From Symbiodinium sp. CCMP2592 (Eukaryota; Sar; Dinophyceae; Suessiales; Symbiodiniaceae), in NCBI GenBank assembly GCA_905221615.1, contig CAJNDT010004913.1:62001-126000 (forward strand): DNA of 64,000 nucleotides. Reading direction: 5' to 3'. This document shows positions 1 through 64,000 of the stretch, one piece after another (position 1 is the first letter of the stretch; the number at the start of each line of letters is the position of its first letter). The notes under the pieces were generated by a model, which did not search any database, had not been told where the DNA came from, and saw nothing but the letters and a program-made list of their open reading frames with translations. A program made the position numbers and the translations under genes.

Positions 1-29
1 ATTTACCGATTATTTTACTGCCAAGGAAT

Positions 30-3000
30 ATGGTGGTAGTCTCGTTTGCTGGTAGCACAACCATGTGCTGGATTTTCTATTTAGACTGTTTTCCGTCTAA
101 AAGAAAATTTGTGTCTGCGAGCTGCGTTTTCATTAAGATCGGACATGTTCATGAGAATTATATGTTCTGTATCATCCGCAGCCGCTTTCAGCCTCGAGCC
201 TCACAGCAATCAGCCTTTCGGGCTAACCAAGCGTTCCTGATCCTGTTTGGTCATTGTGCCGTAATGAGCACACGATCAAACTTCCGTAGCCGTGATGGAC
301 ACGCCCTACCCAGGGCAGTGCAGGCGTACCATGAGCGACATCCACACATGGATAGCTCGTACCCCGAGTCTCGTCGGGAAGCATCACGTCGAAACACCGA
401 ACACGGTGGACACCGAATTCACAAACGTGAGAAAAATCACGAGCCTCAATTCATCATCATGGGTCACCAACAGGTGTTCAATCCGCATCCAAGAGATCTT
501 GCTCAATTGATCTCACGATATGGCCATGCGAGTGGAGCAAGGCTCACTCTAAACTCCAGACATGGAGTCAGGCTCTACGAAGGAGTCCTTCAAGGACCAT
601 GGGACAACAGTCCCCTTGTATACTGGGATAACAACGTCGGTAATCACGCTCGTGATCCACGCCAGTTCTGTACGATGCTTGCACATCACCTTCAGACAGG
701 CCTCCCACCGGAGGTAGAACAATGTGTGAGCCTTGATGGATCCGGAGAATATGACTATTCCTCCTCAGTGCCAAAACTGGCAGATGTAACAGGTCTCTCA
801 CCAGAGATGTGCTTCCACATTCTTTCCAAGACCAACAGAGTCGGAAGGTGGTTGGCACACTCAACAAGACACCTTCAGAACCAGCGCCCAGATCTCTTTG
901 CTGGCCAACACAATTATCTTCTGGACATGTTCAAGTTGGCCGATGCAGAGCTCGCACAGTATACACCACAAGAGATCGCGCTTGGTGTCCTCCTCAACAC
1001 TAAGTCTAGGTTTGTGGTCACCATGGTTTATAACAAAGATGGCAAGGCCGAAACCACAGATGCCGCCGTTAACATCCCACCGGATGCAAATGTGTTGACC
1101 ATGAGCAAAATTTTCCTTTCGGCAGTGGGAGGACACGGTTCACGACGAACTCTACCAAGAGCTGAAGAACCAGATCCTGAAGAAGAGAGACCAAGGTCAC
1201 ACATGACCATCTCAGACTTCATGGCAACGGGGAGCAATCCAGTGCAGTCCCGTGCACAGCGTCTCTCCACTAACGCGCCGAGGCCCGTCGGCATGGAGGA
1301 TTTTGTTCGACAGAACAACCCTTGTTACATCATGCATGCCACGGACCTACAGGCATTATCCTCAATCCTGAGGCACGGTCTGGTACCATCAAACCTCCTA
1401 GCGCAGGTGGTTACAGCACCAGATTTCCAAGCTCTTGTGAATGAAAACAGTCGTTCCAACAGGGACACTGTTCAGTTCTCAACGCTAAACCTGGCGAATC
1501 CCAATCCGACCATGTTGCGTGCCAACAAGGCACTGCTTCTGGTATTCGATGCAAATAACGTAGTGAACGAAGTCACAAACCTGTGGCAGTCGCAAGTAGG
1601 GATGTTTGCTACACCAGATGTAGTGCATGCCCGTACTCTTAGCGCCGTATTCGCACCCTCTGAAACACTCTGGGTATCATCGCAATACGATGAGCTCAAG
1701 AGCATCGGACCATGGTGGGCAGACCATTGCTCCGAACAGATGCCGTCAGCGACTTACGAGTCGAAGAAATGGTGCGCAAATTACGGCCGAGAAATCGAAT
1801 CGGCACTTCGAAAAGTGGCAAGGCGAAATCTGCCACCAGAGCCTCCCAAGGCTAGATCTTCTCACAAGAAGTCTTTTTCTCTGCCAAAGACAGAGGCTGA
1901 CACAGCTCCAAACCTGGAGCAAACCGCTTCTGCAGGTGAGGTACCTCCGAAAACGGAGACTACTGCAAAGGAGATCCATCCGAGATCCAAGCTCGCCCGG
2001 CAGGCCGAGGCTGACAAGGATCCGGACAGTCTTATGGGACAGCTCTGGAACTCCGACGGCACCAGAAGCGCCACCGAAGTTCTTAAGATAACGACAGGTC
2101 ACAAACCTCCAGAACCTGTTCAGGATACTTCCGCCAACGTAGTTCCTCCCAAGGAAGAATCTTCTGGAACAGAGACGGAACCTGAGGAACCGGATCCTAA
2201 CCAGGATCGTGACGAAGAATCAGACGATGAGTCGGCATCAAGCGAAAAGAGCTCAAAATCTTCGTCATCCTCAGAACTCCGAGTTGATGTTAATCCGTCT
2301 CACAAGACGAACTCTGCACCTGCAGCGTCGGAGGAGAAGAAAGAATCTCCCACGGAAGAGATCACAGAGAAACTTAAGAAGGTCAAACTTGACCAACCAA
2401 AGCCTGAAGCAGAATATGTTCAGAGTTCAGACGAAGAGCCACAGAAACCAAAATCTCCTAAAAAGGAGAAGGAGAAATTCCTAGTTCTCTTCGATCCTGA
2501 AACAGAAAGTTATTATCGAGTCAACAGAAGCAAGCTCAACCTCGAATACGAGGAACCTGCTGATGAGGAAGATCTCGTAAGAGAACATGAGCGCATCAGC
2601 GCTCGACTTCGAGAAAATCGCAAGCACCGAATCTCGAAGTCATCGTCTAACCCGGCTATGCAACAGGAAATGAAAGAGAGAATCTGGGTTAGTCGATGGA
2701 ATCGAAAAATCCGAAGTCCACTCATGATCAAGGATTCTGAGGCTCCTGACGAAGAGGAGTGGGACAGACCCAGAGATTCGGCATCTTCCTCCTCTGCACC
2801 TCCTACCAAGGAGAGATTTGTAGGAGTACGCAGGACAGCCATGAGTCTTAACCAAAGGATACGGCTGATGACACGACCAGATAATCCTCTCTGCGATCTT
2901 TGCAACCAGCCTACAGGCTATTTTTGCTATTCCTGTGGTACGATTGTATGTGCAGACTGTCGACTTACCCCACAGGGTAAACAACAGATGTGCGAGTGCA

Positions 3001-6000
3001 TCTTGCCAATCGATTGCCTCGAGACCTCTAAAGTGTCAGCAGGAATGATCTCAGAAGAGCGTCAGGTTTTATACGAGGCCATCCTCACACATGAGGACGT
3101 AGATTTGGCAGTCCAGAAAATCAACATGTATTGCGACCACGCAAGGAATTCGTTCATGAGAGCCCATCCAGGCGTTGATCCATGTAGCTTTGATGATATT
3201 AGGAATAATCCTCCTAATACTTACACCAGCTCCACAGAGGCTCCAACCCTGGAGGAATACAAGAGCATCAACAAGGGTCACATCAATATCAAGGACTCCA
3301 GAACAAGCCACCCGGCGTCTTTTCTCTCTCTTACTGGCTACGAAGACAAACTGGTGCTCGACGCACATTACGAGATAGTTCGTAATAGGATGGCCGGTGT
3401 TAACGAAAAGAGAGAATACATAGAGGGCTCAAACCCAGACAGCGTATCACTAAGCCTAGTGGTATGCAACTGGGGAAATATGGATCGAGCGCCGGTGCCA
3501 GCAGGGAATCCCAAAAAGAAACTCAAACCTGAGAAGGGATTCGATTACCACCCTCTTATTGACATGTGCTTCAACAATTCAGCACATATTACCCTCGTAC
3601 TCGAGGCAGGAGCACTTGCGTCAAAGTATTCGATCGCAACCATGCGACAACATGAATACAGAGGGATGCTAATCCATTCTCCTCCCAAGGAGCCTGAGGC
3701 ACCCTCAATGTATATTGGAGTCAAGGGTGACCCAACAACAGACATCTCTCTCGTCCACCACTTTTACCGTCACCGAACAATGAAGCCTAAGGCTGGTGGT
3801 CCCAAGAAGCGACTGTGGGCATGCCACGGTGCGGTATGCCGCCTCACCTTTGGGTACCACAGTACCATCAAGGAGGCAAAAGAATGGGTCCACCCATATT
3901 CCGGCCAGAGGATGACGAGAGATGAGTACATGAAGATTATCGGATATGACCCTCTCAAGGGTAAAAATCCTGACAAGGATGGACCCACTGATGGCTCTTA
4001 CCTCTCACCAGAGGCGTGTCTGACACTGTCGGACCTCGACCCTTCGCCGGTTCTCTGTGAATGGAACGGCCATGTCGAGGGTGATGAGCCACCAGAGGAA
4101 GACTTTGAGTCATACGCAGAGATCTTCTCACAAGAAGCATCAAACGATCTTGACGAGATGTGGTGTACAAAAGGGCCTTACAAGGTCATCACCATCGCGA
4201 TCGTCCATTTCAACTCATACATGACTCATAAGGAAGAACAGAGGCGCGAACTGGTGAACGCGTTCCTCAACGAGGTTCTCCCTTTCAAACCGGATGTAAT
4301 TGCGGGGGATCTCAATAATATTGCGTCGAGGCTCACCTTAAAAGGTGGAGACGTTCACCCGCGAAACGGTTTGTTTTCTCTATACCTGGAGAAGAAACTT
4401 GCAGCATTCAACAGAATAGCAGGAAGGCACTCACAAGTGCGACACCTCTGCTTGAACAACTCTGACCAGCACAGACTGGCACGTGCAGATCGTCTACCGC
4501 CGGACCCGGCGAAGAAAGTTGCTGACCTCGACTGTATCAACAGTTATATCCTTGACTGGAGTAAAACGCCGCACACGGCGTCACCTAGTCCAAGAGATGC
4601 TACACCTGCCGCCGAAAGAACATACTGGGAACGAGTCTCAGATATGTGGCAGGACATGAACAGAAACAGGGATATCGATATCCGTCTGTTTGTCTCAGTC
4701 AAGCAGTACTATTCAACTTTTTCTAACCTTGACCTGTGGTTGAGTCCCTCTGACAAAGATTGGCACAGCCCTTTGGGCTTCACGATACAACCAATCCTTA
4801 CAAAAGGGAAACACAACCGGTCAGATGCCCAGGTTCAGAAGATCGCTGACAAGCGACAGGCTTACAAGCAGCGTAATGCTGAATACTGGGATTACAAAGA
4901 CTCATTTGTGTATTCATCCGGCAACAGCTGGTACGACAGACAGCAACCACAAGGTAGCTATCACAGATATGGAAGATTCTGGGAAAGGCCACAGCCTGAA
5001 CGTCCCAGCGAGCCTGAAGGCTCTCCTCCAAGAAGGAGCCAGGCATCATCGTCCTCTTCACAACAAGATCTACCAAGATCGAGATCCAGACCTCAAAGAA
5101 CCAATATTGTTGACAAGCTCAACATGTCTTTGGAAGAGCTGGATGGACTAGAAGAAGAACCGTCACCAACAAAAAGTGACATCGAAGAACACGAAAGAGA
5201 AACATCAAACTTGATGTCTGCTCAGAGAGATGAAGAGGAACAAGAGGACGAATCCTCCAGCCGGAGGAGAAGAAGGAAGGCATCACGCCCACCGTCTGCT
5301 CCGAGCGGCAAGGCACTCAGAACAGCTGCCACAGCAGCGGGGTTGTCGGGCTGGTTCGGACACCGTAACCAAGGTGGAGCGAACGCAGAGTCTATCAAGA
5401 CTGATGAACCTTCACTTCCAAACTCACTAACCAGTGAGCAAGACTTCTCCGTCTTCAGCATCGCGTGGAATGTGTTTCTGCTGCTAATGGGCCTACACTG
5501 GATGTGGAAGCAGCTCACCAGGGCTCCCATCAGATGTATGGACCGCCAACAATCAAATGCAAAAGCAGCAGCGAAACGACCACCACCATTTCTCGAACCC
5601 GAGAATGAACCACAGACGCGTGAACCTTTAGGACCCAACAGGGTCAATTCTGGAGAAACAACGGATTTGCGACCTGTGTGGCACACTTCCCGAAGCGAAG
5701 TCTACCATCTTTCAGACAGCTGTTACCAGCTCAAGCAAGCAAAAGATGTTTCAAGGAAGGTGCTGTGTAAAACCTGCCTCCAGGCAGTACAAGTTGCGGA
5801 GATTCGCAGGAACGATCCTTTTCAAAGAGGTGATACACGATCACGTGGCACCGAAAGGGACATTGAACGGTTTCAAACCTATGACGATGCAAGTACTACT
5901 CCTCATATGAGGCAATTATTCAGTGATGCATTGCATTCACAAATGGCCGAAGAAGCCATGCAGATTACCTATACATCAATCCCTAAGGGATCCTCGGCAA

Positions 6001-7169
6001 GAGCCAGAGGTACATCTGCACTCGCAAGTGCCTCATCGTCGTCAGTGCCCAAGGCAATGCCACCAGTGCCTAACAAGGCAAACATGTCACCTCCACCTAA
6101 GACTCCTCCGCCAAAGGCGAAAGGAACAGTACCTTCAGATCCTCCGAGACCAAAAGGTCCTACCAGAAGAGGAGGTCAAAATCGGCGCATTCAACGAAAA
6201 GCAGCTAGAGAAGCCCATAACAGTGGACTCTGCAACCATGCAGACGCTGCACTTGGCGAAGCCAATCAAGGCCAGGCCATTAACACTATGTGCCGAAACA
6301 TGGCAGTAAGACACGTCAGCTCTATCGATGCAACGGTAGAAGCAGCCGAGCAGTTTACACAACGCGTGCAACAGCACGTAGAAACATATGATGAAGAGGA
6401 ACCGTGGAGCACGGAGTTTCTACCAGTCGTGGAAGTCCTATTCAGGAACTTGAGCAGCGACGAAACAACTGTCATACATGACAATCATACGGTAACTATG
6501 CCTATTGAGAAATATCTCGACCTCCTCAGAATCGCACAATCATTGCGAAACTCTATCCAGAGAGACAAGGAGGAAAGAAAGGATCATCTTGACACCATCC
6601 AAGATACTCTATCCAGAGTGGAAATCCTTCTAACAGCACTGAAGGACTCAAAAACAGTCTTCAATCAATTGGTCCATTCCTCACTAGAGATAGAGCGAAG
6701 ACATAAAAACCTCAAAAATGTCCTTGAGACACTTTTTGACGACCAAAGCTCTGAGGAAGACCAGTCAGAATCTGACCATGAAGAAGTCCTAACTCCTTCT
6801 GCAGCACAGTACTGGAACAGCCTTCATGCCCACGCCTTATCTCCTTCAGGAGATGAAAGTGAAAGATCATGGGCGTCCTCAGACGGACAGCTTGAAAGAA
6901 GAAGGGCCGAACGGGCAAAGGCTAAGCAGCCACAACCGGCTAAAGCCGAGGCAACTCCAATCAGCTCACAAGCTGCACCAAAGGCCGAGCCAAAGGCGAC
7001 TACATCCAACCATGGATATGACACTGCAGACGCCGCCTTCACCAGGGCTGAGAACAGATTACTCGGAATCTTTTCAAGTTCCGAAGAAGATCACTCAGAC
7101 CCGGATGAACCACATCCGAACGTCTATGCTCGAGCCTATGATCCAAACCTGGATCCAAATCTGAGATAA
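30..7169 (+). CDS. Giant mobile-element-like polyprotein: KptA/Tpt1-like, zinc finger, EEP nuclease, TM, Ada-like zinc site
   Basis: This is a 2379-aa open frame with no stop upstream to the window edge, so the true start may lie outside. A likelier internal start is Met79 at 264, because residues 1-78 look non-coding. Domains seen in order follow. A KptA/Tpt1-like part spans about 320-545: KSRFVV near 327, MHATDLQALSSILRHGL with His436, then RDTVQFS, LLLVFDANNV (about 501-510) and GMFATPDVV (about 524). A charged low-complexity linker spans about 610-830. A Cys-rich finger lies at about 951-994 (CDLC, CYSC, CADC, CEC). An EEP-like core follows: CNWGNM (about 1147), LVLEAG (about 1189), HFNS (about 1393), DVIAGDLNN (about 1422) and DKDWHSPLGF from Asp1575. 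A membrane helix spans about 1806-1829, an Ada-like YHLSDSC...CKTC site about 1885-1917, and a coiled coil about 2162-2236. No reverse transcriptase, integrase or transposase motif was seen. The role is inferred to be that of a selfish-element polyprotein. Confidence 0.7.
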   Translation: MVVVSFAGSTTMCWIFYLDCFPSKRKFVSASCVFIKIGHVHENYMFCIIRSRFQPRASQQSAFRANQAFLILFGHCAVMSTRSNFRSRDGHALPRAVQAYHERHPHMDSSYPESRREASRRNTEHGGHRIHKREKNHEPQFIIMGHQQVFNPHPRDLAQLISRYGHASGARLTLNSRHGVRLYEGVLQGPWDNSPLVYWDNNVGNHARDPRQFCTMLAHHLQTGLPPEVEQCVSLDGSGEYDYSSSVPKLADVTGLSPEMCFHILSKTNRVGRWLAHSTRHLQNQRPDLFAGQHNYLLDMFKLADAELAQYTPQEIALGVLLNTKSRFVVTMVYNKDGKAETTDAAVNIPPDANVLTMSKIFLSAVGGHGSRRTLPRAEEPDPEEERPRSHMTISDFMATGSNPVQSRAQRLSTNAPRPVGMEDFVRQNNPCYIMHATDLQALSSILRHGLVPSNLLAQVVTAPDFQALVNENSRSNRDTVQFSTLNLANPNPTMLRANKALLLVFDANNVVNEVTNLWQSQVGMFATPDVVHARTLSAVFAPSETLWVSSQYDELKSIGPWWADHCSEQMPSATYESKKWCANYGREIESALRKVARRNLPPEPPKARSSHKKSFSLPKTEADTAPNLEQTASAGEVPPKTETTAKEIHPRSKLARQAEADKDPDSLMGQLWNSDGTRSATEVLKITTGHKPPEPVQDTSANVVPPKEESSGTETEPEEPDPNQDRDEESDDESASSEKSSKSSSSSELRVDVNPSHKTNSAPAASEEKKESPTEEITEKLKKVKLDQPKPEAEYVQSSDEEPQKPKSPKKEKEKFLVLFDPETESYYRVNRSKLNLEYEEPADEEDLVREHERISARLRENRKHRISKSSSNPAMQQEMKERIWVSRWNRKIRSPLMIKDSEAPDEEEWDRPRDSASSSSAPPTKERFVGVRRTAMSLNQRIRLMTRPDNPLCDLCNQPTGYFCYSCGTIVCADCRLTPQGKQQMCECILPIDCLETSKVSAGMISEERQVLYEAILTHEDVDLAVQKINMYCDHARNSFMRAHPGVDPCSFDDIRNNPPNTYTSSTEAPTLEEYKSINKGHINIKDSRTSHPASFLSLTGYEDKLVLDAHYEIVRNRMAGVNEKREYIEGSNPDSVSLSLVVCNWGNMDRAPVPAGNPKKKLKPEKGFDYHPLIDMCFNNSAHITLVLEAGALASKYSIATMRQHEYRGMLIHSPPKEPEAPSMYIGVKGDPTTDISLVHHFYRHRTMKPKAGGPKKRLWACHGAVCRLTFGYHSTIKEAKEWVHPYSGQRMTRDEYMKIIGYDPLKGKNPDKDGPTDGSYLSPEACLTLSDLDPSPVLCEWNGHVEGDEPPEEDFESYAEIFSQEASNDLDEMWCTKGPYKVITIAIVHFNSYMTHKEEQRRELVNAFLNEVLPFKPDVIAGDLNNIASRLTLKGGDVHPRNGLFSLYLEKKLAAFNRIAGRHSQVRHLCLNNSDQHRLARADRLPPDPAKKVADLDCINSYILDWSKTPHTASPSPRDATPAAERTYWERVSDMWQDMNRNRDIDIRLFVSVKQYYSTFSNLDLWLSPSDKDWHSPLGFTIQPILTKGKHNRSDAQVQKIADKRQAYKQRNAEYWDYKDSFVYSSGNSWYDRQQPQGSYHRYGRFWERPQPERPSEPEGSPPRRSQASSSSSQQDLPRSRSRPQRTNIVDKLNMSLEELDGLEEEPSPTKSDIEEHERETSNLMSAQRDEEEQEDESSSRRRRRKASRPPSAPSGKALRTAATAAGLSGWFGHRNQGGANAESIKTDEPSLPNSLTSEQDFSVFSIAWNVFLLLMGLHWMWKQLTRAPIRCMDRQQSNAKAAAKRPPPFLEPENEPQTREPLGPNRVNSGETTDLRPVWHTSRSEVYHLSDSCYQLKQAKDVSRKVLCKTCLQAVQVAEIRRNDPFQRGDTRSRGTERDIERFQTYDDASTTPHMRQLFSDALHSQMAEEAMQITYTSIPKGSSARARGTSALASASSSSVPKAMPPVPNKANMSPPPKTPPPKAKGTVPSDPPRPKGPTRRGGQNRRIQRKAAREAHNSGLCNHADAALGEANQGQAINTMCRNMAVRHVSSIDATVEAAEQFTQRVQQHVETYDEEEPWSTEFLPVVEVLFRNLSSDETTVIHDNHTVTMPIEKYLDLLRIAQSLRNSIQRDKEERKDHLDTIQDTLSRVEILLTALKDSKTVFNQLVHSSLEIERRHKNLKNVLETLFDDQSSEEDQSESDHEEVLTPSAAQYWNSLHAHALSPSGDESERSWASSDGQLERRRAERAKAKQPQPAKAEATPISSQAAPKAEPKATTSNHGYDTADAAFTRAENRLLGIFSSSEEDHSDPDEPHPNVYARAYDPNLDPNLR

Positions 7170-7722
7170 GAAAATTCTCAGAGTTTCACAACAGTGACTC
7201 ACAAAGCTCTAACAAGAGCACAGTGAAGGGCTGCATAATTCGGTAGAAGAACATTACCAGACCTGATCTTGTACAGATGATCTCTCTGACCAATGTGCAT
7301 GAAAGAGTTCAAAAGGAGTGACCTTCAACAGTGTACTTCAGTGCTATACCTAGCATAAACAATATGCTGTTTTTATCATGAGTCCAAACTCCGCAACTGT
7401 GACAGTGGGCATAATAGTATATGTGTGAATGTGCGGCCATGCTTCCGGTAAAAGAAAATTAGTGTCTGTTTGTTTGCGTAAACCTCTAAAGGGGTAGCTC
7501 TAACAGGTACCTACAGCAATGGCTGCATGCTCATACATATACATTCCGCTGCCCATTGGCTCACAGTGGTTTTACCATATTGAGACAAGACAAGCTCTCC
7601 TTGCGTAGCAAGACAAAACAACTACTGTCCGTGTGCAGGGCGCTGCCCTTTGATCCTTAGGGAATAAACTGGTCATACACCTCCTAACAAGGAGCATTTC
7701 CTTGTGGGTGTATCGGCTCACC
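4410..7722 (+). repeat. Left arm of giant inverted repeat
   Basis: This 3.3-kb arm is repeated in inverted orientation at 7808-11118. It includes the C-terminal 920 codons of the giant ORF and its 3' non-coding tail. Outer parts differ from the right arm by scattered substitutions. From about 7340 inward the arms are identical by direct reading. Confidence 0.9.
7170..7722 (+). other. Non-coding 3' tail of left element copy
   Basis: This lies between the stop codon and the palindrome centre, and I see no ORF of note. It contains a 28-bp stretch (7443-7470) resembling 91-117 near the start of the same copy (both carry AAAAGAAAATT then GTGTCTG). Its inner 383 bp equal the opposite arm exactly. 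Confidence 0.7.
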
Positions 7723-7807
7723 CCCCCCCCCCTTTAAAGGGGGCTTTAAAGGGGCTTAAAGGGGGGCTTAAAGGGGGGCTTAAGCCCCCCTTTGTCAAAG
7801 GGGGTGG
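7723..7807. repeat. Palindrome centre: C/G-run spacer
   Basis: An 85-bp spacer starts in a C12 run and then has four G4-G6 runs separated by CTTTAAA or CTTAAA, followed by a C6 run. It can fold on itself and the G runs could form a quadruplex. The extruded cruciform would have this as its loop. Confidence 0.7.
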
Positions 7808-8358
7808 GGTGAGCCGATACACCCACAAGGAAATGCTCCTTGTTAGGAGGTGTATGACCAGTTTATTCCCTAAGGATCAAAGGGCAGCGCCCTGCACACG
7901 GACAGTAGTTGTTTTGTCTTGCTACGCAAGGAGAGCTTGTCTTGTCTCAATATGGTAAAACCACTGTGAGCCAATGGGCAGCGGAATGTATATGTATGAG
8001 CATGCAGCCATTGCTGTAGGTACCTGTTAGAGCTACCCCTTTAGAGGTTTACGCAAACAAACAGACACTAATTTTCTTTTACCGGAAGCATGGCCGCACA
8101 TTCACACATATACTATTATGCCCACTGTCACAGTTGCGGAGTTTGGACTCATGATAAAAACAGCATATTGTTTATGCTAGGTATAGCACTGAAGTACACT
8201 GTGAGGTCACTCCTTTTGCACACACTCATGCATATTGGTCAGAGAGATCATCTGTACAAGATCAGGTCTGGTGATGTTCTTCTACCGAATTATGCAGCCC
8301 TTCATTGTGCTCTTGTTAGAGCCTTGTGAGTCACTGTTGTGAAACTCTGAGAATTTTC
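7808..8358 (-). other. Non-coding 3' tail of right element copy
   Basis: Mirror of 7170-7722. It is identical to it over 7808-8190, then differs at about eight sites in the next 170 bp before the stop codon of the second ORF copy. The short plus-strand frame starting at 8090 is a shadow of this repeat. Confidence 0.7.
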
Positions 8359-11118
8359 TTATCTCAGATTCGGATCCAGGTTTGGATCATAGGCTCGAGC
8401 ATAGACGTTCGGATGTGGTTCATCCGGGTCTGAGTGATCTTCTTCGGAACTTGAAAAGATTCCGAGTAATCTGTTCTCAGCCCTGGTGAAGGCGGCGTCT
8501 GCAGTATCATATCCATGGTTGGATGTTGTCGCCTTTGGCTCGGCCTTTGGAGCAGCTTGTGAGCTGACTGGAGTTGCCTTGGCTTTTGCCGGTTGCGGCT
8601 GCTTGGCCTTTGCCCTTTCAGCCCTTCTTCTTTCAAGCTGTCCGTCTGAGGACGCCCATGATCTTTCACTTTCATCTCCTGAGGGAGATAAGGCGTGGGC
8701 ATAAAGGCTATTCCAGTACTGTGGTGCAGAAGGAGTTAGGACTTCTTCATTGTCAGATTCTGACTGGTCTTCCTCAGAGCTTTGGTCGTCAAAGAGTGTC
8801 TCGAGGACATTTTTGAGATTGTTATTTCTTCGCTCTATCGCTAGTGAGGAATGGACCAATTGGTTAAAGACTGTCCTTGAGTCCTTCAGTGCTGTTAGAA
8901 GGATTTCCACTCTGGATAGAGTATCTTGGATGGTGTCAAGATGTTCCTTCCTTTCCTCCTTGTCTCTCTGGATAGAGCTTCGCAATGATTGTGCGATTCT
9001 GAGGAGGTCTGTGTATTTCGCAAGAGGCATAGTTACCGTTTGATTGTCATGTCTGACAGTTGTTTCGTCGCCGCTTAAGTTCCTGAATAGGACTTCCACG
9101 ACTGGTAGGAACTCCGTGCTCCACGGTTCCTCTTCATCATATGTTTCTACGTGCTGTAGCACGCGTTGTGTAAACTGGCCGGCTGCTTCTACCGTTGCAT
9201 CGATAGAGCTGACATGTCTTGATACTATGTTTCGGCACGTAACGTTAATTGCCTGGCCTTGATTGGCTTCGTCAAGTGCAGCGTCTGCATAAGTGCAGAG
9301 TCCACTGTTGTGGGCTTCTCTGGCTGCCTTTCGTTGAATACGCCGATTTTGACCTCCTCTTCTGGTAGGACCTTTTGGTCTCGGAGGAGCAGAAGGTACT
9401 GTTCCTTTTGCCTTTGGCGGAGGACTCTTAGGTGGAGGTGATATGTTTGCCTTGTTAGGCCCTGGTGGCATTGCCTTGGGCGCTGATGACGATGCGGCAC
9501 TTGAGAGTGCAGATGTACCTCTGGCCTTTGCCGAGGATCCCTTGGGAATCGATGTATAGGTAATCTGCATGGCTTCTTCGGCCATTTGTGCATGCAAGGC
9601 ATCTTTGAATAATTGTGTCATATGAGGAGTGTTACTTGCATCATCGTAGGTCTGGAAGCGCTCAATGTCTCTTTCGGTGCCACGTGGTCGTGTATCACCT
9701 CTTTGGAAAGGATCATTCCTGCGAATCTCCGCAACTTGTACTGCATGAAGGCAGTTTTTGCACAGCACCTTCCTGCAAACATCTCTTGCTTGCTTTAGCT
9801 GGTAACAGCTGTCTGAGAGATGGTAGACTTCGCTTCGGGAAGTATGCCAAATAGGTCGCAGATCAGTTGTTTCTCCGGAATTGACCCTGTTGGGTCCTAA
9901 AGGTTCACGCGTCTGCGGTTCATCCTCGGGTTCGAGGAATGGAACTCTTTGTTTCGCTGCTGCTTTTGATTTTGGTTGTTGGCGCTCCATACATCTGATA
10001 GGAGGCCTGGTAATCTGCTTCCACAGCCAGTGTAAGCCCATTAGCAGCAGAAACACATTCCACGCGATGCTGAAGACGGAGAAGTCCTGCTCACTGGTTA
10101 GTGAGTTTGGAAGTGAAGTTTCATCAGTCTTGATAGACTCTGCGTTTGCTCCACCTCGGTTGCGGTGTCCGAACCAGCCCGACAACCCCGCTGCTGTTGC
10201 AGCTGTTCTGAGTGCCTTGCCGCTCGGAGCAGACGGTGGACGCGATGCCTTCCTTCTTCTTCTCCGACTGGAGGATTCGTCCTCTTGTTCCTCTTCATCT
10301 CTCTGAGCAGACAGCAAGTTTGATGTTTCTCTTTCGTGTTCTTCGATGTCACTTTTTGTTGGTGACGGTTCTTCTTCTAGTCCATCCAGCTCTTCCAAAG
10401 ACATGTTGAGCTTGTCAACAATATTGGTTCTTTGAGGCCTGGACCTTGATCTTGGTAGATCTTGTTGTGAAGAGGACGATGATTCCTGGTTCCTTCTTGG
10501 AGGAGGACCTTCAGGCGCGCTGGGACGTTCAGGCTGTGGCCACTCCCAGAATCTTCCATATCTGTGATGGCTACCTGATGGTTGCGATTTGTCGTACCAG
10601 CTGTTGCCGGATGAGTAAACGAATTAATCGTTGTAACCCCAGTATTCAGCATTACGCTGCTTGTAAGCCTTTCGCTTGTCAGCGATCTTCTGGACCTGGG
10701 CATCTGACCGGTTGTGTTTCCCTTTTGTAAGGATTGGTTGTATCGTGAAGCCCAGTGGGCTGTGCCAATCTTTGTCAGTGGGACCCAACCATAGGTCAAG
10801 ATTAGAAAAAGTTGAATAGTACTGCTTGACTGAAACAAACAGACGGATATCAATATCCCTGTTGTTGTTCGTGTCCTGCCACATATCTGAGATTCGTTCC
10901 CAGTATGTTCTTTCAGCGGCAGGTGTAACATCTCTTGGACTAGGTGACGCCGTGTGCGGCGTTTTACTCCAGTCAAGGATATAACTGTTGATACAGTCAA
11001 GGTCAGCAACTTTCTTCGCCGGGTCCGCCGGTAGACGATCTGCACGTGCCAGTCTTTGCTGGTCGGAGTTGTTCAAGCAAAGATGTCGCACTTGTGAGTG
11101 CCTTCCTGCTATTCTGTT
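8359..11118 (-). pseudogene. Second copy of the giant polyprotein, C-terminal part, with one nonsense codon, cut by an assembly gap
   Basis: Read on the minus strand this matches 4410-7169 of the + strand copy, codon for codon (coordinates of paired bases sum to 15528). It starts inside the EEP segment (NRIAGRHSQ), keeps DKDWHS, the membrane segment, the YHLSDSC...CKNC site and the coiled coil, and ends at the same stop context. The only break is a TAA at 10624-10626 where the other copy has TCA (Ser). The 73 codons between it and Met (10404) are preserved in frame, so 8359-10404 is a 681-aa open remainder. Sampled differences from the first copy are largely synonymous, which suggests both lineages were once under protein-level constraint. 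The upstream two thirds are missing behind the N gap, so it cannot be said whether this copy was ever full length. Confidence 0.75.
10624..10626 (-). other. In-frame nonsense codon (Ser to stop) in second copy
   Basis: Minus-strand TAA. The paired + strand codon at 4902-4904 is TCA. Flanking codons align without indels on both sides. Confidence 0.85.
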
Positions 11119-11218
11119 NNNNNNNNNNNNNNNNNNNNNNNNNNNNNNNNNNNNNNNNNNNNNNNNNNNNNNNNNNNNNNNNNNNNNNNNNNNNNNNNNN
11201 NNNNNNNNNNNNNNNNNN
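11119..11218. other. Assembly gap (100 N)
   Basis: Exactly 100 N, the usual placeholder for a gap of unknown size. It cuts the right arm of the palindrome inside the EEP region, so distances across it are not real. Confidence 0.98.
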
Positions 11219-11294
11219 AGAAAAGTTTCGTATAATAATATCAATATAACGGCTATCGGGTATTCACAGAAATAGACCGATAATGTATTATATA
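11219..11294. other. AT-rich flank between gap and LTR element
   Basis: 76 bp, AT-rich, ending ATATA (11290-11294), which is the left target duplication of the LTR retrotransposon. It does not match the palindrome arm, so the right arm ends inside the gap. Confidence 0.7.
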
Positions 11295-11486
11295 TGTAAA
11301 ACCAGTAGTGGTGTCAACCAGTATGGTTCCCGACTTCGAAGAGCGAAAGCCTTTTCACTCTCCCATTGCCATAGCATCTACCTGAAAGGTCTCCAAGGGC
11401 CCACCTTCGGGCCAAAGGTTTCGGAAGAAGGCTGTATGCACATTCTCTCTCACAGCGAAGCATGACTGCCTACAGGCGGTTTTACA
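11295..11486 (-). repeat. 3' LTR (192 bp)
   Basis: Identical to 13465-13656. On the coding strand it follows the gag-protease stop codon by 5 bp. The short purine run GAGGG just before it is the only polypurine-tract candidate and overlaps the stop region. Confidence 0.93.
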
Positions 11487-11491
11487 CGCCC

Positions 11492-13393
11492 TCAATGGGC
11501 AGACTGCATTATTCCCAGGAGCCTTGGCCCGTGAGCCTGCACATCAGAACTGTCAGGAAGCCTCTCATCGGGCGGAACCAGAGGTAGGAGGAGATGGCCG
11601 TTCTCCGCCTGGGCCAGAGGCTCGCTGTGCATGCCGTGCTTGGCGCTCGTCAGGGTGCACTTGCCGAGGTCTAGCTGAGCATTCATACTCTGGAGAACTT
11701 TCCGCGAGAGGAGGAACGGTGCAGAGCCGGCCACCGTGTAGGTGGTAACTTGTCCCCATAGGCTTCCCAGCTTGACTGTCCAGCGTAACCCCTTATCCGT
11801 CGAGGTTTTCATACCATTGAAGCCCTTCAGCTGGACCGGTGGAAGGGTTACAGGCACCGGTTCGGGGAGCCCACGGCTCCGGAAGTATTCGGCATACCTC
11901 TCCGCAGTTTCTGCTCCACAAACTGACGTAGTGCATCCTGTATCGATCACCGCCGAGCCCGCCGGGACGGTGACCGCGTAGACGTCGTGCTGGTCGTCCG
12001 CCTCCTCGGTCACCATGTAGGAGAACTCCGTCACCATGCTGGCCTGGACCAGGCTCACATCCTCCCGGCGGCCACGTTTGCCGCCTCCTTTCGCCTTCTC
12101 CTTGCGCCCGGTCTTCTTGTCATACTTGAAGGTAGGCTGTATCGGCTGCCCATCCGAGGGCAAGGCTGCAGAGGAAGGCGGCGGAATCGCCACGACCGGC
12201 ATGTAGGGTTGCCGGTCCTTCTTGATCTCGCGAACTCGTCTCCGGCTGTCCTTGTAGCTGCGAAAAGCTTTTCGCACGTCCTGCTTCGCCTTCTTCTGCA
12301 CCTCATAGGCCTCCTCCAGCTCTTCGCGGTCCTCGGTGTCCGCGCTGTCTTCCTCGGCCTCGTAAGCCTCCCCTTCGGAAAGGGAAGGTTCACTCAGACT
12401 GCTCTCCTCTTCAGCAGCCATCACATTCGCCGCTCGACCGGGGCGGTGTCCACCACCTCGGTTGTTGGGATCGACGAGCTTCTCCTCGTAGTCCGAGGCC
12501 CTGATCACTTTCTCCACATCTCGGAACTTACACGAGCCACCCGTCGAACGTATCACCTGGCTGCGCTGCTCCCGGCTCAAGCCATACTTCCTCATAAAAA
12601 GATGGCCCAAGATCACCTCCGGGAAAATGGGTCGGACACGTAGGTGTCCCACCTCCAGCTTGCCCAGGTCCTCCAACATGCGTCTCTGAGCTCGCTCTTC
12701 ATCAGCTTTCTGGGTTCCACGACTGTGGTGGGACCCTCCGCCAGACGACGGGGCCTTCTTCTTAGGCGAACCCACGAAGCTGCCAACCGTCCTTGGGCCC
12801 TTGGAGTCAGAGGCTGGCTCCTCCGGGGTCTTCGTCGTCGCTGCGGGGGCCGCACTCGAAGCGGCATCGACCTGCTCCTTGGTCAGCCGCGGCTCTGCGG
12901 CCTCGGGTCCAGAACCAAAGCTGTCCATCGAACTGGAACTGGAGCGGCTTTCCTGCTTCTTGGTGCTGCGGCGGCGCTTCGTAGAGCCCTTCTGGGTCGC
13001 CTTCTCTGCGGCCACCAAGGATTCCAGCCTGCTCAGCACCGCCTTGAAGCGGGACACAAACGCCGTGGGGCCCTCGTGAGCCCGGCGTTTCAGATGAAAC
13101 AAAAACTCATCCACACACTCGTTGAGCTCCGTCTCCGGCAGGTAACGATAGTGATCATCAAGTGCCTTCAGGACGCTCAACCAGCCCTGCTGCGCTCGCA
13201 GCTCTCCAACGGAGAGATGCTCCGTCGCCCTCCAGGCCTCGCCAGTCAATCTGCTGAGGATCCTGGGTCCGGCGAGATGCACATGCTTCTCCTCCAGAGA
13301 AGCCACACTCAAGAGGATCTTCCTCCTGAAAAGTCTGTATTCAGAAGGGGCACCACTGAACGTCAGATCCCGGAAGGGGTCCTTGTCGGCCAT
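11492..13393 (-). CDS. Retrotransposon gag-protease polyprotein
   Basis: 633 aa from ATG at 13393. The open frame can be drawn from a GTG at 13402, but the ATG is the plausible start, about 70 bp after the 5' LTR. Residues 1-140 are a helical gag/capsid-like region (FSGAPSEYRLFRRK, GPRILSRLTGEAWRATE, VDEFLFHLKR). A Ser/Lys/acidic linker follows, and I see no CCHC zinc knuckle. The C-terminal part is a retropepsin with AVIDTGCTTSVCG (catalytic DTG at 484-486) and the downstream hydrophobic APFLLSRKVLQSM near 555. The frame stops right after the protease, so the protein would form particles and mature them but cannot reverse transcribe or integrate. Codon use is GC-rich compared with the flanks. 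No stop or frameshift was found, in keeping with recent mobility. Confidence 0.88.
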   Translation of the reverse strand: MADKDPFRDLTFSGAPSEYRLFRRKILLSVASLEEKHVHLAGPRILSRLTGEAWRATEHLSVGELRAQQGWLSVLKALDDHYRYLPETELNECVDEFLFHLKRRAHEGPTAFVSRFKAVLSRLESLVAAEKATQKGSTKRRRSTKKQESRSSSSSMDSFGSGPEAAEPRLTKEQVDAASSAAPAATTKTPEEPASDSKGPRTVGSFVGSPKKKAPSSGGGSHHSRGTQKADEERAQRRMLEDLGKLEVGHLRVRPIFPEVILGHLFMRKYGLSREQRSQVIRSTGGSCKFRDVEKVIRASDYEEKLVDPNNRGGGHRPGRAANVMAAEEESSLSEPSLSEGEAYEAEEDSADTEDREELEEAYEVQKKAKQDVRKAFRSYKDSRRRVREIKKDRQPYMPVVAIPPPSSAALPSDGQPIQPTFKYDKKTGRKEKAKGGGKRGRREDVSLVQASMVTEFSYMVTEEADDQHDVYAVTVPAGSAVIDTGCTTSVCGAETAERYAEYFRSRGLPEPVPVTLPPVQLKGFNGMKTSTDKGLRWTVKLGSLWGQVTTYTVAGSAPFLLSRKVLQSMNAQLDLGKCTLTSAKHGMHSEPLAQAENGHLLLPLVPPDERLPDSSDVQAHGPRLLGIMQSAH

Positions 13394-13446
13394 GGTGTCC
13401 ACCCCAAAAACAGCAGACTTTCACACTCTTGTCCCTGAATGAGCAC

Positions 13447-13464
13447 CGCAGTGCTCCGCTACCA
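13447..13464 (-). other. Candidate primer binding site
   Basis: Directly after the 5' LTR the minus strand reads TGGTAGCGGAGCACTG. TGG is the complement of a tRNA CCA end, and TGGTAGC resembles primer sites for initiator-Met tRNA. The exact tRNA is not established. Confidence 0.5.
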
Positions 13465-13656
13465 TGTAAAACCAGTAGTGGTGTCAACCAGTATGGTTCC
13501 CGACTTCGAAGAGCGAAAGCCTTTTCACTCTCCCATTGCCATAGCATCTACCTGAAAGGTCTCCAAGGGCCCACCTTCGGGCCAAAGGTTTCGGAAGAAG
13601 GCTGTATGCACATTCTCTCTCACAGCGAAGCATGACTGCCTACAGGCGGTTTTACA
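13465..13656 (-). repeat. 5' LTR (192 bp)
   Basis: Identical, base for base, to 11295-11486. It starts TG and ends CA with a 9-bp inverted terminus (TGTAAAACC/GGTTTTACA). It is the 5' LTR because the gag-protease frame reads leftward from it. Confidence 0.93.
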
Positions 13657-14160
13657 ATATATATACATATATATATCAGAAATTTAATGGAGAGGGCGAC
13701 TAGTCAGCCGTGCAAACGAGCACGGCTTGCCGTTGTTTCTTCTAGAGCTGACAACAAAATTGAATATCCAGACAACATTCACAAGGGAAGAGCGTGGTTG
13801 TTGGGTATTCTCTGCTTTTCTCGTCGTATTGCACGGACTAGTCGTCCAGCTGACCCATAAAATCCTGGCTGTCGGGTTTGATTCGACAGGCTAACTTGTT
13901 ACAAGCTTCAGCGGGCTGCAGCGGCACTTCAATTCAGAAGTTTTCGAGCATGTTGCAGGTACCATCAAGAAACCCTGACCCGAAGGTCGGGACTTTGAAG
14001 CACTGTGTATCGCAACTGCCATGGGCTGGTTCCACAAGGATTAGGCTAGGTTTGGGCCCTAAACTCTCAAATTAACGACGGAATCCCAAGGGCTCATTAT
14101 ATAGGGACTAATTATACTACCCAAAAAAAGTTAAGGTTACCTACTCTACTACGAGGCTCT
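13657..14160. other. Gene-free flank of the retrotransposon with an inverted repeat
   Basis: It begins ATATA, the right target duplication, in an AT microsatellite. An imperfect inverted repeat pairs 13695-13713 (GGCGACTAGTCAGCCGTGC) with 13831-13847 (GCACGGACTAGTCGTCC), a possible older foldback element. I see nothing else. Confidence 0.5.
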
Positions 14161-14760
14161 CAATGAACGACAGAATTCCCAAGACCCCTAAACCCTAAAC
14201 CCCGCCCGTCCTGAAATGCGTCTTCGATGTTGACTTTCTCTGCCACCTTGGGCGCCTCTGCAAGGGTGAGGTGTCGACGTTTGAGGTCTCCGTTGCTTTA
14301 GGGTTTTGGGTTAAGGGTTTAGGGTTACGGATTAAGTGTTTGGCGTTTTTACTCTGTTGATGTTTGTTTGGGGCTGCCACATCCAAGGCGCCGAGCCTCA
14401 AACTGTGAATGCTACCGCCTCTACGAGCTTGAACGCTCAGTTGTAACTATACTTATAACTACTTATAACCCCAATTAAGGTACCTATAATAAGAGTTTCT
14501 AGGACCATCGCCATGAACTGCAAAAGATCACTGGGAAGATGCAAGGAATACTATACTGAAACTTAGAACCCTAGAAAAAGTAAAATTTTAGCTGTTTCTT
14601 AGGGATTATAATAACCAAAAATGAAAAGTTATTTCTGAGTACCCCTAAGAGTTGTCTGTTCTTGTGTTTTGCGAGGCTTGAGGTTCAAGCTGTAGGGATT
14701 GAAGGTGTTTGCGTTTGGGCAGGGTTTAATCAAGAATATAAGGGTTTAGGTGTCTATTAA

Positions 14761-14833
14761 GGGCGCCTAAATAATTACCGATGCTATTCTAGGGGTTCCT
14801 TAACATAATTATGGTACTATGCGCCCCCCAAAA
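14761..14833. repeat. Partial GGGGCCTTAATAATTA-family foldback element
   Basis: Carries the family order (CTAAATAATTACC, a GGGGTTCCTT stretch, then ATGGTACTATG and a C-rich end) but without a clear paired second end. Confidence 0.4.
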
Positions 14834-14837
14834 TGGG

Positions 14838-14932
14838 GGTTTCCGAAAATTAAGCGTAGCTTGCTTTGGGGTCCTTGTAAAAGGATCCTACTGTTCAGGA
14901 TACTATATTAGGGTCCCCCATTTTCGGAAACC
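14838..14932. mobile_element. MITE, GTTTCCGAAAAT family
   Basis: Terminal inverted repeats GGTTTCCGAAAAT and ATTTTCGGAAACC bound 95 bp. The interior has the family core GGATCCTACT...ACTATATTAGGGTCCCC, shared with 42543-42647 and 53622-53725. Confidence 0.75.
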
Positions 14933-15363
14933 TATTGTCGTGCCCCAACCGCCAACCCCGAGAAGCGTAACCCCAAGTAAAGCCCTTGAACCTTTTCAGG
15001 ACTGCTGCTCGAACTCGATGGTTCATTCAAGGTCGACAACAAGTCCTCACTATGCTAGCAACCTCACGCAACGTCTACAGCTCTAGCTTCCAAACCCTAG
15101 ATCCCTCGGACCATAAAGCACAATATCTGACTAGCAAGACATAATCCCCAAATAGGCAACCATAATATCACAGAGCAAGATGTCTAACTATGAAGAAGTA
15201 TGCCCTGAATCGAAGACCCTAAAGCCCAAACTACAGGCTTGCCTCCGTGAACAAGAGCCTCTTCCGCGCGTCCTTTCTCCAATGCAAAGAATTGCGAGGC
15301 CCGGCTTCCAATTTACTGCAGGGACCTCACTAGTTCGAATAGAGTTTTGGTGTTACCGCACCA

Positions 15364-15414
15364 TACTTAAAGGATCATGGGACGTAGTAACTAGGGTTAT
15401 TATCAGGGTAGCCT
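15364..15414. repeat. Half copy of CTTGGAGGATCATGGGACTT family
   Basis: CTTAAAGGATCATGGGACGT followed by AGTAACTAGGGTTATTATCAGGG matches the left half of the family. No right end is present. Confidence 0.6.
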
Positions 15415-16134
15415 TCGGCGTCCAATTTGCGTCGATTTCTCCCGGCTTCGGGTGTAACACACTGTACCCAAAACGATAAGCCCAACACCCACTCAAACCT
15501 CAACCCCCAAACCCTAAACCCATACTTTCAAAAAGCCTGAATTCCAACACTTTGCGAACCCTGCACTCCTCAAAACCCGAAGCCCTGAATTCCCAAAGGA
15601 GGAACTCTCATCTCGCCGTCGCGATACATCTTCTTCCTGTGGAAACATGCGTGGCTGTGTAAATCAGTGTTGACAGATACCAATATGATGGTAACAGTCG
15701 ACATGGCAATAGTCATAACAACTACTTGAGTTGGAATAGCAACTCAGCCCGCTACCCATGCATTCCAGGAGTACATGATTAGATCAGCGCTTTGAGGGAT
15801 TGGGGGTGGTATATTTTCGCGAACGATACACCAGTGTGGATTGGTAACGGCGGATTGGACAACTTTTCCTGTGGCCTTGTCTTCAGATGTGTGTTGTACT
15901 ACACCAGCGCAAGTAGTGAAGACAGCTCGCTCAAGAGCATGTGAGCGCAATCTTCGCCGCCTATTGGGATACGGTCGGACCCCACACCAAAAAGCTTTGG
16001 AAAATGCTCATTTAGTTGCCATGAACACAAAAACATCGACTTCATACCCTACACCTTGATGCCCATACATACATCTGGAGCGCTGCAAGTGCATCAACCT
16101 GAACAAACCCTGCCCTATGTTCAGGGTATAAACA

Positions 16135-16198
16135 CCCTAAACCCTCAACCCTCAACCCTAAACCCTCAACCCTAAACCCTAAACCCTCAACCCCTAAG
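16135..16198. repeat. Telomere-like tract (CCCTAAA/CCCTCAA)
   Basis: About nine C-strand units mixing CCCTAAA and CCCTCAA. Confidence 0.85.
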
Positions 16199-17077
16199 GC
16201 CCAATTTGTGTTACTTTCTTTGCTGCTTCCGGCGGCCGCCTGCGACAGCGATGCCGAAGAGGCCTGTAATACACCACCAGCGACCTGGCACTTCAAAAGC
16301 AGTTCTATGGAATTCCAGTCGAGTCAATTCAGGCTGTAGGTTTAGGGCCTAGGATTTAAGATTTAGGGTTTGCGGTGTAAGGTTGAGGGGGCATACTCGG
16401 CCTGCTACATGAAGCATGAAACTCATGAGACTTGATAGTGCAAACAGCTATGGTCGTTCTTTTGTAACCCACCCCCGACAAACATAACAGTCACGATATC
16501 AACACGCTATCTTCGATCACTGGACCTTTGAACCTTCACGCCGTTCCAGACTGGGACGCCCACTGGTGTAGCCGGACTGAGCGATTCAGCACTGCTAGAC
16601 TCAAACACGAACCCACCAGTAGTGGGGCCTCTCAGTAGATCAGAGCGTCGGGATATGATATGAGTACCCCACTTGTCCAGACCTGTATAATGAGTGTTCC
16701 GAGAGTCCGGGGATTCCACCCCATCCGCCACCACCCTGAACACCGAAGCCTCTGAACCCTCAACTCTGAGCCCCGAAACCACACCTAAAAAATAACACCG
16801 GCAAGCACTCACCCGCGAACCGCCTGCGACGGCTTCTTCGTTCGCAGGGTAGTCGGCATGAAGCGAGTCGCCTGAAAGCAAGCTTGTGTTGCAAGACCTC
16901 TATGGGGTTTAGCCCTAAAGCTTTAGGGTTCGGAGGTCTTGGAATGTGCTTAGTTAAAGGCTTAAAGGGTTTAGGTGTTTCAGGGTTGTGGGCTTTAAGG
17001 GTTCAAGAATTTCGGGGGCATGATCAAACTTGGTTGCTAAAGGCTTCTAATTAAACGGCCAGCCTGTTCAGACCTTA

Positions 17078-17186
17078 CCTAGAGGATCATGAGACTTAGT
17101 AAGTAAGATTATAAGTACCCTGATTGGGGTTATAAGTATAGTTACCCTAATAATAACCCCAGTTACTAAGTCCCGTGATCCTTTAA
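17078..17186. mobile_element. MITE, CTTGGAGGATCATGGGACTT family
   Basis: Ends read CCTAGAGGATCATGAGACTT and AAGTCCCGTGATCCTTTAAG, with the family interior ATAAGTACCCTGATTGGGG. Imperfect arms indicate some age. Confidence 0.75.
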
Positions 17187-17416
17187 GCAAGAGCGACGCT
17201 ACTGGGTCAAAGAGCACTCGGGGTGTTTGCACCCCATGTAGTCCCGAAGAAACCAAAACCCATGAAAAACAGCCTTAATCCAAGACTGCTCGAACTTCTC
17301 CACAGAGATTCGAAACATCCAGGTAAACACATATCAAAGAAAACCCCTTAACCACTTACTGAAGCTCCGGAAGACCTGCTTCCAAACCCGTTGAATCTCT
17401 TTGGCTTCTCTTCCCA

Positions 17417-17453
17417 CCCTAAACCCTAAACCCTAAACCCTAAACCCTAAACC
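17417..17453. repeat. Perfect CCCTAAA telomere-like tract
   Basis: Five uninterrupted CCCTAAA units. Confidence 0.9.
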
Positions 17454-17522
17454 GTCATCCCGAGTCCCCGGGCCGCGTTGAGTGGCTTCGTGGCTGGTGC
17501 GGCGGAACCTGGGAAAGAGTCA

Positions 17523-17646
17523 TACTTGAAGGCTCATGGGACTTAGTAAGTAAGGTTATAAGTAGGTTATAATTAGGATAACCCCACTTAGGGGACTTAT
17601 AACCCCAGTTATAACCTACTTACTAAGTCCCATGATCCTCTAAGTA
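17523..17646. mobile_element. MITE, CTTGGAGGATCATGGGACTT family, TA-flanked
   Basis: Arms CTTGAAGGCTCATGGGACTT and AAGTCCCATGATCCTCTAAG, each flanked by TA. The interior has two further mirrored segments (ATAACTTAC-like and CCCACTTAGGGG). Confidence 0.8.
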
Positions 17647-17739
17647 GAGGCCTGACGCGATTATATCGATAGGATTGGATGGACGACCCCTATAAGAAAC
17701 CGCAAGGGCAAAGTTGAAGGGTCCCCAAACCCCCGCCCT

Positions 17740-17852
17740 TGGCAATTATAGTATGATAGAGTAAGGAGTCTCCAAAACAGTACAGTATAGGTAATTATTA
17801 GTTAGAAGACGGAACCACCAACATAGTATAGGTAATTATTAAGGCCCCTATG
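17740..17852. repeat. Rearranged GGGGCCTTAATAATTA-family fragments
   Basis: Two copies of TATAGGTAATTATTA in tandem orientation, the second followed by AGGCCCCTATG. It looks like one element partly duplicated. Confidence 0.5.
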
Positions 17853-18294
17853 TTTTGCCAAACTCCCCAATCCGGCTCTATTCGAGCATTGACTAAAACT
17901 CGAATTTGTGAGCCCTTAAAGGGCTCTGTCTGATCAACGACAGTAGCGCCTTAAAGTAGTTCCTATATACGCATGCTGCAGTCATTCCTCTACAGTACTT
18001 GTATGCCGTATGCCCCCATCTTGCAAGTGCTCGATGACTTGGTTCTTAAATCCTCTGAATCCTACAGTCAACAAAATCGCGAAGACCCCCCCCCTGAGGC
18101 CTGACAACAACATGCGCTTCATCTTAAATCTGAATGTCGAGAACTGCATAAACCCTAAACCCCAAGCCCTCAAGTTGACTCATTTCCTCGTGGGGCCTGC
18201 AGCTGTCTTGGGCGGCGGTGGCGGTGGCTTTGCACCCGGCGGAAGCTCTCCCGTGTTCACCTTTCCCAGAGGGTCCAGGTACTCCCAACTACTG

Positions 18295-18390
18295 GACAAT
18301 TTCGGGCCTTTTTTAGGTACCAAAACCCACAATTTCGGGCCTTTTTAGGTCCCAACACCCACAAATAAGGACTACTTGGACCCTTAGGGC
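18295..18390. repeat. Dispersed repeat, TTTCGGGCC...AGGACTACTTGGACCCTTAGG
   Basis: The same string recurs at 19340-19395 (TTTCGGGCCATTTTAGGCACC ... ACTACTTGGACCCTTAGG). Here the TTTCGGGCCTTTTTTAGGT part is itself duplicated. Confidence 0.65.
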
Positions 18391-18523
18391 TCTCAGTTTA
18401 CTTATTGAAAAAATGGGGGCTTTAAGGCTGCGCTGCTTAGGCCTCCTGGGCCCAAGGTGCACAAGAAACCATCCTTTCTTTCGTGAGCTCTGAGACCCTC
18501 ATATCGGACGCTGTGAAACTTTC

Positions 18524-18637
18524 GGGTTTAGGGTTTATAAGGGTTTAGGGTTTATAAGGGTTTAGGGTTTATAAGGGTTTAGGGTTTATAAGGGTTTAGG
18601 GTTTATAAGTTATAAGGGTTTAGGGTTTAGGGTTTAG
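18524..18637. repeat. 17-bp higher-order telomere-derived tandem array
   Basis: Five exact copies of GGGTTTAGGGTTTATAA (18524-18608), followed by degenerate TTTAGGG units to 18637. Confidence 0.92.
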
Positions 18638-19002
18638 CCCAAGCACAGAAATGCGAACTAACTGTGCGATCAAACACCACAAACCCTGCTGGACCTCGCG
18701 GTCGACAACGAAGCCGTCGCTGAGAACTACAATTTCCAGGCTACTGAGGCGTCGGACAATAGGGTTTTAGGAGAAAAAAGAGGGCAGTTCAGGCTTTTTG
18801 TCTCATAAGTACACACTGACACACTAGGTAACAATATTGCCTAATGCCCAAATAAACTCATGTCCCTCTGTTCTCACACCCTGAAGAAAGCCGCGCACTC
18901 CTAAACCTCCAATTTCCCAAACCCCTGAGTATAGGGGCCTTCATAGTATATAAACCGCAACCCTGCGAACTCTCAACACCTGAACCCTGAGCAACATAAG
19001 TA

Positions 19003-19102
19003 GGTAGTTGTCAAAATAGGGGTCCCCTTTTCGGTACCCTACATAATGAATGCCGTATCATAATAGGGACCCCAAAAAGGGACCCTAATTTTGACAACCG
19101 CC
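19003..19102. mobile_element. MITE, GGGTGGTTGTCAAAAT family with AAGT duplication
   Basis: Arms GTAGTTGTCAAAAT and ATTTTGACAACCGCCC, interior with paired GGTACC-like and AGGGACC segments. AAGT occurs directly outside each end, a 4-bp target duplication. Confidence 0.8.
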
Positions 19103-19216
19103 CAAGTCTCCCTTCCCTCCCCTGCCTTTGGAGGGGGCCCCGGAGGCCGCAGTCCAGGACCCGGACCAGCCTGCTTTTGGGGACCGGTAGTTGATTTGAA
19201 ATTTTGAGGGTCCAAC

Positions 19217-19317
19217 GGTTGATGATAGAAATCCTGCATGACCCATAATAAGGAATATACCTAATAATTCCCATAGTTTAGGGTCCTTACGGTAATGCAG
19301 GATTTATATCATCAACC
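19217..19317. mobile_element. MITE, GGTTGATGATATAAATCCTGCAT family
   Basis: Arms GGTTGATGATAGAAATCCTG and CAGGATTTATATCATCAACC bound ACCCATAATAAGGAATATAC, a core shared with copies at 22260, 26376 and 28948. Confidence 0.8.
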
Positions 19318-20070
19318 AAGTACTCCCTATTATAGGACTTTCGGGCCATTTTAGGCACCAAAAACCATAAATAAGGACTACTTGGACCCTTAGGGGAAGC
19401 GATTGACATTTCTGATTTTCGAGTTCTTCGCGTGTGAAGACTTTGGGGTTCCGAATGGCTTAGAGCTTGGATGTAAGGCTTCAGTCGTATGACTGTCTGG
19501 GGACGAAAAAGTTCGCTCTTTTCTGGGGTCGAGCTCAACATCTCTGCCTTACGGTATCTTAGAGTCTTAGAAGCGAAAGGCTAACATGGCTTGGGGATGA
19601 CGGCTGCAGGTCAAAAGCTCGGAATCTTCCTGAAGCGTGAGGAGGCACGCGGCAAACACAACAAAGGCTTTATTTTGGAAGAAGGAGGGTATAGAGCAGG
19701 GCTTAATTCAGTCAACGGCTCTGGATTTGGGGAGCGACCCTATAGCTGCAGAGGGAATGTAACCGAAAAGAACACCCAAACCCGCCTCTGAAAGGTGCTA
19801 CACCCAAGAAGAACCCAAGAGCCCTAAACCTAAACCCATAACCTAATCCAAGCTTGTCCCGGACGCTGCCCACTGTAGTAAGGCTGCTCCCAAAAGTTGC
19901 TCAAAAAGACTCTAAACTCTAACGTTTTGGTAACCCACAAAGAAAACACAGCACACGAACCGGAAGTCTTTCGCCTGATTTTGGGCTCCTGACTGAAGCC
20001 CAGCCTTTTCCCAATCAAACACGCTCGAACACCGCAACAACCCTGATCTTTGAGGGCTATGGGGCTGAAT

Positions 20071-20165
20071 GCCCTAAGCCCTAAACCCCCCTAAACCCTT
20101 GCAACCCTAAACCCCCGCAAACCCTAAACCCCCCTTAAACCCTACGCCCTAAACCCTAAACCCTA
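20071..20165. repeat. Telomere-like tract, mixed CCCTAAA/CCCCTAAA
   Basis: C-strand units with variable C number and short interruptions. Confidence 0.8.
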
Positions 20166-20355
20166 CTCAATCTCCTGTGCACAACATCCCGAGATCGCCT
20201 GGCTCGGGTTCTTGGGCGGAGGACCCGGTGGTGTGCCTGCCACCTTCACTGCGAGGCTCCAACAACCGCAAAATCATGTCTTGTGTATGTGCATAATTAT
20301 ACATAAACCAACATGCATGCACATACGTAAGTAGGTGCTTGTAAAACAATAAAGT

Positions 20356-20436
20356 ATCACATTACGTTGCGCTGCATTGCATTATATTACCTTGCATTAC
20401 CTTACATTATACTGCGTTGCATTATATTACATTACA
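20356..20436. repeat. Degenerate TGCAT/TACAT pentamer array
   Basis: Alternating ATTAC, GTTGC, CTGCA and TTACAT pentamers, an imperfect short tandem repeat. Confidence 0.6.
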
Positions 20437-20586
20437 TCCGCAAGTCCGATGCTCAAAAGTTGATCACCCAATGCAATCCCAAGCCCCGCCCGGGTGGCGT
20501 ACCTTCTGGAGCCCTGCGTTCGGAGGGCCAGGTGGTCGCTGCTTCATCATGGCCTGTCCGTGAAATTACAGGGCTTGCAGGGTTTA

Positions 20587-20692
20587 CCATAGGGCCCTTA
20601 ATGATTAGAGTAGGGTTTTGGGGCTCATTATACTATAACTCTAAAAAAGGAACCCCCAAAACTGTATAGGTAGTTGTTTAAGCCCCTATACT
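20587..20692. mobile_element. MITE, CTATAGGGGCCTTAATAATTAG family, TA-flanked
   Basis: Arms CCATAGGGCCCTTAATGATTAG and a pairing TTTAAGCCCCTATAC, interior GGGGCTCATTATACTATAAC...GGAACCCCC. TA lies outside both ends. Confidence 0.75.
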
Positions 20693-20830
20693 AGGTGGCT
20701 TCGGCTCACAGGGTTCGGCTTCGACATAGAAGGCTGCTTTCTTTGGTTTAGGAGCTTGCGGCCTCGGAGCTGAACGCCAAATCCGAGGATGACAACACAA
20801 AAGAAATCCCGAAATTGGACACAAGTCCAG

Positions 20831-20920
20831 CCTTAACCCTGAAGGACCTACCTTTTAAGGACTCATGTAAGGAATTCATAATAAGGAAACCTTAAAAAGG
20901 TAGGTTATTCAGGGTTAAGG
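20831..20920. mobile_element. 90-bp foldback element, CCTTAACCCTGAA ends
   Basis: CCTTAACCCTGAA at one end and TTCAGGGTTAAGG at the other. Inside, CCTACCTTTTAAGG pairs with CCTTAAAAAGGTAGG. It is the only copy seen here. Confidence 0.7.
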
Positions 20921-21443
20921 AGAGCCTTAAGTCCAAAACCTCCGGGAAGCCCCGAAGCCTGAGCCCTTGGGTTCACTCGCCCAGCGAGGCTGCAAGGTCA
21001 GGCTTGGCAACTTGGTATAGTAGTGCTATGCATGCATTAAGTCGCCGATGCCAGCCATTTCGGAAATACTCGCCCTACTGTTGCTTTAGTACAGCTCTCC
21101 TACCTGCACGACCTTACCACCACCACCACCGCCGCCGCCACTGTTTGTTCTTATAGGCCTTTGTCATAGCTAGCTATATCAGCATGTTCACCGCCCCTGC
21201 TTCAAGCCGTTTTTCCCGTACACCTTGTAGTTTGATCCAGAGATCTGTAAACGACCCTGGAGCCCCAGCTGCCCCCACCCCACACTCAACACCCAAACCT
21301 CCCCGAAAACAGCAAATCCCTCACACCCAACATCCAAATTCTTGCTAAAGGGCGGTTCAGCTTCATATCTCCGCGCAAAGCCCATACCCCGACTAATGAA
21401 TCCAAACCTCAAAAACACCGAAACACAAACTTCCCAAATCTAA

Positions 21444-21550
21444 GCCCTCAACCCCTGCTTTCTTAGAGGGCTTTTATAAAAACCCTCTATGCAAAACCCT
21501 CTATGGGTTTTTTCTAAACAAACCCTCTATGCCCTCAACCCCTGCTTTCT
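21444..21550. repeat. 20-bp direct repeat flanking a 67-bp insert
   Basis: GCCCTCAACCCCTGCTTTCT is exact at 21444-21463 and 21531-21550. The insert has three ACCCTCTATG units and a hairpin (AGAGGG with CCCTCT). Confidence 0.8.
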
Positions 21551-21910
21551 CATCTTCGAAGCCTCAGAAGTCCCACTGACCCCTCGAGTCTCCTCCGGCG
21601 GAGGGCCCTTCGCTGGAGGCCCCGGAGGTGCCTTAGGCTTCGGGAGGACCCAAAAAGGTAGATCCCCTAATCTGCGGCTTTATAGAAGGTGTGTAGGGTT
21701 TGGGTCCGGAGTTTTGGCGGGTTTCGGGCGGGTTTTGAACGGGTTTTGACAGGGTTTCGCTTTTGCTCCTGTAAGAATAAGAAATGCTTCGGGCTCTCGC
21801 GGAACAGCAAATTTGCAATGAAAAGACATTTTTCGCATCATGCTTATTGTTATTGTCATGACTCTGCCATCCGAACCGTTCAACACACACCTTCTATTTA
21901 TCATTTGCTT

Positions 21911-21985
21911 GAGGGTTTAGGGTTTGGGGTTTAGGGTTGGGGTTTAGGGTTGAGGGTTGATGGTTTAGGGTCTATAGGGTTGTAG
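21911..21985. repeat. Telomere-like tract (TTTAGGG/TTTGGGG)
   Basis: G-strand units alternating GGGTTTAGGG, GGGGTTT and GGGTTGA. Confidence 0.8.
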
Positions 21986-22029
21986 ATCCCCTAATTCGGG
22001 GCTTTAGGGTTTAGGGCTGAGGATCTGGA

Positions 22030-22103
22030 AAGTAGATCCCCTAATGTGGGGCCCTATACTACTAGGGGTACTTCCTAGGAACCCCCATGAAGGGATCTAC
22101 TTT
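22030..22103. mobile_element. Small foldback, AAGTAGATCCC ends
   Basis: AAGTAGATCCCCTAATG pairs with GGGATCTACTTT over 74 bp. Related half ends TAGATCCCCTAAT occur at 21659 and 21983. Confidence 0.55.
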
Positions 22104-22175
22104 GCTGTTCTTGCGGCTCTTTTTCTTGGCTCAGGGCATCAGGGTTCAGAAGGTGGGGGGAGTTTCAGGGTCATT

Positions 22176-22330
22176 CGGTTGATGATATAAATCCTGAATT
22201 TCCTTTAAAGGGATCGATAAGGGTACCTTTAAGGGATCTATAGGGTTTTTAGGGTTTAGGATGATATAAATCCTGCATGACCCATAATAAGGAATATACC
22301 ATAATTCCCATAGTTTAGGGTCCTCAACCG
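22176..22330. repeat. Two left halves of GGTTGATGATATAAATCC elements in a row
   Basis: GTTGATGATATAAATCCTGAAT at about 22178 and ATGATATAAATCCTGCATG at 22261. The second has the full core but no closing arm. A TTTAGGG run sits directly between them. Confidence 0.6.
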
Positions 22331-22404
22331 TTGTTTTAAAGGGCGGGGTTGAGGACCGAGCTTCTGGATTCGGGATTTCGGAACGCGTGGCTTCAGGGTC
22401 TGAG

Positions 22405-22460
22405 GAATTTAGGGGTTTAGGTTTGGGGTTTAGGGTTTGGGGTTTAGGGTTTAGGGTACT
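22405..22460. repeat. Telomere-like tract
   Basis: G-strand GGGGTTTAGGG units. Confidence 0.8.
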
Positions 22461-22756
22461 TCAAGGCTTTCGAATTGAGGAATTGTGTCGAGGCGTGCAG
22501 GGCTTCGTGGCCAACACCGTCTCGGCGCAAATTGCAATGGTCCCCTACACCCTAAACCCTGGTCATCACAATCCCTCAGCGCTTGTCAAAAGCGGTTTGT
22601 GGAACTCGCACCACCTGTAACCCTAAACCCTAAACTCTAAACCCTGAACTCTAAACCCGAAAAAAATTCGAACCTGCAGGCTCGAGGACTTGAGAATTGC
22701 GGTTCGCGGCCCCGGGATCCCTCAAGATCCCCAAGCTCGAAATCTGGCGTGACGTA

Positions 22757-22850
22757 TTTCGGAGAATTAGGGGTGTCTTATTCTGGGATGCTTATAATAA
22801 GGATCCTACTATTTACGGGTACTATATTAGAGTCCCCTATCTTCGAGAAA
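22757..22850. mobile_element. Diverged MITE, GTTTCCGAAAAT family
   Basis: TTTCGGAGAATTAGGGG pairs with CCCCTATCTTCGAGAAA. The core GGATCCTACTATTTACGGGT matches the family. Confidence 0.6.
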
Positions 22851-22928
22851 GCTCTGCAACTTCTGAGGCAGGCTACAACAGCCCACAAGCTGTGGCCGCA
22901 GCCATGTGATAATCGTTTTGCAGGATTG

Positions 22929-23057
22929 TAAACCCTAAACCCCTTAACCCCTGAGGCCATTAAGCCCTAAGCCCCTTAACCCCTGAACCCCTAAACCCCC
23001 TAAACCCCCTTAACCCCTTAACCCCCTAAATCCCCTTAACCCCCCTAGACCCCTAAA
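22929..23057. repeat. Telomere-like tract, CCCCTTAA/CCCCTAAA variants
   Basis: About 130 bp of C-strand variants with 3-5 C per unit. Confidence 0.8.
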
Positions 23058-24257
23058 GCTATCGCTCAAAAGATCCAAGCCGACTTGGAGGTTCATGGGT
23101 AGTTGTAAGGGTTCCTTTAAAGGCCCCTTTATAAAGGGATCTATAGGGATTCTATGAAGGGTATAGCCGGGTATAGGGTTTTGGGTTCATGGGTAGTAAG
23201 ATAAGTATAGCTATAACCCATAACATTAGGGGACTTATAACCCTACTTATAACTACCTATAAGGACCCCGGAAGCAGGCAAGTGGCTATGAAGCCCATGT
23301 TCATCATCTGCTGCGCGAAGTCTGCCTGCTGCTAAGTCTTTCTTCGACATACGAACCTGAGAATACACGCCGTCACTCCGCAACAGACCCTAAACTTCAA
23401 TCCCCAAAGGGCTGTTTCCCTGTTTTGAAGGGCGTTTTCGCTCGATTCTTAACAGAGGGTTTCAAGAAACGTCCTGTAAAGACACATTCAGCTGGTGCAC
23501 TGTTCGTTTATTCCGCAACCAGAATGTCTTCTCGACCGGTCCGGGATTTTCAGGATCGGCCTTGCAGAAAAATGTAGAGGTGTCCCACACCAGCGAACCA
23601 CCAACCCCTGCTAGGCTAGCTAAGCCTTAACCAATGATGCACCAAAGCCCATTGGGCCCAAACTCAAGCCTAAGCCTCAAACGATTTAAACCTAAACCCG
23701 TGCCTTATTCAGGCATAAGCGAACCCTCGAGCCCCAAGTCTACAAAACCCTGCAGAACTTCAAATGGTCACCCTGTGGCTTTACGCACTCTTTTGTTGCA
23801 CCCTCCTTGTTGCTCTGAATCTGCGGTAAGTGGCCCTTAGTTCGGGACGGAAATGAAATCTAACACAAGGCTCACAAGGTGCTGCTCCGCTGCCTACCCG
23901 GCTAGAGCCGCTTGAGGCTACGGCGACCGGGAAGAACGACCAACTTCGGCAACGCATGGGCCCGAACAGCATTCAGCAATACCTTCTTTTAACTTTAAAG
24001 CCCATAAGCCCCACAAACTTGGAACGCAAGAACACGATAGAGTGTTACGGCTTCACCCCGACGCCAACCTCTAAACCCTGAAACCCGACTCCCCACACCC
24101 CTAAACGCTCAGTGTCCTAAACCATGTCAAACTCGGACACTAACTCTGCCATGCCTGCGACTGTGGGAGACCGCCACCTCGGTTTGTGAGTATCGGCTCT
24201 GTTGTTGGGGTGTGGGGCGGCTTGGGGCTATTAGGCTGTAGGGTTGAGAGGTAGATC

Positions 24258-24369
24258 TTAGAAGCTGCCCCCACCCTGTAATAGTGACTATAAGGACTAT
24301 ATTAGGGCCCCATTATATTACTATTATATTCCTATTATACCACTATTACAGGGTGGGGGCCCCTTCTAA
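24258..24369. mobile_element. 112-bp MITE with 8-bp target duplication (GGTAGATC)
   Basis: Ends TTAGAAGC and CTTCTAA, with inner arms CCCCCACCCTGTAATAGTG and CACTATTACAGGGTGGGGG. GGTAGATC stands at 24250-24257 and again at 24370-24377. Another 112-bp copy lies at 55809-55920. An 8-bp duplication fits hAT-like and some other superfamilies; no transposase was seen. Confidence 0.93.
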
Positions 24370-24732
24370 GGTAGATCGACGACTTTGGGTGGAGGCTTCC
24401 CGGTTCCGCCGCGCAGTTGCAACGGCTCCGGAGCTTGGATGTCTACTCGCGAATCAGGTCCAGGTCTTTCCGAGATCACGGCCTCAAAAACTTTATCAAC
24501 TTTTGGGGAGTATAGTGTACTATCAAATATACTACATGGATAGGAAGACGGATTTTGTCTACTTACCGGAATCCCACATTTAAAGCAAACCCTAAACCCT
24601 AAACATTAAAACACAAAAAAAACTAGCAGGAAACTCAACCCAAAAGCTGAACCCCCAAAGCCCTGGTCCTAAAAGGGCCCCTTTTTTTGCCCTAGACCTT
24701 CAACCCTCAAGGCCAATGCCAAAGGCTACTTC

Positions 24733-24928
24733 ACAGAGAGCCCAATACCCCTTACTTAAGGAATACGGAATACCTAGGGCCTAGGTAGGGTTCCTTTAAG
24801 GGATCTATAGGTACTATAGGGTTTAGGGTTTAAGGGGCCAGTACCCCTTAATTCAGAAATATAGCTTAAATCATAATATGATTCCCCTTATTATTTAAGG
24901 TCTATTCCTCAATTAAGCGGGTATTGGG
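24733..24928. mobile_element. AATACCCCTTAATTAAGG element interrupted by other repeats
   Basis: Outer arms GAGAGCCCAATACCCCTTA and TTAAGCGGGTATTGGGC. The interior holds a second left end (GTACCCCTTAATTCAG) after a GGGATCTATAGG unit and a short TTTAGGG run, so it is nested or rearranged. Confidence 0.6.
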
Positions 24929-25779
24929 CAAAGCCTCAAGCAACCGGAAACCCGAAACCCTCAAAGCTTAATCCCATGATGCAGGAACATTACTTCTAAC
25001 CGTGCATTTTGTGGTTCTTATTATGAACCCAAATATGGAGTTTATAGGGACCCTACGAAAAGGTAGGGTTTGGTAGGTTAAGGTATATTAACAAGCCACC
25101 GAGACCAAGAGAGTCAAGCCGCCGAAGCAAGGGAGCTTTGGCATCGGTGGTGGCCCTGGTGGCCTGGTAAGCTCAACAGCTACAGGGTCTACCTGTGGCT
25201 CCAGTATCCTTAGACCTCGGGCATGCTCTTATAACGCTTTAGAAAAGTTTTCCGGAGATTACTGCTTAGAAAATTTATGCATTATGGAGGAATTTGGACT
25301 TTATGACCATACACCGAGTAGTGAAAGTTCCTTAACCGAGTATTTTCAACCGCAGGGGATGTATTTTCGAATTGTAATTACATGGTTGCAGTAGGCTACT
25401 GGGGGATAAGGGTGTTTAACATGTATGGCCCAGCTGAGGGTTCTTCAGTGTCTGAGATGCACCACTGCAATGTCTAGACTTGAGATGTGTGATTGCCCAG
25501 GCTTCCATGCAGGAACAAGAAAATTCAGGGTTCAGGGTCTTCCTCAGCATGGCGATCGAAATCACTGCCACCCCAAACACCAAGCCCAGTCAGGAGCCAG
25601 ACCCACTCGAAGGCCCAGGAAAGCCCGGCAGCAGACCTGCTGTGATTCGGATTCCGGAAACTCTGAGCTCAGGGTTTGCGATGCCTGGCGAACACCCGCT
25701 GCAAAAACAAATCCTTGCCATGGGGTAGGGCACTTGTCTCAACTGAGGGGTTGAAGCACGGTTATGGCATGGCGGAATA

Positions 25780-25908
25780 ACCCTAACCCCAAACCCCTAA
25801 ACCCTAAACCCCTAAACCCTTAAACCCCTAAACCCTTAAACCCCTAAACCCCTAAACCCCTAACCCTTAAACCCCTAAACCCCAAAAACCTAAACCCTAA
25901 ACCTTAAC
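25780..25908. repeat. Telomere-like tract, CCCCTAAACCCTTAAA variants
   Basis: About 130 bp of C-strand units, mostly 7- and 8-mers. Confidence 0.85.
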
Positions 25909-25914
25909 CGAAGT

Positions 25915-26045
25915 GCGGCCAGTGGAGTGTTGGCTACCCATATAACTACTATTACTACCATTCTTCCATTTTTCCACTAACCAAAGGATTAAGGCCCCTA
26001 TATTATAGTAACCCTTATGGTAACCGTGGCCAGTGGAGTGCTGGC
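25915..26045. repeat. 21-bp direct repeat flanking an insert with a MITE end
   Basis: GCGGCCAGTGGAGTGTTGGCT (25915-25935) recurs as GTGGCCAGTGGAGTGCTGGCT (26025-26045). The roughly 90-bp insert carries TTAAGGCCCCTATATTATAG, an end of the CTATAGGGGCC family. Confidence 0.75.
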
Positions 26046-26126
26046 TTGTCGGAATAACCGACCCGGAGCCGGCGGAAGGAGTCCCGGACTCGAGGGTTCG
26101 GCTCTTAGGGTCTCGAAGTCTGGAAG

Positions 26127-26246
26127 GTTTAGGGGTTAAGGGTTTAGGGATTTTAGGGTTTAGGGGTTTAGGGGTTTAGGGTTTAGGGGTTTAAGGGTTT
26201 AGGGTTTGAGGGGTTTAAGGGTTGAAGGTTTAGGGGTTTAGGGTTG
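26127..26246. repeat. Telomere-like tract, G strand
   Basis: TTTAGGG, TTTAGGGG and TTTAAGGG variants. Confidence 0.85.
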
Positions 26247-26375
26247 AAGATCGAGGTCTCTGAAGGCATCCAGTGGCAAAAACAACCCTACCCGAATGGA
26301 ACACGTAGAGCTCCTCCTTCCTCCTTTCGTCGGCACTTCTGGAGAATCCTGCCCCTGAGCCCTTCTCGTTGATAC

Positions 26376-26487
26376 GGTTGATGATATATATCATGCATGA
26401 CCCGTAATAAGATATATACCATAACTCCCACAGTTTAGGGACCTTAAGGTAATGCGGGATATATATATATATATATATATTGTCAAC
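26376..26487. mobile_element. GGTTGATGATATAAATCC MITE with one arm turned into (AT)n
   Basis: The left arm GGTTGATGATATATATC and core are intact. The right arm, ATGCAGGATTTATATCATCAACC in the 19217-19317 copy, is here GCGGGAT, then (AT)n at 26461-26481, then TGTCAAC. Confidence 0.75.
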
Positions 26488-26980
26488 AGATACCGCATCC
26501 TTTTTTGAGCGATCGGCAACCTTGCGGTTTCACGTCCGCGAGGTGTTGGTGCTGGCCAACCGTAGTTGCAACTAGGCCTATGTACATACGATGACTTATC
26601 TTAGCCATATGACGACGTAGCTACCGTGTGCAAACTCTTCACTGCGACCCTAGCCAGCACGAAGCCAGTAGTCCGTTCCTTTTTCAAGTGCGGCTCTGAC
26701 CGCTACCACTGCAGGGATGTGTCGTTGAAAAGCGACTGCAGCTCCAGGATGTAAGGTTCGTAGAAGTTGCGGAGAAGCTGCCGCGACTCCTCTGTCATGG
26801 CTACCTTAGCTCGGCTTTGCTTTTATTCGGAGTTAAGGTTGTGGGTCTGAAGCTGTCTGGGGAAGTCGGTGTCTTTGGAAATACATTACTGGAAAAGCTC
26901 TCATGGGTTCGGGCCATTAAAAGCAGTCTATGCAAACCACCGTCCGTGCAGGGACCAGCTCCAAGGAAAGACTTGAGACT

Positions 26981-27042
26981 TTCGGGATTTGCGGAGTTTA
27001 GGCGTTCACGTTTCGGGATTTGCGGAGTTTAGGCGTTCACGT
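26981..27042. repeat. 31-bp exact tandem duplication
   Basis: A unit starting TTCGGGATTTGCGGAG is present at 26981-27011 and 27012-27042 without mismatch. Confidence 0.95.
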
Positions 27043-27068
27043 TGTGGGTACCGAGACCACCTGGATGA

Positions 27069-27172
27069 TGTAGGAACCTGATTAAGAAATCGTGGGCCTC
27101 TATTTGGGCTCCTTATATGAATCCTACTATTTTGGGGTTACAGGCCCGGGTTTTCTTAATCAGGTTCCTACA
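27069..27172. mobile_element. MITE, TGTAGGAACCTGATTAAGAA family
   Basis: Arms TGTAGGAACCTGATTAAGAA and TTCTTAATCAGGTTCCTACA, 104 bp. A second copy at 50932 is interrupted by telomere repeats. Confidence 0.85.
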
Positions 27173-28594
27173 CTAGTGTTCTTACCTGAAAGAAGCAAGA
27201 GCCAGTCTCCCACGCCAGGCGAGAACCGACCTGCCACAGACTTATCTTCAACAAGCCCTAGGAGCATGTCTTATAATACTTAATACCTTATCCGCAAGGA
27301 TCCGAAGGTCTAAGCAGAATCGGTGTGAGGTCCTAGTGCCGTGCGCGACTGTTGGGGCATTAGGACCCGTAGGGTATGCGACCAGAAAATCCCTTCGGCT
27401 TGATACTTCCGGAGTCCGGCACCCGAATACCTTGCTGGTTCTCTTAATTCTCAGCCTTCCAACCCTGAACCCAAAACCTAAACCTTTAAGCCCTAAACCC
27501 TAAATCCCTAAACCTTAAACCCTATTCCACCCCTACCACTCAACTTTACATGCGATTCAGTGAAGATTCGTAGCTCGAAGGGCGGCCAGAGTCGAGACCT
27601 GAGAGTGCTTGCTTAGAGGGATTTCGGGCTTTCCCAGCGGTTTAGGGAATTAGGGTTTGCTGATCGGCTTTAAGATTCTAGGGCTGAGGCTTTGCTTCGG
27701 GACTTGGAATGTTAGGGTTGAAGATCTTGGGTTTTCAAGCTAGGCAGGTTCTGCAACGGGTTTCCGTGAGGAGTTGCTTTGCTAGAGGTTCACCTTAAAC
27801 ATGAAGGTATATACACTTTTTCCTGCTAGCCAGCTTCACTTGGGAGATATGCTGAAAACTTTTCGAGTTATGTCGGGACTTCCATCCACAGAGCCCTCAA
27901 GCTGTAGGAGTATCCGGATCCTTTCCGTAACATTTCCTCTAAGCCGTCCTCCGTTAAGAGTCTTCCGTGTATCAGCCCTCTGTCATTCAAGAAACCCAGT
28001 GTTTTGAAGAAGGTCTGGCATCTTTTCTGCGAAAGTGCTCCCGGAAATCTAGCTGTGATGCTACGCTCGGACCCGAAAGACCTTCAAAGCCTTCAGCTCG
28101 AAATCCGCACCCAAACCCAAGTCCTGGACGCTAACCGAAGCCTAAGCCGAATGGTAAACCGTGAAAACTCCGAAACCGCGAGCCCCAACCCCCCAAGCCC
28201 TTCTGGTAAGTAGGCCCTCCAAAACCACTTTCAATGTCGAACGCCCGGAACCGCCCAAAGCGCCTAAACATCACGTAACAAACCGCAGAACACGGTTCAG
28301 GGTTAAGGCCTTAGAAAAAGCCCTAAACATCCTCAACCGTAAACCAGCAACAAAAGCCTCAAGCACAAGCTCAAAAACCACGGAGTGTAAGAGCTTTCGA
28401 CACAAACGCATAGATTTTACAGATCTGCCCCAAGCCCTAAACTTTAAACCAACCAAGCAACAACTAAACCCCCGAAAGCCATAGCACTTTCACCCCTAAG
28501 ACCCGAGCCCTAAACCAGCTAAACAACACCTAAACCCGAAACCCATGAACCCTAAAACCCATAAGCCCTATATCACAAGCCCCAAACCCACAAA

Positions 28595-29440
28595 ACTTCT
28601 GTGCTATACTGTTTTGGGGTTCGTTATGATAACTATACTATAAAGGGCCCGAGACCCTCTTCTAATTATGAAGGCCCCTATACTATAGAACCCTACTATA
28701 GATCCCTTATAGAGCCCTTTGAAGAGACCCTGTTCTATTAAGGCCGCTATGGTAGCCCTATAATTTCTATTTTGGAAGGGTTCCTTATGATATTTATTAG
28801 ATCCCTTATAGTCCCATTAAAGGAACCCTGTCATAATTATTAAGGCCCCTAAACTATAGAACCCTACTATAGATCCCTTATAGAGCCCTTTAAAGGACCC
28901 CTTAAACAGGAACCCCTATTCTAATTATTAAGGCCCCTAGAGTAACACCCATGAACATAAACCCTGCATGACCCATAATAAGGAATATACCATGGTTCCC
29001 CTAGTTTAGGGTCCTTAAGGTAATGCAGGATTTATATCATCACCCTAAACCCAAAACCCCAAAGCCCTATAGATCCCTTAAAGGGAAGCCCTTAAAGGTA
29101 CCCCTATAGATCCCTTTACTTTGTAGGTTAAGGTATGTTAATAATTAAGGCCTCTATATTGCAGAACCCTACTATAGATCCCTTATAGAGCCCTTTAAAG
29201 GAAGCTTACTCTAATTATTAAGGCCCCTAGAGTAACCTAATAATTACTATTTCGGAAGAGTTCCTTATGACATTTACTAGATCCCTTATAGTCCCCTTTA
29301 AGGAACCCTGTTCTAATTATTAAGGCCCCTAGATTAACACCCATGAACATAAATCCTGCATGACCCATAATAAGGACCCTATAGATCCCTTAAAGGGAAC
29401 CCCTTAAAGGTACCCTATAGATCCCTTTACACCCATGAAC
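28595..29440. repeat. Nested composite of several foldback families
   Basis: At least three blocks share CTACTATAGATCCCTTATAGAGCCC and TTAAGGCCCCTA strings (about 28680, 28850 and 29150). They are interleaved with a complete GGTTGATGATATAAATCC-type element at 28948-29043 and a half copy at about 29340. It looks like repeated insertion of elements into one another. Confidence 0.7.
28948..29043. mobile_element. GGTTGATGATATAAATCC-family MITE inside the composite
   Basis: Core ACCCATAATAAGGAATATAC and closing arm ATGCAGGATTTATATCATCA. The left arm is diverged (CCATGAACATAAACCCTGC). Confidence 0.65.
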
Positions 29441-29542
29441 ATTTCCGCTCTCGCGCCTGGAGCCCAGAGGTGCTCCGACTCGCTGGAGGCCTTCGGCAGC
29501 TCCTCGGGGCATTTCGAAACAACCGGGGTTTTTCGTGGTTTT

Positions 29543-29590
29543 AGGGTTGGGGGGATTGGGGGGTTTGGGGGGTTTGGGGGGATTTCGGGG
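29543..29590. repeat. G-run tract with quadruplex potential
   Basis: GGGTTGGGGGGATTGGGG followed by two GGGTTTGGGGG-type units and GGGG. More than four runs of at least four G with 2-5 nt loops. Confidence 0.75.
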
Positions 29591-30813
29591 TTTAAGGGTC
29601 TAGGGTTTTCGGGGTTTTAACAGTTTTGGGTGTTGAAGTTTTGGGGCTTTAAGCCTTTAGGGCTTATAGGGCATTATAGGGCTTATGGGGTTTAGGGTGC
29701 AGGGATTAGGTATTAAGGTTTAAGGATTTAAGGGTTCAGGTCTTGGGATTTAAGCCTCTTTGGACTCTCAAGTTTTGGGTTTAGGGTTTAGGGTTTATTC
29801 GAAACAAAAGGCTCTGGGTTAGGGGTTTAAGTAAGCCTTTTTAGGGTTTTGAAGGTTTGAAGGGTTTAGGGCTCAGGGAGTTTAAGGCTTTAAAGGCTTA
29901 TGGGGTTTAGGTTTCCGCTTTAAGCTTAAGGGCTTGTAGGGTGTAGGGTTCAAGGACTTTTCGGGTTTTAAGGGCTTAGAGGGTTTAGGGTTTGTTGGTA
30001 TTGTCAAAGGGTTTCGAGTCCACAGACAGGGTTTAGGGTTTCATGGATTAGGGAGGTAGGGTCCAGGGTTTCTGAATTAGGGTTTGGGAATTCCGGTGTA
30101 GGGACCTCGGTGACTTTAGAGCTTTTGAAAGTCGCTTTAGGTGTTCGTGGCGCAACTTGTTATGGGTGTGGGCCTATGGAGGAGTCTTGTGGGTTGACTT
30201 AGAGGGTGCTGTGTGGGTGCTCACGACGGTCTTCAGTAGGGTTCGGATACGAGTCAATGATGAGCAGAGGAACGCACTGTCCAATCATCCGAGCTCCAAG
30301 AACCCTACACCCTGAACTGCCAAAACAACAAACTCCAAAAGACATGTAGAACATCGGGATGGGGGGACAAGGCTTAGGTTGTAGGATTTAGGATTTTGAG
30401 GTTTAAGAGTTTACGGTGCAGGGTTGAGGGCTTTGGGTATACGGTTTAGGGCTGAGGGCCTCGAATGCGGGAGAGCCTTGTAGAGTCAAGAGGCACAGGT
30501 CTTACTCCCCATGCGCTCAACTCACAACTCACGAGGGCATTTGTGAAAATGCTGGGGCATGAAGCGTCTGCCACCAGTCTTCAAAAAGGCAACAGCCACC
30601 GAACTTAGACACTTTTCCACGAAAGGGTTGTGCCCCTTCACTTTATGTACTAGGGCTTGATGTCTAGGGTTGCCCTAAACCCTAAACCGTAAGTTAGCCC
30701 ACTGCAGTTTACATTGCTAGGCCAAGATGCACCGACGACGCTGAGGCCGGCAAATGCAAAGAGCTCCTTCAAGACGCCTTCGGCGTGGCCCTGAGTGGAC
30801 TTGAGACGATGAT

Positions 30814-30904
30814 CCCCAACCCATAAACATAGAATCCACTGACCCTAGCCCAAAACCCTAAACCCCAAACCATAAGTATAGAATTAGAAGCCACTGACCC
30901 TGGC
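30814..30904. repeat. Imperfect direct repeat around a telomere-like run
   Basis: CCCCAACCCATAAACATAGAA...CCACTGACCCTAGC recurs as CCCCAAACCATAAGTATAGAA...CCACTGACCCTGGC (the second has about 6 extra bases). CAAAACCCTAAA lies between. Confidence 0.55.
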
Positions 30905-31168
30905 TTTCAACAACGCGGACTCCTCATTTCGAAATCCTGAACATCAACCTTGAAACCTGTGCCTGTAATCCCAGAACCGCTTAACTTAACTCACAGGCTT
31001 CGAGGCAGCAGCCTATGTGCGCGTACGAAACATACGGAAGACAGACTTTTCTCAAATTTCATGCAGTTCCGGGTCAAACATCACATATGACTCGGTATCG
31101 AGCTAAGCCACAACATGCAGCAGACCCTAAGCCCATAAGCCCCATACTCTACCTGTCTCAACCCAATA

Positions 31169-31246
31169 ACCCTAAACCCCAAACCCTAAACCCCTAAACC
31201 CCTAAACCCCTATACCCTGAACCCCCAAAACTCTAAACCCTAAACC
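31169..31246. repeat. Telomere-like tract, C strand
   Basis: CCCTAAA and CCCCTAAA units. Confidence 0.85.
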
Positions 31247-31360
31247 GCCGTGCTCTGCCCTGAGTCTTCCCCCGCTTTCAAGCCAGACGTCTCGAGAGCT
31301 TTGCTTGCGGAAGTCGAGCTCCTGCAGATGTCGCCGTTCTTCGGAAGAGCGAGCTAATGA

Positions 31361-31452
31361 AGGGGCCTTAATGCTTAGAAGGTTCCGGGGCTCATTATGC
31401 TATACATCATACTAACAAGGAAGCCACAAAATAGTACAGGTATTTTTCAAGC
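31361..31452. mobile_element. Diverged CTATAGGGGCCTTAATAATTAG-family MITE
   Basis: AAGGGGCCTTAATGCTTAGAA, GGGGCTCATTATGCTATAC and ACAGGTATTTTTCAAGC keep the family order; the closing arm is degraded. Confidence 0.55.
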
Positions 31453-31577
31453 TTTTTTAGGTTTACGTTTATGTCTTGGAGTTCGCTAAGCTTTCTTTGA
31501 GGATTCTGCAAAGGTCCTATACTATAACAAAGGTTCGGAGGCGATGATGACGAAATCGCTAACACAGGTAGGATGTC

Positions 31578-31758
31578 TAGGGTTTAGGGTTTAGGGTTTA
31601 GGGTTTCGGGTTTAGGGTTTCGGGTTTAGGGTTTCGGGTTTCGGGTTTCGGGTTTCGGGTTTAGGGTGTCGGGTTTCGGGTTTAGGGTTTAGGGTTTCGG
31701 GTTTAGGGTTTAGGGTTTCCGGTTTCGGGTTTAGGGTTTCGGGTTTAGGGTTTAGGGG
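31578..31758. repeat. Variant telomere tract TTTAGGG/TTTCGGG
   Basis: About 26 seven-base units on the G strand mixing TTTAGGG and TTTCGGG, with single TGTCGGG and TTTCCGG units. The second-type units are clustered. Confidence 0.9.
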
Positions 31759-31923
31759 TGTTTTCCCGAGTCGCTTGACCGGGCTTTGCATCTCGACGTA
31801 TTCCACGGCAGCAAGCTAAACCGCCTAGCCATCCTCAAAACAAAGAAACCCTGGCCCGAAACCAGAAGAAACCCAAATCAAGAGCCCTAAACCTAAACCT
31901 CAACAACCCCTCGCCTGGCACCC

Positions 31924-32038
31924 TACCCAGAGACTACAATATCCCTTAATTAAGGAATATTCCTTATAAATCATATTAGGGATCCTACTATAATTCAAGG
32001 AATATTCCTTAATTCAGGGATATTGGAGTCTCTGGGTA
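31924..32038. mobile_element. MITE, CCCAGAGAGCCCAATACCCC family, TA-flanked
   Basis: TACCCAGAGACTACAATATCCCTTAATTAAGG pairs with a closing ...GATATTGGAGTCTCTGGGTA. TA at both ends. Confidence 0.8.
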
Positions 32039-32815
32039 TATGCCTAACTCAAGGGTTGAAATGAAGTCTCTTCCGCTTCTCTTCCTCAGCACGTCGGACG
32101 AAGAGCTGCTCCGCGGGGAAGACGGAGAGGAACCAGCCCAACCAAACCTGAGCGTACAAAGATACAATAACAACATACGAAATTTAAAGCAAACCACACT
32201 AGAACATTGAAGGTTGAAGCTGTAGTGTTCAGGGCCTCTAACTCACATATTTCGGGGTTTGAGGGTACAGGGTCCTTGGCAAAGGATGCAAGGTCGCGGG
32301 TTTCGGCTTAGAGTTCGGCAAGAAAGCGGCATCGATTGCAACCCAAGGGGCGCTATACAGGCCGCGCAGCACGAAGGCGGCGCTGCCGTTGTGGCCGTGG
32401 TCTGGCATCCGGGCTTTGGAGGGTTTCCAAGTCTTTGGGACTTAGCGCTCCCTAAATCCGAAATCCTAAATCAACCCTAAACTGAGGGTGTAGAGGCTCA
32501 AAACTTCGGGACTTTGGCGGAGTTGCATGTTTGTTACATTGCCTGGGTTGCCTTGGTTGGACTCAGTGTTGCTGCCCCCTTGAGCCTCGAAAACACCTAA
32601 ATACCCCGGCATTGAAATCACGGAAAGCCGGAACTTGGGGTCCGTCCGCGGCGAGAGGAGAGGAACTTTTAGGGTTTAGGGTTGGTTGAAAGCTGCGATA
32701 CTCCAAATCTCCAAACCTACTCGGAAATCCACCTCAGATTGCGCCGCGCGACCATCAGTCTCCGTGGTTTCAGGCTCAGGGTCTGAAATTGAGACAGGGT
32801 TTTGGATTTGCAAGG

Positions 32816-33014
32816 TCTAAACCCTAAACCCCCTAAACCCCTAAACCCTAAATCCCTTAAACCCTGAACCCCCCAAAACCCAAAACCCTAAACCCCCTAA
32901 AACCCTAAACCCCTTAAAACCCTAAACCCCCTAAAACCCTAAACCCTAAACCCGCTAAAACCCCAAACCCTAAACCCCCTAAAACGCTAAACCCTAAAAC
33001 CCCCTAAACCCTAA
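32816..33014. repeat. Telomere-like tract, C strand
   Basis: About 200 bp of CCCTAAA with CCCCCTAAAA variants. Confidence 0.85.
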
Positions 33015-33107
33015 CCGCTTTGGAAGACCGTCATCCTCACATGCCGTGGACGACGCCCAGTGGGTTCTGAAACCATCGACCCTAAAGCACCCAAACATGC
33101 ATTCACT

Positions 33108-33228
33108 ACTTAAAGGACCATGGTACTTAGTAACTTAAAGGGTTCCTTAAAGGGATCTATAAAGGGATCTATGGGGTTTAGGGTCTACTTGAAGGATCAT
33201 GGGACTTAGTAACTAGGGTTATTATGAA
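33108..33228. repeat. Two half copies of the CTTGGAGGATCATGGGACTT family
   Basis: CTTAAAGGACCATGGTACTT at about 33110 and CTTGAAGGATCATGGGACTT at about 33187, the second abutting the next element. Confidence 0.6.
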
Positions 33229-33320
33229 CCCAATACCCCTTAATTAAGGAATATACCTTGATTTATAGAGGCCTTATATTCTATGATTTAAGGTCTATTC
33301 CTCAATTAAGGGGGTATTAG
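33229..33320. mobile_element. MITE, CCAATACCCCTTAATTAAGG family
   Basis: CCAATACCCCTTAATTAAGG pairs with a closing CCTCAATTAAGGGGGTATT. Another half end lies at 33387-33420. Confidence 0.65.
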
Positions 33321-33493
33321 AATTCCCTAAACCCTGAAGCCTATAGATCCCTTACAGAATCCCTTTAAAGGAACCCTAGGTATTCCTTAATTAAGGGGTA
33401 TTGAAATCTCTGGGGCGCTGAGACCTGGGATGCTTGGCCCCAGACCGGTGCGCAGCGCTGCGCAGTTCAGGTTTCGGTGCACCTTCCGCAGTC

Positions 33494-33636
33494 TCAAAGG
33501 GGAAAAGGAGGGACCCTTAATGGGGACCCTTACCCTATAATGGGCTATATAATGGTTATATAATGGGTATATCATAGCTATATTAAGGGTATATACCTAG
33601 GGGTCCGTATTAAGGGTCCCTCCTTTTCCCCTTTGA
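33494..33636. mobile_element. 143-bp long-armed MITE with 5-bp duplication (CAGTC)
   Basis: TCAAAGGGGAAAAGGAGGGA(CCCTTAA) pairs with the mirrored end finishing CTTTGA, almost perfect over 27 bp. CAGTC is directly outside each end (33489-33493 and 33637-33641). The interior is TATA-rich. Confidence 0.9.
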
Positions 33637-33648
33637 CAGTCTTGAACT

Positions 33649-33810
33649 TAGGGGTTAGGGGTTTATAGGGGTTTAGGGGTTTAGGGGTTTAGGGGTGAGG
33701 GTTTAGGCGTTTAGGATTTAGGGTTTAGGGGTTAGGGGTTTAGGGGTTTAGGGTTTAAGGGTTTGGGGTTTAGGGGTTTAGGGTTTAAGGGTTTAGGGGT
33801 TTAGGGTTTA
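33649..33810. repeat. Telomere-like tract, G strand
   Basis: TTTAGGGG with TTTAGGG, mainly 15-bp double units. Confidence 0.88.
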
Positions 33811-34078
33811 CAGGTCGCGGCCGAGGTTGGAAACCCTGCACTTCATGGAATACAAGGTCTGATCAGCAGCATATCACGGTGCCGCAGACAGAATGCGAGA
33901 GAAGCCAAGGAGGATGCAGAACTTCTCCACTTGTACCGTAGAATCTAGAACCTTTGCTAGCTGGATAGCCCCCCTGCCGTCAACGATTTATCGCAAAAGC
34001 CGAGTGGCTGCGGTGTGCCGCCAGCAATCCAATGGCGGCTGGTGCTGCGTGCAGTCCTCCCGAGATAATTGGAGGGTG

Positions 34079-34142
34079 TGGTTCAGGAAACGAGATCACT
34101 AAACCCTAGACCCTAAACCCTGGTTCAGGGAACGAGATCGCT
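34079..34142. repeat. 22-bp direct repeat flanking a 20-bp telomere-like insert
   Basis: TGGTTCAGGAAACGAGATCACT (34079-34100) and TGGTTCAGGGAACGAGATCGCT (34121-34142) differ at two bases. Between them lie 20 bp, AAACCCTAGACCCTAAACCC. Confidence 0.88.
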
Positions 34143-35542
34143 CAAGTTTGTGTTGCAGGTGTGGTCTCCGGTCTGCCGGCGCAACAAGCCGCGGCACTTG
34201 AACTTGGCAAGTACGGCCTTTGTGTTTGAACTCGGTGTGGCAGTTCCCCCAGCACATGACTACTTGGTAGTTGGACCGTCAGAGAGCCTGACACCGTAGG
34301 CTGTAAGTCATCGTGCTTTCAACAGCAAACGATGGGGCAAAGAGCGTTGTCGAGAGCTTATGTAAACCCTAAACGCTAAACCGATTACGCCGCAGCAACT
34401 TCCAGTTGGAGGCTTCTGAAAGATCAAGGAGAAGGCTCACGACTCACGCCTAAAACCATACAATCCTGTTAGAACTCACCTTTAGTCGGAAGAGTGGAAG
34501 AGTCCTGAAGCCTAGGAAGGGAAGCTATAAATCGAGAAGATCACACTTTCGGCTTCAAAAAGCTCGAGACGAAGCTCAATCTTGCAGCCCCATGTCTTGA
34601 AATCGCAATCCCTGCCGCCTGAACCCAGGACCGAATATCCGCAGGAATCAGAATGGGCTTGTTGGGTAGGTCATAGTAGATCCGATACCCCCCTTAGAAC
34701 CATAACAAAACTAATAGTGTTAATATAATCTTAGTTTTATATGAACAAAAATAAGAAATAATTCCAGGAGACTATAGGAAGCATGTAGGAACCATTGGGA
34801 TCTCAACAATGGTCTAGGAATCCGACTGATTCACTGAATCAGTGCCTCGCTACACAGTAAGACCTTGTCTTGATCCTGACTTGATGCATGGAGCCCATAA
34901 TCATAATCTCTAGACTCTACACCCCTTGGGACCCCGCAGATAAAATTACCGCTCTCGTGGCCTACAGTGAAAGCGAAGCATAATTTTAACATAACTCGTA
35001 ACGAGAACCCAGTACTGCGAAAAGAGGATACAACGAAAGAAGGGCACAACAGGCTGGGATCTAAGTAATCCCACAAGCCTTCTTAAAGCAAGCCGCATGT
35101 GGATAAATGGTCACGCGCTCCGCAGCCCCCCCCCTCCCCCCCCCAAAGGTCAATGGTCCGGATATAGGGTGGGCCCCCCCCCTCCCCTGTGGTGTGGGGT
35201 GTGGGGTTCCTCTTCCCCCTGTGGGGTGGTTGTGGGGTTTTGGGGTTTAGGGTTTAGCTTAAGCTTTTGAGATTTGGGTTTACGGTTATAAGGTATAAGG
35301 CTTCGAGTCGACAAGGGCTTAGGGAGGATTTGCGGTGTATGCTTTGCTTAAGGCTTAGAGCCTGCAGTTAGGTGGGGTTAAGGTTGGGTGCAGCGTTTTA
35401 AGTACAAGTTAAGGTTGCTCAAAACGGGGGCACGCGCTGCGTTATAGGGTTTACGGCTTGCTTGCGAAGGGCTTGCGCGTGAGCCCTACCACCCCACCAT
35501 CCAGTGGCAGCTCCAACAGCCCCCAACCCCTTTCCGCACATG

Positions 35543-35596
35543 CCAGGCCCCCCCCCCACCCCTATCAGACCATACCATTGGGGGGGGGGGGCTGGG
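35543..35596. repeat. Hairpin of C run and G run
   Basis: CCAGG followed by a C run, a short loop, then a G run followed by CTGG. A likely sequencing-difficult site. Confidence 0.7.
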
Positions 35597-36136
35597 AACG
35601 CCAGACGCCTGACCATAAATGTGTTTGCCTTGTCTTTTCCCGTATCCAAATGTGCCGAGTGGCCGAGAAAAGCTCCGTAGCCGCTACAAAGTTTTGGTGC
35701 ATGTGGCTGCGGCTGCCTCTCGTGGACAGAAGCTGCTTGTCGTCTTGAAACTCTCATGGGGCTCTGTTCTTCTATCAGCCTTGCTAGGCAACATATGCTG
35801 TGCCAACACGTGCCAGACGAGATGCAGCTGTTGTTGGACAGTAGCAGTAGCAGGCGCAGTATAGCAACATGATTGTGAGGTATGGCGTTGACAATTCATA
35901 AGCTCTAAACTCTGAAAATCGAAGCCTCGCCCTACACCCTAGAACCAGAACCGCCAAGCCTGCTCTATCGCACTTCGGGCTTGTTCACTTGAGAAACCCG
36001 CGCCATATGATTATGGTGCTGAGTAGAACACGAATTCGTAAGACTGGGCCAAGCGAGTGTTGGCTTCTGCCCGCCTTGCTCCTCAACCCTAAACCCTTAA
36101 ACCCTGAACCCTAATTCCCAAACCCCTGAACCCCTG

Positions 36137-36231
36137 AACCCTCCTGGACCGTCTTCTGCACACCCTCAACCCTAAACCCCCTAAACCCCCAAGCTCCAAA
36201 GCCCCAAACCCTCCTGGACCGTCTTCTGCAC
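36137..36231. repeat. 25-bp exact direct repeat flanking a telomere-like insert
   Basis: A 25-bp unit beginning AACCCTCCTGGACCGTC is exact at 36137-36161 and 36207-36231. The 45 bp between starts ACCCTCAACCCTAAACCCCC. Confidence 0.88.
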
Positions 36232-37167
36232 GCCCCCCGCCTTGCTCCTCGAGCTTCTTCGCACGCCCCTGGAGATGAGGCCCAGGGCGACGGGGGCCCT
36301 GTGGGCAGCTCCTCGTCGCTTCGAAGCCCGTTAGGCCGGGCACGGGCTCCCGTGGAGTTTTGAAGGTTTCGGTTCCAGGGCCCTAAGGATTTTGGTGATT
36401 TTTGGGGGCTTTGAGAATTTAGGCATCTCCCTTGTTGGAAAGGGAGCTGCAGCCATGGAGAACCACCGTCTCCTGGCCACAACGAAGTAGGCAAAGTTGT
36501 AGTCCGACTCTGCCCTTGCCAAGGGATTCCTCCAGACTAAAGCGAGTTGGTACGGTTTAGGGATATAGGGCTTCAGGGTTTTAGGGTTTAAGGTTTAGGG
36601 CTTTAGGGTTTAGGCTTTGGTGGAGCAACAGCCTAGGGACTCAGGGCCTCGAGGTTAGGATTTGGGAGCTATAGAGGATGACGATTTTCAGGGATTCCGG
36701 GTGGGAGCTAAGGCTGTAGGTTTAGGGCTGTAGCACTGCAGGGCAGGGTTCTACCGTGCACTCTGTGCAGCTAGTGAAAACTAACACCAATGTGTGTTCA
36801 AGTTTGTTCATGTGCTCAAAATCTGCTTGGGCCAAGGCTTCCCAGCGATTCCTAGCAGCATTGGAAAACGTGGACTTTTCTTGTCTGATATCTGTTGTAC
36901 ATTGCAAAAGCGGCGACTCGATTCCGCAAACAGGCTCTGCAGCCCTGCACCTTCAAGCCCCGCAAACCCCAAAATCCGTCAGGCCTACATGCGAAAATCC
37001 CAAGGCATGAACCTTGAGCTAGTGGGGTCGAGCCAAGGAGGTCATGCAACACTGAACCCTCAGCGTCCAATGTAGCAGGCCGAATGCTGTTAGAAATAGT
37101 GCCCCCCTTTATGGTCCTCAAAGAGGCCCACGTTCAAGTCTTACGGCCCTACATGTATCGGGTTTAG

Positions 37168-37265
37168 GGCTGGACTTGGAAGTAACCAAGGAGAAAAAAG
37201 TATAGACTTTTGTCGCATAATGGTTCCTTTAAGGAACAGGTACCAAAAAAGTATTCAAGTATGGT
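37168..37265 (+). repeat. Dispersed direct repeat (about 98 bp), copy 1
   Basis: GGACTTGGAAGTAACCAAGG through ATTCAAGTATGGTACCCC matches 50098-50200 with few changes. It is not a foldback element. Confidence 0.8.
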
Positions 37266-37287
37266 ACCCCAAGCCTAGGTTATAGGT

Positions 37288-37399
37288 CCTTGGAGGATCA
37301 TGGGACTTAGTAAGTAAGGTTATAAGTACGCCAATTGGGGTTATAAGTATAATTACCCTCATAATATCCCTAGTTACGAAGTCCCATAATCCTTTAAGT
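37288..37399. mobile_element. MITE, CTTGGAGGATCATGGGACTT family
   Basis: CTTGGAGGATCATGGGACTT pairs with the closing GAAGTCCCATAATCCTTTAAG. Confidence 0.8.
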
Positions 37400-37525
37400 G
37401 CGGCCCCACATTTTAGGTACACCAACCTTCAACTTCTGAATCCTAACCGTTCGTTTTTCGCGCTTAGGGCTCCCGAATTTTGCTGCAGGGCCTAGGAAAT
37501 GAAGCTTTGGCTTCAAGACTGAGGC

Positions 37526-37592
37526 TTTAGGGTTTAGGGTTCAGGGGTTTAGGGTTTAGGGGTTTAGGGTTCAGGGGTTTAGGGTTTAGGGG
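37526..37592. repeat. Telomere-like tract, G strand
   Basis: GGGTTTAGGGTTCAGGGGTTT repeated about three times, a 30-bp period. Confidence 0.8.
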
Positions 37593-37593
37593 A

Positions 37594-37655
37594 GGCTTTG
37601 GGGTCCTTTTAAGGAGGATCCTACTATTTGGGGTACTACATTAGGGTCCCAGTCC
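37594..37655. repeat. Partial GTTTCCGAAAAT-family element
   Basis: Only the interior (GGGGTCCTTTTAAGGAGGATCCTACTATTTGGGGTAC...AGGGTCCC) is left. Confidence 0.55.
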
Positions 37656-37684
37656 TTCGGGGCTTGGGGTCTAGGGTCCGCAGT

Positions 37685-37785
37685 ATACTTAAGGTTATAA
37701 CTAGGTTATAATTAGGATAACCCCACTTAGGGGACTTATAGCCCCAGATATATACTACTAACTAAGTCCCATGATCCTCTAAGTA
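37685..37785. mobile_element. Truncated MITE, CTTGGAGGATCATGGGACTT family
   Basis: The right arm TAAGTCCCATGATCCTCTAAG and interior are complete; the left arm has lost its GGATCATGGG part. Confidence 0.7.
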
Positions 37786-37890
37786 TTCCTAGCAACCGCA
37801 GCCCGAGAGACACTTGCCTCAAGAGCGCCACGAACCTTGCTCGAGGATGCACCGCGCGGATCCAAAGTGGGTTGACCTCGTGTGTACCTA

Positions 37891-37985
37891 TATAGTCTCC
37901 ATTGTAGTTCCTTTTTTTGTTAAACCATTCTTGTAGTTAGGATCCTACCAGGTCACCCAAAAAAGGAACTACAATGGAGACTATA
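37891..37985. mobile_element. MITE, TATAGTCTCCATTGTAGTTC family
   Basis: TATAGTCTCCATTGTAGTTC pairs exactly with GAACTACAATGGAGACTATA. It is the only copy in the window. Confidence 0.85.
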
Positions 37986-38338
37986 GCTAGGTGCTATTCA
38001 GAGGTCGCGATGTAAGCCTGCTCGTAAGATCTTACAGCACCAGAAGGCTCCATAAAAGTATTCCCCAGCATACTAACTTTGGCAAGAACCCAGGAAGCTT
38101 GGATTTAAAAATTGAGGCTTCGTCAGCAACTACAAATTGGGAGCCTGCTTCAACCAACAAAAGCACCTAACCCCTCTAATCCCAATTCCTTGAAAGATGT
38201 TCGTACGGCAAACCCGGCCCTACACTCTAACAGCCATTCTTAGTTGCTGAGTTCATAAGTCCCCAAAAGGGTACACCTTTAGCTTTATAGTCAGTAATAT
38301 TATCACAAAAAGTGCAAAGTGTATCCACTCAGCTACTA

Positions 38339-38428
38339 CCCTAAACCCTAAACCCTACCCTGAACCCTAAACCCTAAACCCTACGCTAAACCCTAAACCG
38401 TAAACCCTACCCTAACCCCTAAACCCTG
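38339..38428. repeat. Telomere-like tract, C strand
   Basis: CCCTAAA with CCCTACG and CCCTGAA interruptions. Confidence 0.82.
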
Positions 38429-40002
38429 CATTCCACCAACCCCCTAACTTCACCATGTTCGCCTCGAAGGTCAGCGGCGACCAATCCTCGGATCTGACGC
38501 TGTACTACTCCCTACATAGAGGATCATGGGACTTAGTAACTTAAAGAGTTCCTTAGGGATCTATAAAGGGATCTATAAGGGATCTATACGCATCAGCCAT
38601 AGTTGATGCTGAATCATTGGAATGTGGCCTTGTACAAATAAGCCTACACCAGGAAAATCAGGGGATAACTTAGGATTCTGGGGTGCTCGAGGTTCAGGGT
38701 TTTTCGCTGTTCTCAGGGAAGAGGCCAGGGCCTAGGTTAGAGGTTAAGAGTTCGAGATTTTAGGGGTTGGGGCTCTAAAGCTCCCTGCGGCTATGATAGG
38801 ACTTGGCACCTGTTGGTATAATATACGGTTTAGGGTTCAGGGTTCAGGGTATATGGGCCGACAGATATCGCCCCTATCAAGACGGTTTTGCCGTTGCCAG
38901 CTACGGACATCGCTCCAGTCAAGAGGGCTTTGTCGTTTACGGCCATGAGTGTATGCTTTTTGCTGGGAGGAACAAAACGGATTCAGGGGTCTTTAGGCCT
39001 TAGAGAGGGGCTTCAAAGTGTGTTCAGGGCGAGCTGTAGGGCTCCTGTAGTTGTACAGCAGGCTTGGAACAGCGAGTTGAACTGAGGCTTTGTTTGCTCT
39101 GTCGGCATAGAACAACAGTCATTCAACACTAGTCCTACGTTGGACCGCTTCGGTCTTCCTTGGCGGCGCTTTTCAAATGTCGACCCCACGAGCCAACGCA
39201 TTGGTTTTTGAAGCCACGGGTCAACTGCCAACGGGGGCGCGCCCCCCGCGCTCCTCTGCAGGTCTGATGTGGGCAGGTGCTGATGAGGCTTCAGGATCTC
39301 CCATGCACTGCCCTGCACTGCACTTCCCATCTTTCTCAACCAACGTCATTCTGAGAAGGAAGGGGGATAATGAATCAACGACTGAACTACGATTGAGGGT
39401 CTAGGTGGAGCTTGGGGAGTTGGGTGTCGTGAGTGTTGGCATTCTAGTTTCCCTCATAGAGCCCCTAGAGTTACAGTACTCTTTCAGAACCCTCACAGTA
39501 CCTGTAACTCTTGCGATAGCCTGTGTAGAGCCACGTGGTGTACTTGTGCAGCTACATCCCAAATCTGCCTGTTGAAGCCAAACCTGGCCCAAGCTTCTCT
39601 GTGAAAGAGGACACCCCCTTCCCCCGTAAACCCTAAACCCCCCCCAGAATGCCGAAACGAAAGCTCCTTGTCTCAGCGATCTTTGGCTGCAAGGTGCTGT
39701 AAAATTTCGTGTAGGCCTTTGGAGAAGCTGGTGTTTGGGGCCTGCAGGAGAAGCCTATGGCTGTGGGATGGCACCCTGTGACCCATTTCTGGCTTTGGGA
39801 ATTTCATCCTTTGAAGCTACGAGTTTGGAGTTTCGGGCTTGCTGCAGATCTTCTAGTACATTCTAGTATTATGAGGCTCCGGTTGAGAAAGACCGCGTTT
39901 ACGAACACACGGCGTTCTTTCCCACCGTGTTGATGGGAGATCCCAAGAGGCCCATATTGTAGAACCCTACTATAGATCCCTTTAAGGAACCCTTTAGAGG
40001 AT

Positions 40003-40113
40003 CCCCCAGAGAGCCCAATACCCCTTAATTAAGGAATATAGCTTAAATCATAATATTCAGCCCCAGAAATGTAAGGTATATTGCTTATTTCAAAGGTATT
40101 GGGCCCTCTGGGG
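40003..40113. mobile_element. MITE, CCCAGAGAGCCCAATACCCC family
   Basis: CCCCCAGAGAGCCCAATACC pairs with GGTATTGGGCCCTCTGGGG. Confidence 0.8.
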
Positions 40114-40204
40114 CCCTAGTCTTACTCTGGAAGCCGCCTCGACACTGGGCCGGCTCAGCCCTTCGCGGCCTAACTAACCCATCTCCCTAAGGCAACCTGT
40201 GCCC

Positions 40205-40314
40205 ATATGGGTGGTTGTCAAAATTAGGGCCCCTGTTTTGGGTCCTTATTCTTTTTCGGTACCCATTATTTTGGGTACCCAGAAAGGGACCCTAGTTTTC
40301 ACAATTACTCATAT
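40205..40314. mobile_element. MITE, GGGTGGTTGTCAAAAT family with ATAT duplication
   Basis: GGGTGGTTGTCAAAATTAGG and the diverged closing AGTTTTCACAATTACTC; GGTACCC motifs mirrored inside. ATAT outside each end. Confidence 0.8.
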
Positions 40315-40856
40315 AGTATATGCTTAGCCCTTAAAGTAACTATATAGGGACCCCTTGAAGGCCTAAGTATCTACTATGAAGCTACAGGGTCTTTCAGCAC
40401 AGAGCCTCGAGTCCGGTCTTCACGTTCGTCAAGGACATCCAGTAGTTGGGCTCCTCGCCAACCGGAAGGGTTTGAGTTTAGCTTGCGGCAGTGCCTGTCC
40501 CATCCTGAGCAAGCATGCCGCATCCAATGACTGTCTGCAAGCTGCCAGCATGACATCTTTTTCTTGCTACCTTTCATTTTTCCTGGAAACGAGTAGTGCG
40601 GCCCATGTGCAGCAAAGGCAAAAGCTGTGGAAATGGCGATGCCTGCTGCACCATCACTGTAGACTGGTTGGTCCTAATCCACGGAAATCTGCAGACAATG
40701 CGGTTTGAATCGGCTCGTGTCATGGGCACGCCCCATGCCTTGACTGACGGCTCGACAGCCGTCCGTAGCATGAATGTTTTGATGTGCAGCAAGACTCAGG
40801 GTTTAGGGTTTAGGGCCAAAGGAGTAATTCAAATCGGCAGACGCTAGCCCTAAACC

Positions 40857-40930
40857 TCAGACCCTGAACCCGAAACCTCTAAACCCCTAAACCCCCTAAA
40901 CCCTAAACCTCTAAACCCTAAACCCTCGTC
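40857..40930. repeat. Telomere-like tract, C strand
   Basis: CCCTAAA, CCTCTAAA and CCCCTAAA units. Confidence 0.8.
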
Positions 40931-41094
40931 CTTCTCGCACCACCAAAGGGGTCGACCTGCGCCTAGGTTGCTTGCTCGTCGACTGGAATGGTTGAGCCTC
41001 TGTAACACTTCTAATGCAAACCCTACTAGCCCCGAAGCCGAAAACCCGAAACTGTAAGACCAAAAGCCTTGTAACTCCCAAAACCATAACAGTT

Positions 41095-41175
41095 ACCCTA
41101 AGGGTCCATGTACCCTATTATCGTATACTCTCCAAAATAGTAACCAAAATACCCCAATTATTGGGTCCTTCGGGC
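41095..41175. repeat. Partial AAGGGTCC...ATATACTCTCCAAAA element
   Basis: Shares CTAAGGGTCC, TATACTCTCCAAAA and GGGTCCTT with the fuller element at 42333-42435. Confidence 0.55.
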
Positions 41176-41803
41176 TCTTGGGGTTATGCTATCACAGCTG
41201 GAACCCTTCAAACTTCTCCGAGCTTCAGAGCACGGAGTCTTCGGGGTTGCCCGGAACCACCTGACGAAAGAACACCCTAAGCTACGCTTCGGTTTAGGGG
41301 TTTAGGGGTTTAGGGTTTAGGGTTGGGCGCGGGGGGCGGGCCGGAGTTTAGGGTCGAGGGTTTCAGGTATCCTAGAAAAATGTGCCATTCGTCACGAGTT
41401 AAGCAGGCCTCTGAAGGAACCCGAAGCTTTGAACCCGAAAGCCACAGCGCCTTAAAGCACGGGGAAGGGCAAAAGAGTCTACAAGCAGGGGCGGACGGAC
41501 ATAGTCTTCATGGCGGGCTTACTGAAAGGGCTTGGGCTTTAAGCTTTCTTCAGATTTGGGATTCGACGATGTTGACCTTTGGTTGAAAAGGTTGCCAACA
41601 GGGCTTGAACCTCAGGAGTGTGGAAGCAAACGCTGCAGGGCGACGCATTGTGATAGGCATATAGGTGTCGGGAATTTTACACTGCAAGCTTTGCAGCTAT
41701 CACGAAAAGGAATTTCACGCATTTTATACTGTACATGCAAGGATTCGCGAAATCCTGCGACCAGTTGCCGAGGCCGGTGTGTTGGTTTGTCGTTCCCACT
41801 GGC

Positions 41804-42070
41804 ATACTTTAAGGATCATGGGACTTAGTAACTAGGGTTGCTATTAGGGTAATGATACTTATAACCACTTATAACCCCAATTAGGATGACCCCTATAAGA
41901 ATATCCTAAACCCCTTAGGGTAACTATACTTATAACCCGAATTGGGGTACTTATAACCTTACTTACTAAGTCCCATCATCTTCCTTGTAGAACTCTTATA
42001 GAAACCCTATAGATCCCTTATGGATCCTTTTAAGGAGCCTTACTTACTAAGTCCCATGATCCTCCAAGTA
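41804..42070. mobile_element. Compound CTTGGAGGATCATGGGACTT-family element
   Basis: The left arm CTTTAAGGATCATGGGACTT follows TA; two successive right arms (TTACTAAGTCCCATCATC and TTACTAAGTCCCATGATCCTCCAAG followed by TA) lie 80 bp apart. It suggests insertion or tandem duplication within one copy. Confidence 0.75.
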
Positions 42071-42092
42071 GGACTTCAAGCACCCATGCCCT

Positions 42093-42198
42093 AAGGCTCC
42101 ATGTAGCCCGTATAGTATATAGGTACTTTGACATTAAAGGGGCCCCTATATGGCTACTTTAAGGCCTAAGTACCTACTATATGGGTACATGGAGCCTT
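42093..42198. mobile_element. MITE, AAGGCTCCATGTA family
   Basis: AAGGCTCCATGTAGCCCGTATAG pairs with the closing CTATATGGGTACATGGAGCCTT. Related fragments lie at 40317-40380 and 48897-48950. Confidence 0.75.
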
Positions 42199-42332
42199 CG
42201 GGATGACTGTACCGTGAGCATTTCTGTTGTAGCTTTGTGGCTTTCGCGGTTGCCAGAATCGCGCTTGGCCAGCACCGTGGCATGAAAAGACGCTTCTTGA
42301 AGCAAGAGCCCCCCATCCCCCAAAGCTAACCC

Positions 42333-42435
42333 TAAGGGTCCCAGTACCTAATTATCATATACTCTCCAAAACAGCAACCTACATAACTACTATCCTATAA
42401 CCGAGTACCTAACTATTACGTCCTTTGGACCCTTA
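42333..42435. mobile_element. MITE, TAAGGGTCC family
   Basis: TAAGGGTCCCAGTACCTAATTA pairs with TAACTATTACGTCCTTTGGACCCTTA over about 100 bp; imperfect arms. Confidence 0.6.
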
Positions 42436-42542
42436 AGGTAAGTTAATGCCCTCAAGCTCAAAAGCTCAGACTTCTTCTTCGAGGGAAGGGGGGGGCGTTT
42501 CAGGGCGTATCCAAAAACTTCCTCCTCCTCCCTGGGGCCATG

Positions 42543-42647
42543 TGGGAGTTTCCGAAAATAGGGAACCCTCATATAGTACCCTCCATAGTAGGATCCTTAT
42601 TATAATGACCCCACAATAAGGCACCACCCAATTTTTAGAAACTCTCA
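42543..42647. mobile_element. MITE, GGGAGTTTCCGAAAAT family
   Basis: GGGAGTTTCCGAAAATAGGG pairs with the closing CCAATTTTTAGAAACTCTC; ATGT stands outside both ends. Confidence 0.8.
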
Positions 42648-42896
42648 TGTGCGTCCTAGACAGCTCGCCTCTTCACGGCCCAAAAGCCGCCGGTAAAGAT
42701 CCGTGGTGCCGCCTCATGGCGTGTGGCTAGGAAAAGCGGGTAGGATTCCCCAAACCCTAAGCTCCAAACCCCAAAAACGCTAAAAAAGGGGTGTTAGATT
42801 CAGTGACACTCAGTTCACTAGTTCACTGGGCTCAGAAATCAATAGGTTTTTGACATTGACAAGGTTCTACAGTCTACGGCTGTGCTGCAGAAAGTA

Positions 42897-43033
42897 TCAT
42901 AGGGACCCTTAGGGGTGTAGGGGGAGGGGGGGTAGGGGACTATATTTCCTTAATTAGGCTTTATTAGTCCTTATTATGGGCCTTAAGGCCCCCTACCCCC
43001 CCCCTCCCCCTACACCCCTAAGGGTCCCTATGA
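42897..43033. mobile_element. 137-bp long-armed MITE with 5-bp duplication (AAGTA)
   Basis: TCATAGGGACCCTTAGGGGT (42-bp arm including G runs) pairs with the mirrored end finishing CCCTATGA. AAGTA stands at 42892-42896 and 43034-43038. Ends resemble 33494-33636 (TCAAAGGG), which also has a 5-bp duplication. Confidence 0.9.
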
Positions 43034-43150
43034 AAGTAGATGCGGGCTCTACAGGGCCTCTTGAGATCCAGGTTCGTGGCTCAGCTGCAGGGAGCGGATC
43101 CCGAAACCGGGCAAAGCTCCAGCAACTTTGGAATCAAGGTGCCGTCGATT

Positions 43151-43267
43151 CCCCCGAGAGCCCAATACCCCTTAAGTAAGGAATATATGCTAAATCATAC
43201 ATAATATGAATCCCCATATAACTCAAGGTATGTTCCCTAATTCAGGGGTATTGGGCTCTCTGGGTCC
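43151..43267. mobile_element. MITE, CCCAGAGAGCCCAATACCCC family
   Basis: CCCCCGAGAGCCCAATACCC pairs with GGGGTATTGGGCTCTCTGGG. Confidence 0.8.
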
Positions 43268-44516
43268 CCGAATCTCATTGGGGTTTGGAATTCGCATTCG
43301 AAGATCGAAGCTTAAGATGACCTAGAGCAGGAGGTGCTAATACACGGGCCATAATAGGAATGCATGGTTGGGGCATGTGGTACAATGCTTGCATACATAA
43401 ACCTCTTGATATATAAAGGACTGTCAAGCGTTCAGCCTAGTGTATTTATGACATGCGATCTATAGAGAGGTTTGAGGGTCTAGATCCTTGAATTTCGGTT
43501 CTGAAAGGGCCGAGGCGCTCTTTGGCGGCGCCAGGTTTAGAAGGGACCTCGGAAGGTTGTCTTCCTTTAGAAGTAGCTGCTGTCCGTTGTTGTGGAGTTT
43601 AGGCGCATTGGGTTTAAGGGCCTTGCACTTTGCGATTCGGCTGGGGCTGAAAGTGCAAGATGCACTTTCGGCGTGGGGTTTTAGGGTGAATCATGTCGGT
43701 TCGTGATCGTGCACGCCTTTTAATCTGGGGTTTACTGCTTGGGGTCATGGACCACTACCTGAACCCTAGGGCTTGAGAAATCACATCTTTCTTTGCTAGC
43801 TGGACCAAGCTTGTTGAGGCCTTCAAAGGCTACACAGACTCAGACGAAATATTCAGGCCCCTTTTTCAAGCAAACTTGGCCAAGGGGCGGCAGGCAGCCA
43901 CCGTCCTGGAAGCCTCTGATGAAGGCTTGTCTCACAGTCGGGGCGTGGCTCCCAACGTTCTGAAACTTGAGTCAGCGCCATAAATTCGAGACTGGAATCT
44001 CATTCTCGCAGAAAGCACTGTCAGGGAAAGCACCAGGCACCAAGATCGGTTCCAATATGATTACGACTAGCTTGTTAAATATAGGCAACCAGTACAATGT
44101 TGATTCTGAGGGCGATTTAAGGCTTCAGACTGTGGGCAAGGCTCTGAGGATTTCGGCCTCTGGAGGGCTTCAGGCATTCTGGCTTTAAGTGGGGTGGTGT
44201 AAAGGGTTTATGGATCTTCTGTTCATAAGATCATGGGAACGACCGTGGAATACATGCCTCTTCGAAAAATCGATATATCAGCCTGAAGATATGTTTAACA
44301 CTTGTCTTGGACTTGTTAGATAAGTCGTTTGGGGCTTCATTCTTGCCATCGGGGCTCTGGCTACATAAGGATGCAAGGTGGCTGCATGCCGTAACACGTG
44401 TCCCCCGAACCCTAGCCCCTTTCCCGAATCCCTGAACTCCAGGCGCGCAGCCATTATTTTGAACCCCAAGCCCTGACCTCTCAACAGACACCCTCAGCCT
44501 TCTCCCCCAAACACTG

Positions 44517-44612
44517 TAGTATAGGGGCCTAAATAATTTGGGGGGTTCCTTTTTATAACTATAGTATAATGGGCCCCAAAACCCTATTCCAATTATTATG
44601 GCCCCTATGTTA
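44517..44612. mobile_element. MITE, CTATAGGGGCCTTAATAATT family, TA-flanked
   Basis: GTATAGGGGCCTAAATAATT pairs with AATTATTATGGCCCCTATGT; TA on both sides. Confidence 0.75.
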
Positions 44613-45418
44613 CGTAATCCTCGCCAAGCCACAGGGACTATCGAACGTCCAGCTGGCCGGTACCTGCGCATCTCATACAGCTTGCGCTCTTGACAGGTCT
44701 GCTAAAGGAATGATTGCACATGCTACGGGGTTCCGAAAACTTTGTCGTCGATGCATCGAAAAGACCACAGGATATCACACACACAATAGTGAACTCTTCT
44801 TAGCAAACCCAAACTAAGCCCCTAAGCCAATGCAGCCTGTATCCAAGACACAGACCCTATGTGCTCCCGAAACCAGCTCCTGAACCCTTGCTCGACCATG
44901 CACCCAAACCCCAAACCCCTATCCTGACCTCCAAACTTAACCCTAAACCCACGGCACACATCCAAACCCAAGCCCAACCCCCCCCCCAACTCAACCTTCA
45001 ACCGACGCCCTAATGGCAGGGTCCCTCCTCCGTCAAGTTCTCTAAGACCCCAAAACCACCGGTGCCTCTGGGCCCAGCCAATTGCCGCCTCCGGTGCGAC
45101 CTGGGGTGGGAAAGGATGCAGCTCAGGGCCGATAACAGGGTTACCATAATCAAGGGTTTGCTTTAGGGTGCTCTAAGCATTTAAGGGGTCGCATGTCGCA
45201 GGTTTTGGATTTTTTGGACAAAAGGGTTCTATGACTTTAAATGAGGGCCAACTGTTGACGCTTAGAGAGTCGCCCCTGCATACTATGCTGGACCCGTTTG
45301 TGAAACCTTTTTCGAGACTGAAAACTCCTGCCTGGATCTCCCCACTTAATGAACTGGGTCTGAAGAGTGGTAATTATAATCATATCCCTCACCGTCCCCG
45401 TAGAACACGCAAGTATAC

Positions 45419-45530
45419 ATATGGGTGGTTGTCTGAATTATGGTCCCTTTTTCGGTCCCTAGGATAATACGGCACCCAATAATATTTAGGGTACCCAAAA
45501 AGGGATCATAATTTTGACAGCCACCCATAT
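45419..45530. mobile_element. MITE, GGGTGGTTGTCAAAAT family with ATAT duplication
   Basis: ATATGGGTGGTTGTCTGAAT and the closing ATTTTGACAGCCACCCATAT, with mirrored AGGGACC/GGTACCC parts inside. Confidence 0.85.
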
Positions 45531-45640
45531 AGGAATATCACCCAAGCCCCGAACATGATCTATACCGGCTTGCACCCCGGCCCGCTTGAAAACCCTCACT
45601 CCCTCATGAGCTCTACAGCCTGGACCTAAACCCCAAGCTC

Positions 45641-45760
45641 TACTTGGAGGATCATGGGACTTAGTAAGTAAGGATATACGTACCCTAATTGGGGATATAA
45701 GTGGTTATAAGTATCATTACCCTAATAACAAGCCTAGTTACTAAGTCCATGATCCTTTAC
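45641..45760. mobile_element. MITE, CTTGGAGGATCATGGGACTT family
   Basis: CTTGGAGGATCATGGGACTT and the closing TTACTAAGTCCATGATCCTTTACG. Confidence 0.75.
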
Positions 45761-45896
45761 GCAAACCCTCAACCTACCTCGAACTCTAAACACTGTAAAC
45801 CTGGCCGAGTGGCAGGAGACTGGGTCTGGGCTGTCCCAACATGGCTGCCCTCCTCCACCGCGCAGTTCCTTACGGATGAGAGCTCTGCTGTAGAAG

Positions 45897-45991
45897 CCTT
45901 TATAGTTAGAACTATTCCATACTATAGTTCTATAGTTATTGTATAAGGAACCCCACCATAGTATTGGTAATGATTTCTAGGCTCCTGTAAT
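45897..45991. repeat. Diverged CTATAGGGGCC-family element
   Basis: CTTTATAGTTAGAACTATTCC...AAGGAACCCCACC...TATTGGTAATGATTTCTAGGC keeps the family order with many changes. Confidence 0.45.
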
Positions 45992-46066
45992 AGTTGCCAG
46001 AGGCCAGTACTAGGCCGCTGCGGAAGGCACAACCCTCAAGCTTTGCATTTCTGAAGGCCTGCAACC

Positions 46067-46176
46067 CCCAGAGCCTCCAAAGCCCCTTGATTAAGGAATG
46101 TACCTTAAATTATAGTAGGATCCCTAATATGGTTTTAAGGTATATTCCTTAATTAAGTGTTTTTGGAGGCTCTGGG
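46067..46176. mobile_element. MITE, CCCAGAGCCTCCAAAGCCCC family variant
   Basis: CCCAGAGCCTCCAAAGCCCC pairs with the closing GTGTTTTTGGAGGCTCTGGG; the core is TTGATTAAGGAATGTACCTTAA. Confidence 0.78.
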
Positions 46177-47071
46177 CCCAGACCCAGCAGAATCTTGAGA
46201 CACCTGGGTTTGCGCCAGCATTTATAGCACCCTGATAGGACTCTCACAGAGCCCTATAGACAGATCCCTTGTACCGGAAGTGAAACCCTAAAGCTTCAAC
46301 CGGGCCCAACCCTCTGCCATGTCCTAAGCGAGCGTCTGCACAGCTCCAGAGCTCTTTCCGACAGTGGTGCTCCTGCGAGTGCGGCAGAGGACGGCAAAGC
46401 TAGAGTTTAGGGTTTAGGGTTTCGAATGATCCTCATCTGATAACCGTTCAACCTTCCTGTGGAAACCTCAGTGGACTGTAGCGACACTCCAGGCAGAATC
46501 TCCACGGACCAACACTTCAAGAACAACTCCAGATGACCCTGCATTGCGCAAAGGAACACCCTGTGCTATCGGGTCGTCTCATGAAAGGCAAGTTATTGCG
46601 GATCGGGGGATTGGAGCATGGGGCTTGGGAAGCTAGGGTACGGTATGGTTTTATGAAGCTGGAGAAGATCCGATACGAAACCTCCCAACGCCCTCAAAAG
46701 AAAGCCTATAAAAATATCATGAACACCCCCAGCGACCTCAAAAGAAAGCCTTTAGCAACATCTGACTACAGAAAGAGTCGTATCCTGTCCAATGTCTGGC
46801 ACGGAGGCTCTGCGGACTATCCTTGGTGTCACAGACGTGGGGGTATGGCACAATTATAGGACCCCATGTTTCAGTTATTGATCCGTTGGAAAAGCTCATA
46901 GCTCTCATTCCGATTTATCGTTCCCTACACCCACAAACGCAAACCAGTAGAAGCAAGCCAAATAGGGTTTAGGGTTAGGGGTAAATCTTAACAGAGCCCT
47001 GAATCCGTCCGAGGAGCAGATAGACTCCCAATGCGATGCCCGCCAGGCTCGTGCAACACAGCCTTGGAAGG

Positions 47072-47130
47072 ACCCTAAACCCTCAACCCTAAACCCTAAA
47101 CCCTCAACCCTAAAACTCTAAACCCTAAAA
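47072..47130. repeat. Telomere-like tract, C strand
   Basis: CCCTAAA and CCCTCAA units. Confidence 0.8.
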
Positions 47131-48226
47131 GACAACCTAGAGGATGCTAGGGTTCAGGACTTAGTATGTGGGCAACTGTAGTCAAACACAGGCCCTAGGA
47201 CATACGGTACACTGTAACGTGGTTATCACCAGGGAATGCGAGAGATTTCATCAGGGTGGGGCCTCGGTTTGATCGTTGAACTTTTTTGGACTCTTGCGGC
47301 CTCCTAATGCGGGCCTCAAGATTGTTAAGGATTCCGGGACGTCTTTGGGGTCTTCCAGCCCTTTGTAGTGGAGCTTCGGAACCCGAACTGTATCGGCATC
47401 TCATGATTTTCTAAGCTTGCCGCCCAGGCGCAGCGTCCTGCGGTAGCCACTGGAGATGAGCAGTGTTGTTAGACATCGGCATACCTGCAAGACATCTAGT
47501 CTCACCCGTTCGCTTGTTTTGGGTCCTGGGCCGGCTCGTCTAATTAAAAGAAGCTGTGCAGCTTCGTCGCTGGTCTGACTGCTTGATACAGGGACACAGT
47601 CAGTGAAAAGCCCCACAAGGCGAACGAACATCTTTGTGACTTACATATCTACACACAACCAAAAACAACAGCGTACACACACAGACAAACTCATACGCCT
47701 TGTCAACAAGCAGGGAGAAGGATTCCAACAAGTATAAGCCGCCCTTTTCACGATCGAGTCCTTCCATGTAGCTCTCTCGGACAATAGGGATTTCCGCAAG
47801 CTTTCCCCACCCCAATTCGATGTCGAGCCTCAAGGATGAAGTTCTGCAATCCTCCATGGAACCTGCTCTCCTCCCTCCCCAAACCCCCGAACCCTGCAAA
47901 TCCTACATCTTTCCTTCGAAGCTCTGCCTCTGTGATGAAGTTGTTGCGCCCGACCGAGATCCGTAGCCAGGCCTGCAACAGACAAGGTTGTGGCTCATGA
48001 GGGTATAGGTTTGGTTAATTTGGGGAGGGGGCTTTAGGTTTTCAAAGACTGATGAGAACACGCAGCAAATTCACGATGAGGACCCACAATCAACCAGCTA
48101 CTGTGCTTTCTACAGACGGGTTTGGCCCTGTCCCTGTCGATTTCATAAGCTGTCCTTGAGGGAAAGCTCCAAATCCTTGAGCACCCCGTACCAGGGTTTC
48201 GGGGCTGGCTGAAGAGTGTTGGGACT

Positions 48227-48288
48227 CCCTAAACCCTAAACCCTAAAAACCCTAAAAACCCTAAAACCCCAAACCCTAAACCCTAGAC
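48227..48288. repeat. Telomere-like tract, C strand
   Basis: CCCTAAA and CCCTAAAAA units. Confidence 0.8.
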
Positions 48289-48758
48289 TTCGAGCTTCCT
48301 GGGACTTGGGATGTGGTTACAGTGCTGCACCAGGCAGCGGCCCTTCCTAGATGCACCTGCGTTCGACATGACTGGCCTCGAATTACATATGCACCGCCTG
48401 GAACCCCAGAAATCTGATATATGTGTATATACGCACAACATACACACCAGCATAGATGATCTTTATGAGTGTCAGTTTCCGTCTACTCTGCACTCAGTGT
48501 AGCCTTCGAGGACCTGCAGTAAGACTCACAGATCGGGCCTTGCGCCAGTGTCCTCAGCTCTCTCGCAGCTGGGGGCTCAAGGCAAAAGGTTTGAGGATTT
48601 AGAGCTTCGAGCTAGAGCTTTACATTTCAATATTTAGGCTTTCAGGCTTCAATTTCCGCGTGTGGGTGCAGCGGTGGGCGTGCGCATGCAAACATGTATA
48701 CAGCGCATGTTTCAAACAAAGTTTCTGTTCAATGGAACTGATTAACTAAGTGTATGAT

Positions 48759-48837
48759 TGCATCCTGCACCCTTTTGTGCAGGCACCCTAAACCCTAAAC
48801 CGTAAACCCTGCATCATGCACCCTTTTGTGTAGGCAC
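48759..48837. repeat. 28-bp direct repeat flanking a 23-bp telomere-like insert
   Basis: A 28-bp unit (TGCATCCTGCACCCTTTTGT...GGCAC, 48759-48786) recurs at 48810-48837 with two mismatches. The 23 bp between are CCTAAACCCTAAACC then GTAAACCC. Confidence 0.9.
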
Positions 48838-50097
48838 AGGCCTCCTGAGCTTGCATCTGTCCCTCTTTCTGTGCACATGAGCCAAAGTGTCCAAGTAATG
48901 GTATAGTATATTCTTTCGGGGCCCAAATATCTACTATAATGGTACATGGACCCCTAGGGTGAGCAGGTGCATGTCCAAGCTTATGTTCCCGTGCACAAAA
49001 GGTAAGTAATTCGGCGCAGGCCTGCGTGTACTTGCCCTCGACGTGCACTTTTGCACACCCTTCTCAAGATGCTATAGTAATGCTGTTGGCAGTTCTCTTT
49101 CACCCGGGTGTCGTACCGCTTCTAGTACATGTTGGCTTGTCGGAGGATCTGGGCAGTCATTGCAAGGCCTCTAGAACTCCCCCGATGCCTGCTTTTGGGG
49201 GTTTAAGGCTTTCCGGCCGAGGGGTTCAAGATTTGGAATAGGCCAGCGTCGCAGATCCAGCAGCGCCGGTGCCGGCATTGCGTCGGCGGCGGCAACGTTG
49301 GGCCATGGAGGGCTCAGAAAAAAGAGACCATAAGTATGTGAGCTTGCAGCTTAGACTGCCGTGGTCACATGTTTGCTATGGCTAACGTGTAAGTAGAGTC
49401 AAACGTTGGGCAGTTTCTGCTAAATCAACTTAGATGAACTTAGCTTCGCTCTCCTACGGGACAGCAGGATAGACTTTGCTGCATTTAAGGGTTTCGGATG
49501 TATGCGGAAGTAACTGCTTCGGGCACATGACCTCCGGGGCTCCTGGCTTGAAGCCTTTACAGAGAAGGCTCTGGCCAAGTTGCAGGGTCTGAAACTCAGT
49601 CGTCCTTCTTAGAAGAAGGGGCCAAACATCTGAAATCCTGCTGCAACTAGCGGCACGGCACGTAAACAGCCCCAAAAATTCACATCCTAACCACTCATGC
49701 TAAGCTAAGTCTTAACCAGCCATAGCCCAAAACCCCTCTCTTCTGAAGCTCCCGAAGTGGACCTCCGCCGCAACCGGGTGGTGGCCCTGCACATGATTTC
49801 AGGTTAAGAGCTTCGGGGCTTTGGGTTCAGGGTTCCGAATTTAATCCTTAGGGTCTCCATCGGTCTAAGCTGATTTAGCTTCTATAGGTTTAAGTCCTTG
49901 CGGCGAAGCTGATTCAGGTTTTCACTTTAAAAAATGTGAGTTTTTTCTGAACTATGAAATTTTAAAGATACCTTACAGGGTAAGGCTTTGGAGCTAAGCT
50001 GATTTAGGTTCTATAGCTTTAAGGCTTCGGGGCGCAGCTTCTGCGCCGTCTGGCAAACGTGACCATGAACCCTTAACTCAACATCTCTCGAAAACTG

Positions 50098-50200
50098 GAC
50101 TTTGCAGTAACCAGGGAGAAACAAGTATAGACTTCTATTTCATAATGGTTCCTTTTAAGGAACAGGCACAAAAAGAAGTATTCAAGTATGGTACTCCAAA
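50098..50200 (+). repeat. Dispersed direct repeat, copy 2
   Basis: GGACTTTGCAGTAACCAGGG through ATTCAAGTATGGTACTCC matches 37168-37265. Confidence 0.8.
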
Positions 50201-50671
50201 CCCAGGAAAACCAAAAACCGGAGCAACATCAAGCCCACAACCTTCATTCTTATGTAAGTCCTACACAGCCCCACCCCAAAACCCTGGTCCCGAAAAAAGT
50301 AGTATGGCTTCGTGATTAGAACTAGGTTCTGCGGGCAGAAACTACATATATATATATATATATGGGACTACAAGTACAAATGAGCACTAGTAGCAATTAT
50401 TAATTCCGAGCCCTATATTACTCCACAGCTCCAAGACTGACAGCCCCCCAAAACCTGGAGAACTTCAAGTAATTCCTCCGAACCCGTCCGAGCCCTATTC
50501 TTACTTGTCCAGTATCCTGCGGAAGTTAAAGGGTACAATTTGGAATTATATAGGCGGGATTGTAGTACGGTTGGAGGTTATCTACTCTACTGCCAGGTAT
50601 ACTACTCTACGACTGCAAAACTGACGGAGTCCAAACTCAGTTATTCAAGCCTTTCGATGCCCCAAACCTCT

Positions 50672-50830
50672 GAACCCTATACCCCCAAATCCCTAAATCC
50701 CAAACCCCGCAAACCCCTAAACCCTATGCCCTAAACCCCTAAACCCTAGAGCCCCTAAACCCTAAACCCCTAAACCCTAAACCCCTAAACCCTAAACCCC
50801 TAAACCCTAAACCCCATACTCCCTAAACCG
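50672..50830. repeat. Telomere-like tract, 15-bp CCCCTAAACCCTAAA period
   Basis: About 160 bp. CCCCTAAACCCTAAA is repeated regularly in 50740-50815. Confidence 0.88.
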
Positions 50831-50931
50831 CCGACCTGGAGGCATTGGCGGCAGCAGCCCCGTGGGTGGGGCTCCAGGTGGCAGCGGTGGCAGCGAGGGT
50901 CCCGGGGGAGGCCTGCAAGATTCGAAGCCTA

Positions 50932-51027
50932 ATGTAGGAACCTGATTAAGAAACCTTGGGCCTACCCTAAACCCTAAACCCTAAACCCTTTATTAGGGTC
51001 TTTATATGAGCCCTACTATTTTGGGAT
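50932..51027. mobile_element. TGTAGGAACCTGATTAAGAA MITE interrupted by telomere repeats
   Basis: The left arm and GGGCCT match 27069-27172. Then about 30 bp of CCCTAAA repeats stand in place of TCTATTT, and the sequence resumes at TTATATGAGCCCTACTATTTTGGG. The right arm is lost. Confidence 0.75.
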
Positions 51028-51541
51028 TCGAAGTTTATGCGGCCTTGATGCCTTTGGAACTCGGGTTCTAGGGTGTGAGATTTAACGGTCCCAGGGTGTG
51101 AGATTTAACGGTAAGGCCGATTCCATGTCTGCGACCTTGGGCTAAACTGCGGTCGGAGGGCTAGGACTACGGAAGCTCGTTATCTCCTCCGACAATGGGG
51201 GGACTTTGTTTCTGTTGCGGCCTAAGCCCTGAATCCCTACATCACAACGACCTCATGGTATGGACCTCATGGAACTCAGAGAACCCTAAACCCCCGAATC
51301 CCTCCAAAGGGGCGTACGTAAAGAATTGACAATACTATGTTGGGAGGTTCCTGTTCATAACGGTTGTATACTGGGCTCCAAAGCCCTATTCGAAATATTA
51401 AGGCCCCTAGATTCCTTGTAGGGTTCTGGGCCCAGGTTGTCGGGCTTAAGGTGACAGGGCTTTGGGGCTCTAGGGTTTCAGGGCTTAGCGTTTTGGTACT
51501 GGGAGTTGGGATCCGGAACATTGAGACCAACAATTATGTAG

Positions 51542-51700
51542 AAACCCCGAAACCCTAAACCCTTCAAGACCCTAAACCCCTAAACCCTAAACCCCTAAAC
51601 CCCGAAACCCTAAACCCCTAAACCCCTAAACCCTAAACCCCTAAACCCTAAACCCCTAAACCCCTAAACCCTAAACCCCTAAACCCTTCAAGACCCCTGA
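51542..51700. repeat. Telomere-like tract with 15-bp period and mirrored TTCAAGACC ends
   Basis: CCCCTAAACCCTAAA units; ACCCTTCAAGACCC occurs near both ends (about 51559 and 51684). Confidence 0.85.
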
Positions 51701-51943
51701 AGCCTCAGACCCTGAGCCCTCCATCTTCCCCCGGGCCCGGGCCCTGGCGGCAGCGGCGCTTCCATGGGTGCCGGGCCGACTGGCGGCCCCGGGGGAAGTG
51801 GAGTTCCTCCAACTTTTGTCGCAGCGGTGCTTTGCGGTTTTTTCCCGTTGCAAGGTACAGAACCATGAGAGAAAGTCTCGGGTCTTTGAGTCAGGGGTCC
51901 CCTAAGCCTGAGCCCTACACCCATCACTCTAAACCTGAACACG

Positions 51944-52052
51944 CTAGCATAGGGGGCTTAATAATTCGAATGGGATTGCGGGGTATATTTTTCTATAAAT
52001 ATAATCAGGAACCACCAAAACCTTACTCTAATTATTAAGGCCCCTACAGTAA
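51944..52052. mobile_element. MITE, CTATAGGGGCCTTAATAATT family
   Basis: GCATAGGGGGCTTAATAATT pairs with AATTATTAAGGCCCCTACAG. Confidence 0.75.
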
Positions 52053-52718
52053 CATCCTAAGGCTGGAGGGGTCCATCCGGAAGTTCCGTCGGCAGCATTG
52101 GCTCGTCGTCATCCTCCTGCCCAAAGCACTTCCGTTCGGGGTTTTACTGTGCAGTGTCGGTGAGCCCTGGACTCTATCGTATCGGCCGTACGTTTTACTG
52201 GTTTTTGTTGAATAAGTTTTCTGAGCTTAAGTTTATAATGGTTTAGGGTTAAGGTTCCAAGCACGTTATGGTAGAACGTAACGTAGACGCCGGATCAAGA
52301 ATTCACCTTTACATCAGATGATCCCCCAAAAGAGGCCCTTCACGGAGTTGGGTCTATTAGTCAGGGGTCGGCAAAACATCGAGGGTTGCAGAAATATATA
52401 AAGGTCCGCTCATGGAAAGCCCACTACTGAAACGGCCCGCGCTAAACCCCCCAACTCTCCGACAAATCCTACAACCCGAAGATTATTACGGTTATGTGCA
52501 AAAGCCCCAAATCGACAACAGTTATCGAACCCCATATACAGCCCTTTTATCAGAAATCTTACTACATGCTACAACGGATCCAAGAGAAAAATCCCAAAGC
52601 CCGTCCGGCCCTGGCCTGGCCTGCCCTGCCCTAAATATTCACCCTCAACCTACAACAAACACTAAACCCTAAACACTGAACCCTAAAAAGTAAAACTGCA
52701 GAATCTCTAGAGCCTTTA

Positions 52719-52822
52719 ATACAGGGGCCTTAATAATCAGAATAGGGTTTGGGGGCCCGTTATACTACAACCACAATAAAGAACCCCCCAAAAAGTATTG
52801 GTAAATTCTGTGGCCCCTTTGT
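52719..52822. mobile_element. MITE, CTATAGGGGCCTTAATAATT family
   Basis: TACAGGGGCCTTAATAATCAG and GGTTTGGGGGCCCGTTATAC; the closing arm GGTAAATTCTGTGGCCCC is diverged. Confidence 0.65.
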
Positions 52823-53392
52823 TAGGACCCTACTATAGATCCCTTTACAAGACTCCTTAGAAGGAGCCCTGTTCTAATTCAGCCCTTAACCGCAAACTCG
52901 TCCTCGTCGTCATCTTCGTCCTCGGACTCTCCAGACTCGCCGTCCTTTCACAACTGGGCTTCGGGGCCTGAGGAGCTCTTTTTTACAAAGGTTCAACGGT
53001 TTCATAGGAGTTTGAAGGCCTTTCGGAGTTTTTCCAGTTTTCGAAGCTTCTACCTGTTTTACGGGGTGGCTCCACTGTCTAAGGGGCTAAAGGCTTGCGG
53101 GTTTGGGAGTTGGTTGAGTGCTTTCGGCTTCAAGGATTTCAGGGTTTGTCGTTTTATGGCCTTGGGGGCTTAGGGTTTCCGCTTTGCGAGCTTCAGTTCA
53201 GGGCTTTCGGCTTGTGGGTGTGGCGTGCGGAGTTGCGGGCTGTGGGAAACACCCTTGAGACATCTATCATCTATGTATGAGTTCTATCAAGACATCTACA
53301 TCCCCAGCAGAGCGTGGGGCTTGCAAAACCCCCTACACTCTACACGCTCAACCAAACACGAGCAGGACAGGAAAGCCCGAAAGGGATAATGC

Positions 53393-53405
<13 letters not shown>

Positions 53406-53444
<39 letters not shown>
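53406..53444. repeat. (AT)n microsatellite
   Basis: 39 bp of alternating A and T. Confidence 0.97.
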
Positions 53445-53445
<1 letters not shown>

Positions 53446-53621
53446 CTAAATACTATGGTACAATAGGGTGGGGTACTTATATTCGTTAAACTATATACTT
53501 ATATACTATACATTATATGTACTATAGCATACATAGGTAGTCATAGGATGGTAATATGATGATGTGCATATGTGTATATACATATATATACACATACGCA
53601 TATTTATAAATGTATATTATA

Positions 53622-53723
53622 TGGGAGTTTCCAAAAAATAGGGGTACCTTATTTGGTGGTCCTTATAGTAAGGATCCTACTATCCAGGCTACAACAGTAG
53701 GGTCCCCTATTTTCGGAAACTCC

Positions 53724-53725
<2 letters not shown>
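53622..53725. mobile_element. MITE, GGGAGTTTCCGAAAAT family
   Basis: TGGGAGTTTCCAAAAAATAGG pairs with CCTATTTTCGGAAACTCCCA. It is inserted in TATA microsatellite DNA, so the duplication length is ambiguous. Confidence 0.85.

Positions 53726-53736
<11 letters not shown>

Positions 53737-53786
<50 letters not shown>
53737..53786. repeat. (AG)25 microsatellite
   Basis: Uninterrupted AG dinucleotides, bordered by AT runs on both sides. Confidence 0.98.
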
Positions 53787-53790
<4 letters not shown>

Positions 53791-53977
53791 CATGCGTATA
53801 TATATATATATAGATAGATAGATGTATGTATAGATTAGATAGATTATATATGTACATAGATGTAGATGGACAGCGCCTGGGGCTCGTCCTCCGGTGGCCC
53901 AAGGTTCGGCAGCACCTGGGAGCTCCGGAAAGCGAAGGGCGCTGCATTGCGAGTTTGTGGGTTTGTGCTCTAGGGCT

Positions 53978-54110
53978 GCAAGGGTTTAGGGTTGCAAGGG
54001 TTTAGGGTTTGGGGTATAGGAGGGTTTAGGGTTTAGGGTTTAGGAGGGTTTGGGGTTTAGGAGGGTTTAGGGTTGCAAGGGTAGTTAGGGTTTAGGAAAG
54101 TTTAGGGTTT
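53978..54110. repeat. Telomere-like tract, G strand
   Basis: AGGGTTTAGGGTT with GCAAGGG and AGGAGGG spacers. Confidence 0.8.
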
Positions 54111-54197
54111 TCAGTCAAGGAAGTTGAGTTCAAGGAAGATCCTGGCTTTGGATCCAAGTAAAGTTTGAGGTCTAGGGTTTAGGCTTAAAGGGAGCTC

Positions 54198-54281
54198 CAG
54201 AAAGTTGGAATATGGATTAATGGTAGGATCCCCTATAATTTACCTTAAAGGGGCTACGATAATGATATTCCAACTTTCTGG
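54198..54281. mobile_element. 84-bp MITE, CCAGAAAGTTGGAATAT family
   Basis: CCAGAAAGTTGGAATAT pairs exactly with ATATTCCAACTTTCTGG. A second copy lies at 56941-57035. Confidence 0.85.
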
Positions 54282-55654
54282 CTTCTACTGTAGGGTCAAG
54301 GAAGTTTAGGGAGTTTTTGGGGCTATGGATCCAAGCAAGGTTTTGGGTTTAGGGGTTTAGGGGTTCAAGGTTTTAGGGTTTAGGGCTTTATGCTTTTCGG
54401 GTAGTAAGCCGCATTTGAAAGTCTAGGGTTCAGGTCCTATTTATGCAGGTGCAGGGTGAAAGGCTCTGTGGAGTATAGGGCGGCTTAGCGAAAGGTTTTG
54501 GGTTAAGGGTTTTGGCGGGTGTGAGAAGGTCGCCGGTTTGGGGGGCGAGGTTCTCTGCTGCAGAGAACGGTTTAAGATGCTCGGTTGTTTTCGATAAGAG
54601 AGCCCCTGCTCCTTACGTTCTTGCCCGCGCGAGCATGAAACCCCAAACCCTGCAGCAGATCCGAAACTTCCCATGTCAGATAGAAGCCTCAACTGTCGGA
54701 ATCGGATTTGGGATAGAATTTGGTATACTCATATACAGAGACCCAAACGGAATAGACTCACCTATCGTTACCAGTTCTAAGTGGGAACCGTATAGTGATC
54801 CCAACACCTTGCAACTCCATCCAGACCCTAAACGGCGCTACGAACTTTTTTTTCCACAAAGCCGTATGAGTACAGCTTGAAGTAAAATAGCCGTGAACCC
54901 TCAGCCGTAATCCCCGACTTTCGCGTCCGGGCTGCCATATCGCTGTGGCCCGGGACAAGGCCATCCGTCATCGCGGCACGGACCGAACCATGCCTGCTCC
55001 GAGGGGACACTACAATACAAGGGCCTTAATAATTAGAGGGGGTTCCTTCCAATCGGTTACACCAAGGAGAGGCCAACCAAAAGATTTCAGAGCAGGTAGT
55101 TGGAGCAACATGCTATAGTATATCAGTAGGTATATTTCGACTATGAGGGCACGGCATCACATTAGCAAGTATTCAATTCCCTATGTAAAGCTAACCCAAA
55201 CCACAACTTTGCTTTTACACTCCTTAAGAAGTCGTGAAGATAGGCTTCTTGAAATATATGTATATGTGTATATATATATATACGCTTAAGAGGATGCTTG
55301 AGGGTCCCTTTAAAGGTACTACAGGATTAATGGGTTTATAGTCGGGTTCCCTTACGAGTTGCCCTTAAAACTAAAGCTGTCTCCACATAGGCCTCAGATA
55401 CACTCCTTAAGAAAGTGGGCTTGCTTGAAGTATATCACTTTGAAGCTGGATCCACGAAGGCCCAAGATACACTCGGTTCTGGACGGTGGTTCCCTTTATT
55501 CCGTGAAAGCTTAAATACCCTAAACCCTAAAGAAGGACCATTACAATCAGGACCCCAAAATAAGGCACCCATAATTTTCGGAAACTCCTAAACCCTAAAC
55601 CCTATAGATCGTTGATAGGAACCCTCAAGGAAACCCTTATAGATCCCTTTCATG

Positions 55655-55780
55655 GTACCTAAAGGATCATGGGACTTAGTAACTAGGGTTGTTATCAGGG
55701 TAATTATACTTAAAACTACTTATAACTCCAATTAGGGTACATATAACCTTACTTACTAAGTCCCATGATCCTCCAAGTAC
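55655..55780. mobile_element. MITE, CTTGGAGGATCATGGGACTT family, TA-flanked
   Basis: GTACCTAAAGGATCATGGGA pairs with TCCCATGATCCTCCAAGTAC. Half ends of the TTTCGGAAACTCC family lie on each side (55560-55590 and 55787-55803), so this copy probably inserted into one of those. Confidence 0.8.
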
Positions 55781-55808
55781 CCCTAATTTTTCGGAACTCC
55801 CATATCAC

Positions 55809-55920
55809 TTAGAAGCTGACCCCATCCTGTAATAGTGACCATAAGGCTTATATTACTATTATATTAGGGCCCTATTATATTCCTATTATACCACTATTAC
55901 AGGGTGGGGGGAGCTTCTAA
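55809..55920. mobile_element. 112-bp MITE with 8-bp target duplication (CATATCAC)
   Basis: Same length and ends (TTAGAAGC...GCTTCTAA) as 24258-24369. CATATCAC stands at 55801-55808 and 55921-55928. Confidence 0.95.
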
Positions 55921-56368
55921 CATATCACCCCTCAGGGGCGAGGCTGGGCTTCCCGGCCCTAAGGGAGGAGGCTCCCGCTTGACGGAGCCGTCTGGGTGTC
56001 GATACCTCATCATCTGCTTCTTTGGGGTTAGGGTTTAGTAGGGTTTTGGGGCATATAGGAGTTCGGGTTTAGGGATCGAAGGAATTCACGGTCGTTTTTT
56101 GCTCCTCTGAGGTTGGGTGTCAGGGGCGCTTATGGCTCAAGTTGGTTGGAAAGGCATAGTACAAGGCTTTGTCTTTTCCTGCATCCATCCACAGCTCTGC
56201 AGTTAGCGCTTGAGGTTTCATTTCGGGACCTATACTGTAGGGTTCATAGGGTTGGTGTCGATGCCCCGTATGCTTCCCTTGGCCAACTTGGCTCGCAGCG
56301 CATTGTAGGCTCAAGCTCTCCAGCCGAAGCCCGGAAAGCTGCAACAGAGACTGAGCCCCAAATCCCAA

Positions 56369-56423
56369 AGGGTCCTACTGTTTAGGGCACTATATTAGGG
56401 TCCCCTATTCTCGGAAACTCCCA
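56369..56423. repeat. Half copy of GGGAGTTTCCGAAAAT family
   Basis: Right half only: GGGTCCTACTGTTTAGGGCAC...CTCGGAAACTCCCA. Confidence 0.65.
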
Positions 56424-56772
56424 CAGCAATCCCTTTGCACAGCACCACAAGCAAGTTTCCTGAAAACCGTCCTCCGCAGGCTCTTGCGTAACTACTTGAA
56501 AGTCTCCATCTTGGGCAGCGGCATCAGCACTTGGCCCTGCGGCGGCGCGCCATAGGGGTTTTTGACCTGCCAGGGACAAAGTCATGGCGGGTTGGAGAGA
56601 CCTCATGATGTCACAGTTATCATCGTCATCAAGACTACCGTCGTCACCACCTTCACCACCCCACCACTACCCAGCACCATCATCGGCGTCATCTTCCTGA
56701 TCCTGATTGCAAAGCAACACAAGCGAAAGCCCCGCAGGATCACGTTGCCCAAACTCCCTCTCTGCTTGGGTA

Positions 56773-56834
56773 GACCCTAAACCCTAAACCCTAAAAACCC
56801 TCAAACCCTAAACCCTAAAATCCTAAACCCTAGA
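56773..56834. repeat. Telomere-like tract, C strand
   Basis: CCCTAAA, CCCTCAAA and CCTAAAAT units. Confidence 0.8.
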
Positions 56835-56940
56835 CTCTAGACTTTCAGGTACAACGAAAGCTCCAAGACCAACACCCCCTTTTCAGAAACGGAAACATCC
56901 AGGCCTGAGCCTTTGAAGCCTGAAACCCCCTAAACCTTCA

Positions 56941-57035
56941 TAGTAGAAGCCAGAAATCAGGAAGATTAGTGCTAGGATCCCTTATGCTTTACCTGAAGGG
57001 CATGGGGATAATGTTCCAACTTTCTGGCTCCTACT
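56941..57035. mobile_element. MITE, CCAGAAAGTTGGAA family
   Basis: TAGTAGAAGCCAGAAATCAGG pairs with TTCCAACTTTCTGGCTCCTACT. Confidence 0.75.
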
Positions 57036-57910
57036 GAAAACGGAATGTAAACTGTCAAGGAGCCCAAACCTAAACAACTCAAGCCCCATGTCCGAAAAGT
57101 ACAACAACTCCAGCCCTAAACCCTAAATGCTAAACTCGCAGAAGCCCCAAAACCGAGTTTCCCTAATTCCCCTGAGCACAAAAATCGAGCTTTCAGGAAC
57201 TCCGAGCACGTGGCCGGATCGTAGAAGATCGACCTGGAGTGGCTCTGAAGTTAGGCAGGGCTCGAAGGTTTAGGGTTCAGGGGTTTAGGGTTTTGGCATG
57301 TGTGCATACATCACATAATATGTTGGGGGGTTTTGGGGGTTTTGGGTTTTGAGCTTAGGGTTGAGGATTTTGAGTCAAGGGTTTAGGGCTTAGAGTGGAG
57401 GGTGTAGGGAATACTATCCTATATGCCGCATGCTTCTTTTTTTTGTGAGGGCCCTTGGCGTGCTTCAATGGTTGTAAGCTCATTTTAAGCGTTAGGTTTT
57501 GAATCTTTGGATGTGTTGGAGGGTTATTGACTTGTTCACGTTTTGAATGGTCTGTATATCTTGTCTGGGGTCTACTGCATTTGCAGCAGACCCCGAGTGC
57601 ATCCAGCCCCACACATCCTCAATGCCGTGAGCCAACTAAGCCCTGTAAACCTTATAAACTACCGTAAGCTACCAAAACCTACTTTTTTATAGGTTCATAG
57701 AAATCGCACATTAGTGTTTACAAAAAAAACCTCCAAAACCATAGCTCAAGGTATGAGCAATGATCCCTGGAAGTCTTGGTCCCCCTACGCTTTTCGATGG
57801 ACTTTGAGCTCGTCGAAGTCCACGTAGAACTGGTCTCCTGGCTTCCGAAAGCCCCAAACTACCCAGAGGCCCCATAATAGTTCCTTCTTGGGATTACCTT
57901 ATAGGATTCT

Positions 57911-58018
57911 ATATGCATGGTTGTCAAAATCATGGTCCGTTTTTGGTCCCTAATATAGTACGGCACCTAATATTTAAGGTACCCAAGACGGGACCACAAT
58001 TTTGACAACCACCCATAT
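57911..58018. mobile_element. MITE, GGGTGGTTGTCAAAAT family with ATAT duplication
   Basis: ATATGCATGGTTGTCAAAAT pairs with ATTTTGACAACCACCCATAT. Confidence 0.85.
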
Positions 58019-58114
58019 GAGCCGGAACTACTTTGGGGCTTTTGGCTAGAAAGAACTGCAAGAGTTCGGCTCCCCCCGGAGCCCAGGCTTTGCACAAAAA
58101 GCCATGAAACCCCC

Positions 58115-58228
58115 TACTTGGAGGTTCATGGGTAGTTATAAGTAGGGTTATAAGTCCCACAATTTGGGTTACAACTATACTTATCTTGTTGATAACCTCA
58201 CTTTTAACTACCCATGAACCTCCAAGTA
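58115..58228. mobile_element. MITE, CTTGGAGGTTCATGGGTAGT subfamily, TA-flanked
   Basis: CTTGGAGGTTCATGGGTAGT pairs with AACTACCCATGAACCTCCAAG. The ends differ from the main family (GGATCATGGGACTT). A broken copy of this subfamily lies at about 23085-23270. Confidence 0.85.
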
Positions 58229-58344
58229 TGGGCACCCTGCAAAACGTGAAATGTGACAAGACATCGCGAGGCTAGAACCCCGCACAGCCTGCAGGCTCGA
58301 AGCCCTAACGCAAACCACCGGAAACTAAACCTTTCGGGTTTAGG

Positions 58345-58445
58345 TTAGAACGGGCCCCCACCCTGTAATAGTGGCATAACAGAAATATAATAGGGCCCTA
58401 ATATAATCCTTATCGTCACTATTACAGGGTGGGTGCCCCTTTTAA
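58345..58445. mobile_element. Diverged copy of the 112-bp MITE family
   Basis: TTAGAACGGGCCCCCACCCT and AGGGTGGGTGCCCCTTTTAA. It is 101 bp, and only GGTT of a possible 8-bp duplication is shared, so it looks older. Confidence 0.7.
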
Positions 58446-58600
58446 GGTTCCCTAAACCCCTAAACCCTTAGGGTTTAGGTTTCTAAGGTCATCTACTGCA
58501 GCCTGCAGAGCCGCCAGGACGACCCGTTACCTTGGCTGGTCCTCTGGTCAAGCCCTACAGTCGCTGGTCAAGTCGCAAAAGCATCCCTTGTCGTGTGTAT

Positions 58601-58640
58601 AGGGTTTAAGGGTTTAGGGTTTAGGGTTTAGGGATTAGGT
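58601..58640. repeat. Telomere-like tract between GTGTGTATA repeats
   Basis: AGGGTTTAAGGGTTTAGGG units, with GTGTGTATA just before and after. Confidence 0.7.
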
Positions 58641-60040
58641 GTGTGTATATATATACACACTTCAAACAGGCTCGACGACACACACCAAAAACTTTTCCAG
58701 TACGTCCTGTATAAATTCAGAGCACCACTAAAGTAGTCAGATCCCTACCCTGCTTCATAGCACCCTTTACTGATCAGAGTCCGAAACCCAGCAGCCTAAG
58801 TTGTCTTCGAACCGCTTCTGCGTGTTCTGCTCCACCTGAGAAGATTGCTTCTTCCGCGAAACATACTTTATAAAATAGGGGTCTTAACTCTACGAATACG
58901 GGTGACAGTTTCTTTGCTGAGACGGGGGCGGGGGTTTTGAGGTTTTGTAGTTGCTTCACATAGTTTTAAGGGGGTATGTATTGTAGGGGGCTTTGGGCAT
59001 GTGATCGTACAGTCAAATCGGGACGATACGGGGACATCGTTAACAGGGAAGGCACATGCATGCAAGCAAATCACAAGGGAAGGCGTTTGCGGAGTAGCAA
59101 AGAGTTTCATTGCGCAACCACCGAAGCCCTGCGAGCAGTGAAGGTTGGACTTACAAGCGTCGAAGTCAACGACCTGACCCCGAGAGTGTGAGTTCTTCGA
59201 CTGTCTGTCTGCCTGAAGCCGAGCAATGCTTGTGGTTCTCGAGTCAATTATTGTAGATGAATCAACACATCGGAAGCCGACCTTAAGTTAGCCCAAGTCA
59301 TGTTGTGATATGACAATTCCTTGAACTCCGAAGGCTTTTTAGCCGTTTGAGCCAAGGCTCTATAACAAACTCCGACCTCAACCATGGCATAACCGCAAAC
59401 ACCAAACGGGAACGAGTAGGCGCCCTCTACCCTTAAACTCAAGCCTCCCATGCGTCGCCCTTATCTCCGCCATGCCAAAACAGATGCTAAACTCTCGATC
59501 CTGCCCTTAACCTATCGCTAGACTCCTTTAAGGCCGAAACCTCCAAATCCTAGGTTCCTAAACCCTAAGCCCCGAAATACGTCAACCCTATGCCCGAAAG
59601 CCCTTCTCCGGACCTGATCCTTCAGCCGGCCGAAGGTAGCGACTTCGCGTTCCATCTTGTCCTTCTTCCTTGTCAGCTTCGGGCGCAAGGGAGGGTTGGG
59701 CGTTGCGACCTTCGGGTTTTAGGGCTTGGGGCTTGAGGGTTTAAAAGAACTTGAAAGGGACCCTAAACCCTGAACCCTCAACCCTGACCCTAAACTGCCG
59801 AGAGCGCCGCTGACCATTTGCATGGGCGCTGGAGGCTCCGACCGAGGTCCCCGACCGAGCGTCCCGTCAGAACGGTGAGGGAGGGTAAAGCCTCCCGGTA
59901 TACGAGGACTGTAGTGACGCCGCCACGCGAATGACTTCTTTGCCGTCAGGCAATAAACAACAAACCCTCCGTTGAGAACCTCAGCCTTTTTTGGGGGGCC
60001 CCAGGCTGGCCGACTAGGGGGCAGCCCCTTTTCGGGTCCT

Positions 60041-60093
60041 CCCTGCCCTGGCCCTGCCCTACCCTGCCCTGCCCTGCCCTGCCCTGCCCTGCC
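60041..60093. repeat. CCCTG pentamer array
   Basis: About ten CCCTG units, the last seven uninterrupted. Confidence 0.93.
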
Positions 60094-60603
60094 GCGCCTC
60101 CCACCTCCCAGGGCCTTTCAGGGCCTCCTGCAACAGGTTGGTCCACGTTCCAGGTTCAGGATAGGGCTTTCGGGCCTTTCAGAAGCCGCCAGGGCCTCTG
60201 CAGAAATCTCCCCAAAGGCTTCCCAAGCTTTGAAAGCTTTTTGAGCAGGTCAGCACCTTCAAGGCTCCTGCGAGCAGCCCTGACAGGGTGCGAGGTGCAA
60301 AGTGTTTGTTGGAAACCCTCTTCTCGTCGAGCGGCCGGCACAGGCCGCGAGGACCCACAACCCGACACCAATCCATTCCAGCTGTGGTTTGTGGTGAAAT
60401 ACGATGATGTGAAAACCGAGAAAGGAAGCAGAGAGCGAGAAAGCCCCCCTTGAGGGGGGTTTGGGGGGTGAACCCTAAACCCTAATTGAGAATAGTTGGG
60501 GTGGTTGGGGCGGGACTACATGCTGACGCAAGCGCGCGATTAGTGGGTGCGCCCCCTATTCCTAAAGTAAAAGGCGCACCCACCGCGCGCATACTGTTAC
60601 CCA

Positions 60604-60649
60604 CCCTAGACCCTAAACCCTAAACCCTAAACCCTAGACCCTAAACCCG
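60604..60649. repeat. Telomere-like tract, C strand
   Basis: CCCTAAA with CCCTAGA units at both ends. Confidence 0.85.
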
Positions 60650-61506
60650 CTTTCGGGGTTCAGTTGGGGACCCGGTTCTCGAATCCTCCAGGATGCTTCG
60701 CTTCAGGGTTCAAGTTTACAGTTTCAAGTATAGTGCTTAGGTTTAGGGTCTAGGGTTTCAACTATGGTGACCCGGTTTAGGGTTTAGGGTCTATACTATA
60801 GTGCTTAGGTTTCGAAGGTTTTGGATTGAGGGTTCAGGCTCACAAAGCGGCTTGGGGTTCCAGGGTTCAGGACTCTCTCTTCTATGGGTCGGAGTCACGA
60901 CAGCAGGAGGAAGCTAGATGGTGACTAGCCCCCAATAGAACCCCATGTCAGGTTGCATCAAGCCCACGGACAGCAAACACGATCCACAAGTAGCTGTCGT
61001 CGAAGACAAGCTGTGCCAGAGCAGCCCTGAATACCACACCCTGCGTCGACATGTAAGCTTCGACCACGCTGAGACCTACACTCCACAACTTACGTCCTAA
61101 ATCGTGAGATGGGAGATCAACTTAACCACCACAAGCCCCCACGCTGACATCATAAAGCTTCCGCACCGGCCATAGTGACTCTCAGTGTTCTCTCCTAAGC
61201 TCTTCTAGGAAATCCAAACACCATGAGCCCAAACCCGGAAATCCTGCATGGTTCAAAGCCCAATCACCCTAAACCCAAACGAAGGGGCTGCTGAAAATGA
61301 CTGACCTTTTCCAGCCCTTGATGGGATCTATTCGATAGGGTTTAGGGTTTAGGGGTATGCTCACTAAGGGTGGTATGGTATAGGCAGAGGAACCGACAGC
61401 AAACTCGGCTCGAAGTCTACCAGCTTGCAGTAGCACCCTTCAATTTTCCGGATATTGACTGCCCCTCTCCTCAACCAGTTGTTGAGGCATAGCCCATCGC
61501 AACACA

Positions 61507-62505
61507 TCAGCCCTGCACACCGACATCTTTGAGAAAGATGCTGATGTTGTGCCTTGCCAGCAGGCGCAAAGCCAACGCTGCAGCGTGGATCCCGTGGATC
61601 TTGGCTGTGGACAGTGTGACATTGTCGATGGTGGCTTCGAAAGTTGAAGCGTTGGCTTTGACTTCCGTTCGGTTCCCACTGACTGTGTCCAAGTGATCGG
61701 CCAGCAGGCCGGCAGGAAGCTGCTTGGAGCGAAGATTGGAGGGGATGGCAGCGGCTACAGCGGATTGAAGCTCCAAGTATGCAACAAACGCGGTGGCCGG
61801 CTTCTGCCAGCCACAAAGCCTCAAGGCCAGCGCAATCTGTGCTGCCTGCTGGATGCCTTTTGTGAAAGTCCCCCATCCAACTTGCAACTTTACCTCGCCA
61901 TGAACAAGCTCACACCCCATCAGCGGCAAGGTGGCCAAATTGACCTCGACATCCTGGCTCGCAAGATGTTGAAAGACAATGCTGCGCTTTCTGGTCCATT
62001 TCAACACCGGGATGGGGTGCAGGACAAAACCTGCACCAAAGAAGCGGCAACAAAGACTGAGAAACGAGTTATCCTGTCTGCCCACCTTGTAGAAATCGAT
62101 CTTCACATTCTGCAGTTGCGGAAAGATATCGCCCAGAACTGATCCCACTCGGTTGTACAGCAGTACTTCTAGAATTGGACCCAAAAGGGATCGCAACTTG
62201 GCGATGTCGCCTTTGACATCTTTGCGCATCTTTTCTTGTTCTTTACGCATCTTTTCTTGTTCTTGTCTGACAAGTTTGACATCTTTACGCATCTTTTCTT
62301 GTTCCTGCAGAACAACCGAAATGCCCAAGAAGTCCCGCACAGAGCGGCGCAAGTCATCTGCAAAGCTGGACCTAGAAACCCTGACCTTCCGGCTGTAGCC
62401 TTTTGCCGGCACACCAGCAAACAGCGTTCCCGGCCATGCGGGATGGAACGCCAGCAACGTCCAGACAAGCAGCCACCAGCGGCCCGCGGTCTGCGCAATC
62501 GCCAT
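61507..62505 (-). CDS. Secreted or plastid-targeted coiled-coil protein, possible PD-(D/E)xK-like core
   Basis: 332 aa from ATG at 62505, the only long intact non-element frame in the right 50 kb. Seen: a hydrophobic signal (WWLLVWTLLAFHPAW, residues 10-24), then a Phe-containing, Arg/Ser-rich stretch (TLFAGVPAKGYSRKVRVSRSS) like a plastid transit region. A coiled coil with three EQEKMRK units lies at 69-98. It is followed by LLGPILEVLLYNRVG, IDFYKV (136-141), VEVN (186-189) with Asp185, and GEVKLQVG (203-210). Coiled coil followed by D...ExK resembles the layout of DUF3782-type PD-(D/E)xK proteins, but the match is by eye and weak. A C-terminal Ala/Leu-rich helical part carries several NxT sites. 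No introns, operon or promoter signals can be recognised. It could be a retrogene or one exon of a larger gene. I infer a function only at the level of a targeted, possibly nuclease-fold protein. Confidence 0.6.
   Translation of the reverse strand: MAIAQTAGRWWLLVWTLLAFHPAWPGTLFAGVPAKGYSRKVRVSRSSFADDLRRSVRDFLGISVVLQEQEKMRKDVKLVRQEQEKMRKEQEKMRKDVKGDIAKLRSLLGPILEVLLYNRVGSVLGDIFPQLQNVKIDFYKVGRQDNSFLSLCCRFFGAGFVLHPIPVLKWTRKRSIVFQHLASQDVEVNLATLPLMGCELVHGEVKLQVGWGTFTKGIQQAAQIALALRLCGWQKPATAFVAYLELQSAVAAAIPSNLRSKQLPAGLLADHLDTVSGNRTEVKANASTFEATIDNVTLSTAKIHGIHAAALALRLLARHNISIFLKDVGVQG
62212..62307 (-). repeat. In-gene tandem repeat coding EQEKMRK units
   Basis: The unit CATCTTTTCTTGTTC (plus strand) recurs three times with ACATCTTT(G/A)CG spacers, giving EQEKMRKDVK and EQEKMRK copies. 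Internal duplication has lengthened the coil. Confidence 0.85.
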
Positions 62506-62927
62506 GCTTCAGCGGCAAGAACATCTAGCCGAGATCTAGCCTAGATCTAGCTGGTTTTGTTAAACCATGTTATCGAACCTGTTTGCGTGACATCGATGCG
62601 ATCTCGGGTTCGAGTTTGGGGTGGAGGTCTCTTTGTGCAACATGTTCTGCCTGAGCACATGCATGTGACTGCTAACGGCAGCCAACGGCAGCGCGTGCAG
62701 GTCTGTGTTGCCTTGCGCATTTTTGACATATAGCGACCTGCGCTTTTACGGCAGACCTGGTCAACTGAGCGCACGCTAAACCCCCATAAACCCGCATAAA
62801 CCCTTATAAACCCTCAATGGCAACGCGAACATCGCATAGGCCCGTTCCTACTTTGAAGTGCCTCGAGATTGAAGCTCTTCATGGAGTGGGGTTCCAAGTT
62901 TAAGGGTTTAGGGTTTAAGTTTAAGCC

Positions 62928-62983
62928 ACCATCACCATCATCATCACCCCCACCAATCATCATCATCATCATCATCATCATCA
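62928..62983. repeat. (ATC)n microsatellite
   Basis: Interrupted CACCATCATC, then about nine ATC units. Confidence 0.93.
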
Positions 62984-63075
62984 CGAGGTAGCGTCTCTTG
63001 TCGAAGGTCGAGCCCAGGCTTGGGGCTGAAGGAATAGGGGTTCAAGGCCTCAGGTTTCAGGATCTGGAGCTTTTC

Positions 63076-63138
63076 GGCTTACGGCTTCAAGTCAAGGTTT
63101 AGGGTTTAGGGTTTAGGGCTTACGGCTTCAAGCCAAGG
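63076..63138. repeat. 22-bp direct repeat flanking a 19-bp telomere insert
   Basis: GGCTTACGGCTTCAAGTCAAGG (63076-63097) and GGCTTACGGCTTCAAGCCAAGG (63117-63138), one mismatch. Between them lies TTTAGGGTTTAGGGTTTAG. Confidence 0.92.
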
Positions 63139-63866
63139 TGTGTAGGCACCAGATGCTGAGAAGACACCACTTCGTCAGCTTTCCTTTCTTCTCCAGCTCC
63201 TGCGGCCGATGTGCAGATGAGGCATGGGGGGCCTACTTAGTTGCGGAGTCAGGGGCTCTAAGAAGAACCTAGCCTGGCATCCACAATGCAGGATTGAAGC
63301 CTTTTGCACTTCGCACTTAAAACAGGCCTGGTACTGTCTTTGGTAAGCCCGCAACCCCAAGCCTTCTAAACCCGAAACTTCTGGGTTGCGTCCTTGAACT
63401 CCGTGATCTCCGCCTGAACCAGGGAGGTGTCTTTCTCAAGCATCTTTGCTTCAAACCGCCTCGACAGAGGCAGATCGAGTTGATGCAGCGGTCGTGGGCT
63501 TAGGGCTCTAAGCTTAAAGGTTTAGGGCTTAGGCTTCTAAGCTTCAAGTTCAGAGTTTGGGGCTTTTGGACAGCGGTTTGGGGTCCGGGTGGTTTGGAAG
63601 TGTAGCTGCAAGGACTGCGCGAGTACCAACTGACAGACTCGCAGTCCAAGCAGTACAACAATACCCATGAGACTTAGCTGCAAGTTGCTAGGGCCCTACA
63701 CTGAACAGTCGTATCCACAGTTGCCTGCAAATTAAATACTTAAACCCGATAAACCCTAAACCAGTACAAAACAGCTGCCTACGAGCGCTCTCCTACATCT
63801 GTAGCCTAGGCTTAACGCCCCCCGACCCATATCCTCAAACACTTGAAGCCCGTCGAAGAATTCTGT

Positions 63867-63973
63867 ATACTATAGGGGCCTTAATAATTAGCATAAGTTT
63901 CTGGGGTATCGCATACAAAAAAAAACAAGGAACCCCCAAAACAGTCTTGGCAATTATTTAGGCCCCTATAGTA
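63867..63973. mobile_element. MITE, CTATAGGGGCCTTAATAATT family, TA-flanked
   Basis: CTATAGGGGCCTTAATAATTAG pairs with CAATTATTTAGGCCCCTATAG; TA on both sides. Confidence 0.85.
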
Positions 63974-64000
63974 GAACCTCTTGCAGTTCCTCAAGCACAA

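What the first reader, a model, noticed from the sequence alone, without database searches (positions are those of the whole stretch)
30..7169. Giant ORF joining a KptA/Tpt1-like domain, a zinc finger, an EEP nuclease, a membrane helix and an Ada-like zinc site
Seen: the motif order HAT...GL / RDTVQFS / LLLVFDA / GMFATP, the four-pair Cys finger, and EEP signatures CNWGNM, LVLEAG, GDLNN and DKDWHSPL, all in one frame. Known: KptA/Tpt1 removes RNA 2'-phosphates using NAD+, and EEP (APE-like) nucleases serve many non-LTR retrotransposons. Inference: a duplicated, mobile-like unit that couples RNA 2'-end chemistry to a nuclease but lacks reverse transcriptase would be an unfamiliar kind of selfish element. 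This is my best candidate for an undescribed system.
Basis: partly seen in the sequence, partly recalled or inferred. Interest (0 to 1): 0.8.

Follow-up and report, generated by a model that had tools for sequence, protein, structure and literature searches.

The report
Giant ART-nuclease protein of repeat element
A very long intact protein gene, probably from a repeated (mobile-like) element of a dinoflagellate-like genome, joins an enzyme lobe related to RNA-repair ADP-ribosyltransferases with a nuclease-like core, but the copying enzyme expected of such an element was not found in what could be checked.

Summary
The ORF is real: 30-7169 (+), 2379 aa; the likely start is Met79 (nt 264). Two domain calls survive controls. 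Residues ~431-531 match the NAD+ lobe of KptA/Tpt1 (0 of 200 shuffles, 0 of 38 decoys as high), but the RNA lobe carrying three of Tpt1's four essential residues was not found. Residues 1386-1434 match the EEP core around GDLNN with the more diverse of two profiles (0/200, 0/38); the ExoIII-like profile was not above shuffles, and the rest of the EEP fold rests on motif order. A B-box-like finger passes Pfam's cut-off. The Ada-like site is unsupported; the membrane helix rests on borderline hydropathy. No reverse transcriptase, integrase or transposase was found in the ORFs scanned. The inverted second copy covers only aa 1461-2379, ends at a 100-N gap and has a stop codon, so it cannot show that ART and EEP travel together. 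Both copies share a 3' UTR that ends in C/G-rich repeats. Best reading (0.4): large protein of a non-LTR-like retroelement with a recruited ART lobe, its RT in trans or upstream. Copy number and flanks were out of reach.

The parts
30..7169 (+). Giant ORF, 2379 aa from first ATG; likely real start Met79 at nt 264
   Evidence: the ORF listing; codon-use log-odds
98..117 (+). 20-nt word in the 5' leader shared (19/20) with the 3' UTR (7449-7468)
   Evidence: noticed in a blastn self-search, then tested: 0 of 2000 shuffles and 0 of 382 slices of 13700-63700 as high
1320..1622 (+). KptA/Tpt1-like NAD+ lobe (ART), aa ~431-531
   Evidence: hhalign score 37.3, prob 84%, E 8e-6, 0/200 shuffles; 0/38 decoys; Pfam PTS_2-RNA E=0.02, below cut-off
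2880..2999 (+). B-box-like zinc finger, Cys cluster aa 951-990 (Pfam match 951-979)
   Evidence: Pfam PF00643 E=8.8e-6, 26.2 bits over the 24.1 cut-off for the piece; 20.9 bits, below cut-off, in the full-length scan
3459..4775 (+). EEP-like nuclease region, aa 1144-1582, with a long stretch between LVLEAG and IVHFNS
   Evidence: profile match only at aa 1386-1434 with EEP set 2, 0/200 shuffles, 0/38 decoys; EEP set 1 not above shuffles
5445..5507 (+). Possible single membrane helix, aa 1806-1826
   Evidence: highest 19-aa hydropathy window of the protein, mean 1.56, slightly under the usual 1.6 threshold (recalled)
5676..5780 (+).
   Evidence: motif only; no supporting Pfam or NCBIfam hit
7170..7769 (+). 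3' UTR ending in a C/G-rich stretch and CTTAAAGGGGGG-like repeats
   Evidence: the 80-nt tail as RNA folds no better than shuffles
7328..7724 (+). 397-nt part of the 3' UTR identical to the same part of copy 2, while the arms elsewhere are ~93% identical
   Evidence: mismatch map; inverted repeats I1, I2
7770..7793 (.). 24-bp perfect palindrome between the two tail-to-tail copies
8362..11118 (-). Inverted partial second copy (aa 1461-2379), one in-frame stop
   Evidence: tblastn 91.3% over 919 aa; stop at codon 1625
11119..11218 (.). 100-N gap that cuts copy 2

Best explanation
The ORF is the large protein of a repeated, retroelement-like family in a dinoflagellate-like genome. It most likely works beside a reverse transcriptase encoded elsewhere, either on an ORF upstream of the window or on an autonomous partner. 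Proposed steps: the B-box, the C-terminal part and the possible membrane helix hold the element's RNA-protein particle, perhaps at the nuclear envelope; the RT recognises the structured repeat tail; the EEP core nicks the target; and the ART lobe uses NAD+ to ADP-ribosylate an RNA or DNA end or a host protein. Shown here: the ORF, the ART-lobe and EEP-core similarity, the zinc finger, two copies with a common 3' UTR, and constraint on the protein. Inferred: mobility, RT in trans, every biochemical step, and the host group.
For: Intact ORF of 2379 aa without an intron. ART lobe keeping the His and Thr of the HGT motif, which contact NAD+ in Tpt1 (PMC6333775, passages). EEP core. Two divergent copies with homologous 3' UTRs. 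dN/dS 0.043/0.167 (NG86), 0.046/0.135 (YN00), 0.045/0.130 (ML), with 102 of 182 differences at third codon positions. TTTAGGG/CCCTAAA words absent from 1-12 kb but 306 in the rest of the window, so this block differs from its surroundings, as coding sequence also would. Precedent: Symbiodinium LINEs carry a recruited methyltransferase in an ORF upstream of the RT ORF, are mostly intronless and lack poly-A tails; Exo_endo_phos and RVT_1 are among the domains named in their figure legend (PMC5890265, passages).
Against: No RT, RNase H, integrase or transposase hit in the ORF or in the other ORFs scanned. In known LINEs the EEP lies in the same protein as RT (recalled); here ~800 aa without RT follow the EEP region. 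Only two copies are seen, and the ART and zinc finger in one only. Target-site duplications could not be looked for. The ExoIII-like EEP profile did not beat shuffles. Neither AF2 model was confident (mean pLDDT 41 and 30). No relative was found in the collections searched.
Confidence: 0.4

Rival explanations
1. A host gene family: a large multidomain protein with an ART lobe and an EEP-like domain, duplicated tail to tail, the second copy decaying.
For: No mobility gene in the ORFs scanned; dN below dS; one copy carries a stop; a B-box finger is unusual for a LINE (recalled).
Against: No intron, while typical Symbiodinium genes are very long with short exons (PMC5890265, passages). The similarity runs through the whole 3' UTR to a repeat tail, as in element copies, although a segmental duplication would give that too.
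Confidence: 0.25
2. An ordinary autonomous LINE or other retroelement: this is its ORF1 or accessory ORF, and the RT ORF lies upstream of the window or was lost from this copy.
For: The window begins at or near the element's leader, so upstream sequence is unseen; SymbioLINE-Dnmt elements have a second ORF with RT (PMC5890265, passages).
Against: In SymbioLINE-Dnmt the RT ORF is the downstream one (PMC5890265, passages); here only ~600 nt of UTR follow. The EEP would be separated from RT.
Confidence: 0.2
3. The tail-to-tail pair is partly an assembly artefact: two unlinked copies joined at the terminal palindrome. (This concerns the pair, not the ORF, and can be true together with the other readings.)
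For: A 24-bp perfect palindrome at the join, 397 nt of perfect identity beside it against ~93% further out, and a gap at the other end of copy 2.
Against: The arms differ by ~7%, so the second arm is not a simple mirrored read; gene conversion at a palindrome gives the same picture.
Confidence: 0.35

Closest known systems
SymbioLINE-Dnmt (LINEs of Symbiodinium with a DNA methyltransferase in the ORF upstream of RT; PMC5890265, passages seen)
   Same: ORF without introns, EEP-type endonuclease, recruited cellular enzyme, conserved 3' UTR without poly-A, dN below dS
   Different: Enzyme is a KptA-like ART lobe, not a methyltransferase; no RT found; the EEP sits in the same ORF as the recruited enzyme; a zinc finger and a possible membrane helix are added
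Tpt1/KptA RNA 2'-phosphotransferase (PMC6333775, passages seen)
   Same: NAD+ lobe with HxT; by the hhalign alignment an Arg before the V-x-x-S strand, another Arg in the next segment, and a G-x-x-x-T strand
   Different: N-terminal winged-helix RNA lobe not found, so no Arg-His-Arg of the essential tetrad; 22 extra residues after the first helix; VQFS where nearly all bacterial enzymes aligned read VHLS
KptA domains embedded in RNA-virus polyproteins (PMC9503650, passages seen)
   Same: A KptA-type domain inside a large protein of a parasitic genome
   Different: Those are positive-strand RNA-virus polyproteins; here the neighbours are an EEP core and a B-box finger, with no polymerase found
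EEP (Exo_endo_phos) nucleases
   Same: GD-hydrophobic-N core after an H-x-x-S strand; motif order N, E, H, D-N, D..H
   Different: Long stretch (~195 aa) between the E and H motifs; DWHSPL instead of the usual SDHxP (recalled); no Pfam hit

Membership tests
Tpt1/KptA | NAD+ lobe with H-x-T and the following strands | tested here: met
   hhalign 37.3, prob 84%, 0/200 shuffles, 0/38 decoys; Pfam PTS_2-RNA 15.4 bits against a cut-off of 26, with DUF7002 (14.3) and DUF4732 (14.0) nearly as high, so the exact ART subfamily is open
Tpt1/KptA | N-terminal winged-helix RNA lobe with Arg-His and Arg | tested here: not met
   KptA N-terminal profile against aa 79-400: prob 0.24%, and against aa 131-260: 0.13%
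EEP nuclease | GDxN core with preceding HxxS strand | tested here: met
   EEP set 2 (32 of 35 loci used): score 33.4, prob 52%, 0/200 shuffles, 0/38 decoys; but EEP set 1 (29 of 30 loci): 24.8, reached by 1/100 shuffles
EEP nuclease | Full fold with N-terminal N, E and C-terminal D-H | tested here: inconclusive
   motif order present; a post hoc strict pattern matched 0 of 100000 shuffles but also 0 of 61 real EEPs, and a looser one matched only 21 of 61 of these; AF2 model mean pLDDT 30
Non-LTR retrotransposon (LINE) | Reverse transcriptase | tested here: not met
   no RVT hit in the giant ORF, its pieces, the other ORFs, or the 10 of 35 further ORFs; nothing beyond the window could be searched
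Non-LTR retrotransposon (LINE) | Common 3' end (poly-A or short repeats) in all copies | tested here: inconclusive
   two copies, both ending in the C/G-rich stretch and repeats, but at a shared palindrome
Non-LTR retrotransposon (LINE) | Target-site duplication, many dispersed copies | not testable with these tools
   no genome held; the 5' end of copy 1 is at the window edge and that of copy 2 in or beyond a gap
SymbioLINE-Dnmt | DNA methyltransferase in ORF1 | tested here: not met
   no methyltransferase hit in this ORF

The most novel reading that the evidence does not exclude
A retroelement family without its own RT whose single giant protein couples an NAD+-dependent ADP-ribosyltransferase lobe to an EEP nuclease and a membrane anchor, and that moves by borrowing an RT; the ART would modify nucleic-acid ends or host proteins during insertion.
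Probability: 0.2. Interest if true: 0.8.

Novelty: new variant of a known kind. Interest (0 to 1): 0.45.

Why it matters
If full copies confirm it, this adds ADP-ribosyl transfer to the host enzymes captured by eukaryotic retroelements (cytosine methyltransferases are a known dinoflagellate case, PMC5890265), and it would offer a direct test of whether nucleic-acid ADP-ribosylation can serve element insertion or evasion of the host.

Tried and rejected
Whole-genome copy search: not possible, no genome held. Relatives: viral contigs with three parts of the protein and genome contigs with one part gave none; these scans use six short peptides each and reach close relatives only. tblastn of aa 401-1657 against phages: no match; plasmids were not searched. 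DNA word of the 3' tail in viral contigs: one hit, L093, only 20 nt alike, judged chance. PDB by sequence: the EEP region gave three weak unrelated hits, the ART region none. AF2 without an alignment: too poor to search folds with (mean pLDDT 41 and 30), so no fold search was run. EEP profile from ExoIII-like proteins: not above shuffles. KptA RNA lobe in the N-terminal part: none. Long terminal repeat idea: 5' leader against 3' UTR shows only a 20-nt word; under looser scoring the longer alignment was not special (29 of 500 shuffles as high). Dinoflagellate spliced leader: no match to the 21-nt word with up to 3 mismatches; an 8-nt piece occurs five times, judged chance. Rfam: no match at gathering scores. 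Literature: in the rows listed (several showed only the top rows of longer lists) I saw no paper on a KptA-bearing retroelement; one search listed three papers that hold both words once each, which I did not open. A first dN/dS attempt was wrong because of the stop codon and was redone.

Full report
Observation. The window holds one ORF at 30-7169 (+) of 2379 aa, open also to the window edge. The first 75 codons have negative codon-use scores, so translation probably starts at Met79 (nt 264) or a little later.

Host. No organism is named and no genome is held. The rest of the window has few long ORFs and is strewn with TTTAGGG/CCCTAAA words: 306 over the window, none in the first 12 kb. TTTAGGG is the telomere unit in dinoflagellates as in plants (PMC11453091, passages). 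My placing of the window in a dinoflagellate-like genome is an inference from this and from the general look of the sequence (recalled); the spliced leader of that group was not found.

ART lobe. Pfam's best hit for aa 401-640 is PTS_2-RNA, the KptA/Tpt1 family, at E=0.02 (15.4 bits, cut-off 26), with DUF7002 and DUF4732 nearly as high. A profile made from 19 of 24 bacterial KptA proteins matched the same piece with hhalign score 37.3, probability 84%, E 8e-6, over about aa 431-531. None of 200 shuffles (best 21.2) and none of 38 decoy pieces (best 19.3) reached it, and among windows slid along the giant protein the one at aa 361 was the best (37.0; the one at 241, which overlaps the domain, gave 29.3). 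The His and Thr of the HGT motif, which contact NAD+ in Tpt1 (PMC6333775, passages), are kept as HAT. In the hhalign alignment the Arg of R-x-x-V-x-x-S and one Arg of the next segment are kept as well. The RNA lobe, which holds Arg18, His19 and Arg68 of Tpt1's essential tetrad (Clostridium thermocellum numbering), was not found. So the lobe may bind NAD+, but Tpt1's own reaction is not predicted.

Zinc finger. Pfam zf-B_box, E=8.8e-6, above cut-off for the piece, below cut-off in the full-length scan.

EEP. No Pfam or NCBIfam hit. An ExoIII-like set of 29 proteins gave score 24.8, reached by 1 of 100 shuffles. A more diverse set of 32 gave 33.4-34 over aa 1386-1434, reached by 0 of 200 shuffles (best 21.0) and 0 of 38 decoys (best 20.7). 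The second set was chosen after the first had failed, which weakens the test somewhat. The order of the other motifs is suggestive; my strict pattern was post hoc, matched none of 100000 shuffles, and matched none of 61 real EEPs either, so it carries little weight. AF2 without an alignment failed for both domains.

Rest of the protein. The highest hydropathy window is at aa 1806-1824, mean 1.56, borderline for a membrane helix. The Ada-like His/Cys motif has no supporting hit. No polymerase, integrase or transposase was found in the ORF or its pieces, in the ORFs 8359-10404, 11492-13402 and 61507-62505, or in 10 of the 35 stop-to-stop ORFs of at least 105 aa in 13700-64000. The other 24 of those (one of the 35 was) and the antisense ORF 12644-13438 were not scanned, and broken or split genes would be missed.

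Second copy and palindrome. Copy 2 runs from 11118 down to 8362, 91.3% identical over aa 1461-2379. It ends at a 100-N gap and has one in-frame stop. dN/dS is 0.043/0.167 (NG86), 0.046/0.135 (YN00) or 0.045/0.130 (ML), with differences by codon position 41, 39 and 102. This says that the lineage of the protein was under constraint. The two copies lie tail to tail around a 24-bp palindrome. From 7328 to 7724 they are identical, while the 200-nt bins further out are 88.5-98.5% identical. Gene conversion at a palindrome and an assembly join are both possible. As DNA the junction folds far better than shuffles (z -6.1), but the 80-nt tail as RNA does not (z -0.8).

Leader. A 20-nt word at 98-117 recurs at 7449-7468, 19 of 20 (0 of 2000 shuffles). 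It is too short to be a terminal repeat; a looser, longer alignment was not special (29 of 500 shuffles as high).

Interpretation. The nearest precedent I found is the Symbiodinium LINE family with a captured methyltransferase upstream of an RT ORF (PMC5890265, passages). KptA domains inside parasitic polyproteins are known from a few RNA viruses (PMC9503650, passages). The present protein resembles such capture, but RT is missing from what can be seen, and the copy that could show the unit moving as a whole is cut by the gap. I hold the element reading at 0.4, the ART lobe at about 0.8 and the EEP core at about 0.65. The boldest reading not excluded is an RT-less element that pairs ADP-ribosyl transfer with target nicking.

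Noticed in passing
11294-13656: Short LTR-type element: 193 identical bp at both ends, of which 192 run from TG to CA, with ATATA on both outer sides (in AT-rich flanks, so weak), and one 636-aa ORF (- strand) that looks like gag plus an aspartic-protease motif (DTGCTTSVCG, my reading; no supporting Pfam hit). No relative in viral contigs.
   Followed up: partly
13700-64000: TTTAGGG/CCCTAAA words in both directions (136 and 170 in the window), many as short degenerate arrays; none in 1-12000.
   Followed up: partly
7328-7724 and its mirror in copy 2: 397 nt without a single mismatch beside a palindrome, while the flanking arms differ by about 7%.
   Followed up: partly
17076-17190, 37285-37399, 41805-41885, 45641-45764, 55656-55781: A dispersed repeat, 75-125 bp in the pairwise matches and in both orientations, about 80-95% identical.
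   Followed up: no
61507-62505 (-): 332-aa ORF with a hydrophobic N-terminus and short QEKMRK repeats (21-bp unit, 2.2 copies); no convincing family hit.
   Followed up: no
53393-53444 and 53737-53788: TA and AG dinucleotide arrays of 26 units each.
   Followed up: no
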